A stretch of DNA of 64,000 nt from Myxococcales bacterium (lineage in GTDB: Bacteria > Myxococcota > Kuafuiibacteriia > Kuafuiibacteriales > Kuafuiibacteriaceae): positions 84,072-148,071 of the forward strand of contig JAHQVK010000050.1 in assembly GCA_019634385.1 (NCBI GenBank), in the 5' to 3' direction. The position numbers were made by a program, and so were the translations under genes. This document shows, piece by piece, positions 1 to 64,000 of the stretch; the first letter of the stretch is position 1; the number at the start of each line of letters is the position of its first letter. Under the pieces are notes generated by a model, which was not told where the DNA came from, ran no database searches, and was given only the letters and a program-made list of their open reading frames with translations.

Positions 1-15
1 CAAACTGGGTTCTCC

Positions 16-3000
16 ATGACTGAGGAACGCCCCGCAGTAGTAAGTACGGACCCCATCTCAGTGACCAACCCAGCGCCACGGTTGGAACACAGCGGACATG
101 TCGTTCCCGAAGACACCGAAGAGAAGCTCAGTGGACACACCACCACTCCTAACGCTGATGCAGGCTTCGACGGACAGCAGCCATCCACAAAAAAATCCCC
201 CGCAGCCACGGAACGGGCCAAAGAGGCGGAGAAAAAGCGTCTAATGAAACAACGCGCTGCATCTTTGCGCAAAAAGGCCGTTGCCAAGAAAAAGATGTGG
301 GCGCAAAAAGCGACAGCGGCAAAAAAGCGAGCCGCAGAATTGAGGAAAACAGCAGCGGCAAAAGCTCGGGAAGCCGCCGCAAAGGAAGCTGAAGTCGCAC
401 GGCAAGCTCGAGCCCTCGAAAAAGAGCAAGCCAAAGAGCGTAAAGTCGCCGAGAAATTACGCCTGAAACAGCAGAAGGCCCAGACGGTGACGACAAAGCC
501 GAAGAAGCCTTTAGACAAAGTTGACTTATCTCCGACTCAGGCCACGCCCGAGGACATCTCCGACCAGCAGCCCTACGCTGTATCGCCGGCTTCACCCTCT
601 GAGACCAATCTATCCATAGACAATCTATCCATCGAGAAAGGCACGCCTCTCGATGCGTCAGTGGCCGCTACGTCCTCTAGTTTGTCCGTAGAAACAATCC
701 CGTCTGGTATCCCAGTCCAGAATCAAACCGTACCTGACGCCACGGAAGCCCCTACTGTAGACGCAACCTTACTTAGCCCTACTGAAAAGATCCCTGATCT
801 ACCGGTTGTACCCCCTTTGCCATCCGCACCGGTGGTTGATACGCATGTCAGTCGTGAACCGGTCCCATCCCCATCAACGGCGGATATTATCCCTCCGCTG
901 CCGGTATACACCCCCAAGGCCCCCCCGACCACAAGCACTGATGAGTCATCATCCTGGGCCTCTCCTTTACCACCATCGGCACCAGTGCCTGAACTGCCAC
1001 GAGCACCCGCACCTACCGAGACCAGCCAAGTCTCCCTGCGGAACACTGAGTCAGAGATAGCAGCCTTTACAGCTCAAGCAAAAGACGCCGAGTCACCGGT
1101 GACCCATACTGCCTCGTTCAGTGCCACTGAAGCCGCTGAAACGTTCTCTTTACCGCAGAACTTTCCAGCGAACCCGCCGGCGAGAAAAGAGGAGCTCACA
1201 GTTCAAGCTCCCCCAACCTCTTCCGACACATTCGATAACCCCGGCGATATTCAGGTTACTTCCGAGCCTGGTGATGAGGAGCTGAGAAAAGCCCTCCTCG
1301 CTGAAACCGCCAAGAAAAAGCAAGTTATGCTTACAGAAAAGCAGCTCGCCCGGAAGGACCAGGCCGCACGAGCTGCAAAACTTGCTGCCGCAAAAAAACG
1401 AGCGAAACCAGAAGATGAAAACTCATCCGAGAATGCGATGGCCAATCTGTTGGAGCGCGGTCGTAGCCAGGGTGTTCTAACCCTAGACGACGTCAATCGC
1501 TCCTTACCGTCCGACATGGTCTCTGCTGAGCAGCTAGACGCGGTGATGGACATCTTCACTAAAGAGAATATCGATATCGTCGATTCTGATGGCCTCGACG
1601 ATACGGATGATGAGTCAGCAGTAGCCGCCGCGAAAGCAGCCAAATCCAGCCTTGGGAAAGAAGACTCCAATCGAACGGAAACCCGAGAAGATCTCGACGC
1701 TGCCTACAAAACTAATGACCCCGTGCGGATGTATCTCCGCAAGATGGGTAGCGTAGCTCTATTATCTCGTGAGGATGAGGTCGCAATCGCCAAACGCATC
1801 GAAGCGGGCGAGAAAGAAGTCCTTGATGTTGTTCTTAAATCATCACTTGCCGTCAAGGAAATCCTCACCCTTGGAAAGCGACTCGAGGAAGGTAAAGTCC
1901 GCATCCGAGATGTCGTCAAAGAGGTAGATGAAGAGCATGAAGTCTTCGACGAAGTCGCCGTAACCGAAAAAGTTCGCTCGATCATGGCCAAGATCCAAAT
2001 CCTGGATGAATCCAACGATCGTATCCGTGAAGAACTTTTCGCTGGTCGTAAGAAACTCGCGAAGCCCCGAAAAGATCAACTCAACAAGGAGTTGGAACGT
2101 AACCGCGAAGAGATGGCGACTCTCCTGGAGGAAATGCAGCCCAACAAGCGGCAAATCCAAAAGATCGTAGCAAAACTAAAAGGTCTCATTAAGAAGGTCC
2201 ATCAGACCGAACAAGAAGCCCTCGCCTGGCAAAGCCGTCTCCGAGTACCCATGGTGGAGATTCGCAAGATGCTCCGTGAGGTTCGTGAAGACTCTTCTAA
2301 AGAAAAAGATGTCCAACGAAAACTCCGGCTACAACCGGAAGAGTTCCATGAAATGGAACGTACCGTCCGTGGGGCCATCCGCAAAATTAAGCGTATCGAA
2401 CAAGAGGCCGGCCTTCCACTAGAAGAACTCAAAGTCACGTACAAGCAGATTCAAGTTGGTGAGCGGAAGGCGAAAAAAGCTAAGGGAGAAATGGTCGAGG
2501 CCAATCTTCGCCTAGTCGTATCCATCGCGAAGAAGTACACCAACCGCGGCCTACAATTCTTGGATCTCATTCAGGAAGGCAACATTGGTCTCATGAAAGC
2601 TGTGGATAAGTTTGAGTGGCGGAGAGGATATAAATTCTCTACCTATGCCACTTGGTGGATCCGCCAAGCTATCACCCGAGCTATCGCAGACCAAGCCCGA
2701 ACTATCCGAATTCCAGTGCACATGATCGAAACCATCAACAAATTGATCCGCACGTCTAGATACTTGGTTCAGGAACTTGGTCGGGAACCAACACCAGAGG
2801 AGATAGCCGAGAAAATGGAGCTACCCCTCGATAAAGTGCGCAAGGTCTTGAAGATCGCCAAAGAGCCCATCTCGTTGGAAACCCCCATTGGAGAAGAAGA
2901 AGACTCTCACCTTGGTGATTTCATTGAGGACAAGTCCGCAGTCAGTCCGAGTGAGGCCGTTATTTCGATGAACCTCGCCGAGCAAACGCGACGCGTTCTT

Positions 3001-3198
3001 GCTACCCTAACACCTCGTGAAGAAAAGGTTCTGAGGATGCGTTTTGGCATCGGCGAGAAGTCTGACCATACCCTGGAAGAGGTAGGACAGGACTTTGAAG
3101 TAACCCGTGAGCGTATTCGTCAAATCGAAGCCAAAGCGTTGCGTAAATTGCGACACCCCTCTCGGGCTAAGCGTCTCAAGGCCTTCGTTGAAGGCTGA
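16..3198 (+). CDS. rpoD: RNA polymerase primary sigma factor (sigma-70/RpoD) with about 480 aa Lys/Ala- and Pro-rich N-terminal extension
   Basis: Sigma-70 regions 2-4 motifs: [75 protein letters not shown]-terminal [30 protein letters not shown]. The true start could lie upstream of the window. Confidence 0.95.
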
Positions 3199-3327
3199 AT
3201 AGTGTTCCATGAGTCGTCCAGCACCGCGGGGAAGCTCCCGCGGCGCTGACAAACCCCGCAAGCCAGTTGATTGGCCAAACAGCCAATTGTACAAGGTGTT
3301 TTCTTCTCCAAATCCGCTAAATAATCA

Positions 3328-4500
3328 TTAGATATCCGCTGGTATTTTTCGGTGGGAGAGAAACCGCGCAAGCCGAGACATTCCTTCGGCGGCCGAGCTT
3401 GGCCCAGCCGCATATGACAACCGCCAAAACCAGTCCCCGGTATCTATTCCAAACGCTACCCCCGGAACCACTGCCACATCCTCCTCCGCCAACAGATCAA
3501 GAGCAAGACTGAGGGTGGTAATACCCCTCTTCTTACTCAGCCACGGACGAACATCCACCGTGGCATAGAAAGCACCATCTCCAACCCGCAGTGTGGCCTG
3601 CGGTGGAAGGTCCGATGCTCGATCCATTAGTGCTTGTCGAGCTTCGGCATAAAATGGCTTGTGCGCAGTCAGACGCTCTGGTTCTGCTAGGATCTCCAGA
3701 GCCATTAATTGAGACAGGCGCGGCGCACAAGTCACCATCAGCTGGTTTGCCAGAACTAATTTTGGCATGACCGCCTGCGGACCACACACGTATCCCAACC
3801 GAAATCCAGTCAGCGCGCAACTTTTGGACAATCCAGACACTATAAAGATGGCTGAACTTAGCTCTGACGGCAATTGAGCCCGCTCGCCACTATAGACCAG
3901 GTCGCGGTAAATTTCATCGCTCAAAAAACTCCAGCCTCGCGCTTCGGCCAGTATCAGAGCTCGTTCAGTTGAGGCCGTTGTAGGAACCGCCCCAAAAGGA
4001 TTGGAGGGAGCATTCCAAATAAGCATCCGAGTCTTGGCTGTTCCCAAAGCCTCAAGAGCATCCACATTCGGCCCAAACCCTTCAGTCTCAACTAGCGGAT
4101 ATGGAACCGCGACCCCTCCCAGAAACTGAACAATCCCTCGATAGGCCGGATACCCTGGCTCCGGAATCAGAACTTCATCACCAGGTTCGATCACACAACT
4201 GAGAGTCAGGTAGACCGCCTGTTCACTCCCCACCGTCACGACTACTGATTGCGGACTTTGCAGCTCATGATGGCGTGCGATCGCTTCCCGAAGTCCAAGG
4301 AGGCCAGCATTCTCGGTGTAGCCCGGTGGACCCTCCCAATAGCGCTGAAGCGCTCGCTCCAAGACCTCAGGATCGGGCGTATGGCTGGGCTGCCCCAACG
4401 TAAGGTCTAGAGTGTCCGGACCTCGTCGCTGGCTCATCTGCCGGATGATCGACGGCTTGAGATCTGCTGCTCTCGAATGGATAAACTCCATAGACACCAA
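3328..4500 (-). CDS. PLP-dependent class I/II aminotransferase
   Basis: Fold-type I aminotransferase pattern: LDLTLGQPSHTPDPEVLERAL, PGYTENAGLLGLREAIARHH, IEPGDEVLIPEPGYPAYRG, IVSGLSKSCALTGFRLGY. Lies just downstream of dapD on the same strand. Confidence 0.88.
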   Translation of the reverse strand: MVSMEFIHSRAADLKPSIIRQMSQRRGPDTLDLTLGQPSHTPDPEVLERALQRYWEGPPGYTENAGLLGLREAIARHHELQSPQSVVVTVGSEQAVYLTLSCVIEPGDEVLIPEPGYPAYRGIVQFLGGVAVPYPLVETEGFGPNVDALEALGTAKTRMLIWNAPSNPFGAVPTTASTERALILAEARGWSFLSDEIYRDLVYSGERAQLPSELSSAIFIVSGLSKSCALTGFRLGYVCGPQAVMPKLVLANQLMVTCAPRLSQLMALEILAEPERLTAHKPFYAEARQALMDRASDLPPQATLRVGDGAFYATVDVRPWLSKKRGITTLSLALDLLAEEDVAVVPGVAFGIDTGDWFWRLSYAAGPSSAAEGMSRLARFLSHRKIPADI

Positions 4501-4591
4501 GGTCTACTGAGACCGCATTGGCGTCGAGAGGCTTGCACCACAAAACTAGCTGGCTGGTGAAACTGATGTCAGGATGCACTAGGATGAACGG

Positions 4592-5443
4592 TTAGCGCAG
4601 CGCTTCTTCCAAGGCTGTACTCGCATCAGTTTTGTTATCTCGATACTTCACAATCAGAGGCGTTGCGATTTGGAGGCCATTAGCTTCACCAAACGGCTGC
4701 TTTACGGGTCGAGAACCCGGCACCACAACCGCGCACGGTGGAATCTCGAGGGGCACTTCAGAGGTCCCTGCCAGTACTCGCTCATTTACAACATCATACA
4801 CCTTTGTAGAGCCATTCAGGAGTACACCTGTCCCCAACACCGCCCGCTCCCGCACGATGACCCCTTCATACACACCACAATTACCGCCCACCATTACATC
4901 ATCTTCGATGATAACCGGTAGACTACCGATTGGTTCAAGAACCCCACCAACCTGTACTCCCGCTGATAGATGCACGCGTTCACCCACCTGGGCGCATGAG
5001 CCTACTAATACATGACTATCAACCAAGGTGCCTTTACCTACATAGGCACCAAGGTTGATGTACGAGGGCGGCATAACAATGACCCCTTCATCAACAAAGG
5101 CTCCATCACGAATGGCTGAGCCGCCTGGTACCAAACGCACCTTATTGGTGAGATGTAAGGCACGCCGTGTCGGCAAGGTATGTTTGTCGAAAAAGTTGGT
5201 CCCGGCATACCCCTCCGTTTCCATGAGTTGTCCCAGCCTGAAACCCGCTAATATTGATCTTTTAAACCATTCATTAACCCGCCACTGCCCCTTCGCGTCT
5301 CGCTCTGCGCAGCGAATCAAACCAAGATTAATGAACTCGCGAAACTCTGCAAATAGAACACGATCTTCAGGTTGAAGATCGCTGGTCCCTTTAGCGCCAA
5401 GTTGCTCTAAGTCATATATGAGATTCTGAACCGGTCGCGACAT
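4592..5443 (-). CDS. dapD: 2,3,4,5-tetrahydropyridine-2,6-dicarboxylate N-succinyltransferase
   Basis: Left-handed beta-helix hexapeptide pattern with DapD-like sequence: WRVNEWFKRSILAGFRLG, PPSYINLGAYVGKGTLVDSHVLVGSCAQVGERVHLSAGVQVGGVLEP. Confidence 0.92.
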   Translation of the reverse strand: MSRPVQNLIYDLEQLGAKGTSDLQPEDRVLFAEFREFINLGLIRCAERDAKGQWRVNEWFKRSILAGFRLGQLMETEGYAGTNFFDKHTLPTRRALHLTNKVRLVPGGSAIRDGAFVDEGVIVMPPSYINLGAYVGKGTLVDSHVLVGSCAQVGERVHLSAGVQVGGVLEPIGSLPVIIEDDVMVGGNCGVYEGVIVRERAVLGTGVLLNGSTKVYDVVNERVLAGTSEVPLEIPPCAVVVPGSRPVKQPFGEANGLQIATPLIVKYRDNKTDASTALEEALR

Positions 5444-5474
5444 GCGAATCGGATAAGATTAACGGGACAATGCG

Positions 5475-8400
5475 TCAACCGGACACTGCTCTCAGCGGCC
5501 TTTGCTTAACTTTCGGACGCCAGACGACGAATGTATCCAATTTCTGTGGATCTAGCCATTTGCGGGTCGCGTCGCTATCCGTTGCTTCCACATAGCTACT
5601 CAGAACCTCCAGCAACCGAGTTCGATCTTCGGGACCTAGGTCATGCATTTCCAACGACTCCCGGTTGACATACAGGGCCTGGGACCTCCCTAAGAAGAGC
5701 TGTCCACCGGTCATCCCTGCGCCAACGTTACTAGAAACGGCTCCCAGAATCACTACTGTGCCACCGGTCATGTACTCACACGCATGAAGACCAGTGCCTT
5801 CGACCACCGCCAATGCCCCACTGTTTCGTACCGCGAAACGATCGCCGGCCATCCCCTGGACAAACAATGTACCGCCGGTAGCCCCGTACAGTGCGGCATT
5901 GCCGATAATCGCATTCTCTCCCGGTGCGAAACTAACACTAGGATGCGGACGAACAATAATTCTCCCGCCAGACAAGGACTTGGCAACAGAATCATTCGCT
6001 TCCCCGATCAGGGTGGCATCAATGCCTTCGCCAACAAAGGCTCCAAAGCCTTGTCCTGCGCTCCCTACAAATCGAAGGCGAATCAAACCAAAGCTCAGAC
6101 CAGCCCCCCTGTTCTCACCTTCAGGCACTAGACGAGCCACACTCGCGGACTCACTCCGAAACGCCTCCATGTGTGCGTCATGTTGGCGACTGGCTATCTC
6201 ACCCGCTAGAGTACTCAGTACTGCTCGCTCGTGACTTCGAATCGGATACTCTAGCTCAACCGGCATTCCGCTATCTAACGCAGATAAGCTGTCGTCGACG
6301 ATACGACGGTTGAGCGAAGAGATATCCTCCTGAAGTAGGTTGCCTCTGAACCCTCTCGGGTGCGGTCGGCTGGACCGAAGCAAACCTAAATCCAAGCCCC
6401 GACTCTCCACCTTGTCACGATATTTTTCAGCAACTTCGAGGAATTCAGCTCGACCCACCACCTCATCTAGGTGAGTAGCCCCCACTCGCATCAACTGCCG
6501 CCGAACGTCCTCAGCCAGATAGTGAAGAAAAGTCTCCACCATTTCCGGGGTACCCCTATATTTCTTCTTAAACCGTGGATCATGAGTCGCTATGCCGCGC
6601 GGACAAGTATTTTTCTGGCAGATCCGAGCCATAATACAGCCCTCAGCAATCAGTAGGATTTTGCCAAAACCAAACTGTTCAGCACCCAACATTGCCGCCA
6701 CCACAATATCAAAGCCAGTCTGAAGCCCCCCATCCACTCGCAAAATAGCATTCTCTCGAAGCTCCTGTTCGATGAGAGTCTGATGCACTTCCGCCAGGCC
6801 CAGCTCCCAGGGCAGACCAGCGTGCTTCATAGAAGACAATGATGCCGCGCCCGTGCCTCCATCTCCTCCGGAGATCTGCACAATGTCCGCCCCAGCTTTC
6901 ACCACTCCAGCGGCTATCGTCCCAATGTTAGCCCCAGCCACGAGTTTGACCGATACCGGCGTGTTGGGCTTCAGTTGCTTCAACTCGTAGATGAGTTCGC
7001 GAAGATCTTCGATAGAATAAATATCGTGAAGAGGCGGAGGAGATATCAGCGTAGTGCCCGGTAGACAGTTACGCGCCTTTGCAATGGACTCATCCACCTT
7101 CATGGACATCAGCTGCCCACCTTCGCCAGGTTTAGCACCCTGAGCAATTTTGATTTCGAGTTCCTGGCCTGAAATTAGGAAACGAGCCGAAACTCCAAAC
7201 CGACCGGAGGCTACCTGACGAGAAGTCGCATGAATCCCATGACTCCAATAGAAAGGATTCTCACCTCCCTCACCGGAACCACTCCGTCCCCCTACTCTTC
7301 GCATCGCAATGAATAGATCGCGTTGAGATTCAGCACTAATGGCTCCAAAAGACATCGCACCAGATCCAAACCGACGAAGAATCTCAGCCCTAGGTTGAAC
7401 ATCCTCAAGACTAGGATGCTTAGGGGACTCTTTCAGTTCGAACAGGTGGCGCAGACTCACCGGTTTGGAAGAATCCGCTTCTCGGATGTATTGTTCGTAA
7501 GCCGTCCAACGAGGAAACCCGTCATGCGGGAGATCGATGAAATCATGCACTCGTTTTGACAACCGGGCAGTCATCGCATGCTGCTCACCCTCCGTGCCCT
7601 TTCGGTGCTCCCTCAACTGAAAAGTATCTAAGAGATCCCGTTGACCGCTTTCATAGGCATCCACACGTTGAAGAATTTGTTCACCAATGCCTCCTAACGA
7701 CAAACCTGCGACCGGACTCGGTGTTCCATCAAAATACTTGGATATAACTTCCGAACCTAGACCAATAGCAGTAAACAATCTTGAGTCTTGATAACCCAAA
7801 ACGGTGCTAATCCCCATCTTACTCATCACCTTACGCAGCCCTTCTTCAAAGGCCTTACGGAGATTGTCGCGCCGAGTTTCGATATCTATATCTCTCAGAT
7901 GAATACTATTGTGGGTTTGCGCCAACTCAAACGCTCGATATGGGCATACAGCTGATGCACCAAAGCCCACCAGAGCGGCCATATGATGAGTTGTACGAGC
8001 ATCAGCAGTGTCAATGACGATCGAAGCTTCTAGCCGGAGACCCCATGCATCTAACACTGTGATCGCCGCGCGAAGCGCCAGTAAACTCGGGATCGGAGGC
8101 CGGCTTGGTTTCGCCAAACGATCGGTCAGTATGACGATCGAGCACCCCCCACGAATGGCCGCTAATACTTTCTCTGATAGATCCTCAAGGGCTTCTTCCA
8201 GTCCTCGAGCTCCGCGCACCTTAGCAAAAGTAGCACTAACCTCTACACTCTCGAAGTTACGATCACCTTCAGCATCTTTTTCCGCTGCCTGCCTCACCCA
8301 CGCCATCTCCTCCAAGGTAAGGATCGGCGATTGTAAGGCGATAGCCGGTAGGGGCGGAATAAGGGTTTTCGGTTCAAACACATTGGGCTTGCGACCAAGA

Positions 8401-9932
8401 GTTGTCCGTAAGTCCGTCATCGCCCGCTCTCGAAGATGATCCACGGGCGGATTCGTAACTTGTGCAAAGGTTTGGTAGAAATAGTCGAAAAAACTTCTTG
8501 GTTGATCCGACAGTATCGCCGGGCGCGCAGTATCACCCATCGAACCAATGGGCTCTTTACCGGTAACCATCATCGGTACCAGCACTTCACTCATTTCTTC
8601 TTTGGTGTACCCAAAGAGTGCTTGTTCATCGGCATGATGCCGCTGATCCGCCACCGACAGCGATCCAACCGGATGTAAGCGAGGGTCAAAATGGGCCCCC
8701 GCATTTTCTAGCGACTCGGATGGATCATTAAACCGAACCTCGCCCGTCTCCAGGACAACATGCGCACCCGAGCCTCCTCGGAGGGCACCCTTGCTCAAAA
8801 TCTGGGCTTCATCGAGACCAAAAACACCCGCTTCCGAGGCTAGATAGAACGCGTCTTTCGTCAACGCCCATCTTCCGGGACGAAAGCCATTCCGATCCAA
8901 TCGAGCTCCAACCACTTCGCCGTCGGAGAAAGCAACAAAGGCCGGACCATCCCATGGCTCAACAGCTCGACTCCAAAATTCATAGAATCCGCTCTCCTTC
9001 CGGCCGGCTGGAGGCATCATAATGGCCAAGGCTTCCGACAAGTGAGGGATAGAGCTACGAAAGCGGAGCGCTTCCACCATCTCATTGAGACTGCCTGAGT
9101 CAGAGATTCCCACGTGAGTCATCAGTTCCCCTGGAGGTAAGCCCAGAGCCTGCTCACGAGAGTGGGAGTTCGCACGATTACACGCGATGGTGTTGATCTC
9201 GCCGTTGTGAGCCACCAAGCGAAACGGCTGGGCTTTATCCCAGTTGGTGGCTGTATTCGTCGAGAATCGCCGATGAAATAACGAAAAACGGGTTTTGAAT
9301 CGACTGTCTTTGAGGTCTGGATAAAAATCTTCCAGCCGCTCAGAGGTCACCAAAGCCTTATAGACAATGGTGCGGGTCGACATAGACGACGTCACCACGC
9401 CATTGCTCAACCCCATACGGCGCAATAGCGTTAAATAAGTTTGATGGGCATAGTACAACCGAGTTTGAAACGAACGCTCCGTGCGGCAAAATGGTGGCCG
9501 TTTGATCACCACCTGCCCGATCGATGGTAACGTTGCACGGGCCATTCGGCCTAGCACCGAAGTGTCAACCGGGACTTCGCGAAACTCCAACACTGGCATC
9601 CCAGAATCGCTGAGAACCCGTTCAAAAGTTTCAAGTACCGCCTTCCGATGATCAGCGGGCAAACGCAATAACAGCGTAGCCACCGCCACCGAACCGGCTT
9701 CGTACCCCAACATCTCAAAAGGGATATCGGTCATGATACCGCTGCCATCACTGGTCAAGCGGTCAGCCTGATTGCCTCCCCGATGTTCTACTTTACAGAG
9801 ACCATTCAAGCCCTGCTTTAAGTATTCGTTTCGGGGCTCCAACATAGTTGTCGCAACAAATCCAACCCCACAGGCTGCCTTTTCAGAACCACGGAGGGTT
9901 CGAATCAACGAATACGCTCGTAAATCGCTCAT
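5475..9932 (-). CDS. gltB: Glutamate synthase large subunit
   Basis: 1485 aa; N-terminal class II amidotransferase start at ACGVGFVA; FMN/Fe-S core GGRSGSGEGGENPFYW, AKPGEGGQLMSMKV, QISGGDGGTGAA, CIMARICQKNTCPRGIATHDP; C-terminal GXGXG-type helix domain. Confidence 0.96.
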   Translation of the reverse strand: MSDLRAYSLIRTLRGSEKAACGVGFVATTMLEPRNEYLKQGLNGLCKVEHRGGNQADRLTSDGSGIMTDIPFEMLGYEAGSVAVATLLLRLPADHRKAVLETFERVLSDSGMPVLEFREVPVDTSVLGRMARATLPSIGQVVIKRPPFCRTERSFQTRLYYAHQTYLTLLRRMGLSNGVVTSSMSTRTIVYKALVTSERLEDFYPDLKDSRFKTRFSLFHRRFSTNTATNWDKAQPFRLVAHNGEINTIACNRANSHSREQALGLPPGELMTHVGISDSGSLNEMVEALRFRSSIPHLSEALAIMMPPAGRKESGFYEFWSRAVEPWDGPAFVAFSDGEVVGARLDRNGFRPGRWALTKDAFYLASEAGVFGLDEAQILSKGALRGGSGAHVVLETGEVRFNDPSESLENAGAHFDPRLHPVGSLSVADQRHHADEQALFGYTKEEMSEVLVPMMVTGKEPIGSMGDTARPAILSDQPRSFFDYFYQTFAQVTNPPVDHLRERAMTDLRTTLGRKPNVFEPKTLIPPLPAIALQSPILTLEEMAWVRQAAEKDAEGDRNFESVEVSATFAKVRGARGLEEALEDLSEKVLAAIRGGCSIVILTDRLAKPSRPPIPSLLALRAAITVLDAWGLRLEASIVIDTADARTTHHMAALVGFGASAVCPYRAFELAQTHNSIHLRDIDIETRRDNLRKAFEEGLRKVMSKMGISTVLGYQDSRLFTAIGLGSEVISKYFDGTPSPVAGLSLGGIGEQILQRVDAYESGQRDLLDTFQLREHRKGTEGEQHAMTARLSKRVHDFIDLPHDGFPRWTAYEQYIREADSSKPVSLRHLFELKESPKHPSLEDVQPRAEILRRFGSGAMSFGAISAESQRDLFIAMRRVGGRSGSGEGGENPFYWSHGIHATSRQVASGRFGVSARFLISGQELEIKIAQGAKPGEGGQLMSMKVDESIAKARNCLPGTTLISPPPLHDIYSIEDLRELIYELKQLKPNTPVSVKLVAGANIGTIAAGVVKAGADIVQISGGDGGTGAASLSSMKHAGLPWELGLAEVHQTLIEQELRENAILRVDGGLQTGFDIVVAAMLGAEQFGFGKILLIAEGCIMARICQKNTCPRGIATHDPRFKKKYRGTPEMVETFLHYLAEDVRRQLMRVGATHLDEVVGRAEFLEVAEKYRDKVESRGLDLGLLRSSRPHPRGFRGNLLQEDISSLNRRIVDDSLSALDSGMPVELEYPIRSHERAVLSTLAGEIASRQHDAHMEAFRSESASVARLVPEGENRGAGLSFGLIRLRFVGSAGQGFGAFVGEGIDATLIGEANDSVAKSLSGGRIIVRPHPSVSFAPGENAIIGNAALYGATGGTLFVQGMAGDRFAVRNSGALAVVEGTGLHACEYMTGGTVVILGAVSSNVGAGMTGGQLFLGRSQALYVNRESLEMHDLGPEDRTRLLEVLSSYVEATDSDATRKWLDPQKLDTFVVWRPKVKQRPLRAVSG

Positions 9933-9989
9933 GACATCGACTTCTTGGTATCGAGGGCTATCGCCCTCGAACGGTTAGTGGGATGGAAT

Positions 9990-10559
9990 TCAGCGAACAA
10001 TCTCGATACGCTGAATGACACACTCCTCAATTGGTTGGTCTCCAGCGCCGGTTCGAGTCTGTTCGATTTTCTTCACAACCTCCATCCCTGAAATGACTTG
10101 GCCAAACACCGTATGACGATCGTCCAAATGAGGCGTAGGCACGGTGGTGATAAAAAACTGGCTCCCGTTGGTCTTAGGACCCCGGTTAGCCATCGAAAGT
10201 ATCCCTGGCTTATCATGCTTGAGAGCACTGTTGAACTCATCCTCAAATTCATAGCCAGGCCCACCTCGGCCCGTTCCAGTCGGGTCCCCTCCTTGCAACA
10301 TAAACCCGCTAATTACACGGTGAAAAATGACGTTGCTATAAAGGGGGCCTTCCCCTGGTGAACCATCGCTACGCTTCCACGGGATGGTGCCTTCCGACAA
10401 GCCCACAAAGTTCCCGACAGTCTTAGGTGTATGCTGGCTAAATAGCTCTACCTCAATCACGCCGTGATTGGTGTGAATCTTCGCGCCCGCTACATCAGAC
10501 ACATCAGGGAAAGTCGGTGTTACCGCCATGCCGCCATGCGTAGCGCGCATCGCTCGCAA
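9990..10559 (-). CDS. Peptidyl-prolyl cis-trans isomerase (cyclophilin type)
   Basis: Cyclophilin motifs: NFVGLSEG, FHRVISGFMLQGGDPTGTGRGGPGYEFEDEF, GILSMANRGPKTNGSQFFITTVPTPHLDDRHTVFGQV. Confidence 0.95.
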   Translation of the reverse strand: MRAMRATHGGMAVTPTFPDVSDVAGAKIHTNHGVIEVELFSQHTPKTVGNFVGLSEGTIPWKRSDGSPGEGPLYSNVIFHRVISGFMLQGGDPTGTGRGGPGYEFEDEFNSALKHDKPGILSMANRGPKTNGSQFFITTVPTPHLDDRHTVFGQVISGMEVVKKIEQTRTGAGDQPIEECVIQRIEIVR

Positions 10560-10625
10560 AATCTAGGGCACTTCGCTCCCCCTTCCACTCTTGCCGGAGG
10601 ATGCACAACCAGGTAGCCCAACTCG

Positions 10626-13600
10626 GTGACGCTTGCCCAGCGACTGTTCAAGCAATTCGAAGAGCATACAGGTCAAGAACTCGTTCTTCCAGGCCTGGAA
10701 AACCCGGTTCGGGCATTAATTGCGGGAGAGCTCATTTACCGAGGGGATTTACCTATTCTGATCGGTAAAAACGCCGAGGACGCAGAAAATCTGCATCAAG
10801 ATCTCTGCTTTATGCTGGGCATAGAACCCGCCCGAGCTGCTGACCGAGGGATCCTGTTTATCGGCTCAGACGAAAAAGGCCCTTATGAGGAATACTCGCC
10901 AGATGCCCGAGCAGTCATGGAGCGCATCAATGCACTCTACCGCTTGCAAGCTGACCGCTCATCGCTCACCGCCGCTGTGCTGACTCCTCAGTCACTCGTT
11001 CGAAAGCATATCCCCCCGGCCTTTTTAAGCCAGTGCAGTGAATATCTAATCGTCGGTGAAGAGATTGATCGGCAGCACCTTCTGGAGCAACTAACTCTAA
11101 GTGGATATAATCCGGTTAGTTCTGTTGAAGACCCCGGCACCTTTAGTGTCCGCGGTGGAATCGTTGATATCTTCTCACCACATCTATCACACCCAATCCG
11201 GGTCGACTTGTTCGGGGATGAGATAGAGTCACTGCATCTATTTGAACCATCTACCCATCGAAACATCCTCAAGCTCGAAGATGCTCTTATCTTGCCAGCT
11301 CGTGAGATCGCTTTCGAAATAGCCAGGACCAAGCACGCTCGTCAGGCAATCGAAAACATCATTGAAACACTGAATGTTCCAAGCCGGAAGGTCAACGCGA
11401 TCCTCAATGATATCGACAATCATATCCACTTTTTTGGAATAGAAACGCTGCTTCCTCTCTTTCATCCCCAGGGTCTGGTGGGGCTAGATGCCTACCTACC
11501 CCATGGTGAAGATGTGGTTGTCATCACCAGTAGTCAAGAAGCGCTCACAACTCTAAACGAAGATACATGGGTAGAGACTGAACTCGCATACCAACGCGCC
11601 ATTGCCCAACACCAAATAGTTTTGCCTCCTGAGGCTCACTTAACCACCGTTGAAACTACTCTTACCGCAATACAGCGTCGTGGGCGGCAACTCTACACGC
11701 CCGATGTACACGTCCAGACCAACGTTCCCTCACTCAGGCTTAATGTCGACCGTGTAGACGATCTCCGTGGAGAAATTCTACGAGCCACACGCACTCGAAG
11801 CGAAGGGGAAGAGGATGTGTTGCTGCCTCTCACCAAAAGGCTCAAAAAGTGGCATAAAGATGGTCTTACGACCTTCATCGTATGTCAGACCAGAGGCCAG
11901 GCTGAGCGCTTAAAAGAGATAACAGAAGGTCGTGATGTAACTATTCGGCTGCACGGTGAGCCTTTCTCGATCGAAGCGTGGCAGACCGCCCCGGACCCCC
12001 ACGCAGCATTTCGCAACAGAGCCACGAGCCTTAAAGATCGCCATGTCCACGCCTGGATTGTGCTAGGAGAGCTATCTTCCGGTTTTGCGCTACCATCCAG
12101 CGGGCTAGCTTTTCTTTCAGAAGAGCAAATTTTTGGCGCACGTATTAGGCGTCGACGGACCCGTCGACCGGCAGCCGGAGAGTTTGTCTCCGATCTCGCC
12201 GATCTCTGCGATGGAGACTACGTTGTCCATGCCGACTTCGGCGTTGGTCAGTACAAAGGCCTCACCAAGCTCATCATTGATGGTATTCAAGAAGATTATC
12301 TACTTCTGGAATATAAAGGCCAGGAGAAACTATATCTCCCCGTCCATCGTCTGCGACTAATACAAAAATATGTAGGATCCCAGGAGGGTAGAGCTCCGGC
12401 CCTCGATAAGTTAGGTGGTACCACTTGGACTAAAACCAAACAAAAGGTAAAAGACCATCTCCTTAAGATGGCTGCTGAGTTGTTGCGTCTTTATGCTCAG
12501 CGCCAAACCATCGAGGGTTATGCATTTCCCCCACCCGACGAGAGCTTTCGCCAATTTGAGGCAGAGTTTGAACACGAACCCACTCCCGACCAAGCCAAAG
12601 CCGTCGAAGACGTAGTCCGTGACTTACAAAAGCCGTCTCCCATGGATCGAGTTATCTGCGGAGATGTTGGTTACGGAAAGACCGAGGTTGCCATGCGCGC
12701 CACAATGATGGCGGTAGTAGCTGGAAGACAAACGGCCATCCTCGTACCAACCACGGTGCTTGCCGCCCAACATTTCCAAGTATTCTCAAAACGATTCGAA
12801 AATTTTGGTGTCAACCTTGGAGTTGTATCCCGGTTTCAAACCAGAGAAGAGATCAAGAACACGCTCGCCAAGTTAAAAGACGGACTCATCGACATTGTTG
12901 TGGGTACGCACCGACTTATTGGAAAAGATGTGAGCTTTAAGAAGCTCGGCTTGCTCGTCATCGATGAAGAACATCGGTTTGGAGTCTCTCACAAGGAACG
13001 ACTTAAGAAGTATCGGTCATCGGTTCACGTTCTTTCTATGTCCGCCACTCCAATCCCCCGTACGCTCCATATGGGATTTATGGGGGTGCGAGACATGTCG
13101 ATGATCGCAACTCCTCCTGAGGACCGACTAGCAGTCACTACCGAAGTACAGCGCTTCTCTGAGGAAGTCATTCGAGAGACCATCGTCCGTGAAATCCGTA
13201 GAGGTGGGCAGGCTTTTGTGGTGCATAACCGAGTGGCCTCTATTGACGCCTTTGCTCGTATGCTCGAACGAACAATTCCGGAGGCTCGAATTGCAGTAGG
13301 TCATGGGCAGATGGATCAAGAGAGGCTCGAGCAAATCATGGTGGACTTCATGAATAAAAACTATAATGTACTGTTGGCCACAACCATCATTGAGTCCGGA
13401 ATAGATATACCTAGCGCCAATACCATGATCGTCAATCGAGCGGATCTCATGGGCTTAGCTCAACTCTACCAACTCAAAGGAAGAGTCGGAAGAAGCAGAA
13501 CTCGTGGTTTTTGCTATTTTCTCATTCCATCAGGAAATCTCACCCCAAAGGCTCGTAGACGTATCGCTGTGTTGCAACGATTCACCGAGCTTGGAGCGGG

Positions 13601-14234
13601 ATTCAAAGTAGCCTCTAAAGATATGGAGATTCGTGGTGCGGGAAATCTATTAGGAAAGCAGCAGTCAGGTAACATTACAAAGGTTGGCTTCGACATGTAC
13701 CAAGCACTTCTTCAAGAAGCCATCTCAGAACTCAAAGGTCGTTCCCCCGCCGATCTTCGACCTGAACCAGAAATTCGTTTGCCAGTAACCTCACTTATTC
13801 CCGATAACTATATTGAAGATCCAGGAGAACGTCTAAATCTTTATCGAAGATTCAACAATACAACCTCCGACACGGAGGCTTATGATACACTTCAAGAAAT
13901 AAGCGATCTGTACGGAAAAGCACCGCCCGAGGTAGAAAACCTGGCCCATCTAATGCTTATCAAGCAGAATTGCTCTCAGCTATCCATCACCAATCTAGAG
14001 TACGCAAAGCCGACAAAGTCGATGGGACCACGCCTGGTTCTGCATTTTGACGAAAGGTTTGCGCCAAGTTCTGCCAAATGTTTGAGCTATGTACAAAAAT
14101 CTCCTCAGCAACGTCGTCTAATTCCTGAGGGCCGTTTGATGCTACTTCTGGAACCAAGTGAGGATCAGCGAGACATTTTGAACCAAACTCAGAAGCTACT
14201 CACAGACTTACATAGTACCCTCAAACGAGAGTAA
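10626..14234 (+). CDS. mfd: Transcription-repair coupling factor
   Basis: 1202 aa, GTG start; DYVVHADFGVGQYKGL (CarD-like RID), PTPDQAKAVEDVVRDLQKPSPMDRVICGDVGYGKTEVAMRA (Walker A), DEEHRFGV (DEEH box), ATTIIESGIDIPSANTMIVNRAD, QLYQLKGRVGRS. Confidence 0.97.
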   Translation: MTLAQRLFKQFEEHTGQELVLPGLENPVRALIAGELIYRGDLPILIGKNAEDAENLHQDLCFMLGIEPARAADRGILFIGSDEKGPYEEYSPDARAVMERINALYRLQADRSSLTAAVLTPQSLVRKHIPPAFLSQCSEYLIVGEEIDRQHLLEQLTLSGYNPVSSVEDPGTFSVRGGIVDIFSPHLSHPIRVDLFGDEIESLHLFEPSTHRNILKLEDALILPAREIAFEIARTKHARQAIENIIETLNVPSRKVNAILNDIDNHIHFFGIETLLPLFHPQGLVGLDAYLPHGEDVVVITSSQEALTTLNEDTWVETELAYQRAIAQHQIVLPPEAHLTTVETTLTAIQRRGRQLYTPDVHVQTNVPSLRLNVDRVDDLRGEILRATRTRSEGEEDVLLPLTKRLKKWHKDGLTTFIVCQTRGQAERLKEITEGRDVTIRLHGEPFSIEAWQTAPDPHAAFRNRATSLKDRHVHAWIVLGELSSGFALPSSGLAFLSEEQIFGARIRRRRTRRPAAGEFVSDLADLCDGDYVVHADFGVGQYKGLTKLIIDGIQEDYLLLEYKGQEKLYLPVHRLRLIQKYVGSQEGRAPALDKLGGTTWTKTKQKVKDHLLKMAAELLRLYAQRQTIEGYAFPPPDESFRQFEAEFEHEPTPDQAKAVEDVVRDLQKPSPMDRVICGDVGYGKTEVAMRATMMAVVAGRQTAILVPTTVLAAQHFQVFSKRFENFGVNLGVVSRFQTREEIKNTLAKLKDGLIDIVVGTHRLIGKDVSFKKLGLLVIDEEHRFGVSHKERLKKYRSSVHVLSMSATPIPRTLHMGFMGVRDMSMIATPPEDRLAVTTEVQRFSEEVIRETIVREIRRGGQAFVVHNRVASIDAFARMLERTIPEARIAVGHGQMDQERLEQIMVDFMNKNYNVLLATTIIESGIDIPSANTMIVNRADLMGLAQLYQLKGRVGRSRTRGFCYFLIPSGNLTPKARRRIAVLQRFTELGAGFKVASKDMEIRGAGNLLGKQQSGNITKVGFDMYQALLQEAISELKGRSPADLRPEPEIRLPVTSLIPDNYIEDPGERLNLYRRFNNTTSDTEAYDTLQEISDLYGKAPPEVENLAHLMLIKQNCSQLSITNLEYAKPTKSMGPRLVLHFDERFAPSSAKCLSYVQKSPQQRRLIPEGRLMLLLEPSEDQRDILNQTQKLLTDLHSTLKRE

Positions 14235-14256
14235 AGCTCCGCGGTACAGCCTTCGT

Positions 14257-14372
14257 GTAAAGCAGATATCCTTTGGGTTGAACCCAAGTTCCTGCTTCTA
14301 CTCCGGGCTATGCCCCGCTGCGCGACCACTTGGTGATTCTTACTGAATCAATTCAAGGGGGCTTTGCTATAT
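14257..14372 (+). repeat. Family-1 hairpin element, copy R1
   Basis: gtaaagcagatatcctttgggttgaacccaagttcctgcttctactccgggctatgccccgctgcgcgaccacttggtgattcttactgaatcaattcaagggggctttgctatat; matches the other copies nearly end to end. Confidence 0.9.
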
Positions 14373-15821
14373 CTATCGACTATGGTCCAAGGCGGCCCGA
14401 AAAGCTTCTACCTGAGCTTCGGTGTCAATCAGTAGCTGCTCTGCCTCTGCCAGTTGGTGGGTGGCTCTATCCACTGCCGCTTCTGCACGTGCCCGAGCCC
14501 CAAATAAGACGTTACGATCCTTTAAACTCTCCTCAAGCTCTGTCTCCACCTCTACCAATCTGGTGCGCGCCTGAGCAGCGGCCCGTTTGGCAGTGACATA
14601 CCGCCGTTCTAGACGTCGAGCCTCGGCGCGTTCAGTCTTGGATAGTTTTAGATCACTTAGCCGTTGCTCTTTGAAGTCGAATCGCAGATGAAGGTTTCGC
14701 GAAAATCTAAGACGACGGACTATGGACCGGTATCCAGGTTTCTCGAGACGAAGTCTAGCTCGATCACCCTGCGGCATTTTTACGTCATAAAGCGGCGTTT
14801 GGCCCACATAACGTTCTCCCAAAAATGCACTTGCGCTATCGGGAACCGTCTCAACATTCAAATGTACAGCTGGTTGTAAAGAAATCGGTTCGAGCACCTG
14901 AAGCCACTCTTCCCCTATTTCGACAACTCTCTCCGCGGCAATATGGTTGTCCAATTCCACTTGAATGTGTACTCGAGCCCCCACCATGAGCTGTGGGACA
15001 TCAATGGGAGTCTTTCCTGCGACACTCTGCCCATTGATACGCACTCGAGCACCTCGGGGCTCAGTCATTACTCGAATGGTACGTACGGGAGTCAATGAGA
15101 AAAAGATCGTCTCGGCCTGAGCAGTCTGTATTTCTATAGTTCTATCTACGGGTTCAGTAATGTATCCATTTCTACGGACAGATACAGTAAGAATAGTTCC
15201 AGGCTCATATTCCATCAATGGCGATGGTGTGATCAAATCTATATCTTCTCCGTTTATACTTATGATCCCACCGCTAGGCTCACTCATGATTGAGATCAAG
15301 CCTGGGGTAGATACTAGCGATGGTTGCATCAAGAAAAATAGCATACCCATGCCCAATACACAGACTCCACCCAGAATAACCGCAAGGCGGCGCCTAGCGC
15401 TTAACAATACCCATCCGCGATCTGAATCCTCAGGTGTAAATAATTCCATGGGCAGCGTCATCGATATCGCTTGCCCGTCATTCGGGCGAGAGCGATTTGC
15501 TCGAGGAGCCGTTGAGGTAATGGATGGCAATTTCAACAACGGTGCGGAACCGACCCGAGATCGGGAACTCAGAGTAGTATTATGAACTTGCTCAATATTC
15601 CGGCCGCTTTTGGGAGACAAAAACAGCGAACTATCATCCCTGGGAAACTCCAGGGCATCCCCCCAAGAACCATGACCAAGCTCGTCTTTAGCATGCTTCC
15701 GGCTAATAGGAGTCACTGTGCGACGGCCATCTCCGGTTAACACACCCTCTGGCTGGTCTTCACCTGATTTTCGGGACACCACAGAATTACCTAACCGCGG
15801 CAGCACCAATAGGTCTACCAA
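14373..15821 (-). CDS. PEGA-domain membrane-anchored protein with C-terminal coiled coil
   Basis: TM segment RRLAVILGGVCVLGMGMLFFLM; PEGA-type repeats (SEPSGGIISINGEDIDLITPSPL, TEPRGARVRINGQSVAGKTPIDV, TVPDSASAFLGERYVGQTPLYDV); Ala/Glu-rich coiled coil. The ORF track runs to 16124, but that part overlaps the dehydrogenase antisense. A TTG start at about 15821 is suggested; start uncertain. Confidence 0.7.
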   Translation of the reverse strand: MVDLLVLPRLGNSVVSRKSGEDQPEGVLTGDGRRTVTPISRKHAKDELGHGSWGDALEFPRDDSSLFLSPKSGRNIEQVHNTTLSSRSRVGSAPLLKLPSITSTAPRANRSRPNDGQAISMTLPMELFTPEDSDRGWVLLSARRRLAVILGGVCVLGMGMLFFLMQPSLVSTPGLISIMSEPSGGIISINGEDIDLITPSPLMEYEPGTILTVSVRRNGYITEPVDRTIEIQTAQAETIFFSLTPVRTIRVMTEPRGARVRINGQSVAGKTPIDVPQLMVGARVHIQVELDNHIAAERVVEIGEEWLQVLEPISLQPAVHLNVETVPDSASAFLGERYVGQTPLYDVKMPQGDRARLRLEKPGYRSIVRRLRFSRNLHLRFDFKEQRLSDLKLSKTERAEARRLERRYVTAKRAAAQARTRLVEVETELEESLKDRNVLFGARARAEAAVDRATHQLAEAEQLLIDTEAQVEAFRAALDHSR

Positions 15822-15870
15822 GCTATTGCAAGGCTTGACGCCACCACGAGCAACAAGGGAACTCCAATTG

Positions 15871-16893
15871 ATGGACGATGTCTTTGCGCTCCTCGCCGAA
15901 ACGGATGTGGAGCGATGTATGCTGTTGACCGATACAGCGAGTGGCCTACAAGCCATTTTGGTCCTCGACGATTTAACCCTTGGGCCGGCAGCCGGGGGGG
16001 TGCGCACCGCCAAGTACCCCAATTTTGCGAGCGCTCTTCGGGAAGCCCAGCAACTGGCTCGGGCCATGACCCACAAGTGTGCTCTCGCAGACATAGGCGC
16101 AGGCGGCGGCAAAATTGTGGTCATCGACCATGATGCCCTAATACGCGAAGCCGCCTTTGAGGCCCTAGGAAGCCACCTCGAAAATCTCGAGGGCCTTTTT
16201 CGTACCTCTGGGGACTACGGGACCACCCAACGAGATCTTCGAGCCATGGCACGAAAGACTCGATACGTTCAGTCCGATGGTGAGCATCTCGTCGCCTCAG
16301 TGGGTCAAAGCGTCCTTAGGTGCATCGAAGCCATTCAACAATTTCGGGGGGCGCCAGCTCGCGTTGATGGACTCAAGGTCGCAATTCAGGGTTGTGGTTC
16401 AGTCGGCGCATCCGTTGCCCGTGCTCTTGCCAGCCAGGGCGCAAACCTGATCGTCAGTGACATCAATAAAGAACGGGCGAAGGCTGTGGCTACCGAATCG
16501 GGGGCCACAATAGTTGATCCGGAAGATATTATTCACATCGAAGCTGATGTCTTAGCCCCTTGCGCTATCGGTGGGTGGCTCAACGAAAATATTGCTGAGG
16601 AGTTAGCAGCCCGCGCGGTTTGTGGACCCGCTAACAATGTCCTTACCAACGTCGCAGCTGCAGAGCGTCTTCAGGCTCGAGGCATCATCCACGTACCCGA
16701 CGCTATAAGCTCTGCAGGTGCGGTCATTGAGGGGATCGGGCGCGCCGTGATGGGACTACCGGATCGGACACCGCTCATCGACCACCTCGGACGCACCGCC
16801 CTGACGGTTCTCCGAAACGCCAGGGAAAAGGGAATCACACCCTACGAAGCCGCGGAGGCTCTAGCTCAGGCTCGTCTGGCCCTGGCGCGCTGA
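15871..16893 (+). CDS. Glu/Leu/Phe/Val dehydrogenase (leucine/valine dehydrogenase type)
   Basis: GPAAGGVRTAKYPNFASALREAQQLARAMTHKCALADIGAGGGKIVV; NAD-binding VAIQGCGSVGASVARALASQGANLIVSD. ATG at 15871 fits the domain start better than the ORF-track start at 15718. Confidence 0.9.
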   Translation: MDDVFALLAETDVERCMLLTDTASGLQAILVLDDLTLGPAAGGVRTAKYPNFASALREAQQLARAMTHKCALADIGAGGGKIVVIDHDALIREAAFEALGSHLENLEGLFRTSGDYGTTQRDLRAMARKTRYVQSDGEHLVASVGQSVLRCIEAIQQFRGAPARVDGLKVAIQGCGSVGASVARALASQGANLIVSDINKERAKAVATESGATIVDPEDIIHIEADVLAPCAIGGWLNENIAEELAARAVCGPANNVLTNVAAAERLQARGIIHVPDAISSAGAVIEGIGRAVMGLPDRTPLIDHLGRTALTVLRNAREKGITPYEAAEALAQARLALAR

Positions 16894-16905
16894 GCACGAG
16901 GCAGC

Positions 16906-18465
16906 TCACTGGTTCGCAGTGAGCTGCCTCCCAAGATGATCAATAATATTCAAGGTCTTCGCTAAGTCTGTTTCCGTGACTTCGGGGTTCATGATCAACA
17001 ACCGAAAAAAATTTGGCAGTTCATCCAAGGGTTGATAACCGAGCATCGTACTGCCTTCCCGCTGCATCGCATCCTTAATAAGCGGTGTAAGGGCATGCAA
17101 GCGGGCGTACTGTCCTCGCGTTAAAGCATCATACCTCAACGGGCGAAGCTCTTGAGGAACCCACCAAAACCCTACATTGGCAAACGTTCTTGGATGGGCA
17201 AGGGTGAACGAGGGATGAGCATGAATCATGTGTTCGAATTGCTCCGCTAAAGTTACAGCTCGTTCGATACGCTCCTTAAACCACATCTCTCCCCGGAGTT
17301 TCCAGGTTAACCACAGCTTGAGCCCATCCGAGCGACGCCCACACATCAACGTAAGGTCCCCCAGATCCACCTCAGAATGATTCTTGTCGGATTGAAATAT
17401 ATAGTTGGCCTGCGTAGCAAAGGCGTCTCGAAGTAAAGACGAACCTTGGATAAGTAACACCGAGCATTGCTGGGTGATCCCCATCATCTTATGAGGATTC
17501 CACGACAAGGATTGAGCCCGCGAGGAGCCGTCCATAAGCCTTCGGAGTTTATCCGAAAACAATACTGTGCCTCCATAACACGCATCTACATGCATCCACA
17601 TACCTTCAGCGGTAGCGAGATCGGCAATGTCTTGTATGGGATCAAACCCTCCAGTCACCGTGGTTCCAGCGGTTGCGTTCACAAAGAATGGCACGAGACC
17701 GGCATTCCGACTTGCCTGAATCGCAGCCTTGAGCTCGCTAAGGAGCATGCTTCCACGCGTATCACACGGAACTTTATAGACGTTCTCACGCCCTAGACCG
17801 AGCATGACCGCCGCTTTTTCTATCGAATAGTGACTATGCACTGAGGTAAAGATGGCCAAGGGACACGGTGCATACATGCCCTTTCTTAATGTTTCCGGTC
17901 TACACCAGGTTCGTGCAATATGTATTGCCCAAAGGTTTGAGGTCGCCCCCCCGGGAGTAAACAAACCGTGTGCACCAGGTTGAAGCTGGGGACCATCTTC
18001 CGGCTCTGACATTCCCGACAGCTGTGACATCCGTGCCAAGAGCTCATTTTCCATCAGCGTAAATACCGGTGCCATCTCGTACGTCGCAGCGGTGGTATTA
18101 AGTAGCGTAGTCAACCAATCCCCGAGGATGGCTACCGGATCCGCACCGGCCCAATTTTGATTAAAAAAGCGCGGATGAGAGGCATTCACCGCATACTTTA
18201 GGACTGTCTCCAACGCCTGTAACATAAGCTCAGCCGGTCGTCCGGCCTCCCCTTTTCGGATGGGCAGTTCTACATGCTCAGAGAAAATTGCGTGGAGATC
18301 ACTAGGTGAAGCATAGCGAACCACCGGCTCATTTTGTGTCCGTCCCTCCACTAAGAGGGCGGCAAGGCGTTGACTGGCTATTTCCAACCAGCGTCGGACT
18401 TCCGGATCATCTCGATAAGCACCCAAGGACGGAGGCAACACAGAATTCATGATAACTCCGGCCAC
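16906..18465 (-). CDS. PLP-dependent group II decarboxylase (glutamate / cysteine sulfinate / aromatic amino acid decarboxylase family)
   Basis: NASHPRFFNQNWAGADPVAILGDWLTTLLNT, GLFTPGGATSNLWAI, MWMHVDACYGGTVLFSDK, SLSWNPHKMMGITQQCSVLL (SxNPHK lysine motif). Confidence 0.9.
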   Translation of the reverse strand: MAGVIMNSVLPPSLGAYRDDPEVRRWLEIASQRLAALLVEGRTQNEPVVRYASPSDLHAIFSEHVELPIRKGEAGRPAELMLQALETVLKYAVNASHPRFFNQNWAGADPVAILGDWLTTLLNTTAATYEMAPVFTLMENELLARMSQLSGMSEPEDGPQLQPGAHGLFTPGGATSNLWAIHIARTWCRPETLRKGMYAPCPLAIFTSVHSHYSIEKAAVMLGLGRENVYKVPCDTRGSMLLSELKAAIQASRNAGLVPFFVNATAGTTVTGGFDPIQDIADLATAEGMWMHVDACYGGTVLFSDKLRRLMDGSSRAQSLSWNPHKMMGITQQCSVLLIQGSSLLRDAFATQANYIFQSDKNHSEVDLGDLTLMCGRRSDGLKLWLTWKLRGEMWFKERIERAVTLAEQFEHMIHAHPSFTLAHPRTFANVGFWWVPQELRPLRYDALTRGQYARLHALTPLIKDAMQREGSTMLGYQPLDELPNFFRLLIMNPEVTETDLAKTLNIIDHLGRQLTANQ

Positions 18466-18489
18466 GGAACAACGCGCAGTGTCGCGAAA

Positions 18490-20994
18490 CTAGCGACCAG
18501 CCTTAAGCAACAAAAGGGCAGGAAGTGTTAGTACGCCGGCACACACACAAGTCACTTCGCTGATCGCCATGGCCGCACCGAAAGAATTGAGCGCACTATT
18601 TGTCGAGGTATACAAGGAAATATAACCAATGATGGTGGTTAGACTACAGAGCACAACTGCTCCTCCCGTACCATCAACCGCCGCTTGTATCGCAGCCCAC
18701 CGATTTTCACCGTACCGCCGCCGTTCGTCCACATAACGACGCATCACGTTGACACCATAGTCAACGCCATTGCCGAATGTAATTGGAAACGCAACGAAGT
18801 TTAGAAAGTTAAGTTTAATACCCCCTAATGCCATAAAAGCACCCATCCAGAGAATACCAAGCAGCAGTGTACCTAGGGTAAATAGACGCTCACCCCATCG
18901 CCTAAAGGTTAGCACTAGCAAAAAGATAGTTGCCGTAAGAGCAGCCCCCACGGCCAATGGCCCATCCACCCAAATTGCCTGAAGCAAATCCGCAAAAACA
19001 GGAGGTTGTCCAGCGATCGCAGGACGCTCGCCGTTCAACAACCGCACTGAGCGCACCGCGTCGGCCCACTCTACAAGATATTTCCCATCCCAATTGTTTC
19101 GGCCTGGATAATGCTCAACAAAAATAATCTTTCCCAAGGTCCCGTCCGTCTCAGCGAAGTACTGAGCGATTGACCCCGGAAGATCTTTGGGCGTGAGAGT
19201 TTTGAGCTCATCAGGCAATCGGTTGTCCTCGAGCCGTTTTTTGTCCTCCGCTTCAGCATGCTTCGCCAACTTCGGCACTATTTCCTGAATCTCCTCTAGG
19301 ATTTCCAGCTTGTCTTCCTGTTCCTCAGGCAAAAGATCCCACACCGTACGTACCGCTCCAAACGCTGTACTCGATGTTTCGCTTCGGTACCGATCGAGTT
19401 GATTGGTCACAAAAGGTACATCCGCCACGCTGGGGACCAGTATGGCTATCGCAGAACCGGTGGTAGTCTCATCCACAATTTCGGACTGGCGATCGTTCAC
19501 CCACTGGGTCCTGCTCCCGACCGGACGACGCGATTGAAGGTTCCGAAAGTCGTATTCCATGGGATTGGACCGAATCGCAAAACCTACCACCACGAGACTC
19601 ACAGCAGCGAGCAACATAGAGACTAATACTGTGAGCCTCGGGCTCTTTGCGATCAGCCCAGAGAAAAATCTCCCGTAGCTGAAGCCACGGATCTCAGCGG
19701 AACTTCCGTGCTCTTGGTCGACCAGCGCTTGAGGTCTCAGCCTCTCGAAAACAACCACCAGCGAGGGCAACAGCGTATAGGCGGTCAGCCAGCACAACAC
19801 CATTCCTACTCCGCCGATAATGCCAAAATCTCTAAAACCCCGAAAATCGGTCATCACCAACGACACATATGCCAACCCAGCAGCAGTACTCGCCGTAAGC
19901 GTTGCCGCCCAGGTAAGCCAATGTGTCTCTTGTAGTGCCGCCATCTGTCCTTTTCCTTGACGGCGTAGCTCAAAGTATCTCGCCAACCAAATAATATTAG
20001 GATTGATACCATTGCCAAGCACAATACTTGAGAGAAAGGCGCTGGAGGCATTTAAATAGTCTACAGTCAGTTCTGCGACCGCAAATGTAATCAACAAAGG
20101 GGGAACCATAGATAGTCCCAACACAATCAATGCTAATACTTGCCCAAAGAAAACATACAGAATAACCAGCACCATAACCACAGTTATCACCGTTGCCCAA
20201 ATAACCGCTTGAGTCAGTGCTTGTTGCTCTTCGTGGATATCCATGAGTTCTCCACCAAAGAACACATGCAAGCCATCTTTGACATGTGACTCTTCAAGCT
20301 CAGCGCTTTCCGCCCGGAGAGCCGAAAGGAGCCGATCAACTTCAGCTGTCTCTCCGCCTTTAATAGTAGTCCGCACAAAAAAGACCACAAGCGGCAGCTC
20401 GGGATGCTCAAAGTATCCACCTGGAAACTGTGCTACCTTGTCCCGCGCCTCTGCCGCTTTTGCATCCAGTCGGTTCATCACCGCTGCTGGGTCAGGAGGA
20501 ACACCATCATCATCGCTGAGATCCACGTACAGTGGGTTTGCACGCCCTAATTCGTAAGAAAGACGATCGGAGAGAACATCTCGGACTTCTTCAAGATCTT
20601 CAAGATTGGCGTACAAATGGCGATGCTTTTCAACAAACTGTGTGAACTCGCTAACATTCCAGTCGACCGAACTGATACTCGCCAGAGGATGGGTTGCCAA
20701 CCTTTGAGCGAACTCATAGACCGCCGCACGAGCTATGGTATTCGTGTTCGCTTCAACCGCTATCGTTAAGGTCGCCTGACGACCGAACCGCTCCTGAATC
20801 TCATTGAGATCTTGAACGCTCGGCTTGTTCTCCGGCAGCAAAGCGGTGAAGTCACCATTGAGGCTCAGTTCCAAGACTAACGGGATCGCAAGTAACCCCA
20901 TAGTGAAAGCCGCGCATACTATACGGAGTGGGTGGGAAATCTGTGCATCAACCAGGCGACTCCATACGCCGCGGAGGCTCAACTCCATTCGCAT
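18490..20994 (-). CDS. MMPL/RND-superfamily lipid exporter-like membrane protein
   Basis: Two repeats of a large extracytoplasmic domain plus TM bundle: LLPENKPSVQDLNEIQERFG, VILYVFFGQVLALIVLGLSMVPPLLITFAVAELTVDYLNASSAFLSSIVLGNGINPNIIWLARYFE, FPITFGNGVDYGVNVMRRYVDE. ATG at 20994 lies just after the upstream stop (ORF track extends to 21087). Confidence 0.85.
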   Translation of the reverse strand: MRMELSLRGVWSRLVDAQISHPLRIVCAAFTMGLLAIPLVLELSLNGDFTALLPENKPSVQDLNEIQERFGRQATLTIAVEANTNTIARAAVYEFAQRLATHPLASISSVDWNVSEFTQFVEKHRHLYANLEDLEEVRDVLSDRLSYELGRANPLYVDLSDDDGVPPDPAAVMNRLDAKAAEARDKVAQFPGGYFEHPELPLVVFFVRTTIKGGETAEVDRLLSALRAESAELEESHVKDGLHVFFGGELMDIHEEQQALTQAVIWATVITVVMVLVILYVFFGQVLALIVLGLSMVPPLLITFAVAELTVDYLNASSAFLSSIVLGNGINPNIIWLARYFELRRQGKGQMAALQETHWLTWAATLTASTAAGLAYVSLVMTDFRGFRDFGIIGGVGMVLCWLTAYTLLPSLVVVFERLRPQALVDQEHGSSAEIRGFSYGRFFSGLIAKSPRLTVLVSMLLAAVSLVVVGFAIRSNPMEYDFRNLQSRRPVGSRTQWVNDRQSEIVDETTTGSAIAILVPSVADVPFVTNQLDRYRSETSSTAFGAVRTVWDLLPEEQEDKLEILEEIQEIVPKLAKHAEAEDKKRLEDNRLPDELKTLTPKDLPGSIAQYFAETDGTLGKIIFVEHYPGRNNWDGKYLVEWADAVRSVRLLNGERPAIAGQPPVFADLLQAIWVDGPLAVGAALTATIFLLVLTFRRWGERLFTLGTLLLGILWMGAFMALGGIKLNFLNFVAFPITFGNGVDYGVNVMRRYVDERRRYGENRWAAIQAAVDGTGGAVVLCSLTTIIGYISLYTSTNSALNSFGAAMAISEVTCVCAGVLTLPALLLLKAGR

Positions 20995-20998
20995 GCTC

Positions 20999-22009
20999 TT
21001 AATCTCCTTCGGCGAGAGTAGAAATTTTCTGCTCTTCGGCTTCTGATCGCCCTCCGCCCGTCCCCGAGAGCAACGCCATTGCAGCAATGGTATATTGGGT
21101 GAGTCGGGCCACTAATGCGATGGCGATCGCGCGAGCAAAATCGTCTGAAAGCCCCAGGACTGGTGCAAAAACTCTGTAAAAAGTTTCAGTGATACCAACC
21201 GCATTCGGGACCATTTCTCCCATACCCGCCCCCACCAAATGGATACCTTGGGCGACAAAAGCGGACGGCACGGTCAGCTGACCACCAATTGCGAGAAGAA
21301 TTATCCCGTACTGTAGCGCTTGAATAATTCTTCCCAAAGATGTCCACCACAAAGCCCAACCGGGCCACATACGCGCAGGCTGAGCCGCATCCAAAGCCTC
21401 GGCATAAGGCTGAACAAAGGGCAACCATCGAGCCAATTTCGCTCCGAGTGCCGAACGTGAGGAGAGAAACAACATACCGGTCCCCAGAGCCCCAGTAGCA
21501 AGGCCGTTCAGAACCAGTAACCAGGCCAGGCTATGAAAAACCCCCACCCCTGAAACAACAGCAATCCAGCACGGGACCGAGATCACGGTATTTGCGAGGA
21601 GGGTTACGCCTTGTAGTTGGGCAGCAGCAGTCGCCGCATGAAGCCCGACGTACCGAGATAACTGAGCCGCCCTCATGACTTCCCCACCGGCACGTCCGGC
21701 CGGCAAGAGAACCATCACTCCGTAAGCGACCGTAGCGCTCCGTATCCACACCCTCCAAGGTATTCGTTCTCCGCCGTGCTCTCTGAGCAAAAACCGCAGA
21801 CCAACCGCATCCATAGAGATCCAAGCCACTTCAAGAAGGAATATCAGGGGAAGCCACGGCGCAGCCCGTACCATCACTTCGAGCACCTGCTCTGGCCCAG
21901 ACTCACGAATCAAGAAAACTACCGCGATTGCTCCGAACCCAAGGAGCAACCAGCGACCATACTTTTGGAGAAGACTAACCAGTCTACCCCGTGCCCCAGG
22001 ATAGGACAT
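20999..22009 (-). CDS. Flippase-like / lysylphosphatidylglycerol synthase TM-region family (UPF0104) membrane protein
   Basis: Multi-TM protein with YGVMVLLPAGRAGGEVMRAAQLSRYVGLHAATAAAQLQGVTLLANT and MGEMVPNAVGITETFYRVFAPVLGLSDDFARAIAIALVARL. Confidence 0.75.
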   Translation of the reverse strand: MSYPGARGRLVSLLQKYGRWLLLGFGAIAVVFLIRESGPEQVLEVMVRAAPWLPLIFLLEVAWISMDAVGLRFLLREHGGERIPWRVWIRSATVAYGVMVLLPAGRAGGEVMRAAQLSRYVGLHAATAAAQLQGVTLLANTVISVPCWIAVVSGVGVFHSLAWLLVLNGLATGALGTGMLFLSSRSALGAKLARWLPFVQPYAEALDAAQPARMWPGWALWWTSLGRIIQALQYGIILLAIGGQLTVPSAFVAQGIHLVGAGMGEMVPNAVGITETFYRVFAPVLGLSDDFARAIAIALVARLTQYTIAAMALLSGTGGGRSEAEEQKISTLAEGD

Positions 22010-22014
22010 CAGGC

Positions 22015-23661
22015 TTAAGCAACCGTCCCACGGAGTGACCGAAGGAGGTCACGCCCGGCATCATCTACGATCCGCGGAAACTTCGTCTGGACGCTAGTGC
22101 GACCAGATTCACGCATAAAACGTTCAACGGAGCCGCGAGGTAGGACGATCAGTTCCGGCGGCAGAATGGCCGCGTCCTTCGAGCGGTGTTCACGGTAGAC
22201 ACGATTTTCCACACAGAGACCCTCGTCGAACGCACGAGCAAAGGCAGCTGGATCCGGTGGAACATCACTTTCAAACTCAGCAAACAACAAATAACGCGAC
22301 TTTGCTGTCCCTTCGACTCCAACATCTGCACCCGCCGCATAATCCACGGTCGTAACTGCAAACTGCCCAAGCGCATGATCCATAGCTCGTTGAACTTCCA
22401 CATGGGTGGTCAATTCTTGGGTCGTGCTCAAGCACCCAGACAAGCGTCCGGCAAACTCGATTCGAGGGGGAGAAACGCTCGGGAACCGCACAATATCACC
22501 GAGTTTATAGGAATAGAGTCCCGAACACGTGGACACCAAGATCGCGTAGTTGACCCCCGGTTGGACATCCCAAAGGGGCAACCGAGTGGGCCGGGGCGCA
22601 TCCAATTCATCAACGGGGACAAACTCAAAGAATACTCCACGGTCAGGAATCATCAACATCCCAGGCTGACCCGAGTGGTCCGAAACCGCAAGCAGACCAC
22701 CCTCTGTGGCGTTATAGGTATCCACAAGGACCAAGTCTTCGCGACCGACCCGTTCTCGTATCACCGGAAGATATGGCTCTGCAGCGACCCCGCCACCTAT
22801 CAAAAATCTAAGATTTGGCCACAAATCCGAAACATTCCGTACCCGGCGGCCCCGGCGATAAGCCACCTCTAGGAGTTTATCGAACAGCAACGAAAACCAG
22901 CAGGTTGTCCCCGTAATCGTACGCACATCGTAGTCGAGATATTGCTCAGCGATCATCGTCAGTTTTTTGTCATAGTCTGACTCCAGCTGCGCCGGACCGT
23001 GAGGAATGTACAAAGGCCGAGCCAGCATAGGCACCTTCGTAAACATCAACGCTGGGTTGCACGTCACCTTGACCGCCCCCTGGTCCTTCATAGTCGTGGG
23101 GGGCAACAGACCCAAGGTATAACCCGTGGCAAAACGATCATCTTTGGCCCAAAACAGATAACGAAATAGCGCATCCGTTCCCATAGCCCGCTGATATCTA
23201 ATCTGGCGTTCAGTTATAGGTAGAAACTTTGATCGTCCCTGATTGGAACTTCCTGATGAGTTGCCAAAGTATGGCACAAACTCGGGCACCAATAGATTTT
23301 TCTCTCCGGCCATCATTCGCTCAATAGCGGGGAAAAAACTATCGTAGTCACCGATCGGCACCCTGTCCGTCCAGTCAGAATAGGTCCTTATTTCACGAAA
23401 ACCATGAAGGCGACCAAACTCTGTGCCAGCTGCATGACGCGCCAATCGCCGCATCTGCCCAAGCTGGGTGGTCTGAATTTGCTCAAGCGCCCGGTCCCAC
23501 GCCGGAATTCGTATCCGAGCCGCCGCAAGCAGTCCCTGTGCAACCCATTTGGGATAAGGGGATGGCTTGACAAAACGGACTGACGTTGATAGCGGGGGCC
23601 GCCTGATGCTGGACGTGGCGCTGTACGAAACCATCTTCGGCCGTCGCTTAGCCTTCGCCAC
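22015..23661 (-). CDS. GH3 auxin-responsive-promoter-family acyl-adenylate/amide synthetase
   Basis: GH3-like ANL pattern: NSSGSSNQGRSKFLPIT, CTWF-like TGTTCWFSLLFDKLLE, YNATEGGLLAVSD, LVSTCSGLYSYKLGDIVRFP, EFAGRLSGCLSTTQELTTHVEVQRAM. Confidence 0.85.
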   Translation of the reverse strand: MAKAKRRPKMVSYSATSSIRRPPLSTSVRFVKPSPYPKWVAQGLLAAARIRIPAWDRALEQIQTTQLGQMRRLARHAAGTEFGRLHGFREIRTYSDWTDRVPIGDYDSFFPAIERMMAGEKNLLVPEFVPYFGNSSGSSNQGRSKFLPITERQIRYQRAMGTDALFRYLFWAKDDRFATGYTLGLLPPTTMKDQGAVKVTCNPALMFTKVPMLARPLYIPHGPAQLESDYDKKLTMIAEQYLDYDVRTITGTTCWFSLLFDKLLEVAYRRGRRVRNVSDLWPNLRFLIGGGVAAEPYLPVIRERVGREDLVLVDTYNATEGGLLAVSDHSGQPGMLMIPDRGVFFEFVPVDELDAPRPTRLPLWDVQPGVNYAILVSTCSGLYSYKLGDIVRFPSVSPPRIEFAGRLSGCLSTTQELTTHVEVQRAMDHALGQFAVTTVDYAAGADVGVEGTAKSRYLLFAEFESDVPPDPAAFARAFDEGLCVENRVYREHRSKDAAILPPELIVLPRGSVERFMRESGRTSVQTKFPRIVDDAGRDLLRSLRGTVA

Positions 23662-23706
23662 GTTAGATGGCTAGCGTTTTTCGCGTGCTGTGCGCGGCTT
23701 CAAGGA

Positions 23707-24009
23707 TTAAAACCCATTTACCATCAGGGTTCGAATCAGGTGACCCACACCACTGAGCCCCACGATCACCAGCATAGGCGATACGTCCAATCCCCCCAAC
23801 GACTCAGGAGAAATAAGCGCGCGAAGCGGCCTACACAGCGGTTCGGTCAGCGCGTGGGTGATGTTCCGAGGGAAAGCCTCTGCGTTTGGGACTACCCACG
23901 AAAGGATAACCTCCATCACCATCACCATACTCAACACTCGCAACAGTAAGAGTACAAACTCCATAGCTACCATCTCGGCACTATACCTCGTTAGCCAAAC
24001 AACCGCCAT
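23707..24009 (-). CDS. YggT family membrane protein
   Basis: Short two-TM-region protein with VILSWVVPNAEAFPRNITHALTEPLCRPLRALISPESLGGLDVSPMLVIVGL. Confidence 0.8.
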   Translation of the reverse strand: MAVVWLTRYSAEMVAMEFVLLLLRVLSMVMVMEVILSWVVPNAEAFPRNITHALTEPLCRPLRALISPESLGGLDVSPMLVIVGLSGVGHLIRTLMVNGF

Positions 24010-24242
24010 CTATTCGACATAAACTGAGGACATGTCTTCATCACCGGCCCTTGTCTCCTACCCTGTCCCTGATTCAAACGAATATCCGACTGCTTACTTA
24101 CAAGAGCCCCCCTCGTGAATCGAGTGGCGCAACACAAACAAACGGCGAAACGGGTCGCTGAACTCGACTAGGAACTATTACGAAGGCCTGCAGTGCCTGA
24201 ATGTTCGGCTGCGTCCTCTAGGCTCGGTTCGCTTTCCCATAT

Positions 24243-26591
24243 TCAGCACGGTAACGCGGGGGTTTGCAGTGCGGTATCGAGGACTTCCGCCATGGTATCA
24301 ACCAAGACCACCTCAAGGTCATTCCTGACGTCGTCAGGAACATCTGCCAAGTCAGGCTCATTAGCCCTCGGGAGAATTACTCGCTTGAGCCCACGCGCGT
24401 GCGCAGCAAGGACCTTAGACTTAATCCCTCCCACTGCTAACACCCGACCTCGAAGGGATACTTCTCCGGTCATCGCCAAATCTGAGGCAACGGGACGTCC
24501 CGACAACAACGAAGCCAGGGCGGTGAACATTGTAACCCCTGCCGACGGACCATCTTTTGGGGTCGCACCAGCGGGAACGTGGACATGAACATCCCGGTGT
24601 TCAGCCACATCGGGGGGTATCTCCAGATTCACCGCATTCGATAGTACGTAGGTTAGAGCTGCATGTGCAGACTCTTTCATCACCTCCCCTAGTTGGCCCG
24701 TAAGTCGAAGCTTTCCGTTGCCGGGCAAGTCTGAAGCTTCGACGTATAGAATGTCACCACCGGTGGGAGTCCAGGCTAGGCCGGTGGCAATCCCTGGTCT
24801 AGCGAGACCTTCATGCCCTTCGGATCGAAAACGGCGGCGCCCAATGTATGCTTCAAGGAGCTCCGACTCAATCCTCATCGCTGATATCAATTCACCCTTC
24901 GCCTTTTTCACCGCAGCGGCCCGGAATATTTTACCCACCGTCCGCTGTAATTGACGAACACCTGCCTCTCGGGTCCACCCGGCAATAACGGCGTCTAGGG
25001 TATCATCCGATATTTCGACATCTGTTACGTCGACCCCCGCATTGCGAGCCAGTTTAGGAAGTACATAAGTTCGAGCGATCACTCGCTTCTCCAATTGTGT
25101 ATACCCCTCCACTTCCACCACTTCCATCCGGTCCAACAACGCGGCCGGAATGGTTGATAGATCATTAGCAGTAGCAATAAATAGCGCCTTCGAAAGGTCG
25201 AAAGGTACTTCGAGATAGTGGTCGGTAAACGCGTGGTTTTGCTCCGGATCCAACACCTCTAATAATGCTGCAGACGGATCTCCATGATACCCGCTGCCAA
25301 GTTTATCAACCTCATCGAGCAGAATAATGGGATCTCGTACTTGTTGCCTACGTAAGCCTGCAACCACCCGTCCTGGCCGAGCACCCACATAAGTGCGCCG
25401 ATGACCACGGATCTCTGCCTCGTCCCGGAGTCCACCAAGCGCAATCCTCACCAGTTTCCGACCAGTTGCCGCAGCGATCGCTTCTGCAATCGAGGTTTTA
25501 CCAACCCCTGGCGGCCCCACGAGTAAAAGAACATCCGCACGCCCCTCCCCGTCTAAGGTCCGTACTGCAAGGTGTTGCACCACCTGCTTTTTTACTTCCG
25601 CAAGACCAAAATGGCTTTCGCCAAGCTTTGCCTCCACCTCAAGCAAACTGGCTTGCCCCACCGAGGACCGCTCCCAAGGAAGATCGGAAATCCATTCCAA
25701 CCAATCGATAGATACCGTTCGCTCCGCACTCCCTTGGGGCACACGACGCACTCGTTTGAGCTCTCGATCAACACTTCTACGAACCGGCGGAGGCAGAGGT
25801 TGGTCAGCAAGCTTCGTGGTGAGGAGCTCGATCTCATCTTCTTCCCCTTCCCCAAGTTCTTGCTGGATGGCCTCCATCTGTTTGCGTAGGATAGCTTTGC
25901 GCTCTACTCCCCGAACATCGTTGGATACTCGCTCTTGGATGTTCTTTTGAGCGTCCAGTATCTCTTCCATCACTACCAACTGAGCCAGTACCTTTTCGAC
26001 TCGAACCTTCGGCTCCGTCGTCAGCAGAATGTCGCGTTTCCACTCAGCGGGAGCTTCCATAACTGCAGCCACCACATCCGCGAGCTCATGCGGATGATCG
26101 AGGATCTGGATCAAGTGTCGTATATGACCAGGCACCTGAGCCTTTTCCGCCACTCGCTCAACAGACGTCTGCAACTCTCGTTGCAAAGCTAGCCACTCAA
26201 CATCCTCGCTCCATACCTCATCTACGGGTACCCACCTAACCTGAAGAAAGGGTGTCTCTTGCGTTATCTCCTCTATCCGCACCCTTGCTTTACCTTCGAA
26301 AACTTGGGCTCGACGCCCAGGCTCGGTGACTAAGGGCTCTCCAACTTTGGCAAGAATCCCGATGGTCAGGAGACGATCAGGAACAACAACTTCATCAGTA
26401 TCAGTTTGAATGGCTACGATCAGCCATCCATCATGCTCTGCCGCGGCTTCTAGCGCAGCAAGGGACACCGCTCGAGCTACGTTAAACGGCGCCCCAACTC
26501 CAGGCAGCAACATCCCCTGCCGAAGAGGTACAACCGGCAACTCCGATGAGATCGTGTCCGGAATATCTAGTTCCTGGGAATACTTGGCCAC
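24243..26591 (-). CDS. lon: ATP-dependent protease Lon
   Basis: LLLVGPPGVGKTSIAEAIAAATGRKLVRIALGGLRDEAEIRGHRRTYVGARPGRV; proteolytic Ser motif PKDGPSAGVTMFTALASLLSGRPV. Confidence 0.97.
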   Translation of the reverse strand: MAKYSQELDIPDTISSELPVVPLRQGMLLPGVGAPFNVARAVSLAALEAAAEHDGWLIVAIQTDTDEVVVPDRLLTIGILAKVGEPLVTEPGRRAQVFEGKARVRIEEITQETPFLQVRWVPVDEVWSEDVEWLALQRELQTSVERVAEKAQVPGHIRHLIQILDHPHELADVVAAVMEAPAEWKRDILLTTEPKVRVEKVLAQLVVMEEILDAQKNIQERVSNDVRGVERKAILRKQMEAIQQELGEGEEDEIELLTTKLADQPLPPPVRRSVDRELKRVRRVPQGSAERTVSIDWLEWISDLPWERSSVGQASLLEVEAKLGESHFGLAEVKKQVVQHLAVRTLDGEGRADVLLLVGPPGVGKTSIAEAIAAATGRKLVRIALGGLRDEAEIRGHRRTYVGARPGRVVAGLRRQQVRDPIILLDEVDKLGSGYHGDPSAALLEVLDPEQNHAFTDHYLEVPFDLSKALFIATANDLSTIPAALLDRMEVVEVEGYTQLEKRVIARTYVLPKLARNAGVDVTDVEISDDTLDAVIAGWTREAGVRQLQRTVGKIFRAAAVKKAKGELISAMRIESELLEAYIGRRRFRSEGHEGLARPGIATGLAWTPTGGDILYVEASDLPGNGKLRLTGQLGEVMKESAHAALTYVLSNAVNLEIPPDVAEHRDVHVHVPAGATPKDGPSAGVTMFTALASLLSGRPVASDLAMTGEVSLRGRVLAVGGIKSKVLAAHARGLKRVILPRANEPDLADVPDDVRNDLEVVLVDTMAEVLDTALQTPALPC

Positions 26592-26717
26592 ATCGCCTCC
26601 ATCCGCAGGTACAAACCCGCGGTGGAGGAACGCTAGGCACCCAAGGTACCGGGGTCAAATAGGCTGCCTCTAAGGACACACCTTCACCATTGAGAAGGGT
26701 CCTTACTCAGGCTCCGG

Positions 26718-26833
26718 TATACTGCAGAAATCACTTGGGTTGAACCCAAGTTCCTGCTGCTACGCCGGGCTATGCCCCGCTGCGCGACCACTTGGTGATT
26801 CTTACAGAATCGCTTCAAGTGGTCTTTGCTGTA
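26718..26833 (+). repeat. Family-1 hairpin element, copy R2
   Basis: tatactgcagaaatcacttgggttgaacccaagttcctgctgctacgccgggctatgccccgctgcgcgaccacttggtgattcttacagaatcgcttcaagtggtctttgctgta. Confidence 0.92.
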
Positions 26834-26863
26834 GAGGGTGTATTTGCTGACTCTGGCCACTGA

Positions 26864-28813
26864 TTATGGCAGCCGAAACGCATCAGATATGTACATCCAT
26901 AACTTGGAAGATGCTTTGCCAGGAACTACGAACGACGGCCTAATATTAACTTCGTCCGGCAGTTTCATCGAAGGCCGCACCACATCAACCGCCATGGTGG
27001 ACGTTGTAGTGGTCGGCAATACCGGGAAACGCAACAGCCCAACCAGCTTGGTTTCTTCTTCTTCCGCAACAGCCCAGACCGAACCATACAAAATATAAGG
27101 CTTATCCAGAGAATGAGGGACCGTCAGTGTCAACACTGATGAGGCCACATCCAGCTCTGCAGAGATACCTTCGATGGGTTTCAGCAATGCTGCCGCCACC
27201 TCTGGGTCTTCGTCCGGAATGTCCACAAGAAACTTGGCGAACTGGGAGGCATAGAATAAATTACGGGGTTCTACCTCTAGAACCCGTTGCTGTAACTGAA
27301 TAGCCTCCTCATGACGCCCCACACGAAATAGGGTTGCTGCTAAAACAGAGCGGTACTCTCGGCGGGCTGAAGCGCGTGTCTCGAGGCCTACCGCTCGTTC
27401 CGCGGCCTCAACGGCCAGCTGCTCTCGGTCATTCACCACTTCTTCAGTGGACAGAGCGATCCCCATCGCATAGCGACTCAGGACCTCTGGATTGTGCATG
27501 TGGGCTACCACAATACGCTCAAAGGCCAATCCTCGGCCCTTAAGGTCCTCAAGCGCCCACGCACCCGCGCCCACATGAAGACTTAGCAGCACAAGGGAGA
27601 CCGCACTTATCCACCGAGGACTATGGACCAACGGCAACTCCGGATCGCGGTCCGTAACCATAGCCGCCACCCCCGCACCAGTAAGAAGGCCAAACAAGAC
27701 CCCTGGGATGGAAATGCCATACACCGACAAGCGGTAATCAGAGACCAATCCCCAGATAGCCCCCACCAGTGAAAATCCATGGATCGACAGAACGATCAAT
27801 GACAGCAAAATAAGCCACATCCACCACTGACGATTGAGGCGAAAACCCATCGGCATCCGTCGGTGATAGCGTTGAGCCGTAAATGCGAGGGTGCCGATAA
27901 GTCCGGCCACCGGGATAACTGCCCCGGCGTGCATCGGCGAACCTGGGTAGTATGCCGCCATCAATCCCCCCACTAACGACGAACCAAGGATCGAAAGAGC
28001 GGCCGTGCCATGACCAAGCAAACGCTCCACAAGCGAACCAAGGATAAACACTCCGGGTATCACAAGTAGCGGCTGAAGCTGCCAAGTGTGATGCACCCAA
28101 TTCGCGGTTAGGGCCAGGTACGGGCCCGCAGCATCCACGAGCTCTGGGGACACAGCTCCCAACGAAGCAACATCCAGCACTCCAACCAAGCACCCAGTTG
28201 TCACCAGATACACATGGATACTGACCAGGACGGCTACCACAGCCCACGTAACAACAGGTAAGCGCGCAAAAGCAAAACCGCAACGATGTGCTTGGTGGTC
28301 CAGCATATCCAATCGTCGGTGCCCATCGGCCGCTTCTTCAACAATACGACGCCGAATCGACTCAACCAGCCGCTCGGGATCACCGGAACGAAACAGATGT
28401 AGGGGAAAGACAAAATCTCGATCTTCGGTGGCAATAAATACAAAACCAGAGAGAGGTTGGCGGTGAACAAAGAGCCCGTGGATGTGGCGAAAACGCACCG
28501 CCAAAAGCGTTGTGTCCGCAAACGGAATGTGGACTCGGTCTGGCAATACCTCAATAGACATCGGCAACCGACGACGCCCCGACGTTGCAAAAACGCCGGA
28601 GAGAAAGGTCACAAACGTCGTAAGAAGCAGCAACCGGACTAGACCGTCTTGAGCCAACAACGAGTTGGCGTTCAAAATAGCCACCAACCCCACCGCAGTG
28701 ACAATGCTTACATAAAACCGAAAGCCAAACACCGGCGGGACCCGCAACGAATAACGTTCTGTCTGGTCGGAGTCCGACGAGCGGTGATGATTGATAGGTG
28801 GGTCTTCGCTCAT
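26864..28813 (-). CDS. Rhomboid-fold membrane protein with C-terminal TPR-like region (probable pseudo-protease)
   Basis: Rhomboid core ANWVHHTWQLQPLLVIPGVFILGSLVERLLGHGTAALSILGSSLVGGLMAAYYPGSPMHAGAVIPVAGLIG; TPR-like ATLFRVGRHEEAIQLQQRVLEVEPRNLFYASQFAKFL. Confidence 0.75.
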   Translation of the reverse strand: MSEDPPINHHRSSDSDQTERYSLRVPPVFGFRFYVSIVTAVGLVAILNANSLLAQDGLVRLLLLTTFVTFLSGVFATSGRRRLPMSIEVLPDRVHIPFADTTLLAVRFRHIHGLFVHRQPLSGFVFIATEDRDFVFPLHLFRSGDPERLVESIRRRIVEEAADGHRRLDMLDHQAHRCGFAFARLPVVTWAVVAVLVSIHVYLVTTGCLVGVLDVASLGAVSPELVDAAGPYLALTANWVHHTWQLQPLLVIPGVFILGSLVERLLGHGTAALSILGSSLVGGLMAAYYPGSPMHAGAVIPVAGLIGTLAFTAQRYHRRMPMGFRLNRQWWMWLILLSLIVLSIHGFSLVGAIWGLVSDYRLSVYGISIPGVLFGLLTGAGVAAMVTDRDPELPLVHSPRWISAVSLVLLSLHVGAGAWALEDLKGRGLAFERIVVAHMHNPEVLSRYAMGIALSTEEVVNDREQLAVEAAERAVGLETRASARREYRSVLAATLFRVGRHEEAIQLQQRVLEVEPRNLFYASQFAKFLVDIPDEDPEVAAALLKPIEGISAELDVASSVLTLTVPHSLDKPYILYGSVWAVAEEEETKLVGLLRFPVLPTTTTSTMAVDVVRPSMKLPDEVNIRPSFVVPGKASSKLWMYISDAFRLP

Positions 28814-28871
28814 AAGATCAATGAGACATTAGTCGTCCCCAATTCGGTTGGCAGCTTCTATCCGCTCCTAC

Positions 28872-30209
28872 TCACTCGAGCCGCACTTCTCGCCATGTTC
28901 CACGCAGCCACAAATTTGCAAGAATGAACGATTGTAGCACCCTATAGGCAATTTGAGCTAACCAAAGTGTCAGCAGACTTGCACTACATACCATTCCCAA
29001 CCAGTAGGCAAGCGGCAAAAATAGACACCACTGCAACACCAAAGAGACCCGTAAAACGAGTCCAGGGGAGCCTGTTCCTGCCAAAGCATTCTGAAATACG
29101 AGGCCCATCACCTCAAAGGGAATACCCAAACAATAGCAGCGAAGTAGGGTCACCCCAAGAGCGCGAGTCAATGGATCCTTAATGAAGAAGCCTACGATAA
29201 CATCGGCATAAGCAATTAAGGCCGGTGCCACGACGAGCAACATCCCCATCGCCACACCGGCCACTTCAACCCCCCAGCGCGTGGCCTCCTCAAGCTCCTT
29301 CCGTCCTAAGGCTTGACCTGCCAACGTTCCTGCTGCCTGCCCAAAAGCCAACCCAGGAAGTACAACAATGAGCGTCAAGTTATTGATGACGTGAGTCGCA
29401 GCAGCTTCGCGAGTACCCAGTTGGGTGATGATCCAAAAAAATGTCGCCAGCCCGAGAGAGAAGCTGACCTTATGAACACATGACGGCACCAGCAACCGAA
29501 GCAGGGTAAGTAACGTTGAGCCCTTGGGAACCACGAGCACCATTTCATCGGGAGCCACCCAGCGAAACCGTAGGACTATGTAGGCTATAGAACCGATGTA
29601 GGTCGCAATACAGCTCGCAAGTCCGGCACCAAAGGTTCCCATCGGCGGGAATCCCAACCATCCGTAAATAAAGACACCATTAAGGCAAATATTGGAGACG
29701 TGCGTCAGTAATATCGTATTCAGATAGATTGTGGGCTTGCCGATGGCATTCCAATATCCACGAAAGGCAAAGTTTACGCCCATGGCAGCGATGCATGGAC
29801 CACGAGCCCGGAAATAAGCAGAGCCCAGTTGAGCCACTTCTTCATCAGGGCTCAGCACAGCAAAGATATCTCCGGCAGACATCACCATCATGGCCCCCAT
29901 GGGTAAACCCCAAGAAAGCGCAATCAGTACCGCTCCATTAAGAGGCTCGGCCAGGTCTCGACTTCGCCCCTGCCCCCATCGACGAGCGACCATAGACTGT
30001 ACACCAGACGACAAACCAATTCCGCTTGACGAAGCCACAAAAAAGACCAGCGCCCCTAATCCTACGGCAGCTAAGGCCGAGTCTCCCAAGCTCCCGACCA
30101 TCGCTGTATCCACCACATTCAAGATATTTTGCGATATGACAGCACCTACGATCGGCAACCCCAAAGATAGAATGGTGGATAAGCGCTGAACCCATGTTTG
30201 CCTGCGCAT
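28872..30209 (-). CDS. MATE family efflux transporter
   Basis: Multi-TM; LGLPIVGAVISQNILNVVDTAMVGSLGDSALAAVGLG, GLSSGVQSMVARRWGQG, FRGYWNAIGKP. ATG at 30209 fits the first TM better than the ORF-track start at 30365. Confidence 0.9.
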   Translation of the reverse strand: MRRQTWVQRLSTILSLGLPIVGAVISQNILNVVDTAMVGSLGDSALAAVGLGALVFFVASSSGIGLSSGVQSMVARRWGQGRSRDLAEPLNGAVLIALSWGLPMGAMMVMSAGDIFAVLSPDEEVAQLGSAYFRARGPCIAAMGVNFAFRGYWNAIGKPTIYLNTILLTHVSNICLNGVFIYGWLGFPPMGTFGAGLASCIATYIGSIAYIVLRFRWVAPDEMVLVVPKGSTLLTLLRLLVPSCVHKVSFSLGLATFFWIITQLGTREAAATHVINNLTLIVVLPGLAFGQAAGTLAGQALGRKELEEATRWGVEVAGVAMGMLLVVAPALIAYADVIVGFFIKDPLTRALGVTLLRCYCLGIPFEVMGLVFQNALAGTGSPGLVLRVSLVLQWCLFLPLAYWLGMVCSASLLTLWLAQIAYRVLQSFILANLWLRGTWREVRLE

Positions 30210-30322
30210 CACCCGTTGATTACCTCCGCCACTATCGTCCACAAGGGTGCGTACTAGATATTTCCCGCAGGCGCTTGCACGTAACACCCAAGACGTCCAC
30301 TCTATTGAGCGAAGGCCGCAAA

Positions 30323-30739
30323 ATGTCGTTGATTTCCCACGAGTCAAATCCGTCACAACCACCACTACGCATTCTGGTAGTTGATGACGACGACGCAGTT
30401 CGTGGGGTCATTAAACGAGTGCTGGAACGCCTAGGACATCAAGTTGAAGCTTGCGCTTCCGCATCTGAAGCCGAAGCTCGGTGTAATTGCTCCACCGACG
30501 TGGCCATGATCGATCTTCACCTAGGGGACAATGGCGAAGATGGCTGGGCCGTTCTCGAGAGGTGTAAGCTCCGTTACCCAAAAACCTGTTTCATACTCAC
30601 ATCTGGTGCTCGACCGGATCTGCCCCACCCCGCACATGGTGGCCCGCTTTTCCTTCGTAAACCATTCTCCCGGGCCGAATTGGTCAATCTACTCGAAACA
30701 GTACGCGCCAAACTTGCCAACCAAACCTCCCTATTATAG
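30323..30739 (+). CDS. Response regulator receiver-domain protein
   Basis: LRILVVDDDDAVRGVIKRVLERLGHQVEAC, VAMIDLHLGDNGEDGW (phospho-Asp), FILTSGA, PLFLRKPFSRAELV (switch Lys). Confidence 0.9.
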   Translation: MSLISHESNPSQPPLRILVVDDDDAVRGVIKRVLERLGHQVEACASASEAEARCNCSTDVAMIDLHLGDNGEDGWAVLERCKLRYPKTCFILTSGARPDLPHPAHGGPLFLRKPFSRAELVNLLETVRAKLANQTSLL

Positions 30740-30894
30740 GGCCCCTGTAATCAGTCGTCGGCCGCGGGCCTATTTGAAACCAGCGAGACGGCTTCACCAA
30801 CCTACCCTCACCGCGCTCAGTCCCCCTCGTTAGCACTGCGTTATCCAGTGGAAGTAGCCTGACGCGGGCGCCAACCTGATATAAGACAACACCA

Positions 30895-31905
30895 ATGCGC
30901 ACGTTGCGAGCAACTTTGGTGTTGCTCTTCCTAGCGGTCAGCGGGGCTGCGGGGGGGTACATATGGTTCGATAGTGCTCTTCACGCCGCCGGGCCTGGAG
31001 GTAAAGCTCGACTGATAGAGATCCCCCAAGGCGCCTCCAAAACTCGGGTCGCGAAGATTCTCGTCGACCAAGGTCTCGTGCAGCACCCTTGGGCCTTGGA
31101 ACTCTGGTTACGCATTCATGCCGATCTTCCATCCCCAAAGGCGGGACGACATCTCATTGACCCTCAAATGCCGTTCCCCCGAGTCTTCCAGACTCTCGCA
31201 AACACGCCCATAACCGAGGATCTGTCCATCACTTTGGTTGAAGGATGGCGTTTGAGTGAAGCCGATGAGTTTCTTGCTCAAAAAGAGTTAATCGAGCCCG
31301 GTGAGTACCTCGAAGCCGCGTCTAACGCATCAGCATATACCATTGGCTTTCCTACCGAGGGCTCAACGCTGGCTGGCTATCTCCTCCCGGATACATACCG
31401 AGTACGCCCTGGAAAGCTGAAGGTGGGCAGCCTAATCCAGCGTCAGCTTGATGCATTCGCCCAACGTTTTTACATTCCCCACCAAGCAGAGATTCAAAAG
31501 AGCGGCAGACGTTTGCGTGTCTTAGTGATCATGGCCTCACTCCTAGAACGGGAAGAACCCAAACCAGAAGTACGCCCCTTGGTCGCGGGCGTACTCTATA
31601 ACCGCCTCGATGCCCACAACCCCCTAGGCGTTGACGCTACCAGCCGGTACACCCTGGCCAACTGGAACGATCGCAAATCATTCTTACGTAAACTGCGAGA
31701 TCCTACCGATCCCTGGAATACCCGTCTTAAAGCCGGTCTCCCTCCCGGCCCAATCGGTGCTCCTAGTTTGAGTAGTCTCGTCTCCGCCCTACACCCTAAG
31801 CGCACGAAGAACTGGTATTACCTACACGATAAGCAGCAGAGGATTCATTTCTCCCGAACTGCCGCAGAACATGAGGCTAAGAGAAAAAAGTACAACGTGT
31901 GGTAG
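30895..31905 (+). CDS. mltG: Endolytic transglycosylase MltG (YceG-like)
   Basis: LRVLVIMASLLEREEPKPEVRPLVAGVLYNRLDAHNPLGVDATSRYTL, DPWNTRLKAGLPPGPIGAPSLSSLVSALHP, WYYLHDKQQRIHFSRTAAEHEAKRKKY. Confidence 0.93.
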   Translation: MRTLRATLVLLFLAVSGAAGGYIWFDSALHAAGPGGKARLIEIPQGASKTRVAKILVDQGLVQHPWALELWLRIHADLPSPKAGRHLIDPQMPFPRVFQTLANTPITEDLSITLVEGWRLSEADEFLAQKELIEPGEYLEAASNASAYTIGFPTEGSTLAGYLLPDTYRVRPGKLKVGSLIQRQLDAFAQRFYIPHQAEIQKSGRRLRVLVIMASLLEREEPKPEVRPLVAGVLYNRLDAHNPLGVDATSRYTLANWNDRKSFLRKLRDPTDPWNTRLKAGLPPGPIGAPSLSSLVSALHPKRTKNWYYLHDKQQRIHFSRTAAEHEAKRKKYNVW

Positions 31906-31913
31906 TAGGAAAC

Positions 31914-33827
31914 ATGCGATGGCCAATCATACCTCTCATGGTCGGTCTTTTGGGTTGCCCTCTTGCTGCTCAATCCCCTCTGGTTGATCACAATAAAAAG
32001 CCTAATCTTCTTCCGACCTCTTCCCCTCAGACCCCCACGAACCCATCTGGCACCTTGCCCGTTAGAACAAGCACGTCAATACAATGGGGTCCCTCATTCG
32101 TACAGACCGCCGCCGGTACCACCGAAAACGTGGAACTGAAGCTACTTCTCACCGAGCACTGGCGTCACAAATTAGAGAATTACCCTTTGTTTGCGACCCA
32201 AGTCGGGTTTCGAATGCTTGACGACCAACTTACAGACAACCGAATGGCCGGTCATATCCAGCGTAGAGACGCTACCAAACATTTCTTAGATCAAGCTCTG
32301 GGCATTCAGTCTTCCTCCCTCAACACCACAGACACCACCACTCTCTCGCTCCTGATCGAGTCGCTTCATTCCGATGTAGCTACTTTTGACTGTCAATTCT
32401 TCACTTGGCTGGTTGCAGCTCGGGGCAACCCAGTTACCACTTGGAACTATCTTCCTGAGCTGCACTCAATAACACAAGCTATTGACTTCAAAAGACTTAT
32501 CAAAAGATATAAGGGTATATCTTTATCTATTGATAACGAAGTTGCCAACCTCAAGTTAGGTGCCGAAAGAGGCCTACTAGCCACCGCGGAATCCACTCGC
32601 CGCGTCATTAAGATGGTTACCGACCAGCTCAATGAACCTTTGCAACAATGGCCACTAATGAAACCAACTTTGGTAGCTACTCCTCAAGATGCCCCGGAAT
32701 CCTTTGATAAAAGTCGAGCACAACTAGCGGACATCGTGCGCACCCAAATACGCCCAGCACTCCTGAGATACCAACAGTTTTTGGCAACCCAGATCCTCCC
32801 TCGAGCCCGTCCTGATACTGAGGTAGGTATCGGATCTCTCCCGGGCGGTAAACAGTGTTACCAGCATCTTATTCGACGCTATACTTCCCTGCCCCTCAGT
32901 GCCAAAATCATTCATGAAACTGGGTTAAAAGAGATAGACCGTATCGACAATGCGATGCGTCAACTCGGCAGAAAACTCTTTGGTATCAAAAACCGGCAAC
33001 AGATCCTCAAACATCTACGCACCCATCCCAGCCTCTATTTCACCACCGAAGAAGAGATTGAGACCAAAGCCAAGCAAGCCCTAGCCCGCGCTAGCCAAAC
33101 AATACCCAAGTATTTTGGTATACTCCCCCAAGAGAAGTGTATCGTCAGACGTGTGCCTAAATATGAAGCACCATACACTACCATCGCGTACTACCGACCA
33201 CCCACGCCAGGAATCAAACCTGGTGAGTACTTTATAAATGTGTACCAGCCTAAAACTCGTCCGCGCTATGAAGCGGAGGCTCTTGCCTTTCATGAGTCTA
33301 TTCCAGGGCATCATCTCCAGATCGCCATCAGCTACGAGCGGCCGGCACTTCCAGCTTTTCGAAAGTACATCAATGCCACTGTATTTGTAGAGGGTTGGGC
33401 ACTCTATACCGAGCAACTTGCGGATGAGATGGGCCTCTATTCTGGGGATCTCGACCGAATGGGTATGTATTCGTATGAAGCCTGGCGAGCGGCGAGACTA
33501 GTGGTTGACACTGGTATACACGCGTTCGGATGGAGTCGAGCCCAAGCAAAACAATTCATGACCGAGCACACCGCCCTAGCTGCTAACAACATTGACAACG
33601 AAATCGACCGATATATAAACAGTCCTGGCCAGGCTCTCGCTTACAAAACCGGCCAGATGGAAATATCTCGTCTACGCAAAATGGCGGAGACGAAGCTTGG
33701 CAAGAATTTCCATCTATCCCGCTTTCATGATGCAGTTCTGGAAAACGGTGCGGTATCTCTTTCCGTACTCCGCAAGCAAATAGACCGATGGGTGAAAGCC
33801 TCAAAGAAAGAACAAATGCCTCAATGA
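31914..33827 (+). CDS. DUF885 family protein (putative metallopeptidase-like)
   Basis: EALAFHESIPGHHLQIAISYERPALPAFRKYINATVFVEGWALYTEQLADEMGLYSGDLDRMGMYSYEAWRAARLVVDTGIHAFGWSRAQA; secretion signal at MRWPIIPLMVGLLGCPLAAQS. Confidence 0.88.
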   Translation: MRWPIIPLMVGLLGCPLAAQSPLVDHNKKPNLLPTSSPQTPTNPSGTLPVRTSTSIQWGPSFVQTAAGTTENVELKLLLTEHWRHKLENYPLFATQVGFRMLDDQLTDNRMAGHIQRRDATKHFLDQALGIQSSSLNTTDTTTLSLLIESLHSDVATFDCQFFTWLVAARGNPVTTWNYLPELHSITQAIDFKRLIKRYKGISLSIDNEVANLKLGAERGLLATAESTRRVIKMVTDQLNEPLQQWPLMKPTLVATPQDAPESFDKSRAQLADIVRTQIRPALLRYQQFLATQILPRARPDTEVGIGSLPGGKQCYQHLIRRYTSLPLSAKIIHETGLKEIDRIDNAMRQLGRKLFGIKNRQQILKHLRTHPSLYFTTEEEIETKAKQALARASQTIPKYFGILPQEKCIVRRVPKYEAPYTTIAYYRPPTPGIKPGEYFINVYQPKTRPRYEAEALAFHESIPGHHLQIAISYERPALPAFRKYINATVFVEGWALYTEQLADEMGLYSGDLDRMGMYSYEAWRAARLVVDTGIHAFGWSRAQAKQFMTEHTALAANNIDNEIDRYINSPGQALAYKTGQMEISRLRKMAETKLGKNFHLSRFHDAVLENGAVSLSVLRKQIDRWVKASKKEQMPQ

Positions 33828-34423
33828 CTTATCCCGCCCTCCCATGGCACCGTGAGCTTGCAACACACCCACTTCAGTTGGAGCTACGACCAGTTGCCTC
33901 CCGGGATGTCTCCGGTCTTCTTATCCTGGACCAGGTACTCGCAGAGGAGGACATGACGTCCGCAGATGGTATTGAATCGGTACCAAGGAACGAGGCAGAA
34001 ATGCGTATCAAGCTCACACCTTGGTGGCAACACTCGTCCTCAATCGACAAAGGTATCTATCTGGTGGTTGCGGTCTCAGTTCCTTCGGGAACCATTCCGA
34101 TACTAGCAAGTGGAGAGCTACATCGCTTACCTGTAGCCAAAATGCGCCATGTAGGCGTTCTCTCGGTGGGTGTTCATCCTGAGTTTCGTCGCCGTGGTCT
34201 AGGACAAGCCATTGTCGAAGGACTCATTAGTTGGGCCGAAGCCCACAATATAACTCGCATAGAGCTCTATGTTCGTCAGGACAACCACGCGGCCCGAGCA
34301 CTATACACCAAGCTTGGCTTCACCTTAGAGGGACAGCGTCATCACTCGATTCAATTGCCTAATGGCACCCTGATGGATGACCTTATTATGGCTCGAGTAA
34401 GCTCCCTAGTCGCAAGCAGGTAA
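33824..34423 (+). CDS. GNAT family N-acetyltransferase
   Basis: HVGVLSVGVHPEFRRRGLGQAIVEGLISWAEAHNITRIELYVRQDNHAARALYTKLGFTLEGQ; ATGA overlap with the preceding CDS stop. Confidence 0.9.
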   Translation: MTYPALPWHRELATHPLQLELRPVASRDVSGLLILDQVLAEEDMTSADGIESVPRNEAEMRIKLTPWWQHSSSIDKGIYLVVAVSVPSGTIPILASGELHRLPVAKMRHVGVLSVGVHPEFRRRGLGQAIVEGLISWAEAHNITRIELYVRQDNHAARALYTKLGFTLEGQRHHSIQLPNGTLMDDLIMARVSSLVASR

Positions 34424-34436
34424 ATAATTATCGACG

Positions 34437-36569
34437 CTACAATGCCACAGAAGCATCATCAACCGGAGATGAAGCCCCCTTCGTAGTTGCTTCGGCCGGA
34501 AGCTGTGGCTGAGATACTTCCAGTGGCAGCGACCTCTCTCGCCCCTCTGAAGCCCCCTTTTTCGGTGAAGGCTTCGGTGGTGTACTGATCTTTGGCAACA
34601 CTGGAACTTTCCGCCGAACTAAGCTGGGTTTGACCATCGAATTAGACCGAGTTGAGGGATTAACACGAACTCGAGATACATTTCGGTGCCACCGACGCAA
34701 TACAGACTTCTTGGTTTGCTCAGTACCCAGCAAAATAAGACGCATCTGGAGATCTCGGTCAGGTACCACCTCGTCAATATAATCAAGATAGCCGTCAATA
34801 GATAAGGTCAACCCCAGAGGATAAGCCGATCGCTCAACATCTACAACGATCGGCGTTTGCCCCCTAGGCAAACCATCCAAGACAACATGAGCCCCACGGG
34901 GAACAGTATCCAGCTTTAGGGCCACCGTAGAACGAATAGACGCTGCCTCGAACTCCGGTTCCGCCAAAAGAATTTTTTGTTCCTGGGTGACCGATAGCTT
35001 CTCATTGTCAGAAAGCCCCACAATCAGACTCACCAAAAGCACTAATATACCCGCCACCCATAAGTAACCTCGGTAGTGATTGTGGAGCAGCGCGGAGAGC
35101 TCAGCCCCCAAAAAAGAAGACGGAACAGAGCAAATCATCGGGCCTGAATCACGGCGGTCAGGAGCCAATGATGAAGAACCAGCTCCTACTGTGGCCTCGT
35201 GCCGTAAGCTAGCAGCTCGTGGTGGCTTCGATAAGCAACGAGGCTCAGCACAGTCAGAAAATTGCGGCACTTCCTGAATAAGCGGCTGTGCAATTGGATG
35301 TGATGGCTCAATCACCTCAGCGATCGATACCGATTGCTCAGGCGTCTGTTCAAATGCCTCATCCCTAAGAGTTGCCATAGAGGAGGATGAACTCACCAAA
35401 CTAGGTGAGCTTAGGGGCGCTCGACTATCTGCATCTTCCCCTCGGAGATACGACCCGTTGCTTACCTCGCCGAGGATGGTTGGGCCATCTACATTCTCAA
35501 AGGGTAGTGCGTAACCAACCTCCGCACCCTCATCCTCCACCACTTCCACTTCGAAGGATGAATCCAAATCGGATGCGGGAAGAGAGGTCACCTCCTCTCC
35601 CTTCCTAATTTTGGTGAGGAGGAGATGCTTTTCTTCGATCCTATCCGCAAACAAACGCCGCATGACCTTCCCCAAACTAACTTCGGGAAGTTTCTCTCCG
35701 TTCAGCTCTCTAGCTAAGACCAGCAGATCTCTGCGCATTTCTAGTGCAGTCTGGTATCGTTCTGCAGGCGATTTAGCCAGTGCACGTAGACAAATACGCT
35801 CAAGGGCTTGTGGATACTCTGGAATACTCGCGACGGGAGATGGAGCAATATCATGGCATATCGCCTGAAGAGTAAGCATGTCACTCTTCCGTTTAAAAAG
35901 TCGACGACAAGTACTTAGCTCATATAAAACAATACCCAAGGAGAATATATCCGAACGACGATCAACCGGGCGCCCCATACATTGCTCCGGTGACATATAA
36001 GCGTACTTCCCCTTAACCTGACCGACCTCCGTATGGGATTCACGGTCAGCTGAGACTGCAATGCCAAAATCAAGTATTTTTACGCAACCATCATAGGTAA
36101 TAAACACATTTGCCGGACTCACATCCCGGTGGACTAAATTCTTAGATACCCCGGTCCGGTCTTTGGCTTCGTGTGCGGCATGAAGACCAGCAGCTACCTC
36201 CGCAATCAGATAAGCGCACAGGCCAAACTTGAGTATTCGCTGACTACCTGCAAGTCGCCTAGCCAAACTTGAGGTATTCTCACCCTCAAGATACTCCATA
36301 GCAATGTAGAGTTCACCCTGATCGAGTCCGAAGTCTTGGACTTGAACAACGTTCTGATGATGAACACCAGCAATCAACCGCGCTTCATCACGAAACATCC
36401 TTACAAAACGCTGTTCACGAGCAAGGTGGGGCAGTATCCGCTTTATCACTACTGGGCGTTCGAATTGCCCTGGACCGTGCAAGCGAGCCAGCAGGATTTC
36501 AGCCATCCCACCGCTGCCGAGTAGACCTAAAATCTCATAGCGCCCTATATATTCGGGAAGACTTGTCAC
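34437..36569 (-). CDS. Serine/threonine protein kinase with TM and PEGA domain
   Basis: YEILGLLGSGGMAEILLARLHG, VHRDVSPANVFITYDGCVKILDFGIAVS, YMSPEQCMGRPVDRRSDIFSLGIVLYEL; PEGA TVPRGAHVVLDGLPRGQTPIVVDV. Confidence 0.95.
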   Translation of the reverse strand: MTSLPEYIGRYEILGLLGSGGMAEILLARLHGPGQFERPVVIKRILPHLAREQRFVRMFRDEARLIAGVHHQNVVQVQDFGLDQGELYIAMEYLEGENTSSLARRLAGSQRILKFGLCAYLIAEVAAGLHAAHEAKDRTGVSKNLVHRDVSPANVFITYDGCVKILDFGIAVSADRESHTEVGQVKGKYAYMSPEQCMGRPVDRRSDIFSLGIVLYELSTCRRLFKRKSDMLTLQAICHDIAPSPVASIPEYPQALERICLRALAKSPAERYQTALEMRRDLLVLARELNGEKLPEVSLGKVMRRLFADRIEEKHLLLTKIRKGEEVTSLPASDLDSSFEVEVVEDEGAEVGYALPFENVDGPTILGEVSNGSYLRGEDADSRAPLSSPSLVSSSSSMATLRDEAFEQTPEQSVSIAEVIEPSHPIAQPLIQEVPQFSDCAEPRCLSKPPRAASLRHEATVGAGSSSLAPDRRDSGPMICSVPSSFLGAELSALLHNHYRGYLWVAGILVLLVSLIVGLSDNEKLSVTQEQKILLAEPEFEAASIRSTVALKLDTVPRGAHVVLDGLPRGQTPIVVDVERSAYPLGLTLSIDGYLDYIDEVVPDRDLQMRLILLGTEQTKKSVLRRWHRNVSRVRVNPSTRSNSMVKPSLVRRKVPVLPKISTPPKPSPKKGASEGRERSLPLEVSQPQLPAEATTKGASSPVDDASVAL

Positions 36570-36930
36570 TGTGGCCCCTGTAGAAGGAGACGCGCGTCTC
36601 CGTGATCTAGCCTAAACCTAGCATACGCGCAGCTACTCATCTCATCTGGAAAAGACAGTGCCATCTACCTCTACATCAGGCCGAAGCTTCCGCTCCCTTG
36701 CCCGTGCAGCATTGTATGCCTACGCAATTTTCTCGTCCAGTCGGTCAGCCTAGTCAAAGACTCCTTATTTTGGATGATGTTAGCCTCGTTTTAGGTCGGT
36801 ACAGAAGTACGCATACAATGCGTCCAAAAAATCGATACTAAACGGACGGATCATCCTTTGCTATCTGTAGTTTGGCTTAACTCGACCCCTCAAAACCCTA
36901 TAAGAGTGTAGTCATCATCGAGTATTCATC

Positions 36931-37953
36931 ATGCTAAACACCATTCTAGTGACCGGCGGGGCCGGATATATAGGCTCGCATACAACGCTTTGCTTATTGG
37001 AGAAAGGTTACGAAGTTGTTGTCATTGACAACCTTGCAAACGCTTCAAAAGAGAGTCTGAAGCGAGTTGAAAAGCTGACCGGCAAAAAACTCACATTTTT
37101 TGAGGTCGATCTCCTCCACGAAACAGACATACATAAGGTCTTATCGTGCCATCCCAACATTCGGCAGGTGATCCATTTTGCGGGCCTAAAAGCCGTGGGA
37201 GAGTCAACGGATGATCCGCTGAGATACTACCATAATAACCTCACCGGCACACTCCATCTTTTGAGAGCCCTTGAAAGTACGAACATCCGACAAATGGTCT
37301 TTAGCTCGAGCGCCACCGTTTATGGTTATCCAACGACTATTCCAGTAAATGAGCACGCGCCAATTCAACCCACAAATCCCTACGGTCATACCAAAGCCAT
37401 GATCGAGCAGATCATACTGGATACCATTGCAGCATACAACTGGGGAGTGGTGATCCTTCGGTACTTTAATCCGGTAGGCGCACATGCTAGTGGCGAAATT
37501 GGGGAAGACCCAGCGTATCCGAATAACCTACTCCCTTACATCACCCAAGTTGCTGCCGGTGTTAGGGAAAAGGTCACCATTTTTGGAGATGATTATCCAA
37601 CCCCCGACGGCTCCGGGGTCCGCGACTATATTCACGTGGTTGACCTTGCTCATGCCCACATTGCGGCGCTGGGTGCCCTAGACAAGCAACCTACCGGCGC
37701 CCAACTATATAATGTGGGTACCGGCAAGGGATACTCCGTCAAAGAAGTGCTCGAAGCCACCCAAGCGGTAGTCGACCGCCCCATCCCCGTTGAAGTAGGT
37801 CCTCGACGAGCTGGAGATGTGGCTGAATTAACCTCAGATCCTAGCAGAGCGCACGCAGCATTGGGCTGGAATGCCAAACACGACCTCAAGGAAATGGTTC
37901 GCTCAGCTTGGCACTGGCAATCCAAAAATCCTCACGGATACCGGAAGCAGTAG
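36931..37953 (+). CDS. galE: UDP-glucose 4-epimerase
   Basis: ILVTGGAGYIGSHTTLCLLEKGYEVVVIDNLANAS, FSSSATVYG, NPYGHTKAMIEQI, RYFNPVGAHASGEIGEDP, GSGVRDYIHVVDLA. Confidence 0.96.
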   Translation: MLNTILVTGGAGYIGSHTTLCLLEKGYEVVVIDNLANASKESLKRVEKLTGKKLTFFEVDLLHETDIHKVLSCHPNIRQVIHFAGLKAVGESTDDPLRYYHNNLTGTLHLLRALESTNIRQMVFSSSATVYGYPTTIPVNEHAPIQPTNPYGHTKAMIEQIILDTIAAYNWGVVILRYFNPVGAHASGEIGEDPAYPNNLLPYITQVAAGVREKVTIFGDDYPTPDGSGVRDYIHVVDLAHAHIAALGALDKQPTGAQLYNVGTGKGYSVKEVLEATQAVVDRPIPVEVGPRRAGDVAELTSDPSRAHAALGWNAKHDLKEMVRSAWHWQSKNPHGYRKQ

Positions 37954-38065
37954 AGAACATTATGGTAAAAACAGTAATTAAATCATTTATTCATCAATAA
38001 CCTATTTTAGGCTGACCTATCTTCCCTCAGCAGGCAGAGAAAACGGCTGGCTTTCCGCAATTAAC

Positions 38066-38093
38066 TTGACGCCACCCGTATAGGCCCTAGTCT
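38066..38093 (+). promoter_or_regulatory. Putative sigma-70 promoter for tmRNA (TTGACG - 16 nt - TAGTCT)
   Basis: -35 TTGACG at 38066-38071, -10-like TAGTCT at 38088-38093, about 12 nt before the predicted tmRNA 5' end. Confidence 0.5.
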
Positions 38094-38104
38094 AGGGCTC
38101 CTTA

Positions 38105-38480
38105 GGGGCCGACCTGGTTTCGACGGGGGTTGTGCACTTTAGGACGCGTGTCCGGCAACCGTGCTCGCCGGTCAAACGGTACGGAAACTTCAAGTGCCAA
38201 CGACGAGCCTTCGCTCGCTATGGCTGCCTAGTCTAGCTCACATAGAGTTCAACTAGGCCGTGTGTATTGGTGACCCTGCCTCTGGTCCCACTGCAGGCGA
38301 AAACGAAGGGGGCTAGCGCTTGATCATTGCTCGGCGGATCAGGGGCGAATAAAAAGTTGAGCTCGGTCATTAAGGGTGTGTCCGCGAGCCGTTATTGATT
38401 CAAATAGATTCGTGAGACTACACACGTAGGGTCCTCTGGGAATCTTCTTTCGGACGTGGGTTCGATTCCCACCGGCTCCA
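38105..38480 (+). ncRNA. ssrA: Transfer-messenger RNA (tmRNA), tag peptide ANDEPSLAMAA
   Basis: 5' GGGGCCGACCTGGTTTCGACGGG and 3' GGGTTCGATTCCCACCGGCTCCA; acceptor pairing GGGGCCG/CGGCTCC (one G-T). The tag ORF GCC AAC GAC GAG CCT TCG CTC GCT ATG GCT GCC TAG at 38196-38231 encodes ANDEPSLAMAA*. Confidence 0.96.
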
Positions 38481-38648
38481 TCTCAAATCTACCGTCATCT
38501 CGCACGCCTGGCGACGGGCGTGCCGATGACTGTGTCAGAAACCCGCTGCTGGACAAGCTGTCACAGGCACGGGCCCTCATCAAAGCGGGCCTGACCGAGC
38601 GAGCAACGGCGGTGCTGGAGGATTTGATTCGCAGCATAGGTGGGAGCC

Positions 38649-39523
38649 ATGACGGAGGTACCAGCCAGTAAAGACAACATTTTCAGAGTTCTGAGTGTTG
38701 ATGGCGGAGGCTACCTCGGTCTCGCCTCTGGCGCTCGCCAACGGTAGAACCGGAGACGAAATCGTAAAACTCTACGAGACCCTCGGAGAACAGGTCTTCA
38801 AGGGCCAATTACTAGGGTAGGGAATGCTGGCGTTTTCCGAGCCAGATACACCAACGAGAAGCTCAAAGAGGCTCTCGTTGAAGAATTTGGCGACCAAACG
38901 CTCGATGGTCTCAAGACGAAGGGGAAGAACGTCCTGGTTCCAGCATTCAATGTAACAACGGGGCGTCCGCGAATCTTCAAGACGGATCACTCCTCCAACC
39001 TCAGCGCCGATGGAGACTTCAAGCTTGTGGACGTAGCACTCGCAAGCACTACGGCCCCCACATTCTTTCCTGTGGTCGAAGTCGAGAACTCCCGAACAAA
39101 CACCAAAGAACTCTTCTGCGATGGAGGCGTCGCCGCCAATCATCCGGCACTACTGGGGTTCGCGGAGGCGCTTGCCGAGCTCAAGATCTCAGCTCACAAG
39201 ATCCGCCTGCTCTCTGTCTCAACTCCGAGAGAAACGCTCGCAGACCCCGCCGCAAAGTCGGAGACGCTCGACCGAGGACTGACTGAGTGGGGGCCAAACT
39301 TGCTTCCATCTTCATGGACTCCAATTCAGACCTAGCTAACGAATTGATGAAGCGCCTGGTCACTGGTCTAGGACCAAAATACGTCCGAGTAGCACTACCC
39401 AACGACGAACGATTCAAGATGGACACCGTCACTGACGACTCCACCCGCGTCCTGAAGAATGTGGGCGGAACATTTACGATGGACGGGGAACGCCGCAAAG
39501 AAGTGGCTCAAATAATCCTTTAG
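38649..39523 (+). pseudogene. Decayed patatin-like phospholipase (possible CBASS CapV-like effector)
   Basis: Collinear fragments in different frames: FRVLSVDGGGYLGLAS..., ...LALANGRTGDEIVKLYETLGEQVFKG, NEKLKEALVEEFGDQTLDGLKTKGKNVLVPAFNVTTGRPRIFKTDHSSNLSADGDFKLVDVALASTTAPTFFPVVEV..LFCDGGVAANHPALLGFAEALAEL, then after a frameshift near 39300 AKLASIFMDSNSDLANELMKRLVTGLGPKYVRVALP. The nucleophile-elbow region is missing. Confidence 0.85.
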
Positions 39524-39684
39524 GGCGCCGAGGTTGCCGCGATGGCTGACGTTCAAAAGTTCTTCGAAGAGTGCACGCAAAGATTCGCGTTGACTACGCG
39601 GCGTCCGAAAACGTGCGTTCGAGCCGAGATTCCGTGCCCGAAAAGATTCGCGCTTCGCTCAAGAAGACCAGCCAAAGTAGTTCG

Positions 39685-39756
39685 TACAGCAAAGACCGAG
39701 GCAAGGACTTAGGTTCAACCCAAGGGATTTCTGCTATATACTGATTTGATCATCGA
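39685..39756 (-). repeat. Internally deleted family-1 element, copy R3a
   Basis: tacagcaaagacc...gacttaggttcaacccaagggatttctgctata keeps both ends and hairpin 1 but lacks the middle. Confidence 0.75.
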
Positions 39757-39764
39757 CTTAAGGA

Positions 39765-39879
39765 TATATAGCAAAGACCACTTGAGTTGATTCTCTAAGA
39801 ATCAACCAGGGGTCGCGCAGCGGGTATAACCCCGCGGAGAAGCTGGAACTTGGGTTCAACCCAAGGGATTTCTGCTGTG
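39765..39879 (-). repeat. Family-1 hairpin element, copy R3b
   Basis: tatatagcaaagaccacttgagttgattctctaagaatcaaccaggggtcgcgcagcgggtataaccccgcggagaagctggaacttgggttcaacccaagggatttctgctgtg (reverse orientation). Confidence 0.92.
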
Positions 39880-40716
39880 GTCCGAAATAGAGGAAACATG
39901 GATCTCGCCCTTAAAGCAGGCGTTCCCAGAAAAACGGCTCTCGGGAAGCCAGAATTGAGGCCAATCGAAAACAAGCGTGTCCGCTATGTATGGCCGCTTG
40001 AGCTAAGTCGTAGGTATTTTACATTAAGTACTAAGCAAAAGACTAAAGTTGTGTCAGTGTGTAGGATACGACGTAGTCGGTGCTCGTAAATGCCGACTTC
40101 AGCGCTCTCTAGATGAAAGACAAAGAACGCAGAGATAGTCAAAAATTCCTTGCTTGATTACGGTAGGAACGAGCCTTAGCATTTTAGTTTCTGGAATCCT
40201 GATGAGCATGATCTATCAATATTGCCAGTTCTCTTCAGTCGGGATATGTTTGTACGGAAACGTCCTGAATCCGGATCAAACCAGCGGCCAGGTTCCGGCT
40301 TCTTGCATTTGTGCTGGTTCCGACGACAGAAAACTCTGAACTTCTTCTTCTCTTACCCAAGAATGCAATAGGTTCCTTTTTGTAGGGCTTAAATCGCCTG
40401 CGACTAATGCACCGTTGCTGCGCTGTGTCCGATTCCAAACTCTCGCTAATTCAGATTCTGGAATCACGCTTCTATCAAAGAAGATAGCCACATGGAACGG
40501 CGTAATCTCTCTTTTCTGCAGTCTAAGCAACGTATTGTCATCGTCCTCTACCCAGCAACCTGAGAAGTCTCCGCGGCGGCATTGCTCCTCAAATACGCCA
40601 GCAGAACGTGTGGTTCCCGGTTCCCCAACCTAGCGACGTTCTTTCGAAGATCTTCGCCAAGTTTCTCAACTCTCCGATACATTGCCCACTCATATCAATC
40701 GACTACCTATCCACCA

Positions 40717-40827
40717 TACAGCAGAAACTACTTGGGTTGAACCAAATTCCTGCTTCTACGCCGGGCTATACTCCGCTGCGCGCCCCCTAGGTAATTCTTA
40801 CTGAATCACCTAGGGGGCTTTGCTATA
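40717..40827 (+). repeat. Family-1 hairpin element, copy R4
   Basis: tacagcagaaactacttgggttgaaccaaattcctgcttctacgccgggctatactccgctgcgcgccccctaggtaattcttactgaatcacctagggggctttgctata. Confidence 0.92.
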
Positions 40828-40947
40828 TGTCCATATTTCAACACACTGGCTGAAAAAGGGATACTGCACATCTTCATCGCTAGAATTGTGCTCAGGACAT
40901 AGGTCTCGCGATGTCCATCGAAATCATTTGCTGATCATCACAATCAT

Positions 40948-41676
40948 TTGCCGATTGACTTTAAGCCTAAAGCAAAAGACATGCGCAGAATGATTGCGCG
41001 GCTTTGTAATAAGTTCTGGCAAGAATTTGTCTCTGTAACAAGCACGATCCTTCATCTACGCAGACCGGTCCAGATGTCTCATATCGTGATTGCCACAACC
41101 TTCGTAGCTTCGACACCAAGCATCAGCTTGGCGCAGCCGGATACGAATGAGCCACAGGAGAACATGATACAGGAGACTCCATCCAACATCCCAAACGAGA
41201 ACCCGCCGGATTTGTTTTTGAGTGACAGCCCTGATCCCCATCGAGCTTTCCAAGTTTCCGGACTCCTCGACATCGGCTCCTACGGCGCGTTCATGTTCGG
41301 GGCTGGTTCTATAGTTTCGGTACCCGTCGTAAAGGGCGGCTTCATCCCGGGCATCAATGAAGCATTCTACGTTGAAGGTGGCCTAAAACTCGCTGGCGTT
41401 TTCTTTTCCAACACTTTTTCTTCCTTCACACAAGTGCTCTTGAATCCCATGGTTGGTGCACGCTGGGACTTTTACTTTACCGAGACTCTCTCGGCCTACC
41501 CTCTTATCCGAACCGGCGGCATCATCTCCCTTGAAAACGGTGGTGGAGGATTCTATTTCGCGACTGGAATTGGCGGGCACTGGCGCTTCTCGGATCCGGT
41601 CAGCCTAAGGTCCGAGTTGATTGGTGGCTCAAGCTCCGGAGTCGCCCTCAGCATCGGAGTCTCCTTCAATTTCTAG
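40948..41676 (+). CDS. Putative outer-membrane beta-barrel protein, function unknown
   Basis: Intact 242 aa ORF; Gly/aromatic-alternating C-terminal half ending in FNF (GVALSIGVSFNF), typical of an outer-membrane barrel terminus. Start codon uncertain. Confidence 0.55.
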   Translation: MPIDFKPKAKDMRRMIARLCNKFWQEFVSVTSTILHLRRPVQMSHIVIATTFVASTPSISLAQPDTNEPQENMIQETPSNIPNENPPDLFLSDSPDPHRAFQVSGLLDIGSYGAFMFGAGSIVSVPVVKGGFIPGINEAFYVEGGLKLAGVFFSNTFSSFTQVLLNPMVGARWDFYFTETLSAYPLIRTGGIISLENGGGGFYFATGIGGHWRFSDPVSLRSELIGGSSSGVALSIGVSFNF

Positions 41677-41942
41677 CCCGCCGATCGCTCAATCACTGCC
41701 TCACGATTTTCCCGCCTCCCGAAACACAGCAACAGCACATCTCCAAGCCCGTTTGTTGTACAAAGACAGTTACTTTTAGACCATCCCTCGTCACACATGA
41801 AGCGGTTGTATCCCGCACAATCGTACCCGAATAACGCTCTGACTGACCACCATCCTGTGACTCGGTTATGGACGGGCTCAAGTGCTCACAGCACAATAGA
41901 TAAGATTGACTCCCTCCACCTATCCTGGCACCGGCTGAAGGG

Positions 41943-43220
41943 GTGCGGATCTTCCGAAGTCCCTGGATTCTGCTTGGTGCTGCGGTTATCACCGCATTCG
42001 TGCAAGTGGCCCTGGGACCAAGTCTTGCGCCTGACAGTCAGGGATACATAGACGACTCCCCGATACGCCCTCCGTTGTACCCTGCGTTCATTAAAGGGTG
42101 CCAATGGCTAGGGGGCGATTATGGTCTCCATCTAGTCGTGGTCTTACAGATCGCTTGGGCACTGTGGGGAGTGGGGCACTTCGTTCGTAAGCTGCACATC
42201 GACAGTCTGTATACCCCCCAGGCTGGCTTGAGCGCGTTGGTCTTGTGGGTCCCGATATGGACATATGGCAGCCGAATTCTGCCTGAAATGCTAGCGTATG
42301 GAGGCTATCTTTTTACGTTGAGTGCCCTACAGCAACTTCTTAGTCACCCTAGCTTGAACAACGGCGTCCGCCTCACACTGTGGACATGTCTCACTCAGGC
42401 CATCCGGCCAGCGTATTTATTTTTTTGGCCCATCCCCTTCTTTGCTTGGGGTGCTATCTACCTACTGGCTCGTCGACCTCTACGAGCAACCATTCTTTGT
42501 GGTTTCATGACGCTGACAATAATGCTGAGCAGTCTCGGTCTACAGACCACCATTAAACACCTCCAAGGTAGTGCGTCGGTATCTGGGCTAGGCCACCAAC
42601 TCCTGAGCGTTCAACTTTACTTAGTAGATACTCATACTCTGGGTACCTCTCCATCACCAAACGAGGTAGATGAGTTCGCGCTCCATATCAGCCAGCAGCT
42701 ACGTGAGCGCTCCCAGCTTCAACAAGTCACCAGCCAGTCAAAATCTAACCCTCACCTCTTCGAACCATATTTTCAAGAAATGTCTCAACTCACTATTCGT
42801 GCCTACGCGAACATGCACCAGCTCTCATCCGATGACAACGTAGATCTTGTAGCCTTTAATGTTTTAGCCCGTAAGCTCGCCCTTCGCATCATAACGCATA
42901 ATCCTCTTCGTTTCACTCGGCACCTCGCCAAAGAACTATTCCGAGCTGAGCGCTATTTTGCCGTGCTTGTTGTCCTCCTCTTCATGCTCTGGGGTCTTCA
43001 AGCAGCACAAAGTAGACAAGCGTTTGACATCTATCGATGGCTCGTGGTCACCAGCGGCCTCGCGAACTACGCGGTGGCTCTCATGGTCGAACCACTTATC
43101 ACTCGATATGTGTATCCGACCGATGCGTCTATAATCGCGATACTATTTGTCGTTAGATCTAGCTCCATTCGTAACAATGACAAGACACGTACCCAGGACA
43201 TTCCATATGAACACCAATGA
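41943..43220 (+). CDS. Multi-TM membrane protein, possible GT39-like glycosyltransferase
   Basis: Many hydrophobic segments; clustered with two glycosyltransferases on the same strand. Start uncertain. Confidence 0.55.
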   Translation: MRIFRSPWILLGAAVITAFVQVALGPSLAPDSQGYIDDSPIRPPLYPAFIKGCQWLGGDYGLHLVVVLQIAWALWGVGHFVRKLHIDSLYTPQAGLSALVLWVPIWTYGSRILPEMLAYGGYLFTLSALQQLLSHPSLNNGVRLTLWTCLTQAIRPAYLFFWPIPFFAWGAIYLLARRPLRATILCGFMTLTIMLSSLGLQTTIKHLQGSASVSGLGHQLLSVQLYLVDTHTLGTSPSPNEVDEFALHISQQLRERSQLQQVTSQSKSNPHLFEPYFQEMSQLTIRAYANMHQLSSDDNVDLVAFNVLARKLALRIITHNPLRFTRHLAKELFRAERYFAVLVVLLFMLWGLQAAQSRQAFDIYRWLVVTSGLANYAVALMVEPLITRYVYPTDASIIAILFVVRSSSIRNNDKTRTQDIPYEHQ

Positions 43221-44391
43221 CAATATGGCAAGCACAACCCCCGAGGTTAGTGTGGTTATGCCGTGCCTAAACGAAGAGAAAACCGTAGGTATATGCATTA
43301 CCAAAACTCAAGCCATCTTTGAGCAGCTGGCATGTACCTATGAAATCATTGTGGCTGACAATGGATCAACTGATAATTCAACATCTATCGCTGCACGGAT
43401 GGGTGCCCGAGTGATTCATGCGCCCAAACGTGGATATGGTCATGCATACATTGCGGGAATTTCAGCATCCAGCGGTCAATATATTGTGATGGGAGATGCT
43501 GATGACAGCTATGACTTTGGTGAAATACCGCGCTTTCTTGAAAAACTGCGTCACGGTGCTGATCTCGTCATGGGCTCTCGGTTTCGCGGAGAAATCAAAA
43601 CTGGAGCTATGCCTTGGCTACATCGCTATTTTGGCAACCCCGTCCTCAGCCGTCTCCTGAATCTTCTATTCAAGGCTGGCGTGACTGATGCCCACTGTGG
43701 GCTGAGAGCACTCACCAAAGAGACATGGACCCGACTTCAGCTTCGAACTGGCGGAATGGAATTTGCCTCAGAGATGGTCATCCGCGCCGCCCAGGAGCAA
43801 CTTAGCATCCGCGAGGTCCCGGTCACCCTGCACCCCGACGGACGAGACCGCCCTCCACACTTACGTAGTTTCCGCGACGGCTGGCGTCACCTACGTTTCA
43901 TGCTCCTGTACAGCCCCAATTGGTTATTCTGGGTCCCTGCCCTCTTTCCGGCCATCATCGGTGCACTACTTGTTGGTCTGCTGCCTTTTGTCCATATTAA
44001 CCTATTCCACCATCGATTCAGCTATCACTTCTCTTTACTAGGCTCCACTTTCCTATTGGTCAGCTTTCAACTCGTACAGCTGGGTTTTTTTGCTAAAGTT
44101 ATTTTTGTTGGCGCTGGACTGGGCGAGAATGCCTGGGGAAGATGGGGCTTAGAACGCGCGCGAATCGGTAGACTCCTTCTTATGAGTGGGAGCTTGATCA
44201 GCATAGGTCTTGGTGCCAATATCAAGGTTCTTCTTGATTGGATCACAAACGATTTCGGCGCTGTCGATCGATATACAACCTCCTTGGTAGTCCTCGCATC
44301 CACCCTGCTTCTCCTCGGCGTGCATCTACTGTTTGGTACATTTTTTCTTGGTGTTCTACGGGGATCAAGGACCGGACGTTGGTCCGACTGA
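43207..44391 (+). CDS. Family 2 glycosyltransferase (DPM1/DPG synthase-like) with C-terminal TM segments
   Basis: VSVVMPCLNEEKTVGICITKTQ, YEIIVADNGSTDNSTSIAARMGARVIHAPKRGYGHAYIAGI, IVMGDADDSYDF, DLVMGSRFRGEIKTGAMPWLHRYFGNPVLSRLLN. ATG at 43207 fits the domain; the ORF track starts at 43147. Confidence 0.92.
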   Translation: MNTNDNMASTTPEVSVVMPCLNEEKTVGICITKTQAIFEQLACTYEIIVADNGSTDNSTSIAARMGARVIHAPKRGYGHAYIAGISASSGQYIVMGDADDSYDFGEIPRFLEKLRHGADLVMGSRFRGEIKTGAMPWLHRYFGNPVLSRLLNLLFKAGVTDAHCGLRALTKETWTRLQLRTGGMEFASEMVIRAAQEQLSIREVPVTLHPDGRDRPPHLRSFRDGWRHLRFMLLYSPNWLFWVPALFPAIIGALLVGLLPFVHINLFHHRFSYHFSLLGSTFLLVSFQLVQLGFFAKVIFVGAGLGENAWGRWGLERARIGRLLLMSGSLISIGLGANIKVLLDWITNDFGAVDRYTTSLVVLASTLLLLGVHLLFGTFFLGVLRGSRTGRWSD

Positions 44392-45527
44392 TGAGATCAA
44401 CAACCCCCTTGCGCGTCTTAGAAGTCACTCACTATATGCCCCCTCACGTTGGCGGTATTGAGTTCGTCACTGAATCACTGGTCCACGGTCTCCGAGATCT
44501 CGGTCATACTGTCCGCTGGGTGGCATCCGCCACCCCCTCTCAAGCCGGGATAGATGGTGATTGTATTCGAGTTCCGGCCATGAACATTCTAGAAGAGACT
44601 ATTGGACTCCCCTATCCTTTTTGGGCTCCAAATGGAGTAACACAACTCTATCGAGAAGTAGAGCTAGCCGACGTGGTGCACATTCACGACTGTCTGTACC
44701 TAGGTTCTATAGTCGCCACCTGCGCCGCCAAAGCGACCCAAACCCCCATAGTTCTCACCCAGCACGTAGGCGAGGTTCCCTTCGGTCCGGTCTTGGATCC
44801 TATACAGAGGATCGCCTATCAAACCATCGGTAAGCAGATCATTCAAAGGGTAGATCATCGAGTAACATGTAGCCATCACGTGGCTCAATACTTTTATGAC
44901 TTAGGCCTAAGATCTTCATTCAGTATCATCCCCAACGCCGTCGATACCAGTCGGTTTGCAGCACTTTCTGTCGCCTCCCGAACCCAACTTCGTAGAAGAT
45001 GGGGCATCCCCAACCATCAACCCGTCCTACTAACCGTCGGCCGATTGGTTCCTAAGAAGGCGCTTCGTACAACCTTAGCCACCCTCCGACTACTCCGGCA
45101 TTTAGACCCCGTATTGTTTGTTGTGGGAGATGGCCCCGAAGCTCACCTTCTCCAACATCAGCCCAACGTAACCCACCAGCCATACATACCGGCAGCAGAA
45201 ATGGCTGATGTCTATCGCTGCGCTGACGTATTTATCCTCCCCTCTCAGGGGGAAGGTTTGCCTCTCAGTGTGCAAGAAGCATTGCTCAGTGGTTTACCGG
45301 CAGTTGTCTCGGATGACGCCGCTTTTCGCCGCAATTTACAAGACTGCCCCGCAGTTCATTTTGCCTCCTCCCCAGAGAATCTCGCAACTGCGACTATTCG
45401 AGCTCTTCAACACCCAGTCTCCGGCCAAAAGTGGGCCCAGCAGCGGTGGCATACCACGCGGTTTGTGGAAGAGTACGCAACTCTCCTACAAAGCATAGTC
45501 CGGGCCGAAGCTAGGGCGTGTCTTTAA
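44391..45527 (+). CDS. Family 4 glycosyltransferase
   Basis: RVLEVTHYMPPHVGGIEFVTESLVHGLRDLGHTV, PVLLTVGRLVPKKALRT, ADVFILPSQGEGLPLSVQEALLSGLPAVVSDDA; TGATG overlap with the previous CDS. The stop codon lies inside repeat family 2. Confidence 0.92.
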   Translation: MRSTTPLRVLEVTHYMPPHVGGIEFVTESLVHGLRDLGHTVRWVASATPSQAGIDGDCIRVPAMNILEETIGLPYPFWAPNGVTQLYREVELADVVHIHDCLYLGSIVATCAAKATQTPIVLTQHVGEVPFGPVLDPIQRIAYQTIGKQIIQRVDHRVTCSHHVAQYFYDLGLRSSFSIIPNAVDTSRFAALSVASRTQLRRRWGIPNHQPVLLTVGRLVPKKALRTTLATLRLLRHLDPVLFVVGDGPEAHLLQHQPNVTHQPYIPAAEMADVYRCADVFILPSQGEGLPLSVQEALLSGLPAVVSDDAAFRRNLQDCPAVHFASSPENLATATIRALQHPVSGQKWAQQRWHTTRFVEEYATLLQSIVRAEARACL

Positions 45528-45701
45528 CCTCCGGACCGCGTTCGGACTTGTATCCCACACTTTGTGAGGGGTCGGTGGCTGCGCCACCCTTTCGGGCCCC
45601 TCGGCCCGGTACATCCCGTACCCTCCCTTCGAGACCTACCCCTCACACACGCGGGATACGGCTTCATCTCCACGGCCAGAAGAGAGTAAAGACACGCCCT
45701 A
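45512..45701. mobile_element. Family-2 MITE-like element, 190 bp with 15 bp perfect TIRs
   Basis: TAGGGCGTGTCTTTA (45512-45526) and its exact reverse complement TAAAGACACGCCCTA (45687-45701); no coding capacity. Confidence 0.8.
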
Positions 45702-45736
45702 GTGAACCCTGCCCCACTCCTCACCCCAGCAATCAA

Positions 45737-45850
45737 TACAGCAAAGACCACTTGATTTGATTCTCTAAGAATCAACAAGTGATCGCGCAGAGGGGCATTG
45801 CCAAGCAGAGAAGCTGGAACTTGGGTTCTACCCAAGGGATTTCTGCTGTA
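45737..45850 (-). repeat. Family-1 hairpin element, copy R5
   Basis: tacagcaaagaccacttgatttgattctctaagaatcaacaagtgatcgcgcagaggggcattgccaagcagagaagctggaacttgggttctacccaagggatttctgctgta. Confidence 0.92.
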
Positions 45851-45929
45851 TAGAACCATGACGGGATTTCGCGTTGCGGCAAATTTATCACGTACTGGAT
45901 GAGCCAAGCTGGAACCTCGGACCATCGCC

Positions 45930-46784
45930 GTGTACAGCGATGCGGTGCCTAGCATTCGCTCCATCTTAAACCTATGTATACTCTATCCCATCGTTGCTTG
46001 TAGTGGGTGCCAATCTCCTATAGCCGACCTCACTTACACACAAGGGACCGTCAATCGCTCTCCCGATGGTAATAGCGCCCAAGCAGCTACGGCTGGTGAG
46101 ACGCTTACCGCCCAAGAATGGCTCGTCACCCAAGAAGAGAGTCGAGCTACCGTGTCTCTACGAGCGTCACAAGCCATTGTTGAACTCGAACCTAATTCGG
46201 TGCTGGTCCTGCCATCTGACACCGCGCCTATGAGTCTCCAGGCCGGTCAGGCCAACATCACCGCAGCACTAGTAGACGTAGAACTTAGCGGTACTCACCT
46301 TAGCGTAGAGGGTGTAGCTACTATCCGTCGGGGTAGGAACGGAAACGTTGAGGTCGAAGTGACCAAAGGCCAAATGGTTGTGAACGAAGCCTCCGAAAAA
46401 CAGCACCTCGATCTGGGTACATATATCAGAAAGCCCGGAGGCACTTTCGAAAGTCCAGAGCCGGAACCAGAGCCGGATTCACTAGCTGAAGCCTCACCCA
46501 CACCTGAACTGTTTAGCTTAGTGGAAGTGACTTCCGAAACTCTCACGTGGAGAAAATCGGCCAGACTCACCGGGCCTCACACTGGGCTCTCAGTTGAAGT
46601 CCTTGCTCCTCCAAGATGCGGTAAAAACGGCAAGATCTCGCTGATGAAAAAGAGAAAACCCACCGTCACTGGTCTTTCTTCTCTCCGAATCCACTTGCCC
46701 ACAGGTACCCATCGATTTCTCGCTCGCTGTCGCTTTGGACGCACCCGCATGCAGCTCACGATCGTAGCATCAGAGTCGACCTAG
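45930..46784 (+). CDS. FecR-domain-like putative lipoprotein
   Basis: GTG start; lipobox-like VACSGC; FecR-like LTAQEWLVTQEESRATVSLRASQAIVELEPNSVLVLPSD...GNVEVEVTKGQMVV. Confidence 0.6.
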   Translation: MYSDAVPSIRSILNLCILYPIVACSGCQSPIADLTYTQGTVNRSPDGNSAQAATAGETLTAQEWLVTQEESRATVSLRASQAIVELEPNSVLVLPSDTAPMSLQAGQANITAALVDVELSGTHLSVEGVATIRRGRNGNVEVEVTKGQMVVNEASEKQHLDLGTYIRKPGGTFESPEPEPEPDSLAEASPTPELFSLVEVTSETLTWRKSARLTGPHTGLSVEVLAPPRCGKNGKISLMKKRKPTVTGLSSLRIHLPTGTHRFLARCRFGRTRMQLTIVASEST

Positions 46785-46947
46785 TCTGAGGTCAACAGAG
46801 CACAAACCCACCTACATCTTTCGTAACCGCTAGCCAGAGTGAACCTCCATAGACGTGGATAACTCCGGAGCTGCTGACGTGAGACTCAACTTTCAAGATT
46901 TAACTTCTCGGGCACTTCAAGTGGATCAGCATAGCTCACAGCATTCA

Positions 46948-47059
46948 TACAGCAGAAATCACTTGGGTTGAAGCCAAGTTCCTGCTTCTACGCCGGGCTA
47001 TACCCCGCTGCACGACCACTGGTTGATTCTTACAGAATCAACCAGTGGTCGTTGCTGCA
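46948..47059 (+). repeat. Family-1 hairpin element, copy R6
   Basis: tacagcagaaatcacttgggttgaagccaagttcctgcttctacgccgggctataccccgctgcacgaccactggttgattcttacagaatcaaccagtggtcgttgctgc. Confidence 0.92.
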
Positions 47060-47152
47060 ATACTTGAAATATCATTTTATTAACTATTCAGACCCTCATC
47101 GAAAGCGTAAGCTTCTGCTCAGCAAGAGATCTTCCCCGAGTTAACTACACGC

Positions 47153-48433
47153 TTACGCCACCAGTTCAAAGGCTCGGTTTGCTTGGGCTTGGCCATTGAC
47201 AACCAATTCCACATAGTGAGTGCCGGGATACAAAACTCGGGTTGTCATTGGTCTTATTGGCACTCGTTTGGTGAACTCCAACTGTTCCCCGGCAGAAAAC
47301 GTAGCGTCTTTGACAACATATATTTTGGTCGAATAAGTCCCGTTGGACCTCAGGTAATAGAGGCGCAGCCCGATGGTTAACCGTTGAGATGCTTTTGAAA
47401 AGATTCGCGAGTACCATACTAAGGCGCCCCCCACTTCCACCTGCTCTGTAACATCCACTGCCATCAAACGATATTTGGGCGAAGCTGAATACCCAAGCAA
47501 GGCCAAAGCCGTCTTATCCCCTTTCTTAAGTAATGTTCGTAGCGCGTGCTTGCTCATCCACCTCAATTCTTGTTTGTCCTGGATATCTGCTCTAAACCAT
47601 CGCTTGAGGGTCTTCACAACCAGCTGTGGCTCCATTTTTGATATATCATTCAGGCTATTGGCCACCGATCGGGTCACAAAACGACTGGGATCCCCGTGGA
47701 GTTGGTCAAGGAGCTGCACAATATCTTTACTTGGAAGAACCACCCGCTCAGCCCAAGGTAAATAAGGACGGGTACCTTCGGAAGCCCATCGCCGCACGTG
47801 GTAGTGACTATCTTGCGTACAATTCAGGAGAAATCGATACGTCTCTTCAGGAAACTGAAGAAGAAACGGCCGAACAGCGAACTCTGAACTAAACCGTTTG
47901 GTGGCCTCCCGCAGAAATACAAATGATCTTTCAAGCCGAGTTGATTCACAACCATATCGAGCAACATACATCCCCGGCACAACCCAAATAAACTGACCAA
48001 AGTCGTCATCCCGCAAGTCAGGATTTAAAGCTGGGGGCAAAGCTGAGTACAATATATCTAAATTTTCATTAAAGCCACCAGGGAGATATATATCCAACTT
48101 ATCCACCAACCAATGTATTCGCTGTTTGAGCTCCAACCCAGGAAAGGCTTGGCGCGCCTTGCGTTCCATTTGGCCTGTATTGAACGGTGCATAGACCCTC
48201 TTAAGACTCGCAGTCAGAATCCGAACCTTTTCTTGGTTAAACAACTCATCTTTTAGTGAGAATCCCGTCTCTGCCTGTATTTTGGCCATTGCAACTAACT
48301 TTCTATCCGCCGGCGAGTTTTTCACTGTAAACAACTTAGGATCCAAATCCTGAATTTCTAGCCGCTTGTCGAAATTATCCAGATATTTAATTCCTGAATT
48401 GATGACCTTCCAATCTGGTGATGCCCGCTCCAA
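47153..48433 (-). CDS. DNA alkylation repeat (HEAT-like) protein, AlkC-like with C-terminal Ig-like domain
   Basis: LQFPEETYRFLLNCTQDSHYHVRRWASEGTRPYLPWAERV, FVTRSVANSLNDISKMEPQLVVKTLKRW, C-terminal beta-rich domain ending GTHYVELVVNGQAQANRAFELVA. Confidence 0.75.
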   Translation of the reverse strand: MERASPDWKVINSGIKYLDNFDKRLEIQDLDPKLFTVKNSPADRKLVAMAKIQAETGFSLKDELFNQEKVRILTASLKRVYAPFNTGQMERKARQAFPGLELKQRIHWLVDKLDIYLPGGFNENLDILYSALPPALNPDLRDDDFGQFIWVVPGMYVARYGCESTRLERSFVFLREATKRFSSEFAVRPFLLQFPEETYRFLLNCTQDSHYHVRRWASEGTRPYLPWAERVVLPSKDIVQLLDQLHGDPSRFVTRSVANSLNDISKMEPQLVVKTLKRWFRADIQDKQELRWMSKHALRTLLKKGDKTALALLGYSASPKYRLMAVDVTEQVEVGGALVWYSRIFSKASQRLTIGLRLYYLRSNGTYSTKIYVVKDATFSAGEQLEFTKRVPIRPMTTRVLYPGTHYVELVVNGQAQANRAFELVA

Positions 48434-48472
48434 AACATATCAGCTTACTCGACCAAGATCATCAAGTGCAGT

Positions 48473-49861
48473 ATGCTCCCCTACAGCATCATGATTAGCT
48501 CCTTCAAACTCGTATGGGCTCTAGCGGTCACGATCGGTTTGATAACAATGGGTGAAGGTCATCTGTGGCAGAGCCTACTAGGCCTCACTCCCGCTGCTGG
48601 TATTGCATTATCGATTCTTGGACTTGCAGCCATCGCCTGGATCTGGGAGATCATTCCTCTATTTGTCACTAGTTTACTGGTTCTGATATTAAATGTAGTG
48701 TGGTTGCTACCCGAGCTCAACAACAGCGGTCTTGAGCTCACCTCATCAGCATTCACTGCCCCTTTCTTTTCGGACGTTATCCTCCTTTTTTTGGGGGGCT
48801 TTGTCCTATCCTCTTCATTTGCTCGGTACGGACTAGACGAACGTCTTGCCCACGTTGTGCTAGCTCGTACCGGTCGCAATCCGGCCATAGCTATAGCCAG
48901 CCTGATGGGCACCACCGCGTTCCTTTCCATGTGGATGAGCAATACTGCTACCACCGCCATGATGCTGAGTCTAGCTGGGCCAGTACTAGCGCGGGCCAAG
49001 CAATTTCGGCACTTCCAGCGAGCAGTTATTCTAGGAATTCCATTTGCGGCCAATCTCGGCGGGCTTGGTACCCCCATCGGTACCCCTCCCAATGCTATAG
49101 CTCTTCAATACTTGAGAGACGTGCAGGGTCATGAATTCTCTTTTCCCACCTGGATGCTCATGGTCTTCCCAAGCATGATCGCACTCCTCATTCTAGTCTG
49201 GTTGGTACTCCTACGAATCCATCGAGGACACACCCCGCCACTAACCTTTGAGCCGATCAAGGTCCAACCTCTTTCGATGGAACAATGGATGATAATTGGC
49301 ATTGCGTTGGTGACCATCGTCGGGTGGCTCACCGGTCCGCTGCACGGCATACCCACCGGCATGGTCGCTTTACTACCAGTCGTACTTAACTACGGTACTA
49401 AGTTATTAGATCCTCAGTCTTTCCGAAAATTACCGTGGGATGTACTCATTCTCGCCGGGGGTGGTATGTCACTCGGCGTTGCTGTTTCTACATCGGGACT
49501 GGCTTCAAACATCGTATCGCTAGTACCCGCACAAGCTCCGTTTATGGCAATTGCGGCTGCGTTCGCTATCATCGCAAGCGCTCTAAGTACGTTCATAAGC
49601 AACACCGCGACCGCAAACTTACTCATTCCCGTCGCTATGGGACTGCCTGAGTCTATTAGACCACCCATCATATGTGTCATAGCACTCGCCTGCTCGGTCA
49701 GCATGGCCCTCCCGATAACAACGCCTCCGAATGCTATGGCTTTTGGGTCTGGACATATTCGGGTCGTAGACATGATGATCCCCGGTACTATCATCACCGG
49801 AGCTGGAGTGTTGGCTGCGATACTGAGTCTCTTTTGGTGGCAGGCATTGGGGATTTTTTAG
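48473..49861 (+). CDS. SLC13/DASS family anion:sodium symporter
   Basis: SLMGTTAFLSMWMSNTATTAMMLSLAGPVL, GIPFAANLGGLGTPIGTPPNAIALQYL, STFISNTATANLLIPVAMGLP, ITTPPNAMAFGSG. Confidence 0.9.
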   Translation: MLPYSIMISSFKLVWALAVTIGLITMGEGHLWQSLLGLTPAAGIALSILGLAAIAWIWEIIPLFVTSLLVLILNVVWLLPELNNSGLELTSSAFTAPFFSDVILLFLGGFVLSSSFARYGLDERLAHVVLARTGRNPAIAIASLMGTTAFLSMWMSNTATTAMMLSLAGPVLARAKQFRHFQRAVILGIPFAANLGGLGTPIGTPPNAIALQYLRDVQGHEFSFPTWMLMVFPSMIALLILVWLVLLRIHRGHTPPLTFEPIKVQPLSMEQWMIIGIALVTIVGWLTGPLHGIPTGMVALLPVVLNYGTKLLDPQSFRKLPWDVLILAGGGMSLGVAVSTSGLASNIVSLVPAQAPFMAIAAAFAIIASALSTFISNTATANLLIPVAMGLPESIRPPIICVIALACSVSMALPITTPPNAMAFGSGHIRVVDMMIPGTIITGAGVLAAILSLFWWQALGIF

Positions 49862-49869
49862 GAGAGAAT

Positions 49870-50175
49870 ATGGAAGTTCACCGCCAAAAGTGCCAAAATT
49901 GCGAGAGTCTTGAGCACAATAACCTCATTGTCCGCCAGCCAGGAAAGCCGCAGACTATCCTTGTCCGATGTGCAAAATGCCAAGATCTCGTGGCCGCTTA
50001 CCAGTTAGATACATACTACCACCATGGGAAAGGTTTTGAATCCTGGCTCGCCAATCTAAAAGCTCATCGCGAAAGCGGACGCGATTTAATGAAAGAGTTT
50101 CAGGAGACCCAGCAGCGTAACCTCAAACTCTACAAAGACGTGCTGGAAACTCTTCATAGTGAAGGCAAAGACTAA
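49870..50175 (+). CDS. Small protein with zinc-ribbon-like CxxC pairs
   Basis: MEVHRQKCQNCESLEHNN...ILVRCAKCQDLVAAYQ; ATG at 49870, stop at the edge of the family-2 repeat. The ORF track starts at 49672 inside the preceding CDS. Confidence 0.6.
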   Translation: MEVHRQKCQNCESLEHNNLIVRQPGKPQTILVRCAKCQDLVAAYQLDTYYHHGKGFESWLANLKAHRESGRDLMKEFQETQQRNLKLYKDVLETLHSEGKD

Positions 50176-50312
50176 GGCGTGGCTTTAAGCTCCAGGGGCG
50201 TGGCTTTAAGCTCCAGGGGCGTGGCTTTACACTCCGGACCTCGTTCTGACTTGTTTCCACATTTGTGAGGGTTCGGTGGTTTCGCCCTTTCGGGCCCTCG
50301 GTCCAGTACATC
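50173..50312 (+). repeat. Rearranged/partial family-2 element with tandem 21 bp units
   Basis: GGCGTGGCTTTAAGCTCCAGG x2 (50176-50217) plus GGCGTGGCTTTACACTCCGG, then cctcgttctgacttgtttccacatttgtgagggttcggtgg...cctttcgggccctcggtccagtacatcccg, similar to 45512-45640. Confidence 0.75.
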
Positions 50313-50314
50313 CC

Positions 50315-50351
50315 GATTCTTACAGAATCCATTCAAGCGGTCTTTGCTATA
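50315..50351 (+). repeat. Truncated family-1 element, copy R7 (3' hairpin only)
   Basis: gattcttacagaatccattcaagcggtctttgctata, fused directly to the family-2 fragment. Confidence 0.8.
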
Positions 50352-50556
50352 CGTTGGGTGAAAGTAGTTTGATTGATATCGGTATCGATAAAATTGGTCA
50401 TATCTAGCTCACTAACCGATTAGAAATATAATTTTACTAAGAAATGTGTCGTATTCTTAGGAGGATTTCAATTTTTCTACAGCCTGAACGTCTTACTCAG
50501 CGGAAAAGGGAGCGCAGCGAGTCTTGCTCTGTTGGAGTACTTTGTTATATGGCTTA

Positions 50557-51585
50557 CTATTTGGACCTGAGGGCTTCGATAACTTGTGCATCTACCCAAT
50601 ATATATCTCCCCTGTCACCGCCAAAATTTCTATGAAATAAAAAATACTTTTCATCTGGTGACACACTTCCATATGCTTCTGAGAATTCTGTATTTATCTT
50701 GTCTCCTAAGTTAATGGTAGCACCCCATGAACCATCTCGCTGTCGAAAACTAATATAAAGATCAGCACCACCATATCCGCTTTCTCTTTGATCATCCCAG
50801 ATCAAATAGGATTCATCCGGAGCGATGAAAGGGTGGGCGTTCCACTTTCCTATGTCAATGTTCAATGTTCTCGGTTTTTCACGTTTACCGTTTACTAATC
50901 TTGAATAACGAATAGGTGTTTTTTCAGTCACCTCATCAAAATAGTAGGTTCCTTTAGATGAAACCGTAAGGCGCATGATCTGGATATCTTTGAATGGAGC
51001 GCCAAGATTTTTCACCTCTGACCAGCCAGAGTTGGTTCGCTCTCTATATTTTTTTCCCAAATGCAAAACCTTACCGTCAAGAGAAATAAACGGTTGCCCC
51101 GCTTCGGGTGCTACAACTGATTCGATCAATCGATTATCTTTGTAACGAATGACAACCAATGTGTTTTTTCTATATTTCCCTCCCCTTCTTCGGAAATAGA
51201 ACTCCTTTAAATCTGGTGTAAAGGCAGCTTCTGCTTCCCTATGCTCTGTTTGACAGCCTGTTGATTTGGCCATGTGTGTAGCTGTCGAGCCAGGCTTTTC
51301 GTGAAACGCTCTGACGACGAGGCGAGCGTACCAGCCGGTACGTGACCGAGGAGAGACTTTTCGTGGTCAGAACGTTTCACGCAAAGACCGGCCGACAGAT
51401 GCGTGCAGGGCTAGATCAACAGGCTGTTGAATAACATCCGGAGCAAATAGTTCGGGTATTAGACCTGGTGGCTTTTGCCCGAAATAGGGGCCTTCTAAGA
51501 CTGGAAATTTATCTTGGCCATAACTTTTGCTGCTGATAACCAGAACAGAAAACAGCAGCATAATTGAATTACGAATATACCTCAC
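50557..51585 (-). pseudogene. PD40/TolB-like beta-propeller gene split by a palindromic insertion
   Basis: ORF 51367-51585 (signal peptide, GPYFGQKPPGLIPELFAPDVIQ) and ORF 50557-51273 (QTEHREAEAAFTPDLKEFYFRRRGG...HPFIAPDESYLIWDDQRESGYGGADLYISFRQRDGSWG...GSVSPDEKYFLFHRN) look like consecutive parts of one protein. Confidence 0.75.
51254..51425. mobile_element. 172 bp near-palindromic insertion element
   Basis: Left arm CAGCCTGTTGATTTGGCCATGTGTGTAGCTGTCGAGCC matches the reverse complement of the right arm (CAGCCTGTTGATCTAGCCCTGCACGCATCTGTCGGCC); inner GTGAAACGCTCTGAC / GTCAGAACGTTTCAC and GCGTACC/GGTACGT. Confidence 0.75.
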
Positions 51586-51738
51586 AATTTATCCTTATTT
51601 TAAAATCGACAAATAACTTAACTTTACTGTGATTGAACCATTTTTCAGTTTAAGCAAACCGAATGTAAAACACCTGACGTCCTTATAACTTTTAGATTAT
51701 TGTATTCTGACGGCAATAAACAATTTATTAAGCACATA

Positions 51739-51851
51739 TACAGCAGAAATCACTTGGGTTGAACCCAAGTTCCTGCTTCTACGCCGGGCTATGCCCCGCT
51801 GCGCGACCACTTTTTGATGCTTACAGAAGCAATTCAAGAGGTCTTTGCTGT
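51739..51851 (+). repeat. Family-1 hairpin element, copy R8
   Basis: tacagcagaaatcacttgggttgaacccaagttcctgcttctacgccgggctatgccccgctgcgcgaccactttttgatgcttacagaagcaattcaagaggtctttgctgt. Confidence 0.92.
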
Positions 51852-52000
51852 CACGTTGGTATAAAAGGCGACGCGTCAGCGGCGTCCAGCGTAACGCAGT
51901 GAAGCGATTCTTAACGCCCTGGTTAAGATGGCGATACCTTGATTTGTGAGCGCCCTGGTCGTTCAAAGCCCGCGCAGCTCAGCTTCTGACTGTAAGCATC

Positions 52001-52486
52001 TCAATTGTTCAAAGCCAACAGCTCAACTTCCAGTTGACGGCGAGCATGAGATGGAGAAGGGGTTAGCAGTTCCTCCTCGTCCGTGGGCGTTGATTGCCTA
52101 CGCACAAAGAAGACCAATCCCACGAGCAATATTGCAGCGCCGCATGCCCCCGCGGCAAGACTGCGCGACAAGAACATAGACCGAGGATAGGTCTCCATAT
52201 CAAAATGAGGCACCCGAGCTTGAAGATGCCTTCGGATGTCATCCGCTGACATATCATCTGCCACCCAAGTGCGTATTTCTTTGCGCCATTCAGCGGCTTT
52301 CCTGCTCGTGCAGCTGGTGAGGGTCCGGCCGGGACAAAATGGGCTCCAGATAGTGGTCGCGATGGCGTTGGCTTCACGCAATTGGTCGGCAGTCAGATGG
52401 TGATCTTCCGCCCAGCCATCTACCGAAACCACCGTGAATAGTATGACCCATGCGAAGACTTTTAGGCGTTGGCCATAGGTATGCAT
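52001..52486 (-). CDS. CcmH/CycL-like cytochrome c biogenesis family protein
   Basis: Signal peptide; IWSPFCPGRTLTSCTSRKAAEWRKEIRTWVADDMSADDIRRHLQARVPHF; C-terminal TM AAGACGAAILLVGLVFFVRR. Confidence 0.6.
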   Translation of the reverse strand: MHTYGQRLKVFAWVILFTVVSVDGWAEDHHLTADQLREANAIATTIWSPFCPGRTLTSCTSRKAAEWRKEIRTWVADDMSADDIRRHLQARVPHFDMETYPRSMFLSRSLAAGACGAAILLVGLVFFVRRQSTPTDEEELLTPSPSHARRQLEVELLALNN

Positions 52487-52809
52487 GGACAGACCATACG
52501 CGTATACACCGAGGTATAAAGAACCAGATTGCCGCCGCGTATAATCCCGATGTGCGTTCTGTGAGGGTCACACCATTGTCGCCGCATCACATAAAACTTA
52601 CATCAATAAGCACCAAGTTGGCATAAAAATCATGTTAGAACTTATCCTTAAAGACAGTTTAAAGACAGGCACTAAGGTGATTTTTTTGACGGTCGAATGG
52701 CACAAGAAGGTGGGCTCGTCTTGACGGGTTCGTTGTTGTCGGAGAATCCGTGGGTTTTCGGCTAGTTCGTTGGGTAGATGGACGGGCTTCACCCAGTGGA
52801 GGGGATATA

Positions 52810-52924
52810 TACAGCAGAAATCACTTGGGTTGAACCCAAGTTCCTACTTCTACGCCGGGCTATGCCCCCGCTGAGCGACCACTTGGTGATTCTTACAGAA
52901 TCAATTCAAGTGGTCGCTGCTGTA
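52810..52924 (+). repeat. Family-1 hairpin element, copy R9
   Basis: tacagcagaaatcacttgggttgaacccaagttcctacttctacgccgggctatgcccccgctgagcgaccacttggtgattcttacagaatcaattcaagtggtcgctgctgta. Confidence 0.92.
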
Positions 52925-53045
52925 TCGTGAGGTCTTGGTCATAGTACCCTTTCGCTTTGGATAGGTCCTCTTTGTTTCTCCAAGCTATGCCCAGGTTATT
53001 GTAGGTTCTGGCTACGGAGGGATGTTCATCGCCAAGGGTCTTGCG
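52924..53045 (-). pseudogene. Remnant of a kinesin-light-chain-type TPR repeat protein
   Basis: Minus-strand translation TRKTLGDEHPSVARTYNNLGIAWRNKEDLSKAKGYYDQDLTI matches the TPR_10/TPR_12-type consensus; no start codon or flanking repeats. Confidence 0.7.
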
Positions 53046-53350
53046 CGTGGTAGCCTAGGGCCTGTCTTTAACGTAGAGGACAACTTGTGACTCATCCCTG
53101 ATTCAACTGAAAATCCGGTAACCTGCAGTCAGCTATGCTCAGCCTCACACGATTGATAGAGTCTAGCTAAAGACTCACCCGAGATGTGACGCGGTCAAAG
53201 TCAATGACTCAGCAGCCAAGCACCACCAGAACAAAAAGTCCCGTCGCGAATTGCACCCATCGAGTGTACTATGCGCTCATACAAAGTAGGCTACCGTAAT
53301 GAGTTCCGTCAGAAAGTTGTGCAAGACGGTGAACCAAGGTAGCCACCAGT

Positions 53351-54931
53351 GTGGTGGCCATGGACAGCCCATCCCAAGTCCTAGTGATCGGCATTACATT
53401 CTTGTCGATACAATACTCACCTATGCGTCCTGGTGCCGCCCAGTCTCTCGAAAGGGTCACGGTGATTCGGGAGGCCATGACCCCCAAGTCTGTGGGACAC
53501 AACGGACAGGGATTATTCTTTGTCCAAAATATGATGTACCGGCACTCGATCGACGTATACGACCGGGCTTTCAACCTCGTTCGCCGTATTAAGGACAACG
53601 TCGTTCTCTCCAAGTTCGGTTACAAAGACGTTTCGGGGCAGTACAAAGGGAGCCCCGTGGAGGTCGCCTTCAGCCGCAACGGGCAATGGGCATGGGTCAG
53701 CAACTACGCCATGCAAGGGCGAGGTTTTGACCACCCAGGCATCGATAAATGCAAAGATGACCGGGCCTACGATCACAGCTTCGTCTACCAGATCAATACC
53801 AGAACCTTTAGGATCACGGACGCGATCGCAGTAGGGAGCGTACCTAAATATTTGACGGTCACCCCAAACGACCGGTACCTCTTGGTTAGCAATTGGTGTA
53901 GTGACACCCTATCGGTCGTATCCACTCGCCGAAACGAACAGATTCAACAGATTCAGGTAGGCAAACATCCGCGGGGCATTGTTGTATCACCGGATAGCCG
54001 TACGGCCTACGTTGCGCTGATGGGCGCAGGCCGCATTGCCCAAGTTGATCTGAAACACGGGACCGTAGATCACTTTCCGGCAGGAGGCCCCACCCCCCGG
54101 CACCTACAAATATCACCTGATGGACACGCCCTATACGTTTCGCTCAGCCAGCCAGGGAAAGTGATCCGGATAGATCTTCGAAGCCGTCGTGTGACAAACC
54201 TAGTTCGTAGCGGCGCTGTCACCCGGGGGATGGCGCTAAGTCCCGATGGTAAGTACCTGTACGCCGCAAACTATCGAGACAATTCTCTGACAAAAATCTA
54301 CGTTCCAACATTTCAGGTCATGGAACGTAGCCCAACCCCAGCGAAACCCATTGGGCTAACGATCGACGAAGACACTGGATATATCTGGGTTGCCTGCTAC
54401 AGCGGAAGCTTAGCCATATACAAAGACCACCGCCAACCACCTAGGCCTCGGTTTCTAGATGATGAGACATACGGAGACTCACTCCACGCAGACGCCTCTT
54501 CGCATCGGGAAGAAACCGGCAGGCCACACCAGTCAGCAGAAGATGAGCTCCCCCGTCATCCAACCTACCCATGGTTGATGGCTCAAGGTCCCTTCCGGGA
54601 GCAGGAACCAATGTCTGAGCCGCCATCAGTGGCACAAAGAGATCCCAACAGTGGTCGTCTACCGTCACTCTCGGACGAGTACGGACTAGAAAAGCCGATC
54701 AACGGGAACGGCTCGTACATCATCATCGCTAGTTTTCGTCTGCAAAAATACGCCAAACGGTATGCCGAACAACTAAAGGACCGCGGCTATCGGGCCGGTA
54801 TCTTAGAATCTCGAAAGCACTTCTTCCGAGTCTATGTTGGCTACACGCCATCGCGGGAAGAAGCCCTCCAGCAGCTACCTCGACTCCGCTCAAGACTCAA
54901 CCGATCCGCTTGGGTGTATACGAAACAGTAA
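53351..54931 (+). CDS. YVTN/NHL-like beta-propeller protein with C-terminal SPOR domain
   Basis: Propeller repeats: PKYLTVTPNDRYLLVSNWCSDTLSVVST, PRGIVVSPDSRTAYVALMGAGRIAQVDL, PRHLQISPDGHALYVSLSQPGKVIRIDL, TRGMALSPDGKYLYAANYRDNSLTKI; SPOR GSYIIIASFRLQKYAKRYAEQLKDRGYRAGILESRKHFFRVYVGYTPSREEA. Start uncertain. Confidence 0.82.
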   Translation: MVAMDSPSQVLVIGITFLSIQYSPMRPGAAQSLERVTVIREAMTPKSVGHNGQGLFFVQNMMYRHSIDVYDRAFNLVRRIKDNVVLSKFGYKDVSGQYKGSPVEVAFSRNGQWAWVSNYAMQGRGFDHPGIDKCKDDRAYDHSFVYQINTRTFRITDAIAVGSVPKYLTVTPNDRYLLVSNWCSDTLSVVSTRRNEQIQQIQVGKHPRGIVVSPDSRTAYVALMGAGRIAQVDLKHGTVDHFPAGGPTPRHLQISPDGHALYVSLSQPGKVIRIDLRSRRVTNLVRSGAVTRGMALSPDGKYLYAANYRDNSLTKIYVPTFQVMERSPTPAKPIGLTIDEDTGYIWVACYSGSLAIYKDHRQPPRPRFLDDETYGDSLHADASSHREETGRPHQSAEDELPRHPTYPWLMAQGPFREQEPMSEPPSVAQRDPNSGRLPSLSDEYGLEKPINGNGSYIIIASFRLQKYAKRYAEQLKDRGYRAGILESRKHFFRVYVGYTPSREEALQQLPRLRSRLNRSAWVYTKQ

Positions 54932-54937
54932 TTATCG

Positions 54938-56077
54938 CTACACCTGAGCATCATTGGCCTTGCTCAACATCGTCCGACTCTCAGCCAAGAACCGCTCCGC
55001 ATATTCGCCAAACCAAGTACGAACGCTCTCAAAAGCTTGGACAAAACCCTGCCGGTCCTCGTTTTCAAGGAGGGTGAGGACCTTGATTAAACGCTCTGCA
55101 AATCGCTGAATCATTTCCGTATTTCGAGGAGAAGAGAGAATAATATCCGCGTACAACTCCGGATCTTGCGCAAACAACCTCCCGACCATCATCAGTTCCA
55201 ACCGATAAATAGGGGAGCTCAGGGCCATCAATAATTTAAGATCCGGGTTTTCTTCAGACAGATGAACCCCATAAGCGAAGGAAGTAAAGTGCCGCAGAGC
55301 CTGAATAAGGGCCATTTGCTCATCATGTTTCGCGGCCGGTACTTCGTGGGCTCGAGCCCCCCAAATGCTCATTTGCTCAACCAGCCACCGGCAAGCTTCC
55401 GGTTGACGACCGTAACAATACGCCACCAGTTGCTTAGCCAGCGACGGCACATCTGGTCCAAACATAGGGTGAAGACCCACAACCGGTCCAGGATGCGCAG
55501 TGAGCATCGCCTGAATGGGCTGGGTTTTGATCGAGGTGACATCCGCCAACACGCAGTCCGGCGGGAGGGGTGGTAGCTGAGCAATCACAGCCTCTGTCAC
55601 CCGGATGGGGACGGTGATGATCACCAAGCCAGCGTCCGAAACTATAGCTTTCGCCTCTGCCCAATCATCCTCCCCGAGGATCTTAACTTCGTAGCCCGAA
55701 CGCTTAAACAGACCGGCGAAAAGCTGTCCCAAGCGGCCATATCCACCCACCAAGACCACCGATCCCAAGTCCGGGCGCAAGCACTTAAAACCAGCGTCAT
55801 GTTCGCTAGCATAAGACTCTCGGATGACCCGACGAAGAACATCTTCAATGCAATCTGGCGACAAGCCGCGCGCCTGAGCCTCTTGCCGGCGTTTCGCTAT
55901 CAACTCCGCTTCTCGACCCGGAACGTAAATGGGCAGGCCCAATCGTTCCTTCACTCGACCGACCTCAGCTACGCGCTCCAGCCGCTGAGCTAGGAGATCT
56001 ACCAGTTGTTGGTCGATTTCATCTATTTGATCTCGGAGAGGCCGAAGCTCATCTGCCACCGCTACTCTTTGAGACAA
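54938..56077 (-). CDS. tyrA: Bifunctional chorismate mutase / prephenate dehydrogenase (T-protein)
   Basis: N-terminal LRPLRDQIDEIDQQLVDLLAQRLERVAEVGRVKERLGLPIYVPGREAELI; dehydrogenase VVLVGGYGRLGQLFAGLFKRSGYEVKILG, GLHPMFGPDVPSLAKQ. Confidence 0.93.
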   Translation of the reverse strand: MSQRVAVADELRPLRDQIDEIDQQLVDLLAQRLERVAEVGRVKERLGLPIYVPGREAELIAKRRQEAQARGLSPDCIEDVLRRVIRESYASEHDAGFKCLRPDLGSVVLVGGYGRLGQLFAGLFKRSGYEVKILGEDDWAEAKAIVSDAGLVIITVPIRVTEAVIAQLPPLPPDCVLADVTSIKTQPIQAMLTAHPGPVVGLHPMFGPDVPSLAKQLVAYCYGRQPEACRWLVEQMSIWGARAHEVPAAKHDEQMALIQALRHFTSFAYGVHLSEENPDLKLLMALSSPIYRLELMMVGRLFAQDPELYADIILSSPRNTEMIQRFAERLIKVLTLLENEDRQGFVQAFESVRTWFGEYAERFLAESRTMLSKANDAQV

Positions 56078-56226
56078 CCGAAGGAGAAAGAAAAGACCAG
56101 ATAGTGTCCCCGTGTCGTCTACGACGATTTCTTCATAGTACCTAGAAGCTCAACATCAAAAAACTGAGCTTCATACGGAACTATACAATGAGCAAAGCTG
56201 GCACATTCTTCGCTTAGATAAGCAGC

Positions 56227-58548
56227 ATGAACACATCTTTTAGATGGGTGGCTGCCGCGAGTCTCATCATGAGCGCCTGTGGTGCTGATGACCCCACGCT
56301 CGAGGACTCCACGCCCGGTCCCCAAGATCCCGAGGTGATCACCTCAACCGCGCTACTTACGTTCGACTCGTGCCAAGACCTCGAAACATATCTGCAAGAT
56401 ACGGCCATTGCCGAGATGACGCAAAGGATCGAGGCATCCGCAGATAGCTACGGAATAGCTAACGGCGGCGGGGTACCTATATTTGACGATGTGGAGGCAC
56501 CTGAAGCCGATTCTGGTCCTGAGGAACCAATATCTCCACCAAGCAGCGGCGATTCCGATCGAAATGCCAGTCCCGAGGACTTCACCGACACCAACACCCA
56601 AGTGGCTGGTGTCGACGAGCCAGACTTTGTCAAGACCGACGGGGTCAACACATTCGTTCTAACCGGCCAAACACTCCTTCAGGTAAGAAGTTGGCCACCC
56701 AGCGAGCTTGAACTACAAAACTCGATCACCATCCCTGGTTGGCCCAGAGAAATGTTCTTGGATGAGGAAGGTCGGGTGCTAGTTCTGTCTGTGGTTTGGC
56801 CAGAGTTCAGCGAACCGGGAATCGAACCGGGAATCGAACCGCAGCCAATACTATGTGGTCCTAGGGGCTGCGGCTGTGGCCCTTGGGGCTGCGGCGGTCA
56901 GTTACCTTACACCCAACTCACAATCGTAAGCACTAACGATGGTCTTAACATCGAGGAGAGTCACCAGTTTCCGGGCCAATATAACGCCGCTCGACGCATT
57001 GGAGATATTTCTCGGCTAGTGCTCAACCAAGAGATCAGATTTCCTTCAAACGTGGATTATTGGTTGCCCCACCTCCCTCCGAGCTTGCAAGGCACCCCTG
57101 AAGCTGAGGCTCTTTGGGCGCGACTGATCGAAGAAAACACCAAAAAGATCCAAGAACACCCATTTGATGCCTGGTTCCCGCCCGGCACCTTCCCCGAAGA
57201 CCCCACAAACGCAGAGTTGGAAGAACTTTGCCAAGGCTTCCATCGTCCAACCGCTCCCACACCGTTGGGTTTGATGTCAGTCGCGACGATCAATGTGTCA
57301 ACCACCCCTGCTACCATCAATATGACTTCCGTTTTAGCCCCGGTTGGCCAAATCTACGCATCTGCCGAGAGCCTCTATGTCACGTACACCGAATGGTTTT
57401 GGAGTAGCCCAGCTAATGAAGATACTATCAAGTCTGCGGTTCATAAGTTTGATATTCAAGATGAGAATGGGACCCAGTATATCGGCTCGGGAACTTTTCC
57501 CGGTCGTATTCTGAACCAGTTTTCCATGGACGAATACGACGACCATTTCCGCGTAGCAACTACCCGTGAAACGTGGTTAGAGGACGATGACGGTCGATTG
57601 AGACCGACCCAAAGCAATGGGCTCAGTATCTTGAAAGAAGAAGAAGACGGAACACTTATGACCGTGGGTGAGCTTGAAGGTCTCGCTCCCAACGAGCGTA
57701 TCACTTCCGCCCGATTCATTGGCCCTCGAGGATTCGTAGTGACCTTCCGTAACATCGATCCCCTATTCACCATCGATCTATCCGACCCCACCGATCCTAA
57801 AGTCGTTGGTGAGCTAAAAATCCCCGGTTTCTCAACGTACTTGCACCCACTTGATGAAGATCATCTATTAGCCCTCGGCGAAGACTTCCCAGAACCGGAT
57901 GAGAATGGGAACCTAAACTGGTCGGAGCGATCACTTAAAATATCTATCTTTGATGTCAGTGACTTTAGTAACCCCACCGAGAAGTATATCCATCGACTGG
58001 GTAGCGTCTCCAGTAGCAGCGAGGCATTGTGGAACCACAAAGCCTTTAATTACTTCGCCGCTAACAAGACTCTAGCTATCCCCTTCACCGACTATCGTAA
58101 CAGATGGGGAGGCGGGGACCGGCCGAGCATCGACGAACCTATCCAAGACGATGAACCAGATCCCGACCCAAGCATAGGAGATGAGGAACCAGGAGATGAG
58201 GGACCAGGAGATGAGGAACCAGAGCCCTCCGATCCCGATCCCGTGCCTCCACCTCCGGAAAATGTTGATATCTGGTCTCGATTCGTGAGTGAAGTTCGAG
58301 TCTTCACCATTGATGTAGATGAAGGCATTCAACCCGCAGGAGCTCTATCCATGAGCGATATATTTGCCCAGCGCGGTCAGGCTGATTGGAGCTATATATA
58401 TTCCCCAGAAGTCCGCCGAAGCATCATGGCAGACGAATATATATACGGTATCACCGATGCAGGTATTAGAGTTGCATCCCTTGCTGATCCCTCGATTCCA
58501 ATCGCCACGGTGGTCTTCAGTGATGAAGCAACACCAGAAGAAGAGTAA
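56227..58548 (+). CDS. Secreted/lipoprotein beta-propeller domain protein (Beta_propel family)
   Basis: Lipobox-like SLIMSACGADD; hallmark TNTQVAGVDEPDFVKTDGVNTFVLTGQTLLQVRSW; acidic low-complexity repeats DEEPGDEGPGDEEPEPSDPDPVPPPP. Confidence 0.85.
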   Translation: MNTSFRWVAAASLIMSACGADDPTLEDSTPGPQDPEVITSTALLTFDSCQDLETYLQDTAIAEMTQRIEASADSYGIANGGGVPIFDDVEAPEADSGPEEPISPPSSGDSDRNASPEDFTDTNTQVAGVDEPDFVKTDGVNTFVLTGQTLLQVRSWPPSELELQNSITIPGWPREMFLDEEGRVLVLSVVWPEFSEPGIEPGIEPQPILCGPRGCGCGPWGCGGQLPYTQLTIVSTNDGLNIEESHQFPGQYNAARRIGDISRLVLNQEIRFPSNVDYWLPHLPPSLQGTPEAEALWARLIEENTKKIQEHPFDAWFPPGTFPEDPTNAELEELCQGFHRPTAPTPLGLMSVATINVSTTPATINMTSVLAPVGQIYASAESLYVTYTEWFWSSPANEDTIKSAVHKFDIQDENGTQYIGSGTFPGRILNQFSMDEYDDHFRVATTRETWLEDDDGRLRPTQSNGLSILKEEEDGTLMTVGELEGLAPNERITSARFIGPRGFVVTFRNIDPLFTIDLSDPTDPKVVGELKIPGFSTYLHPLDEDHLLALGEDFPEPDENGNLNWSERSLKISIFDVSDFSNPTEKYIHRLGSVSSSSEALWNHKAFNYFAANKTLAIPFTDYRNRWGGGDRPSIDEPIQDDEPDPDPSIGDEEPGDEGPGDEEPEPSDPDPVPPPPENVDIWSRFVSEVRVFTIDVDEGIQPAGALSMSDIFAQRGQADWSYIYSPEVRRSIMADEYIYGITDAGIRVASLADPSIPIATVVFSDEATPEEE

Positions 58549-58556
58549 CTATCTCC

Positions 58557-59597
58557 TCACTGCTTTCCGTGATTAGCGACGGTTGCGGGCAAACTAAACC
58601 CGGAGGCCTGTTCTTTCAAGGCCTCTGGGTGGGCCCGGAAGTGTTCTCGAACAACCTCTGCTAGTGCCCGTTTTTCCTGTTCCCCAACTACCGCGGGGCG
58701 AGTATTCGGAAGAGCCGCCACCAACTGATCAAGCAAACGAACCTGTGGTTCAACCAAACGCGACCGCCAAGACATCAGAAGCTCCCGGTCCACGGCTCTA
58801 GGCAAAGACCCCAGAATTCCTACGTCGTTTTGATCGTGTACCAGCAAACCAGAAGTTGTGCCTCGGTCTAACATTAATACCTGAAAGAAATATACGGTAT
58901 GGTACCCGAGTTGCTCTAAGATAGCTTCTTCCGTCACCGGAAGTCTCCGATCTAAACACCGTCGAAGAATAGTAAGATACGCATCTATTGCTGCTCGCCC
59001 AATAGATTCAGCGAGGGTGTAGTCTTGAATAAATTCTCCGGAATTGAGTCCTTCTAGATAGAAATGATTCACTCCCCGGTGACGCTCCAAGGCAGGAATA
59101 TAAAAATACTTATCCCCCTGGAGAGTCCCTTCCTCATACCAAGCACCCGAGGCCTTTTGGATCTCTTCAGCAAACCACGCGGTATCCTCCGGTCTCGGTA
59201 TGGACGGATTCAGATCAGCCATAATGCGCCAATACCCCGCTTCATCACGTATTTCCGTGTAGCTTACGTGGATATGTACCGAGGGGAGACGGGGAGGGAC
59301 CGGATGAATGATGGTAGATAAAGCAGTCGCAGACTTCAGCCGCTTATCTGGGAGATCATCATAGTGCACCTGAGACACATTAACGGAAGCGCGCCCATAC
59401 AACTGGGTGTCCGCGATACATGCCCGATGCCCCCCTCCATGTTGGCCTTCATCTCGAAGCCAAGTGTGATTTTGTAAAGCAATTCTCTCTCCAAAATCAG
59501 CACTTAGACCTTCCAGTCCCAACACAAAACGCAACTTTAGCGCTTCAACCAACCGGAGGCTGTCAACAGCTCGAGTAGAACTTGCTGGTACCATCAT
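58557..59597 (-). CDS. hemF: Divergent oxygen-dependent coproporphyrinogen III oxidase
   Basis: GGGHRACIADTQLYGRASVNVSQVHY, PRLPSVHIHVSYTEIR, YWRIMADLNPSIP (cf. FGGGADLTPYY), GVNHFYLEGLNSG. Confidence 0.7.
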   Translation of the reverse strand: MMVPASSTRAVDSLRLVEALKLRFVLGLEGLSADFGERIALQNHTWLRDEGQHGGGHRACIADTQLYGRASVNVSQVHYDDLPDKRLKSATALSTIIHPVPPRLPSVHIHVSYTEIRDEAGYWRIMADLNPSIPRPEDTAWFAEEIQKASGAWYEEGTLQGDKYFYIPALERHRGVNHFYLEGLNSGEFIQDYTLAESIGRAAIDAYLTILRRCLDRRLPVTEEAILEQLGYHTVYFFQVLMLDRGTTSGLLVHDQNDVGILGSLPRAVDRELLMSWRSRLVEPQVRLLDQLVAALPNTRPAVVGEQEKRALAEVVREHFRAHPEALKEQASGFSLPATVANHGKQ

Positions 59598-59684
59598 TGC
59601 GCAAAGCGTACACGAAATGTGGAGCCTTCGCCGACTAGACTGTCAGAACCCAAAAGAACCCTCGTTCAACAATGAGGGACGCTA

Positions 59685-59797
59685 TACAGCAGAAATCACT
59701 TGGGTTGACCCAAGTTCCGGCTTCTACGCCGGGCTATGCCCCGCTGCGCGACCACTTGTTGATTCTTATAGAATCAATTCAAGTGGTCTCTGCTATA
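59685..59797 (+). repeat. Family-1 hairpin element, copy R10
   Basis: tacagcagaaatcacttgggttgacccaagttccggcttctacgccgggctatgccccgctgcgcgaccacttgttgattcttatagaatcaattcaagtggtctctgctata; its end overlaps the pyrC stop codon. Confidence 0.92.
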
Positions 59798-60851
59798 TAC
59801 GCTCCGCTCGCCAATGTAGCCCATCTTCAGGATAGAACGGGAGAATCTCTACCCCCGGTGCAACCAACACTCGCTCCGGGACTTCAACCGGACGCGATTG
59901 GCGAGATAAGCGGATGCGACCCAAATTTACGGGAAGACCATAAAAAGCTTGTCCACGGTGGGAGGCAAATGCTCCAAACTGCTTGAGGGCCCCTTCTTCG
60001 TCAAAGACTTGAGCATACAGAGCAAGAGCTAACGGAGCGGTGTATAGGCCCGCACAGCAATGTGAGGCTTCTTTTGCAGAAATAGGGTGAGGCGCACTGT
60101 CCGTGCCCAAAAACAAGCGGGGATGCCCGGAACGTATTGCTCGACGAAGAGCTCGTTTGTGCTCCATACGCTTCAATACTGGCAGACAGTAGTGATGAGG
60201 ACGCAGACCCCCTCTAAACATATCGTTACGGTCCAGTAACAGGTGATGCGCGGTTAGCGTACCCCCCACCGTTTCCGGCCCATCCAGCACAAATTGAACC
60301 CCTTCTTCGGTCGTGATGTGCTCCAGCACCACACGAAGTTGCGGATGCCGACGAACCAGCGGAATAAGTACGTCTTTAATGAAGACCTTCTCTCGATCAA
60401 AAACATCAATATCCGGTCCGAGCTTCTCACCGTGTATCAACAGCGGCAGTCCCATATCTGCCATTGCGTCAAGAACTGGATCCAGAGCGGCAACATCTGT
60501 CACCCCGTGAGCGGAGTTGGTGGTGGCATGAGCCGGATACAGTTTGATGCCAAACACCACATCAGAGGCCCCAGCCCGCTTCACCTCAGCGACAGTCATC
60601 TGATCGGTAAGATAGAGGGTCATCAGAGGGACAAAAGAATTGTTCGCGGGAAGAGCCCGAACGATGCGCTCTCGATATGCAAAAGCCTGAGCCACTGTCA
60701 CAACCGGCGAAGCCAGGTTGGGCATAACTATTGCCCGGCCAAACCAACGGGCTGATTCCGCAACCACCGCTCGCAATAGCTCCCCATCTCTCAGATGAAG
60801 ATGAAAATCGTCCGGAACCGGGATATCCAATTGGTCCGTCACTCGCTGCAC
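59793..60851 (-). CDS. pyrC: Dihydroorotase (class II, PyrC)
   Basis: DDFHLHLRDGELLRAVVAESARWFGRAIVMPNL, FGIKLYPAHATTNSAHGVTD, LLIHGE, HITTEEGVQFV, TAHHLLLDRNDMFRGGLRPHHYCLPVLK, FLGTDSAPH. Confidence 0.96.
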   Translation of the reverse strand: MQRVTDQLDIPVPDDFHLHLRDGELLRAVVAESARWFGRAIVMPNLASPVVTVAQAFAYRERIVRALPANNSFVPLMTLYLTDQMTVAEVKRAGASDVVFGIKLYPAHATTNSAHGVTDVAALDPVLDAMADMGLPLLIHGEKLGPDIDVFDREKVFIKDVLIPLVRRHPQLRVVLEHITTEEGVQFVLDGPETVGGTLTAHHLLLDRNDMFRGGLRPHHYCLPVLKRMEHKRALRRAIRSGHPRLFLGTDSAPHPISAKEASHCCAGLYTAPLALALYAQVFDEEGALKQFGAFASHRGQAFYGLPVNLGRIRLSRQSRPVEVPERVLVAPGVEILPFYPEDGLHWRAERI

Positions 60852-60984
60852 GTGAGCTCACTGTCAGGAAAAGCTCAACCGGTATACGTGCCTTGATCGC
60901 CTATAATACGGATAGGATAACACGGCTGGTCCAAGACCACCGGTTCATGGCTGTTAACCAAAGCTCAAATTTTGTGCATTTATT

Positions 60985-62172
60985 CTACCTAGAACGACTT
61001 CTACCTGCGCGCGAGTGGGACCGACGACCTCGGCCCGACGACCCCCGTGAACGGCCTTGACCAGCACGAATCCCAGTCTTCGGTCCTTTGGGCTTGGCCC
61101 CTGATTGTGCCCTCGAACGCATGAAAAACGCCGGTTGGGGCCCGCGAGCTACGATTCTCGGATCAAGCCAAGCAGCGATGGTGACTTCATCTCGGTTATG
61201 AAACAACTGGCGCTTTCGGATCCCCTGCCAACCAGCTTCCCGCAGAACAGAGACCACAGACTGCACCATTTCCGCCTTCTTCTTCATGGGCAGCTTGATA
61301 TTCACAATCATCTGCCGAGCCCACCCTCTGCGCCCCCATTTCGCCAAAAGCTGGGCCACCTCCAACGGGCGCCAGGCCATATCGCAAAGCAGCCAATCCA
61401 TGGTCGAATCTGGCGCATAGGTAAACGCACTCTCCTGGAGATGGGAAAACTGCTTCGGCGAAAACCGCACCTTCATCTTGGCCGGATCAATCGCCAGCAC
61501 ATGAGCTCCGCGACCTATGGCCACCTGGGTCCATCCGCCGGGGGCTGCCCCCAAGTCCACGCAGTTATCCCCCTTCTCGGGGCCGATCCCCAGCCAGATT
61601 GTGGCCTCTTCCAATTTGAGTCCCGAGCGCGAAACAGCATCTTCTGGCCGCCGAAGGCTTGGTTTACCACCAGGATACACCGACGGAACCGCGGCCACCG
61701 GCGTGACGCCCACCAACACCGCATTTTCGTCCGCTACCCAGATCTGAGCAAGCAGCTGAGCTTCGTCTGGTCCGTATTCTTGAGCACGAAGTGCAGGCAC
61801 CAACCGAACCCGAACCGCAGCGGGCAGTACTTCCCCCAAAGCTTGAGCAAGTCCTCGTCGTGGGTCATGCGGGTCGCGGCCATCTGCGGCAACAACCTGC
61901 AGACACCACCGAAGGTGAGACTTGGCGGCGGGTTGATGAGCACTGAGTGCCTTTGTCACTACATCCGCGATCTCCTCTGGACCACCGCTTTCGAGCACAG
62001 CATCGAGCAACATCGCTTGGCGGGCAAACGCAAGGTCCGCATAAGTAGCATCTGGTAAACGTGGTCGTTGGTCGGACGAGACCAACCCTTCGGCCATAAT
62101 CTCCGCTTCAGAGTTCAGTTCGTCCACCAGGTCGCTCTCGCTCCCAGAGCGGGTCAAGAAAGCCCATGACAT
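60985..62172 (-). CDS. RlmM-like 23S rRNA 2'-O-ribose methyltransferase with basic C-terminal tail
   Basis: DLGAAPGGWTQVAIGRGAHVLAIDPAKM, WLLCDMAWRPLEVAQLLAKW, MIVNIKLPMKKKAEMV, RKRQLFHNRDEVTIAAW; Arg/Ser/Gly tail RGSSGRGRRSHSRAGRSRSR. ORF track extends to 62259; ATG at 62172 (MSWAFLT) preferred. Confidence 0.82.
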   Translation of the reverse strand: MSWAFLTRSGSESDLVDELNSEAEIMAEGLVSSDQRPRLPDATYADLAFARQAMLLDAVLESGGPEEIADVVTKALSAHQPAAKSHLRWCLQVVAADGRDPHDPRRGLAQALGEVLPAAVRVRLVPALRAQEYGPDEAQLLAQIWVADENAVLVGVTPVAAVPSVYPGGKPSLRRPEDAVSRSGLKLEEATIWLGIGPEKGDNCVDLGAAPGGWTQVAIGRGAHVLAIDPAKMKVRFSPKQFSHLQESAFTYAPDSTMDWLLCDMAWRPLEVAQLLAKWGRRGWARQMIVNIKLPMKKKAEMVQSVVSVLREAGWQGIRKRQLFHNRDEVTIAAWLDPRIVARGPQPAFFMRSRAQSGAKPKGPKTGIRAGQGRSRGSSGRGRRSHSRAGRSRSR

Positions 62173-62406
62173 TGACTTGGTCGCTACTCCTGCGGGGCCA
62201 ACCGGCCAACGGTTTTGTGACGAGATAGATTTGACCGATAAGGTGACGTATCGAATCAAAGAAGAGCATGGTAGAGGCCATCACCGGCCTTCGGCATGTG
62301 TGCAGGAGACAGTGGTCACAATGGGGAGGTTTAAGGTGCGACATTCGGGCATATCTACGTCGTTGATACGTAGCCCAAAGGCAGTGCAGAGAAGGAAGAG
62401 CGAAGC

Positions 62407-63942
62407 ATGCAGCACCTCTCGGAAGTGATCGACTTCGAAGTCCTCATGGAGCGGGACGCAGACCGAGCTGCACAAGATGGCAATACCGCGCTCATTATCC
62501 GAGATCGGGCACTCGGAGAACAACTACCGCAAGGCTCCCCACTTACCCGGCTAAGATATTGGCTCGAAAACCGACGCCGAGTGGAAATCGACTTACCTGG
62601 CGAATCAGCGGCCAATCTGATTTCGCTACTTGGCTGGGCCCTACTGATCTTAGGCGCGCTCGCGGGCGCAAGTTGCGGTGCCGCCCTACTGGCTTACGAC
62701 GGCAAGTCACCGATCAACGTCATGGCGTGGCTGCTCTATGTGGCTGGTATACCCTTTGTTTTTGCTCTTTTCCTTATCCTTGGCCTCATGATGCCAAGGA
62801 GGTTCCTCTCTCGAGCAGGACCGGTTCAAGCCCTCCTTGGGACGTTGATCCAACCGTTGCTCCGTCGGTTGCCAGGAGGCATCCGTTGGACCCAAAGCGT
62901 CTTTGGGCGAAGCTCCGGTATTGAACGCTGGCTCCTTGTTGGACTAACCCAGGTGTTTACGATCGGCTTTCTCTTCGCAGCGATCATTACATTGCTCGTG
63001 AAGGTGGTGATCACTGATCTCGCCTTTTCATGGAGCACCACCCTGCACCTCCGCAACGAGCAGGTCGCTAAGGTCGTCCAGGTGGTCTCGTCCCCATGGA
63101 AAGGAATGGTTCCGCTCGCAGTCCCCGACGCTCGCGCGATCGAACAGAGCAATTACAACCGATACATTGACGACTTCACCCCCAACGCTCCGGGGGACAA
63201 TGCCATCCAGTCATCGATAACCCATCGATCATACCGTCGGCGAAGCAGCGTCGATCCGGTGACCAGCACAAGGTGGTGGATGTTTTGCGCAGCAGCCGTA
63301 GTCTGCTACGGGCTTATCCCCCGATTCATCCTCCTGTTGCTGTCCATGTGGTGCTGGCAACGAACACTCGCCAAATGGCCGGATCTAAAGCGAGCAGATG
63401 TAAGCAGTTTAATGCAGCGCCTCAACAACACCCATCCGGAGGGTGTCTTTACGCCCCGAAGGACCTCCGATATTGTTGAGCCCTACTCTACTCCGGATCC
63501 GCCGGTCCCGTCCGCAAAGATCACACCCGTCTCCGCGGAAGAGCCTTCAGGGGCAGACACTGCCGAAGCACAGCACCAGCAACCGCCCCTACTCACCGTG
63601 GTCTGGGGCTCAGCGGCTGCAGATCGCCAGGCCGCTGCTGCCGCTCTCATGCCTCCACCGCAAGAAGTGATGTCCGCGGGTGCCGATCTCGACCTAAGCG
63701 CGGAACGCAAGGTCCTCGAACATGCCGCAAATCAGCAACAATCTGTGCAAGTTTTGATTCCCCTTACTGAGCCACCCGTTGAAGACGTACTCAGTTTTCT
63801 TCGAGAGTTGGTTGCAGTGGCACCAGCCGTAGATATTGTGCCCATTGAGCGCCGAGAAAATACCTGGCATCACGCCACTATCGACAATCTCTGGACCCGC
63901 GCGTTGGCACGCGTTCAAGGTGTTGGAGTTCGTCAACCATGA
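62407..63942 (+). CDS. DUF2868 family membrane protein
   Basis: N-terminal LSEVIDFEVLMERDADRAAQDG and several TM segments; followed with ATGA overlap by a GTPase start, a known pairing with DUF3482-type GTPases. Confidence 0.75.
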   Translation: MQHLSEVIDFEVLMERDADRAAQDGNTALIIRDRALGEQLPQGSPLTRLRYWLENRRRVEIDLPGESAANLISLLGWALLILGALAGASCGAALLAYDGKSPINVMAWLLYVAGIPFVFALFLILGLMMPRRFLSRAGPVQALLGTLIQPLLRRLPGGIRWTQSVFGRSSGIERWLLVGLTQVFTIGFLFAAIITLLVKVVITDLAFSWSTTLHLRNEQVAKVVQVVSSPWKGMVPLAVPDARAIEQSNYNRYIDDFTPNAPGDNAIQSSITHRSYRRRSSVDPVTSTRWWMFCAAAVVCYGLIPRFILLLLSMWCWQRTLAKWPDLKRADVSSLMQRLNNTHPEGVFTPRRTSDIVEPYSTPDPPVPSAKITPVSAEEPSGADTAEAQHQQPPLLTVVWGSAAADRQAAAAALMPPPQEVMSAGADLDLSAERKVLEHAANQQQSVQVLIPLTEPPVEDVLSFLRELVAVAPAVDIVPIERRENTWHHATIDNLWTRALARVQGVGVRQP

Positions 63943-64000
63943 AGTCCTCTGAACGCTCAGCCCCCGCCCTCGCCGTAGTGGGATGTGTCAACATGGGGAA
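63939..64000 (+). CDS. Partial P-loop GTPase (probable DUF3482 partner), truncated by window end
   Basis: MKSSERSAPALAVVGCVNMG(K): start of a G1/Walker A motif; ATGA overlap with the DUF2868 gene. Confidence 0.55.
   Translation, partial: MKSSERSAPALAVVGCVNMG

What the first reader, a model, noticed from the sequence alone, without database searches (positions are those of the whole stretch)
40778..40822. Stem-preserving variation in hairpin H3 of the repeat family
The H3 stem sequence differs strongly between copies but stays paired: R4 CCCCCTAGGTAATTC-TTACT-GAATCACCTAGGGGG, R6 CGACCACTGGTTGATTC-TTACA-GAATCAACCAGTGGTCG, and consensus CCACTTGGTGATTC-TTACA-GAATCAATTCAAGTGG. Both arms changed together while the TTACW loop stayed conserved. 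That implies selection, or a copying or recombination mechanism acting on the hairpin rather than on primary sequence.
Basis: seen in the sequence. Interest (0 to 1): 0.62.

Follow-up and report, generated by a model that had tools for sequence, protein, structure and literature searches.

The report
DNA hairpins copying their own arms
A short mobile-looking repeat with several hundred copies in one bacterial genome sometimes has one side of a DNA hairpin rewritten as an exact mirror copy of the other side, or the hairpin flipped, in what looks like a single step; so its paired changes record a copying error during DNA synthesis, not selection to keep the hairpin.

Summary
R4 and R6 are two copies of a ~114-bp TA-ended terminal-inverted-repeat element with three internal hairpins. 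It has an estimated 700-900 copies in this 5.4-Mb genome and no match in 145 others of its phylum. I aligned 196 copies from ~1.1 Mb. Most (157, class A) keep an asymmetric H3: 16-nt left arm, 18-nt right arm with a TT bulge. In class A the arms vary independently (mismatch 2.10 own vs 2.17 shuffled; pair 71-101 odds ratio 0.8), so selection on pairing is not supported. About 38 copies (class P, including R4 and R6) lost the bulge, and their right arm matches their own left arm (1.64 vs 2.53 shuffled, 0/5000; pair 71-101 odds ratio 105). Other copies show the reverse direction, copying that runs past the stem, inverted loops in all three hairpins, and one wholly inverted H3. These are known footprints of template switching between inverted-repeat arms, followed by neutral decay. 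The mechanism is known; the element family is not in Rfam and appears new. Its value is as a several-hundred-copy, apparently weakly constrained record of single-step compensatory change.

The parts
40717..40827 (+). element copy 'R4' (class P, e8): TA-ended terminal inverted repeat, H1, H2, H3
   Evidence: nhmmer and alignment
40782..40818 (+). H3 of R4: left arm 40782-40797, loop TTACT 40798-40802, right arm 40803-40818; right arm 16 nt (TT bulge absent), 1 mismatch
46948..47059 (+). element copy 'R6' (class P, e7)
47013..47051 (+). H3 of R6: perfect 17-bp arms; pairing extends one base (C-G) past the usual stem base into the 3' flank, as copied sequence would
14258..14370 (+). element copy, class A, between convergent genes (mfd-like TRCF and a PEGA-domain protein)
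26720..26833 (+). element copy, class A
39768..39878 (-). element copy, class A; left arm CTGGTTG (the R6 variant) with an uncompensated right arm: the state expected before copying
45737..45850 (-). element copy, class A
51739..51851 (+). element copy, class A
52810..52924 (+). element copy, class A; carries the quoted 'consensus' H3
59685..59796 (+). element copy, class A
50314..50350 (+). partial element (right end of H3 and 3' terminal repeat only)
39697..39738 (-). partial element (left end only)

Best explanation
H3 belongs to a high-copy, TA-ended, non-autonomous (MITE-like) intergenic element. When the element is copied as single-stranded DNA the imperfect inverted repeat H3 folds, the polymerase switches template and reads the other arm of the same hairpin, then switches back. 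An intrastrand switch rewrites one arm as the reverse complement of the other (mostly left to right, removing the TT bulge: class P; sometimes right to left). An interstrand switch inverts the loop or the whole hairpin. The copied tract can run past the stem. Afterwards the copy decays by ordinary one-sided mutations. Shown here: own-arm copying against shuffled controls, overshoot past the stem, loop and hairpin inversions, scattered placement of class P on the element tree, and no coupling in class A. Inferred: that the event happens during DNA replication by polymerase template switching, that each event is a single step, and that the element moves by a TA-targeting transposase.
For: Own-arm coupling only in class P: mean mismatch 1.64 vs 2.53 +- 0.13 (0/5000), 12 perfect vs 1.6 expected (11 without the inverted copy e39); class A 2.10 vs 2.17 +- 0.05, p = 0.08. 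Pair 71-101: odds ratio 105, p = 7e-6 in P; 0.81, p = 0.69 in A. At pair 76-94 the right base is almost always A in class A, and C in 21 of 39 P copies. At least 9 different left-arm haplotypes are copied. Mosaic test: 16 copies have 3 or more differences explained by their own left arm vs 3.5 when left arms are shuffled; 4 or more: 4 vs 0.5. Right to left: e123, e98, e75, e122, e204; only e123's gain clearly exceeds the shuffled control. Overshoot: e174 (L131:9601, -) copies ~15 nt into the terminal repeat (GTAGTCACGCAGTA instead of GTGGTCTTTGCTGTA); e123 (L118:17900, +) copies 21 nt including the CTTT outside the stem; H1 of e68 copies 10 nt. Loop inversions: H3 TGTAA x2, TATAA, AGTAA, TATGA; these are 5 of the 7 copies whose loop lies 3 or more changes from TTACA, against 2.5% of such strings. 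H2 CATAG x6 shares one marker, so probably one event that was then amplified; H1 TTCTA. A strict genome-wide pattern finds 5 loop-inverted class A H3 (two of them adjacent) vs 157 normal. Whole H3 inverted in e39 (L041:17649, +). Class P is scattered: 32 changes on a tree built without H3.
Against: No parent-child pair of the same copy is available, so single-step origin is inferred from footprints. Class P also contains mismatched arms (8 copies with T76 opposite C94; e240/e241 and others), so some P copies may descend from one corrected copy or have exchanged arms with other copies. P copies are marginally closer to each other outside H3 than random (p = 0.09), so independent events are fewer than 38. 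Class A holds a small excess of paired two-sided changes (13). Left-to-right events outnumber right-to-left; orientation relative to the replication fork was not tested.
Confidence: 0.82

Rival explanations
1. Selection on an RNA or ssDNA hairpin: one-sided mutations are followed by compensating ones because the stem is functional.
For: R4 and R6 look like textbook covariation, and a mixed alignment over-weighted with class P scores above shuffles (cells with changes on both sides 37 vs 19.5).
Against: In class A (80% of copies) arms are uncoupled and one-sided changes dominate 197 to 13. H1, H2 and terminal-repeat stems show no covariation over background. In one search nearly all two-sided cells come from pairs 72-105 and 79-97, the two positions fixed by the class P event. 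Selection for pairing does not predict loop inversion, nor copying into the terminal repeat, which damages that repeat.
Confidence: 0.06
2. Ectopic gene conversion or recombination between copies: class P arms are shuffled among copies rather than made within a hairpin.
For: Shared right-arm haplotype CACCAAGGGGTC on several left arms, including mismatched ones; tandem neighbours share variants (e240/e241; C126 pair).
Against: Own left arm matches better than other copies' left arms. Conversion between same-orientation copies cannot create reverse complements, inverted loops, or overshoot that copies the copy's own H2 base into its terminal repeat.
Confidence: 0.08
3. Subfamily structure only: one ancestral perfect-hairpin element amplified, and its copies drifted.
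For: Part of class P shares TTACT and CACCAAG; the H2-inverted copies share C32.
Against: At least 9 different left arms each matched by their own right arm; 32 label changes on the tree; nearest neighbours of most P copies are class A.
Confidence: 0.04

Closest known systems
Template-switch mutation / quasipalindrome correction between inverted-repeat arms (first suggested by Ripley 1982; E. coli lacZ QP5/QP6 reporters, PMC7202029; yeast lineage study, PMC8604942)
   Same: Arm homogenisation removing a small indel between arms, and spacer inversion; both are described as outcomes of template switching (PMC8604942).
   Different: Here it is read from ~200 paralogous copies of one repeat in one genome rather than from reporters or strain trees; some tracts overshoot the stem.
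Template switching as a source of compensatory mutations in RNA stems (Monttinen and Loytynoja 2022, PMC8794818)
   Same: Multi-base compensatory changes and loop inversions explained by one event.
   Different: That work used RNA genes under selection, where compensatory change with loop inversion was 'extremely rare'. This element shows no sign of selection on the stem, and such combinations survive (e112, e123).
Bacterial MITEs such as ERIC and Correia elements (review PMC10969869)
   Same: Short, non-coding, intergenic, terminal inverted repeats, foldable, hundreds of copies (ERIC: 711 in Photorhabdus).
   Different: No sequence match in Rfam or in 145 phylum genomes; no transposase with the same ends was found.

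Membership tests
Template-switch (quasipalindrome) mutation | one arm replaced by the reverse complement of the other, several differences at once | tested here: met
Template-switch (quasipalindrome) mutation | inversion of the spacer or of the whole hairpin | tested here: met
Template-switch (quasipalindrome) mutation | copied tract bounded by switch points, not by the stem | tested here: met
   e174 and e123 overshoot
Template-switch (quasipalindrome) mutation | arises in one generation and depends on replication | not testable with these tools
   needs strain series or a reporter
Selected structured RNA | compensatory changes across the family's stems | tested here: not met
Known RNA family (Rfam 15) | match above the gathering score | tested here: not met
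   only tmRNA found in the window
MITE | short element with terminal inverted repeats, many dispersed intergenic copies | tested here: met
   terminal repeat TACAGCA..TGCTGTA; 179 of 184 copies outside ORFs of 150 aa or more, although 76% of the sequence is in such ORFs
MITE | target-site duplication | tested here: inconclusive
   TA at both ends and tandem copies sharing one TA; no duplication beyond TA; no empty sites available
MITE | a transposase source with matching ends | tested here: inconclusive
   one intact IS630/DDE_3 gene (C191) whose likely ends (GTGTAGTGCGA..) differ; no other candidate examined
REP/REPIN | associated Y1 (RAYT) transposase | tested here: not met
   no PF01797 in the genome

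The most novel reading that the evidence does not exclude
Arm copying and hairpin flipping happen mainly during the element's own movement through a single-stranded intermediate, so each jump can rewrite its hairpins; this would explain the many events and the left-to-right bias irrespective of genome strand.
Probability: 0.1. Interest if true: 0.65.

Novelty: new member of a known kind. Interest (0 to 1): 0.42.

Why it matters
Covariation of stem bases is widely taken as proof of a functional RNA. Here strong apparent covariation in a few copies comes from a DNA copying error, while the family as a whole shows no selection on pairing. A repeat with several hundred copies and no sign of constraint on its stems gives a spectrum of such events (direction, tract length, overshoot, loop inversion) that is hard to get from genes under selection, and a warning case for covariation tests.

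Tried and rejected
Rfam search: no family. REP/RAYT origin: no Y1 transposase. Relatives: none in 28 relatives by DNA, none in 145 phylum genomes by covariance model. IS630-like genes as the source: ends differ. Longer target-site duplications: none. Loss of nucleases as the reason for many events (that such nucleases suppress these mutations is my own background knowledge): SbcD and XseA are both present. Right-to-left arm counts and H1/H2 arm counts, taken in bulk, do not exceed the shuffled control; only single copies (e123, e68) stand out. The H2 inversion counted as six events: rejected, all share C32 apart from e123.

Full report
What is there. The finding lies in one copy (40717-40827) of a repeat of about 114 bp. 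Consensus: TACAGCAGAAATCACTTGGGTTGAACCCAAGTTCCTGCTTCTACGCCGGGCTATGCCCCGCTGCGCGACCCCTTGTTGATTCTTACAGAATCAATTCAAGTGGTCTTTGCTGTA. Ends TACAGCA/TGCTGTA are inverted; inside are hairpins H1, H2 and H3. As single-stranded DNA the typical sequence folds far better than shuffles (z = -6.8). The window holds nine full copies. First-look counts of 731-897 candidates and 184 full copies in 1.09 Mb of stretches put the genome total at roughly 700-900; the second batch of stretches came from contigs with hits, so the upper value may be high. No match was found in 28 relatives or in 145 other genomes of the phylum with a covariance model, and there is no Rfam match. Copies are intergenic: 179 of 184 lie outside ORFs of 150 aa or more although such ORFs fill 76% of the sequence. 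TA ends, and tandem copies that share one TA, fit insertion at TA; no longer duplication exists.

Two classes. I aligned 196 copies. In 157 (class A) H3 has a 16-nt left arm and an 18-nt right arm, so the stem carries a TT bulge. In 39 the two bulge bases are missing (class P; one of these, e39, is really an inverted class A hairpin whose extra left-arm bases fall in dropped insertion columns, so 38). R4 and R6 are class P. In class P the right arm matches the copy's own left arm: 1.64 mismatches against 2.53 +- 0.13 when right arms are dealt to other P copies (0 of 5000), with 12 perfect pairs (11 without e39) against 1.6 expected. In class A the figures are 2.10 and 2.17 +- 0.05, p = 0.08. 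The cleanest comparison is stem pair 71-101, which is variable in both classes: odds ratio 105 (p = 7e-6) in P, 0.81 (p = 0.69) in A.

Against selection. If pairing were selected, class A would show it. Instead, at the 14 non-biallelic stem positions class A has 103 left-only and 94 right-only changes against 13 paired two-sided ones. H1, H2 and terminal-repeat stems do not rise above background column pairs; only H3 does. The pair-count tool on an alignment enriched in class P gives raised two-sided cells, but almost all sit in pairs 72-105 and 79-97, the two biallelic positions that the class P event couples. A standard covariation test on a mixed sample would therefore be misled.

For arm copying. 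At least nine different left arms appear in P copies with their exact or nearly exact complement on the right. A mosaic test, in which the right side may be the copy's own reverse-complemented left arm up to a breakpoint and the usual sequence after it, explains three or more differences in 16 copies against 3.5 with shuffled left arms. In e174 the copied tract runs through the stem base into the terminal repeat (GTAGTCACGCAGTA where other copies have GTGGTCTTTGCTGTA), matching that copy's own TGCGTGACTAC. In e123 the left side carries AAAGATCCCTTGAATTGATTC, the reverse complement of its right arm plus the CTTT beyond the stem. In H1 of e68 ten bases including a private variant are copied. Copying past the stem has no use for pairing. 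Bulk counts for right-to-left and for H1/H2 are not above control, so those directions rest on single copies.

Inversions. Five H3 loops in the alignment are exact reverse complements of observed forward loops, and they make up 5 of the 7 loops that lie three or more changes from TTACA; 2.5% of such strings would qualify by chance. A strict whole-genome pattern finds 5 loop-inverted class A H3 (two adjacent, probably one event) beside 157 normal ones. H2 has the inverted loop CATAG in six copies, five of which share the marker C32, so mainly one event followed by amplification, and H1 has one. e39 has the whole H3 inverted; e112 combines an inverted loop with near-perfect arms.

Independence. 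On a tree of the columns outside H3 the class label changes 32 times, and nearest neighbours of most P copies are class A, although P copies are slightly closer to each other than random (p = 0.09). The tree is weak (short, near-star), and some P haplotypes (TTACT with CACCAAG) are probably a lineage. I would not claim more than about ten to fifteen independent left-to-right events.

Reading. These are the footprints described for template switching between inverted-repeat arms: arm homogenisation and spacer inversion (PMC8604942), and removal of a small indel between arms, as in the E. coli QP5/QP6 reporters (PMC7202029). Monttinen and Loytynoja proposed the same process for RNA stems and found compensatory change with loop inversion extremely rare in genes under selection (PMC8794818). 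That the events occur in replication is inferred. SbcD and XseA genes are present, so no missing nuclease explains the number of events.

Limits. One metagenome-assembled genome, no same-locus comparison, sampled stretches partly chosen by earlier hits, and an alignment in which two-base gaps define the class. Class P copies with T76 opposite C94 (8) remain unexplained; later change of the left arm or exchange with another copy are possible. The source of mobility was not found.

Noticed in passing
L180, L181; flanks of several copies (e.g. L036:18074, L037:7288, L067:2316): A second abundant repeat beginning AGGGCGTGTCTT(CA)AAACTCCG often sits directly next to copies of this element.
   Followed up: no
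L039:9755(-), L044:7450(-), L047:10135(-), L067:1816(-), L179 ~450-580: A diverged subfamily with the same ends and H1 but a different, longer third hairpin (~120 bp).
   Followed up: partly
L183/L184 (G000:C126:2400-2600): A full copy with inverted H3 loop is followed in tandem by a short derivative lacking H1-H2 that carries the same inverted loop.
   Followed up: partly
P-class copies e139, e227, e229, e240, e241 and others: Bulge-less right arms with C at column 94 opposite T at column 76: mismatched class P stems not explained by simple self-copying.
   Followed up: partly
window 50176-50229: A 21-bp tandem repeat (GGCGTGGCTTTAAGCTCCAGG, 2.6 copies) just upstream of a partial element.
   Followed up: no
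window 38105-38483: tmRNA gene (RF00023, 146 bits).
   Followed up: no
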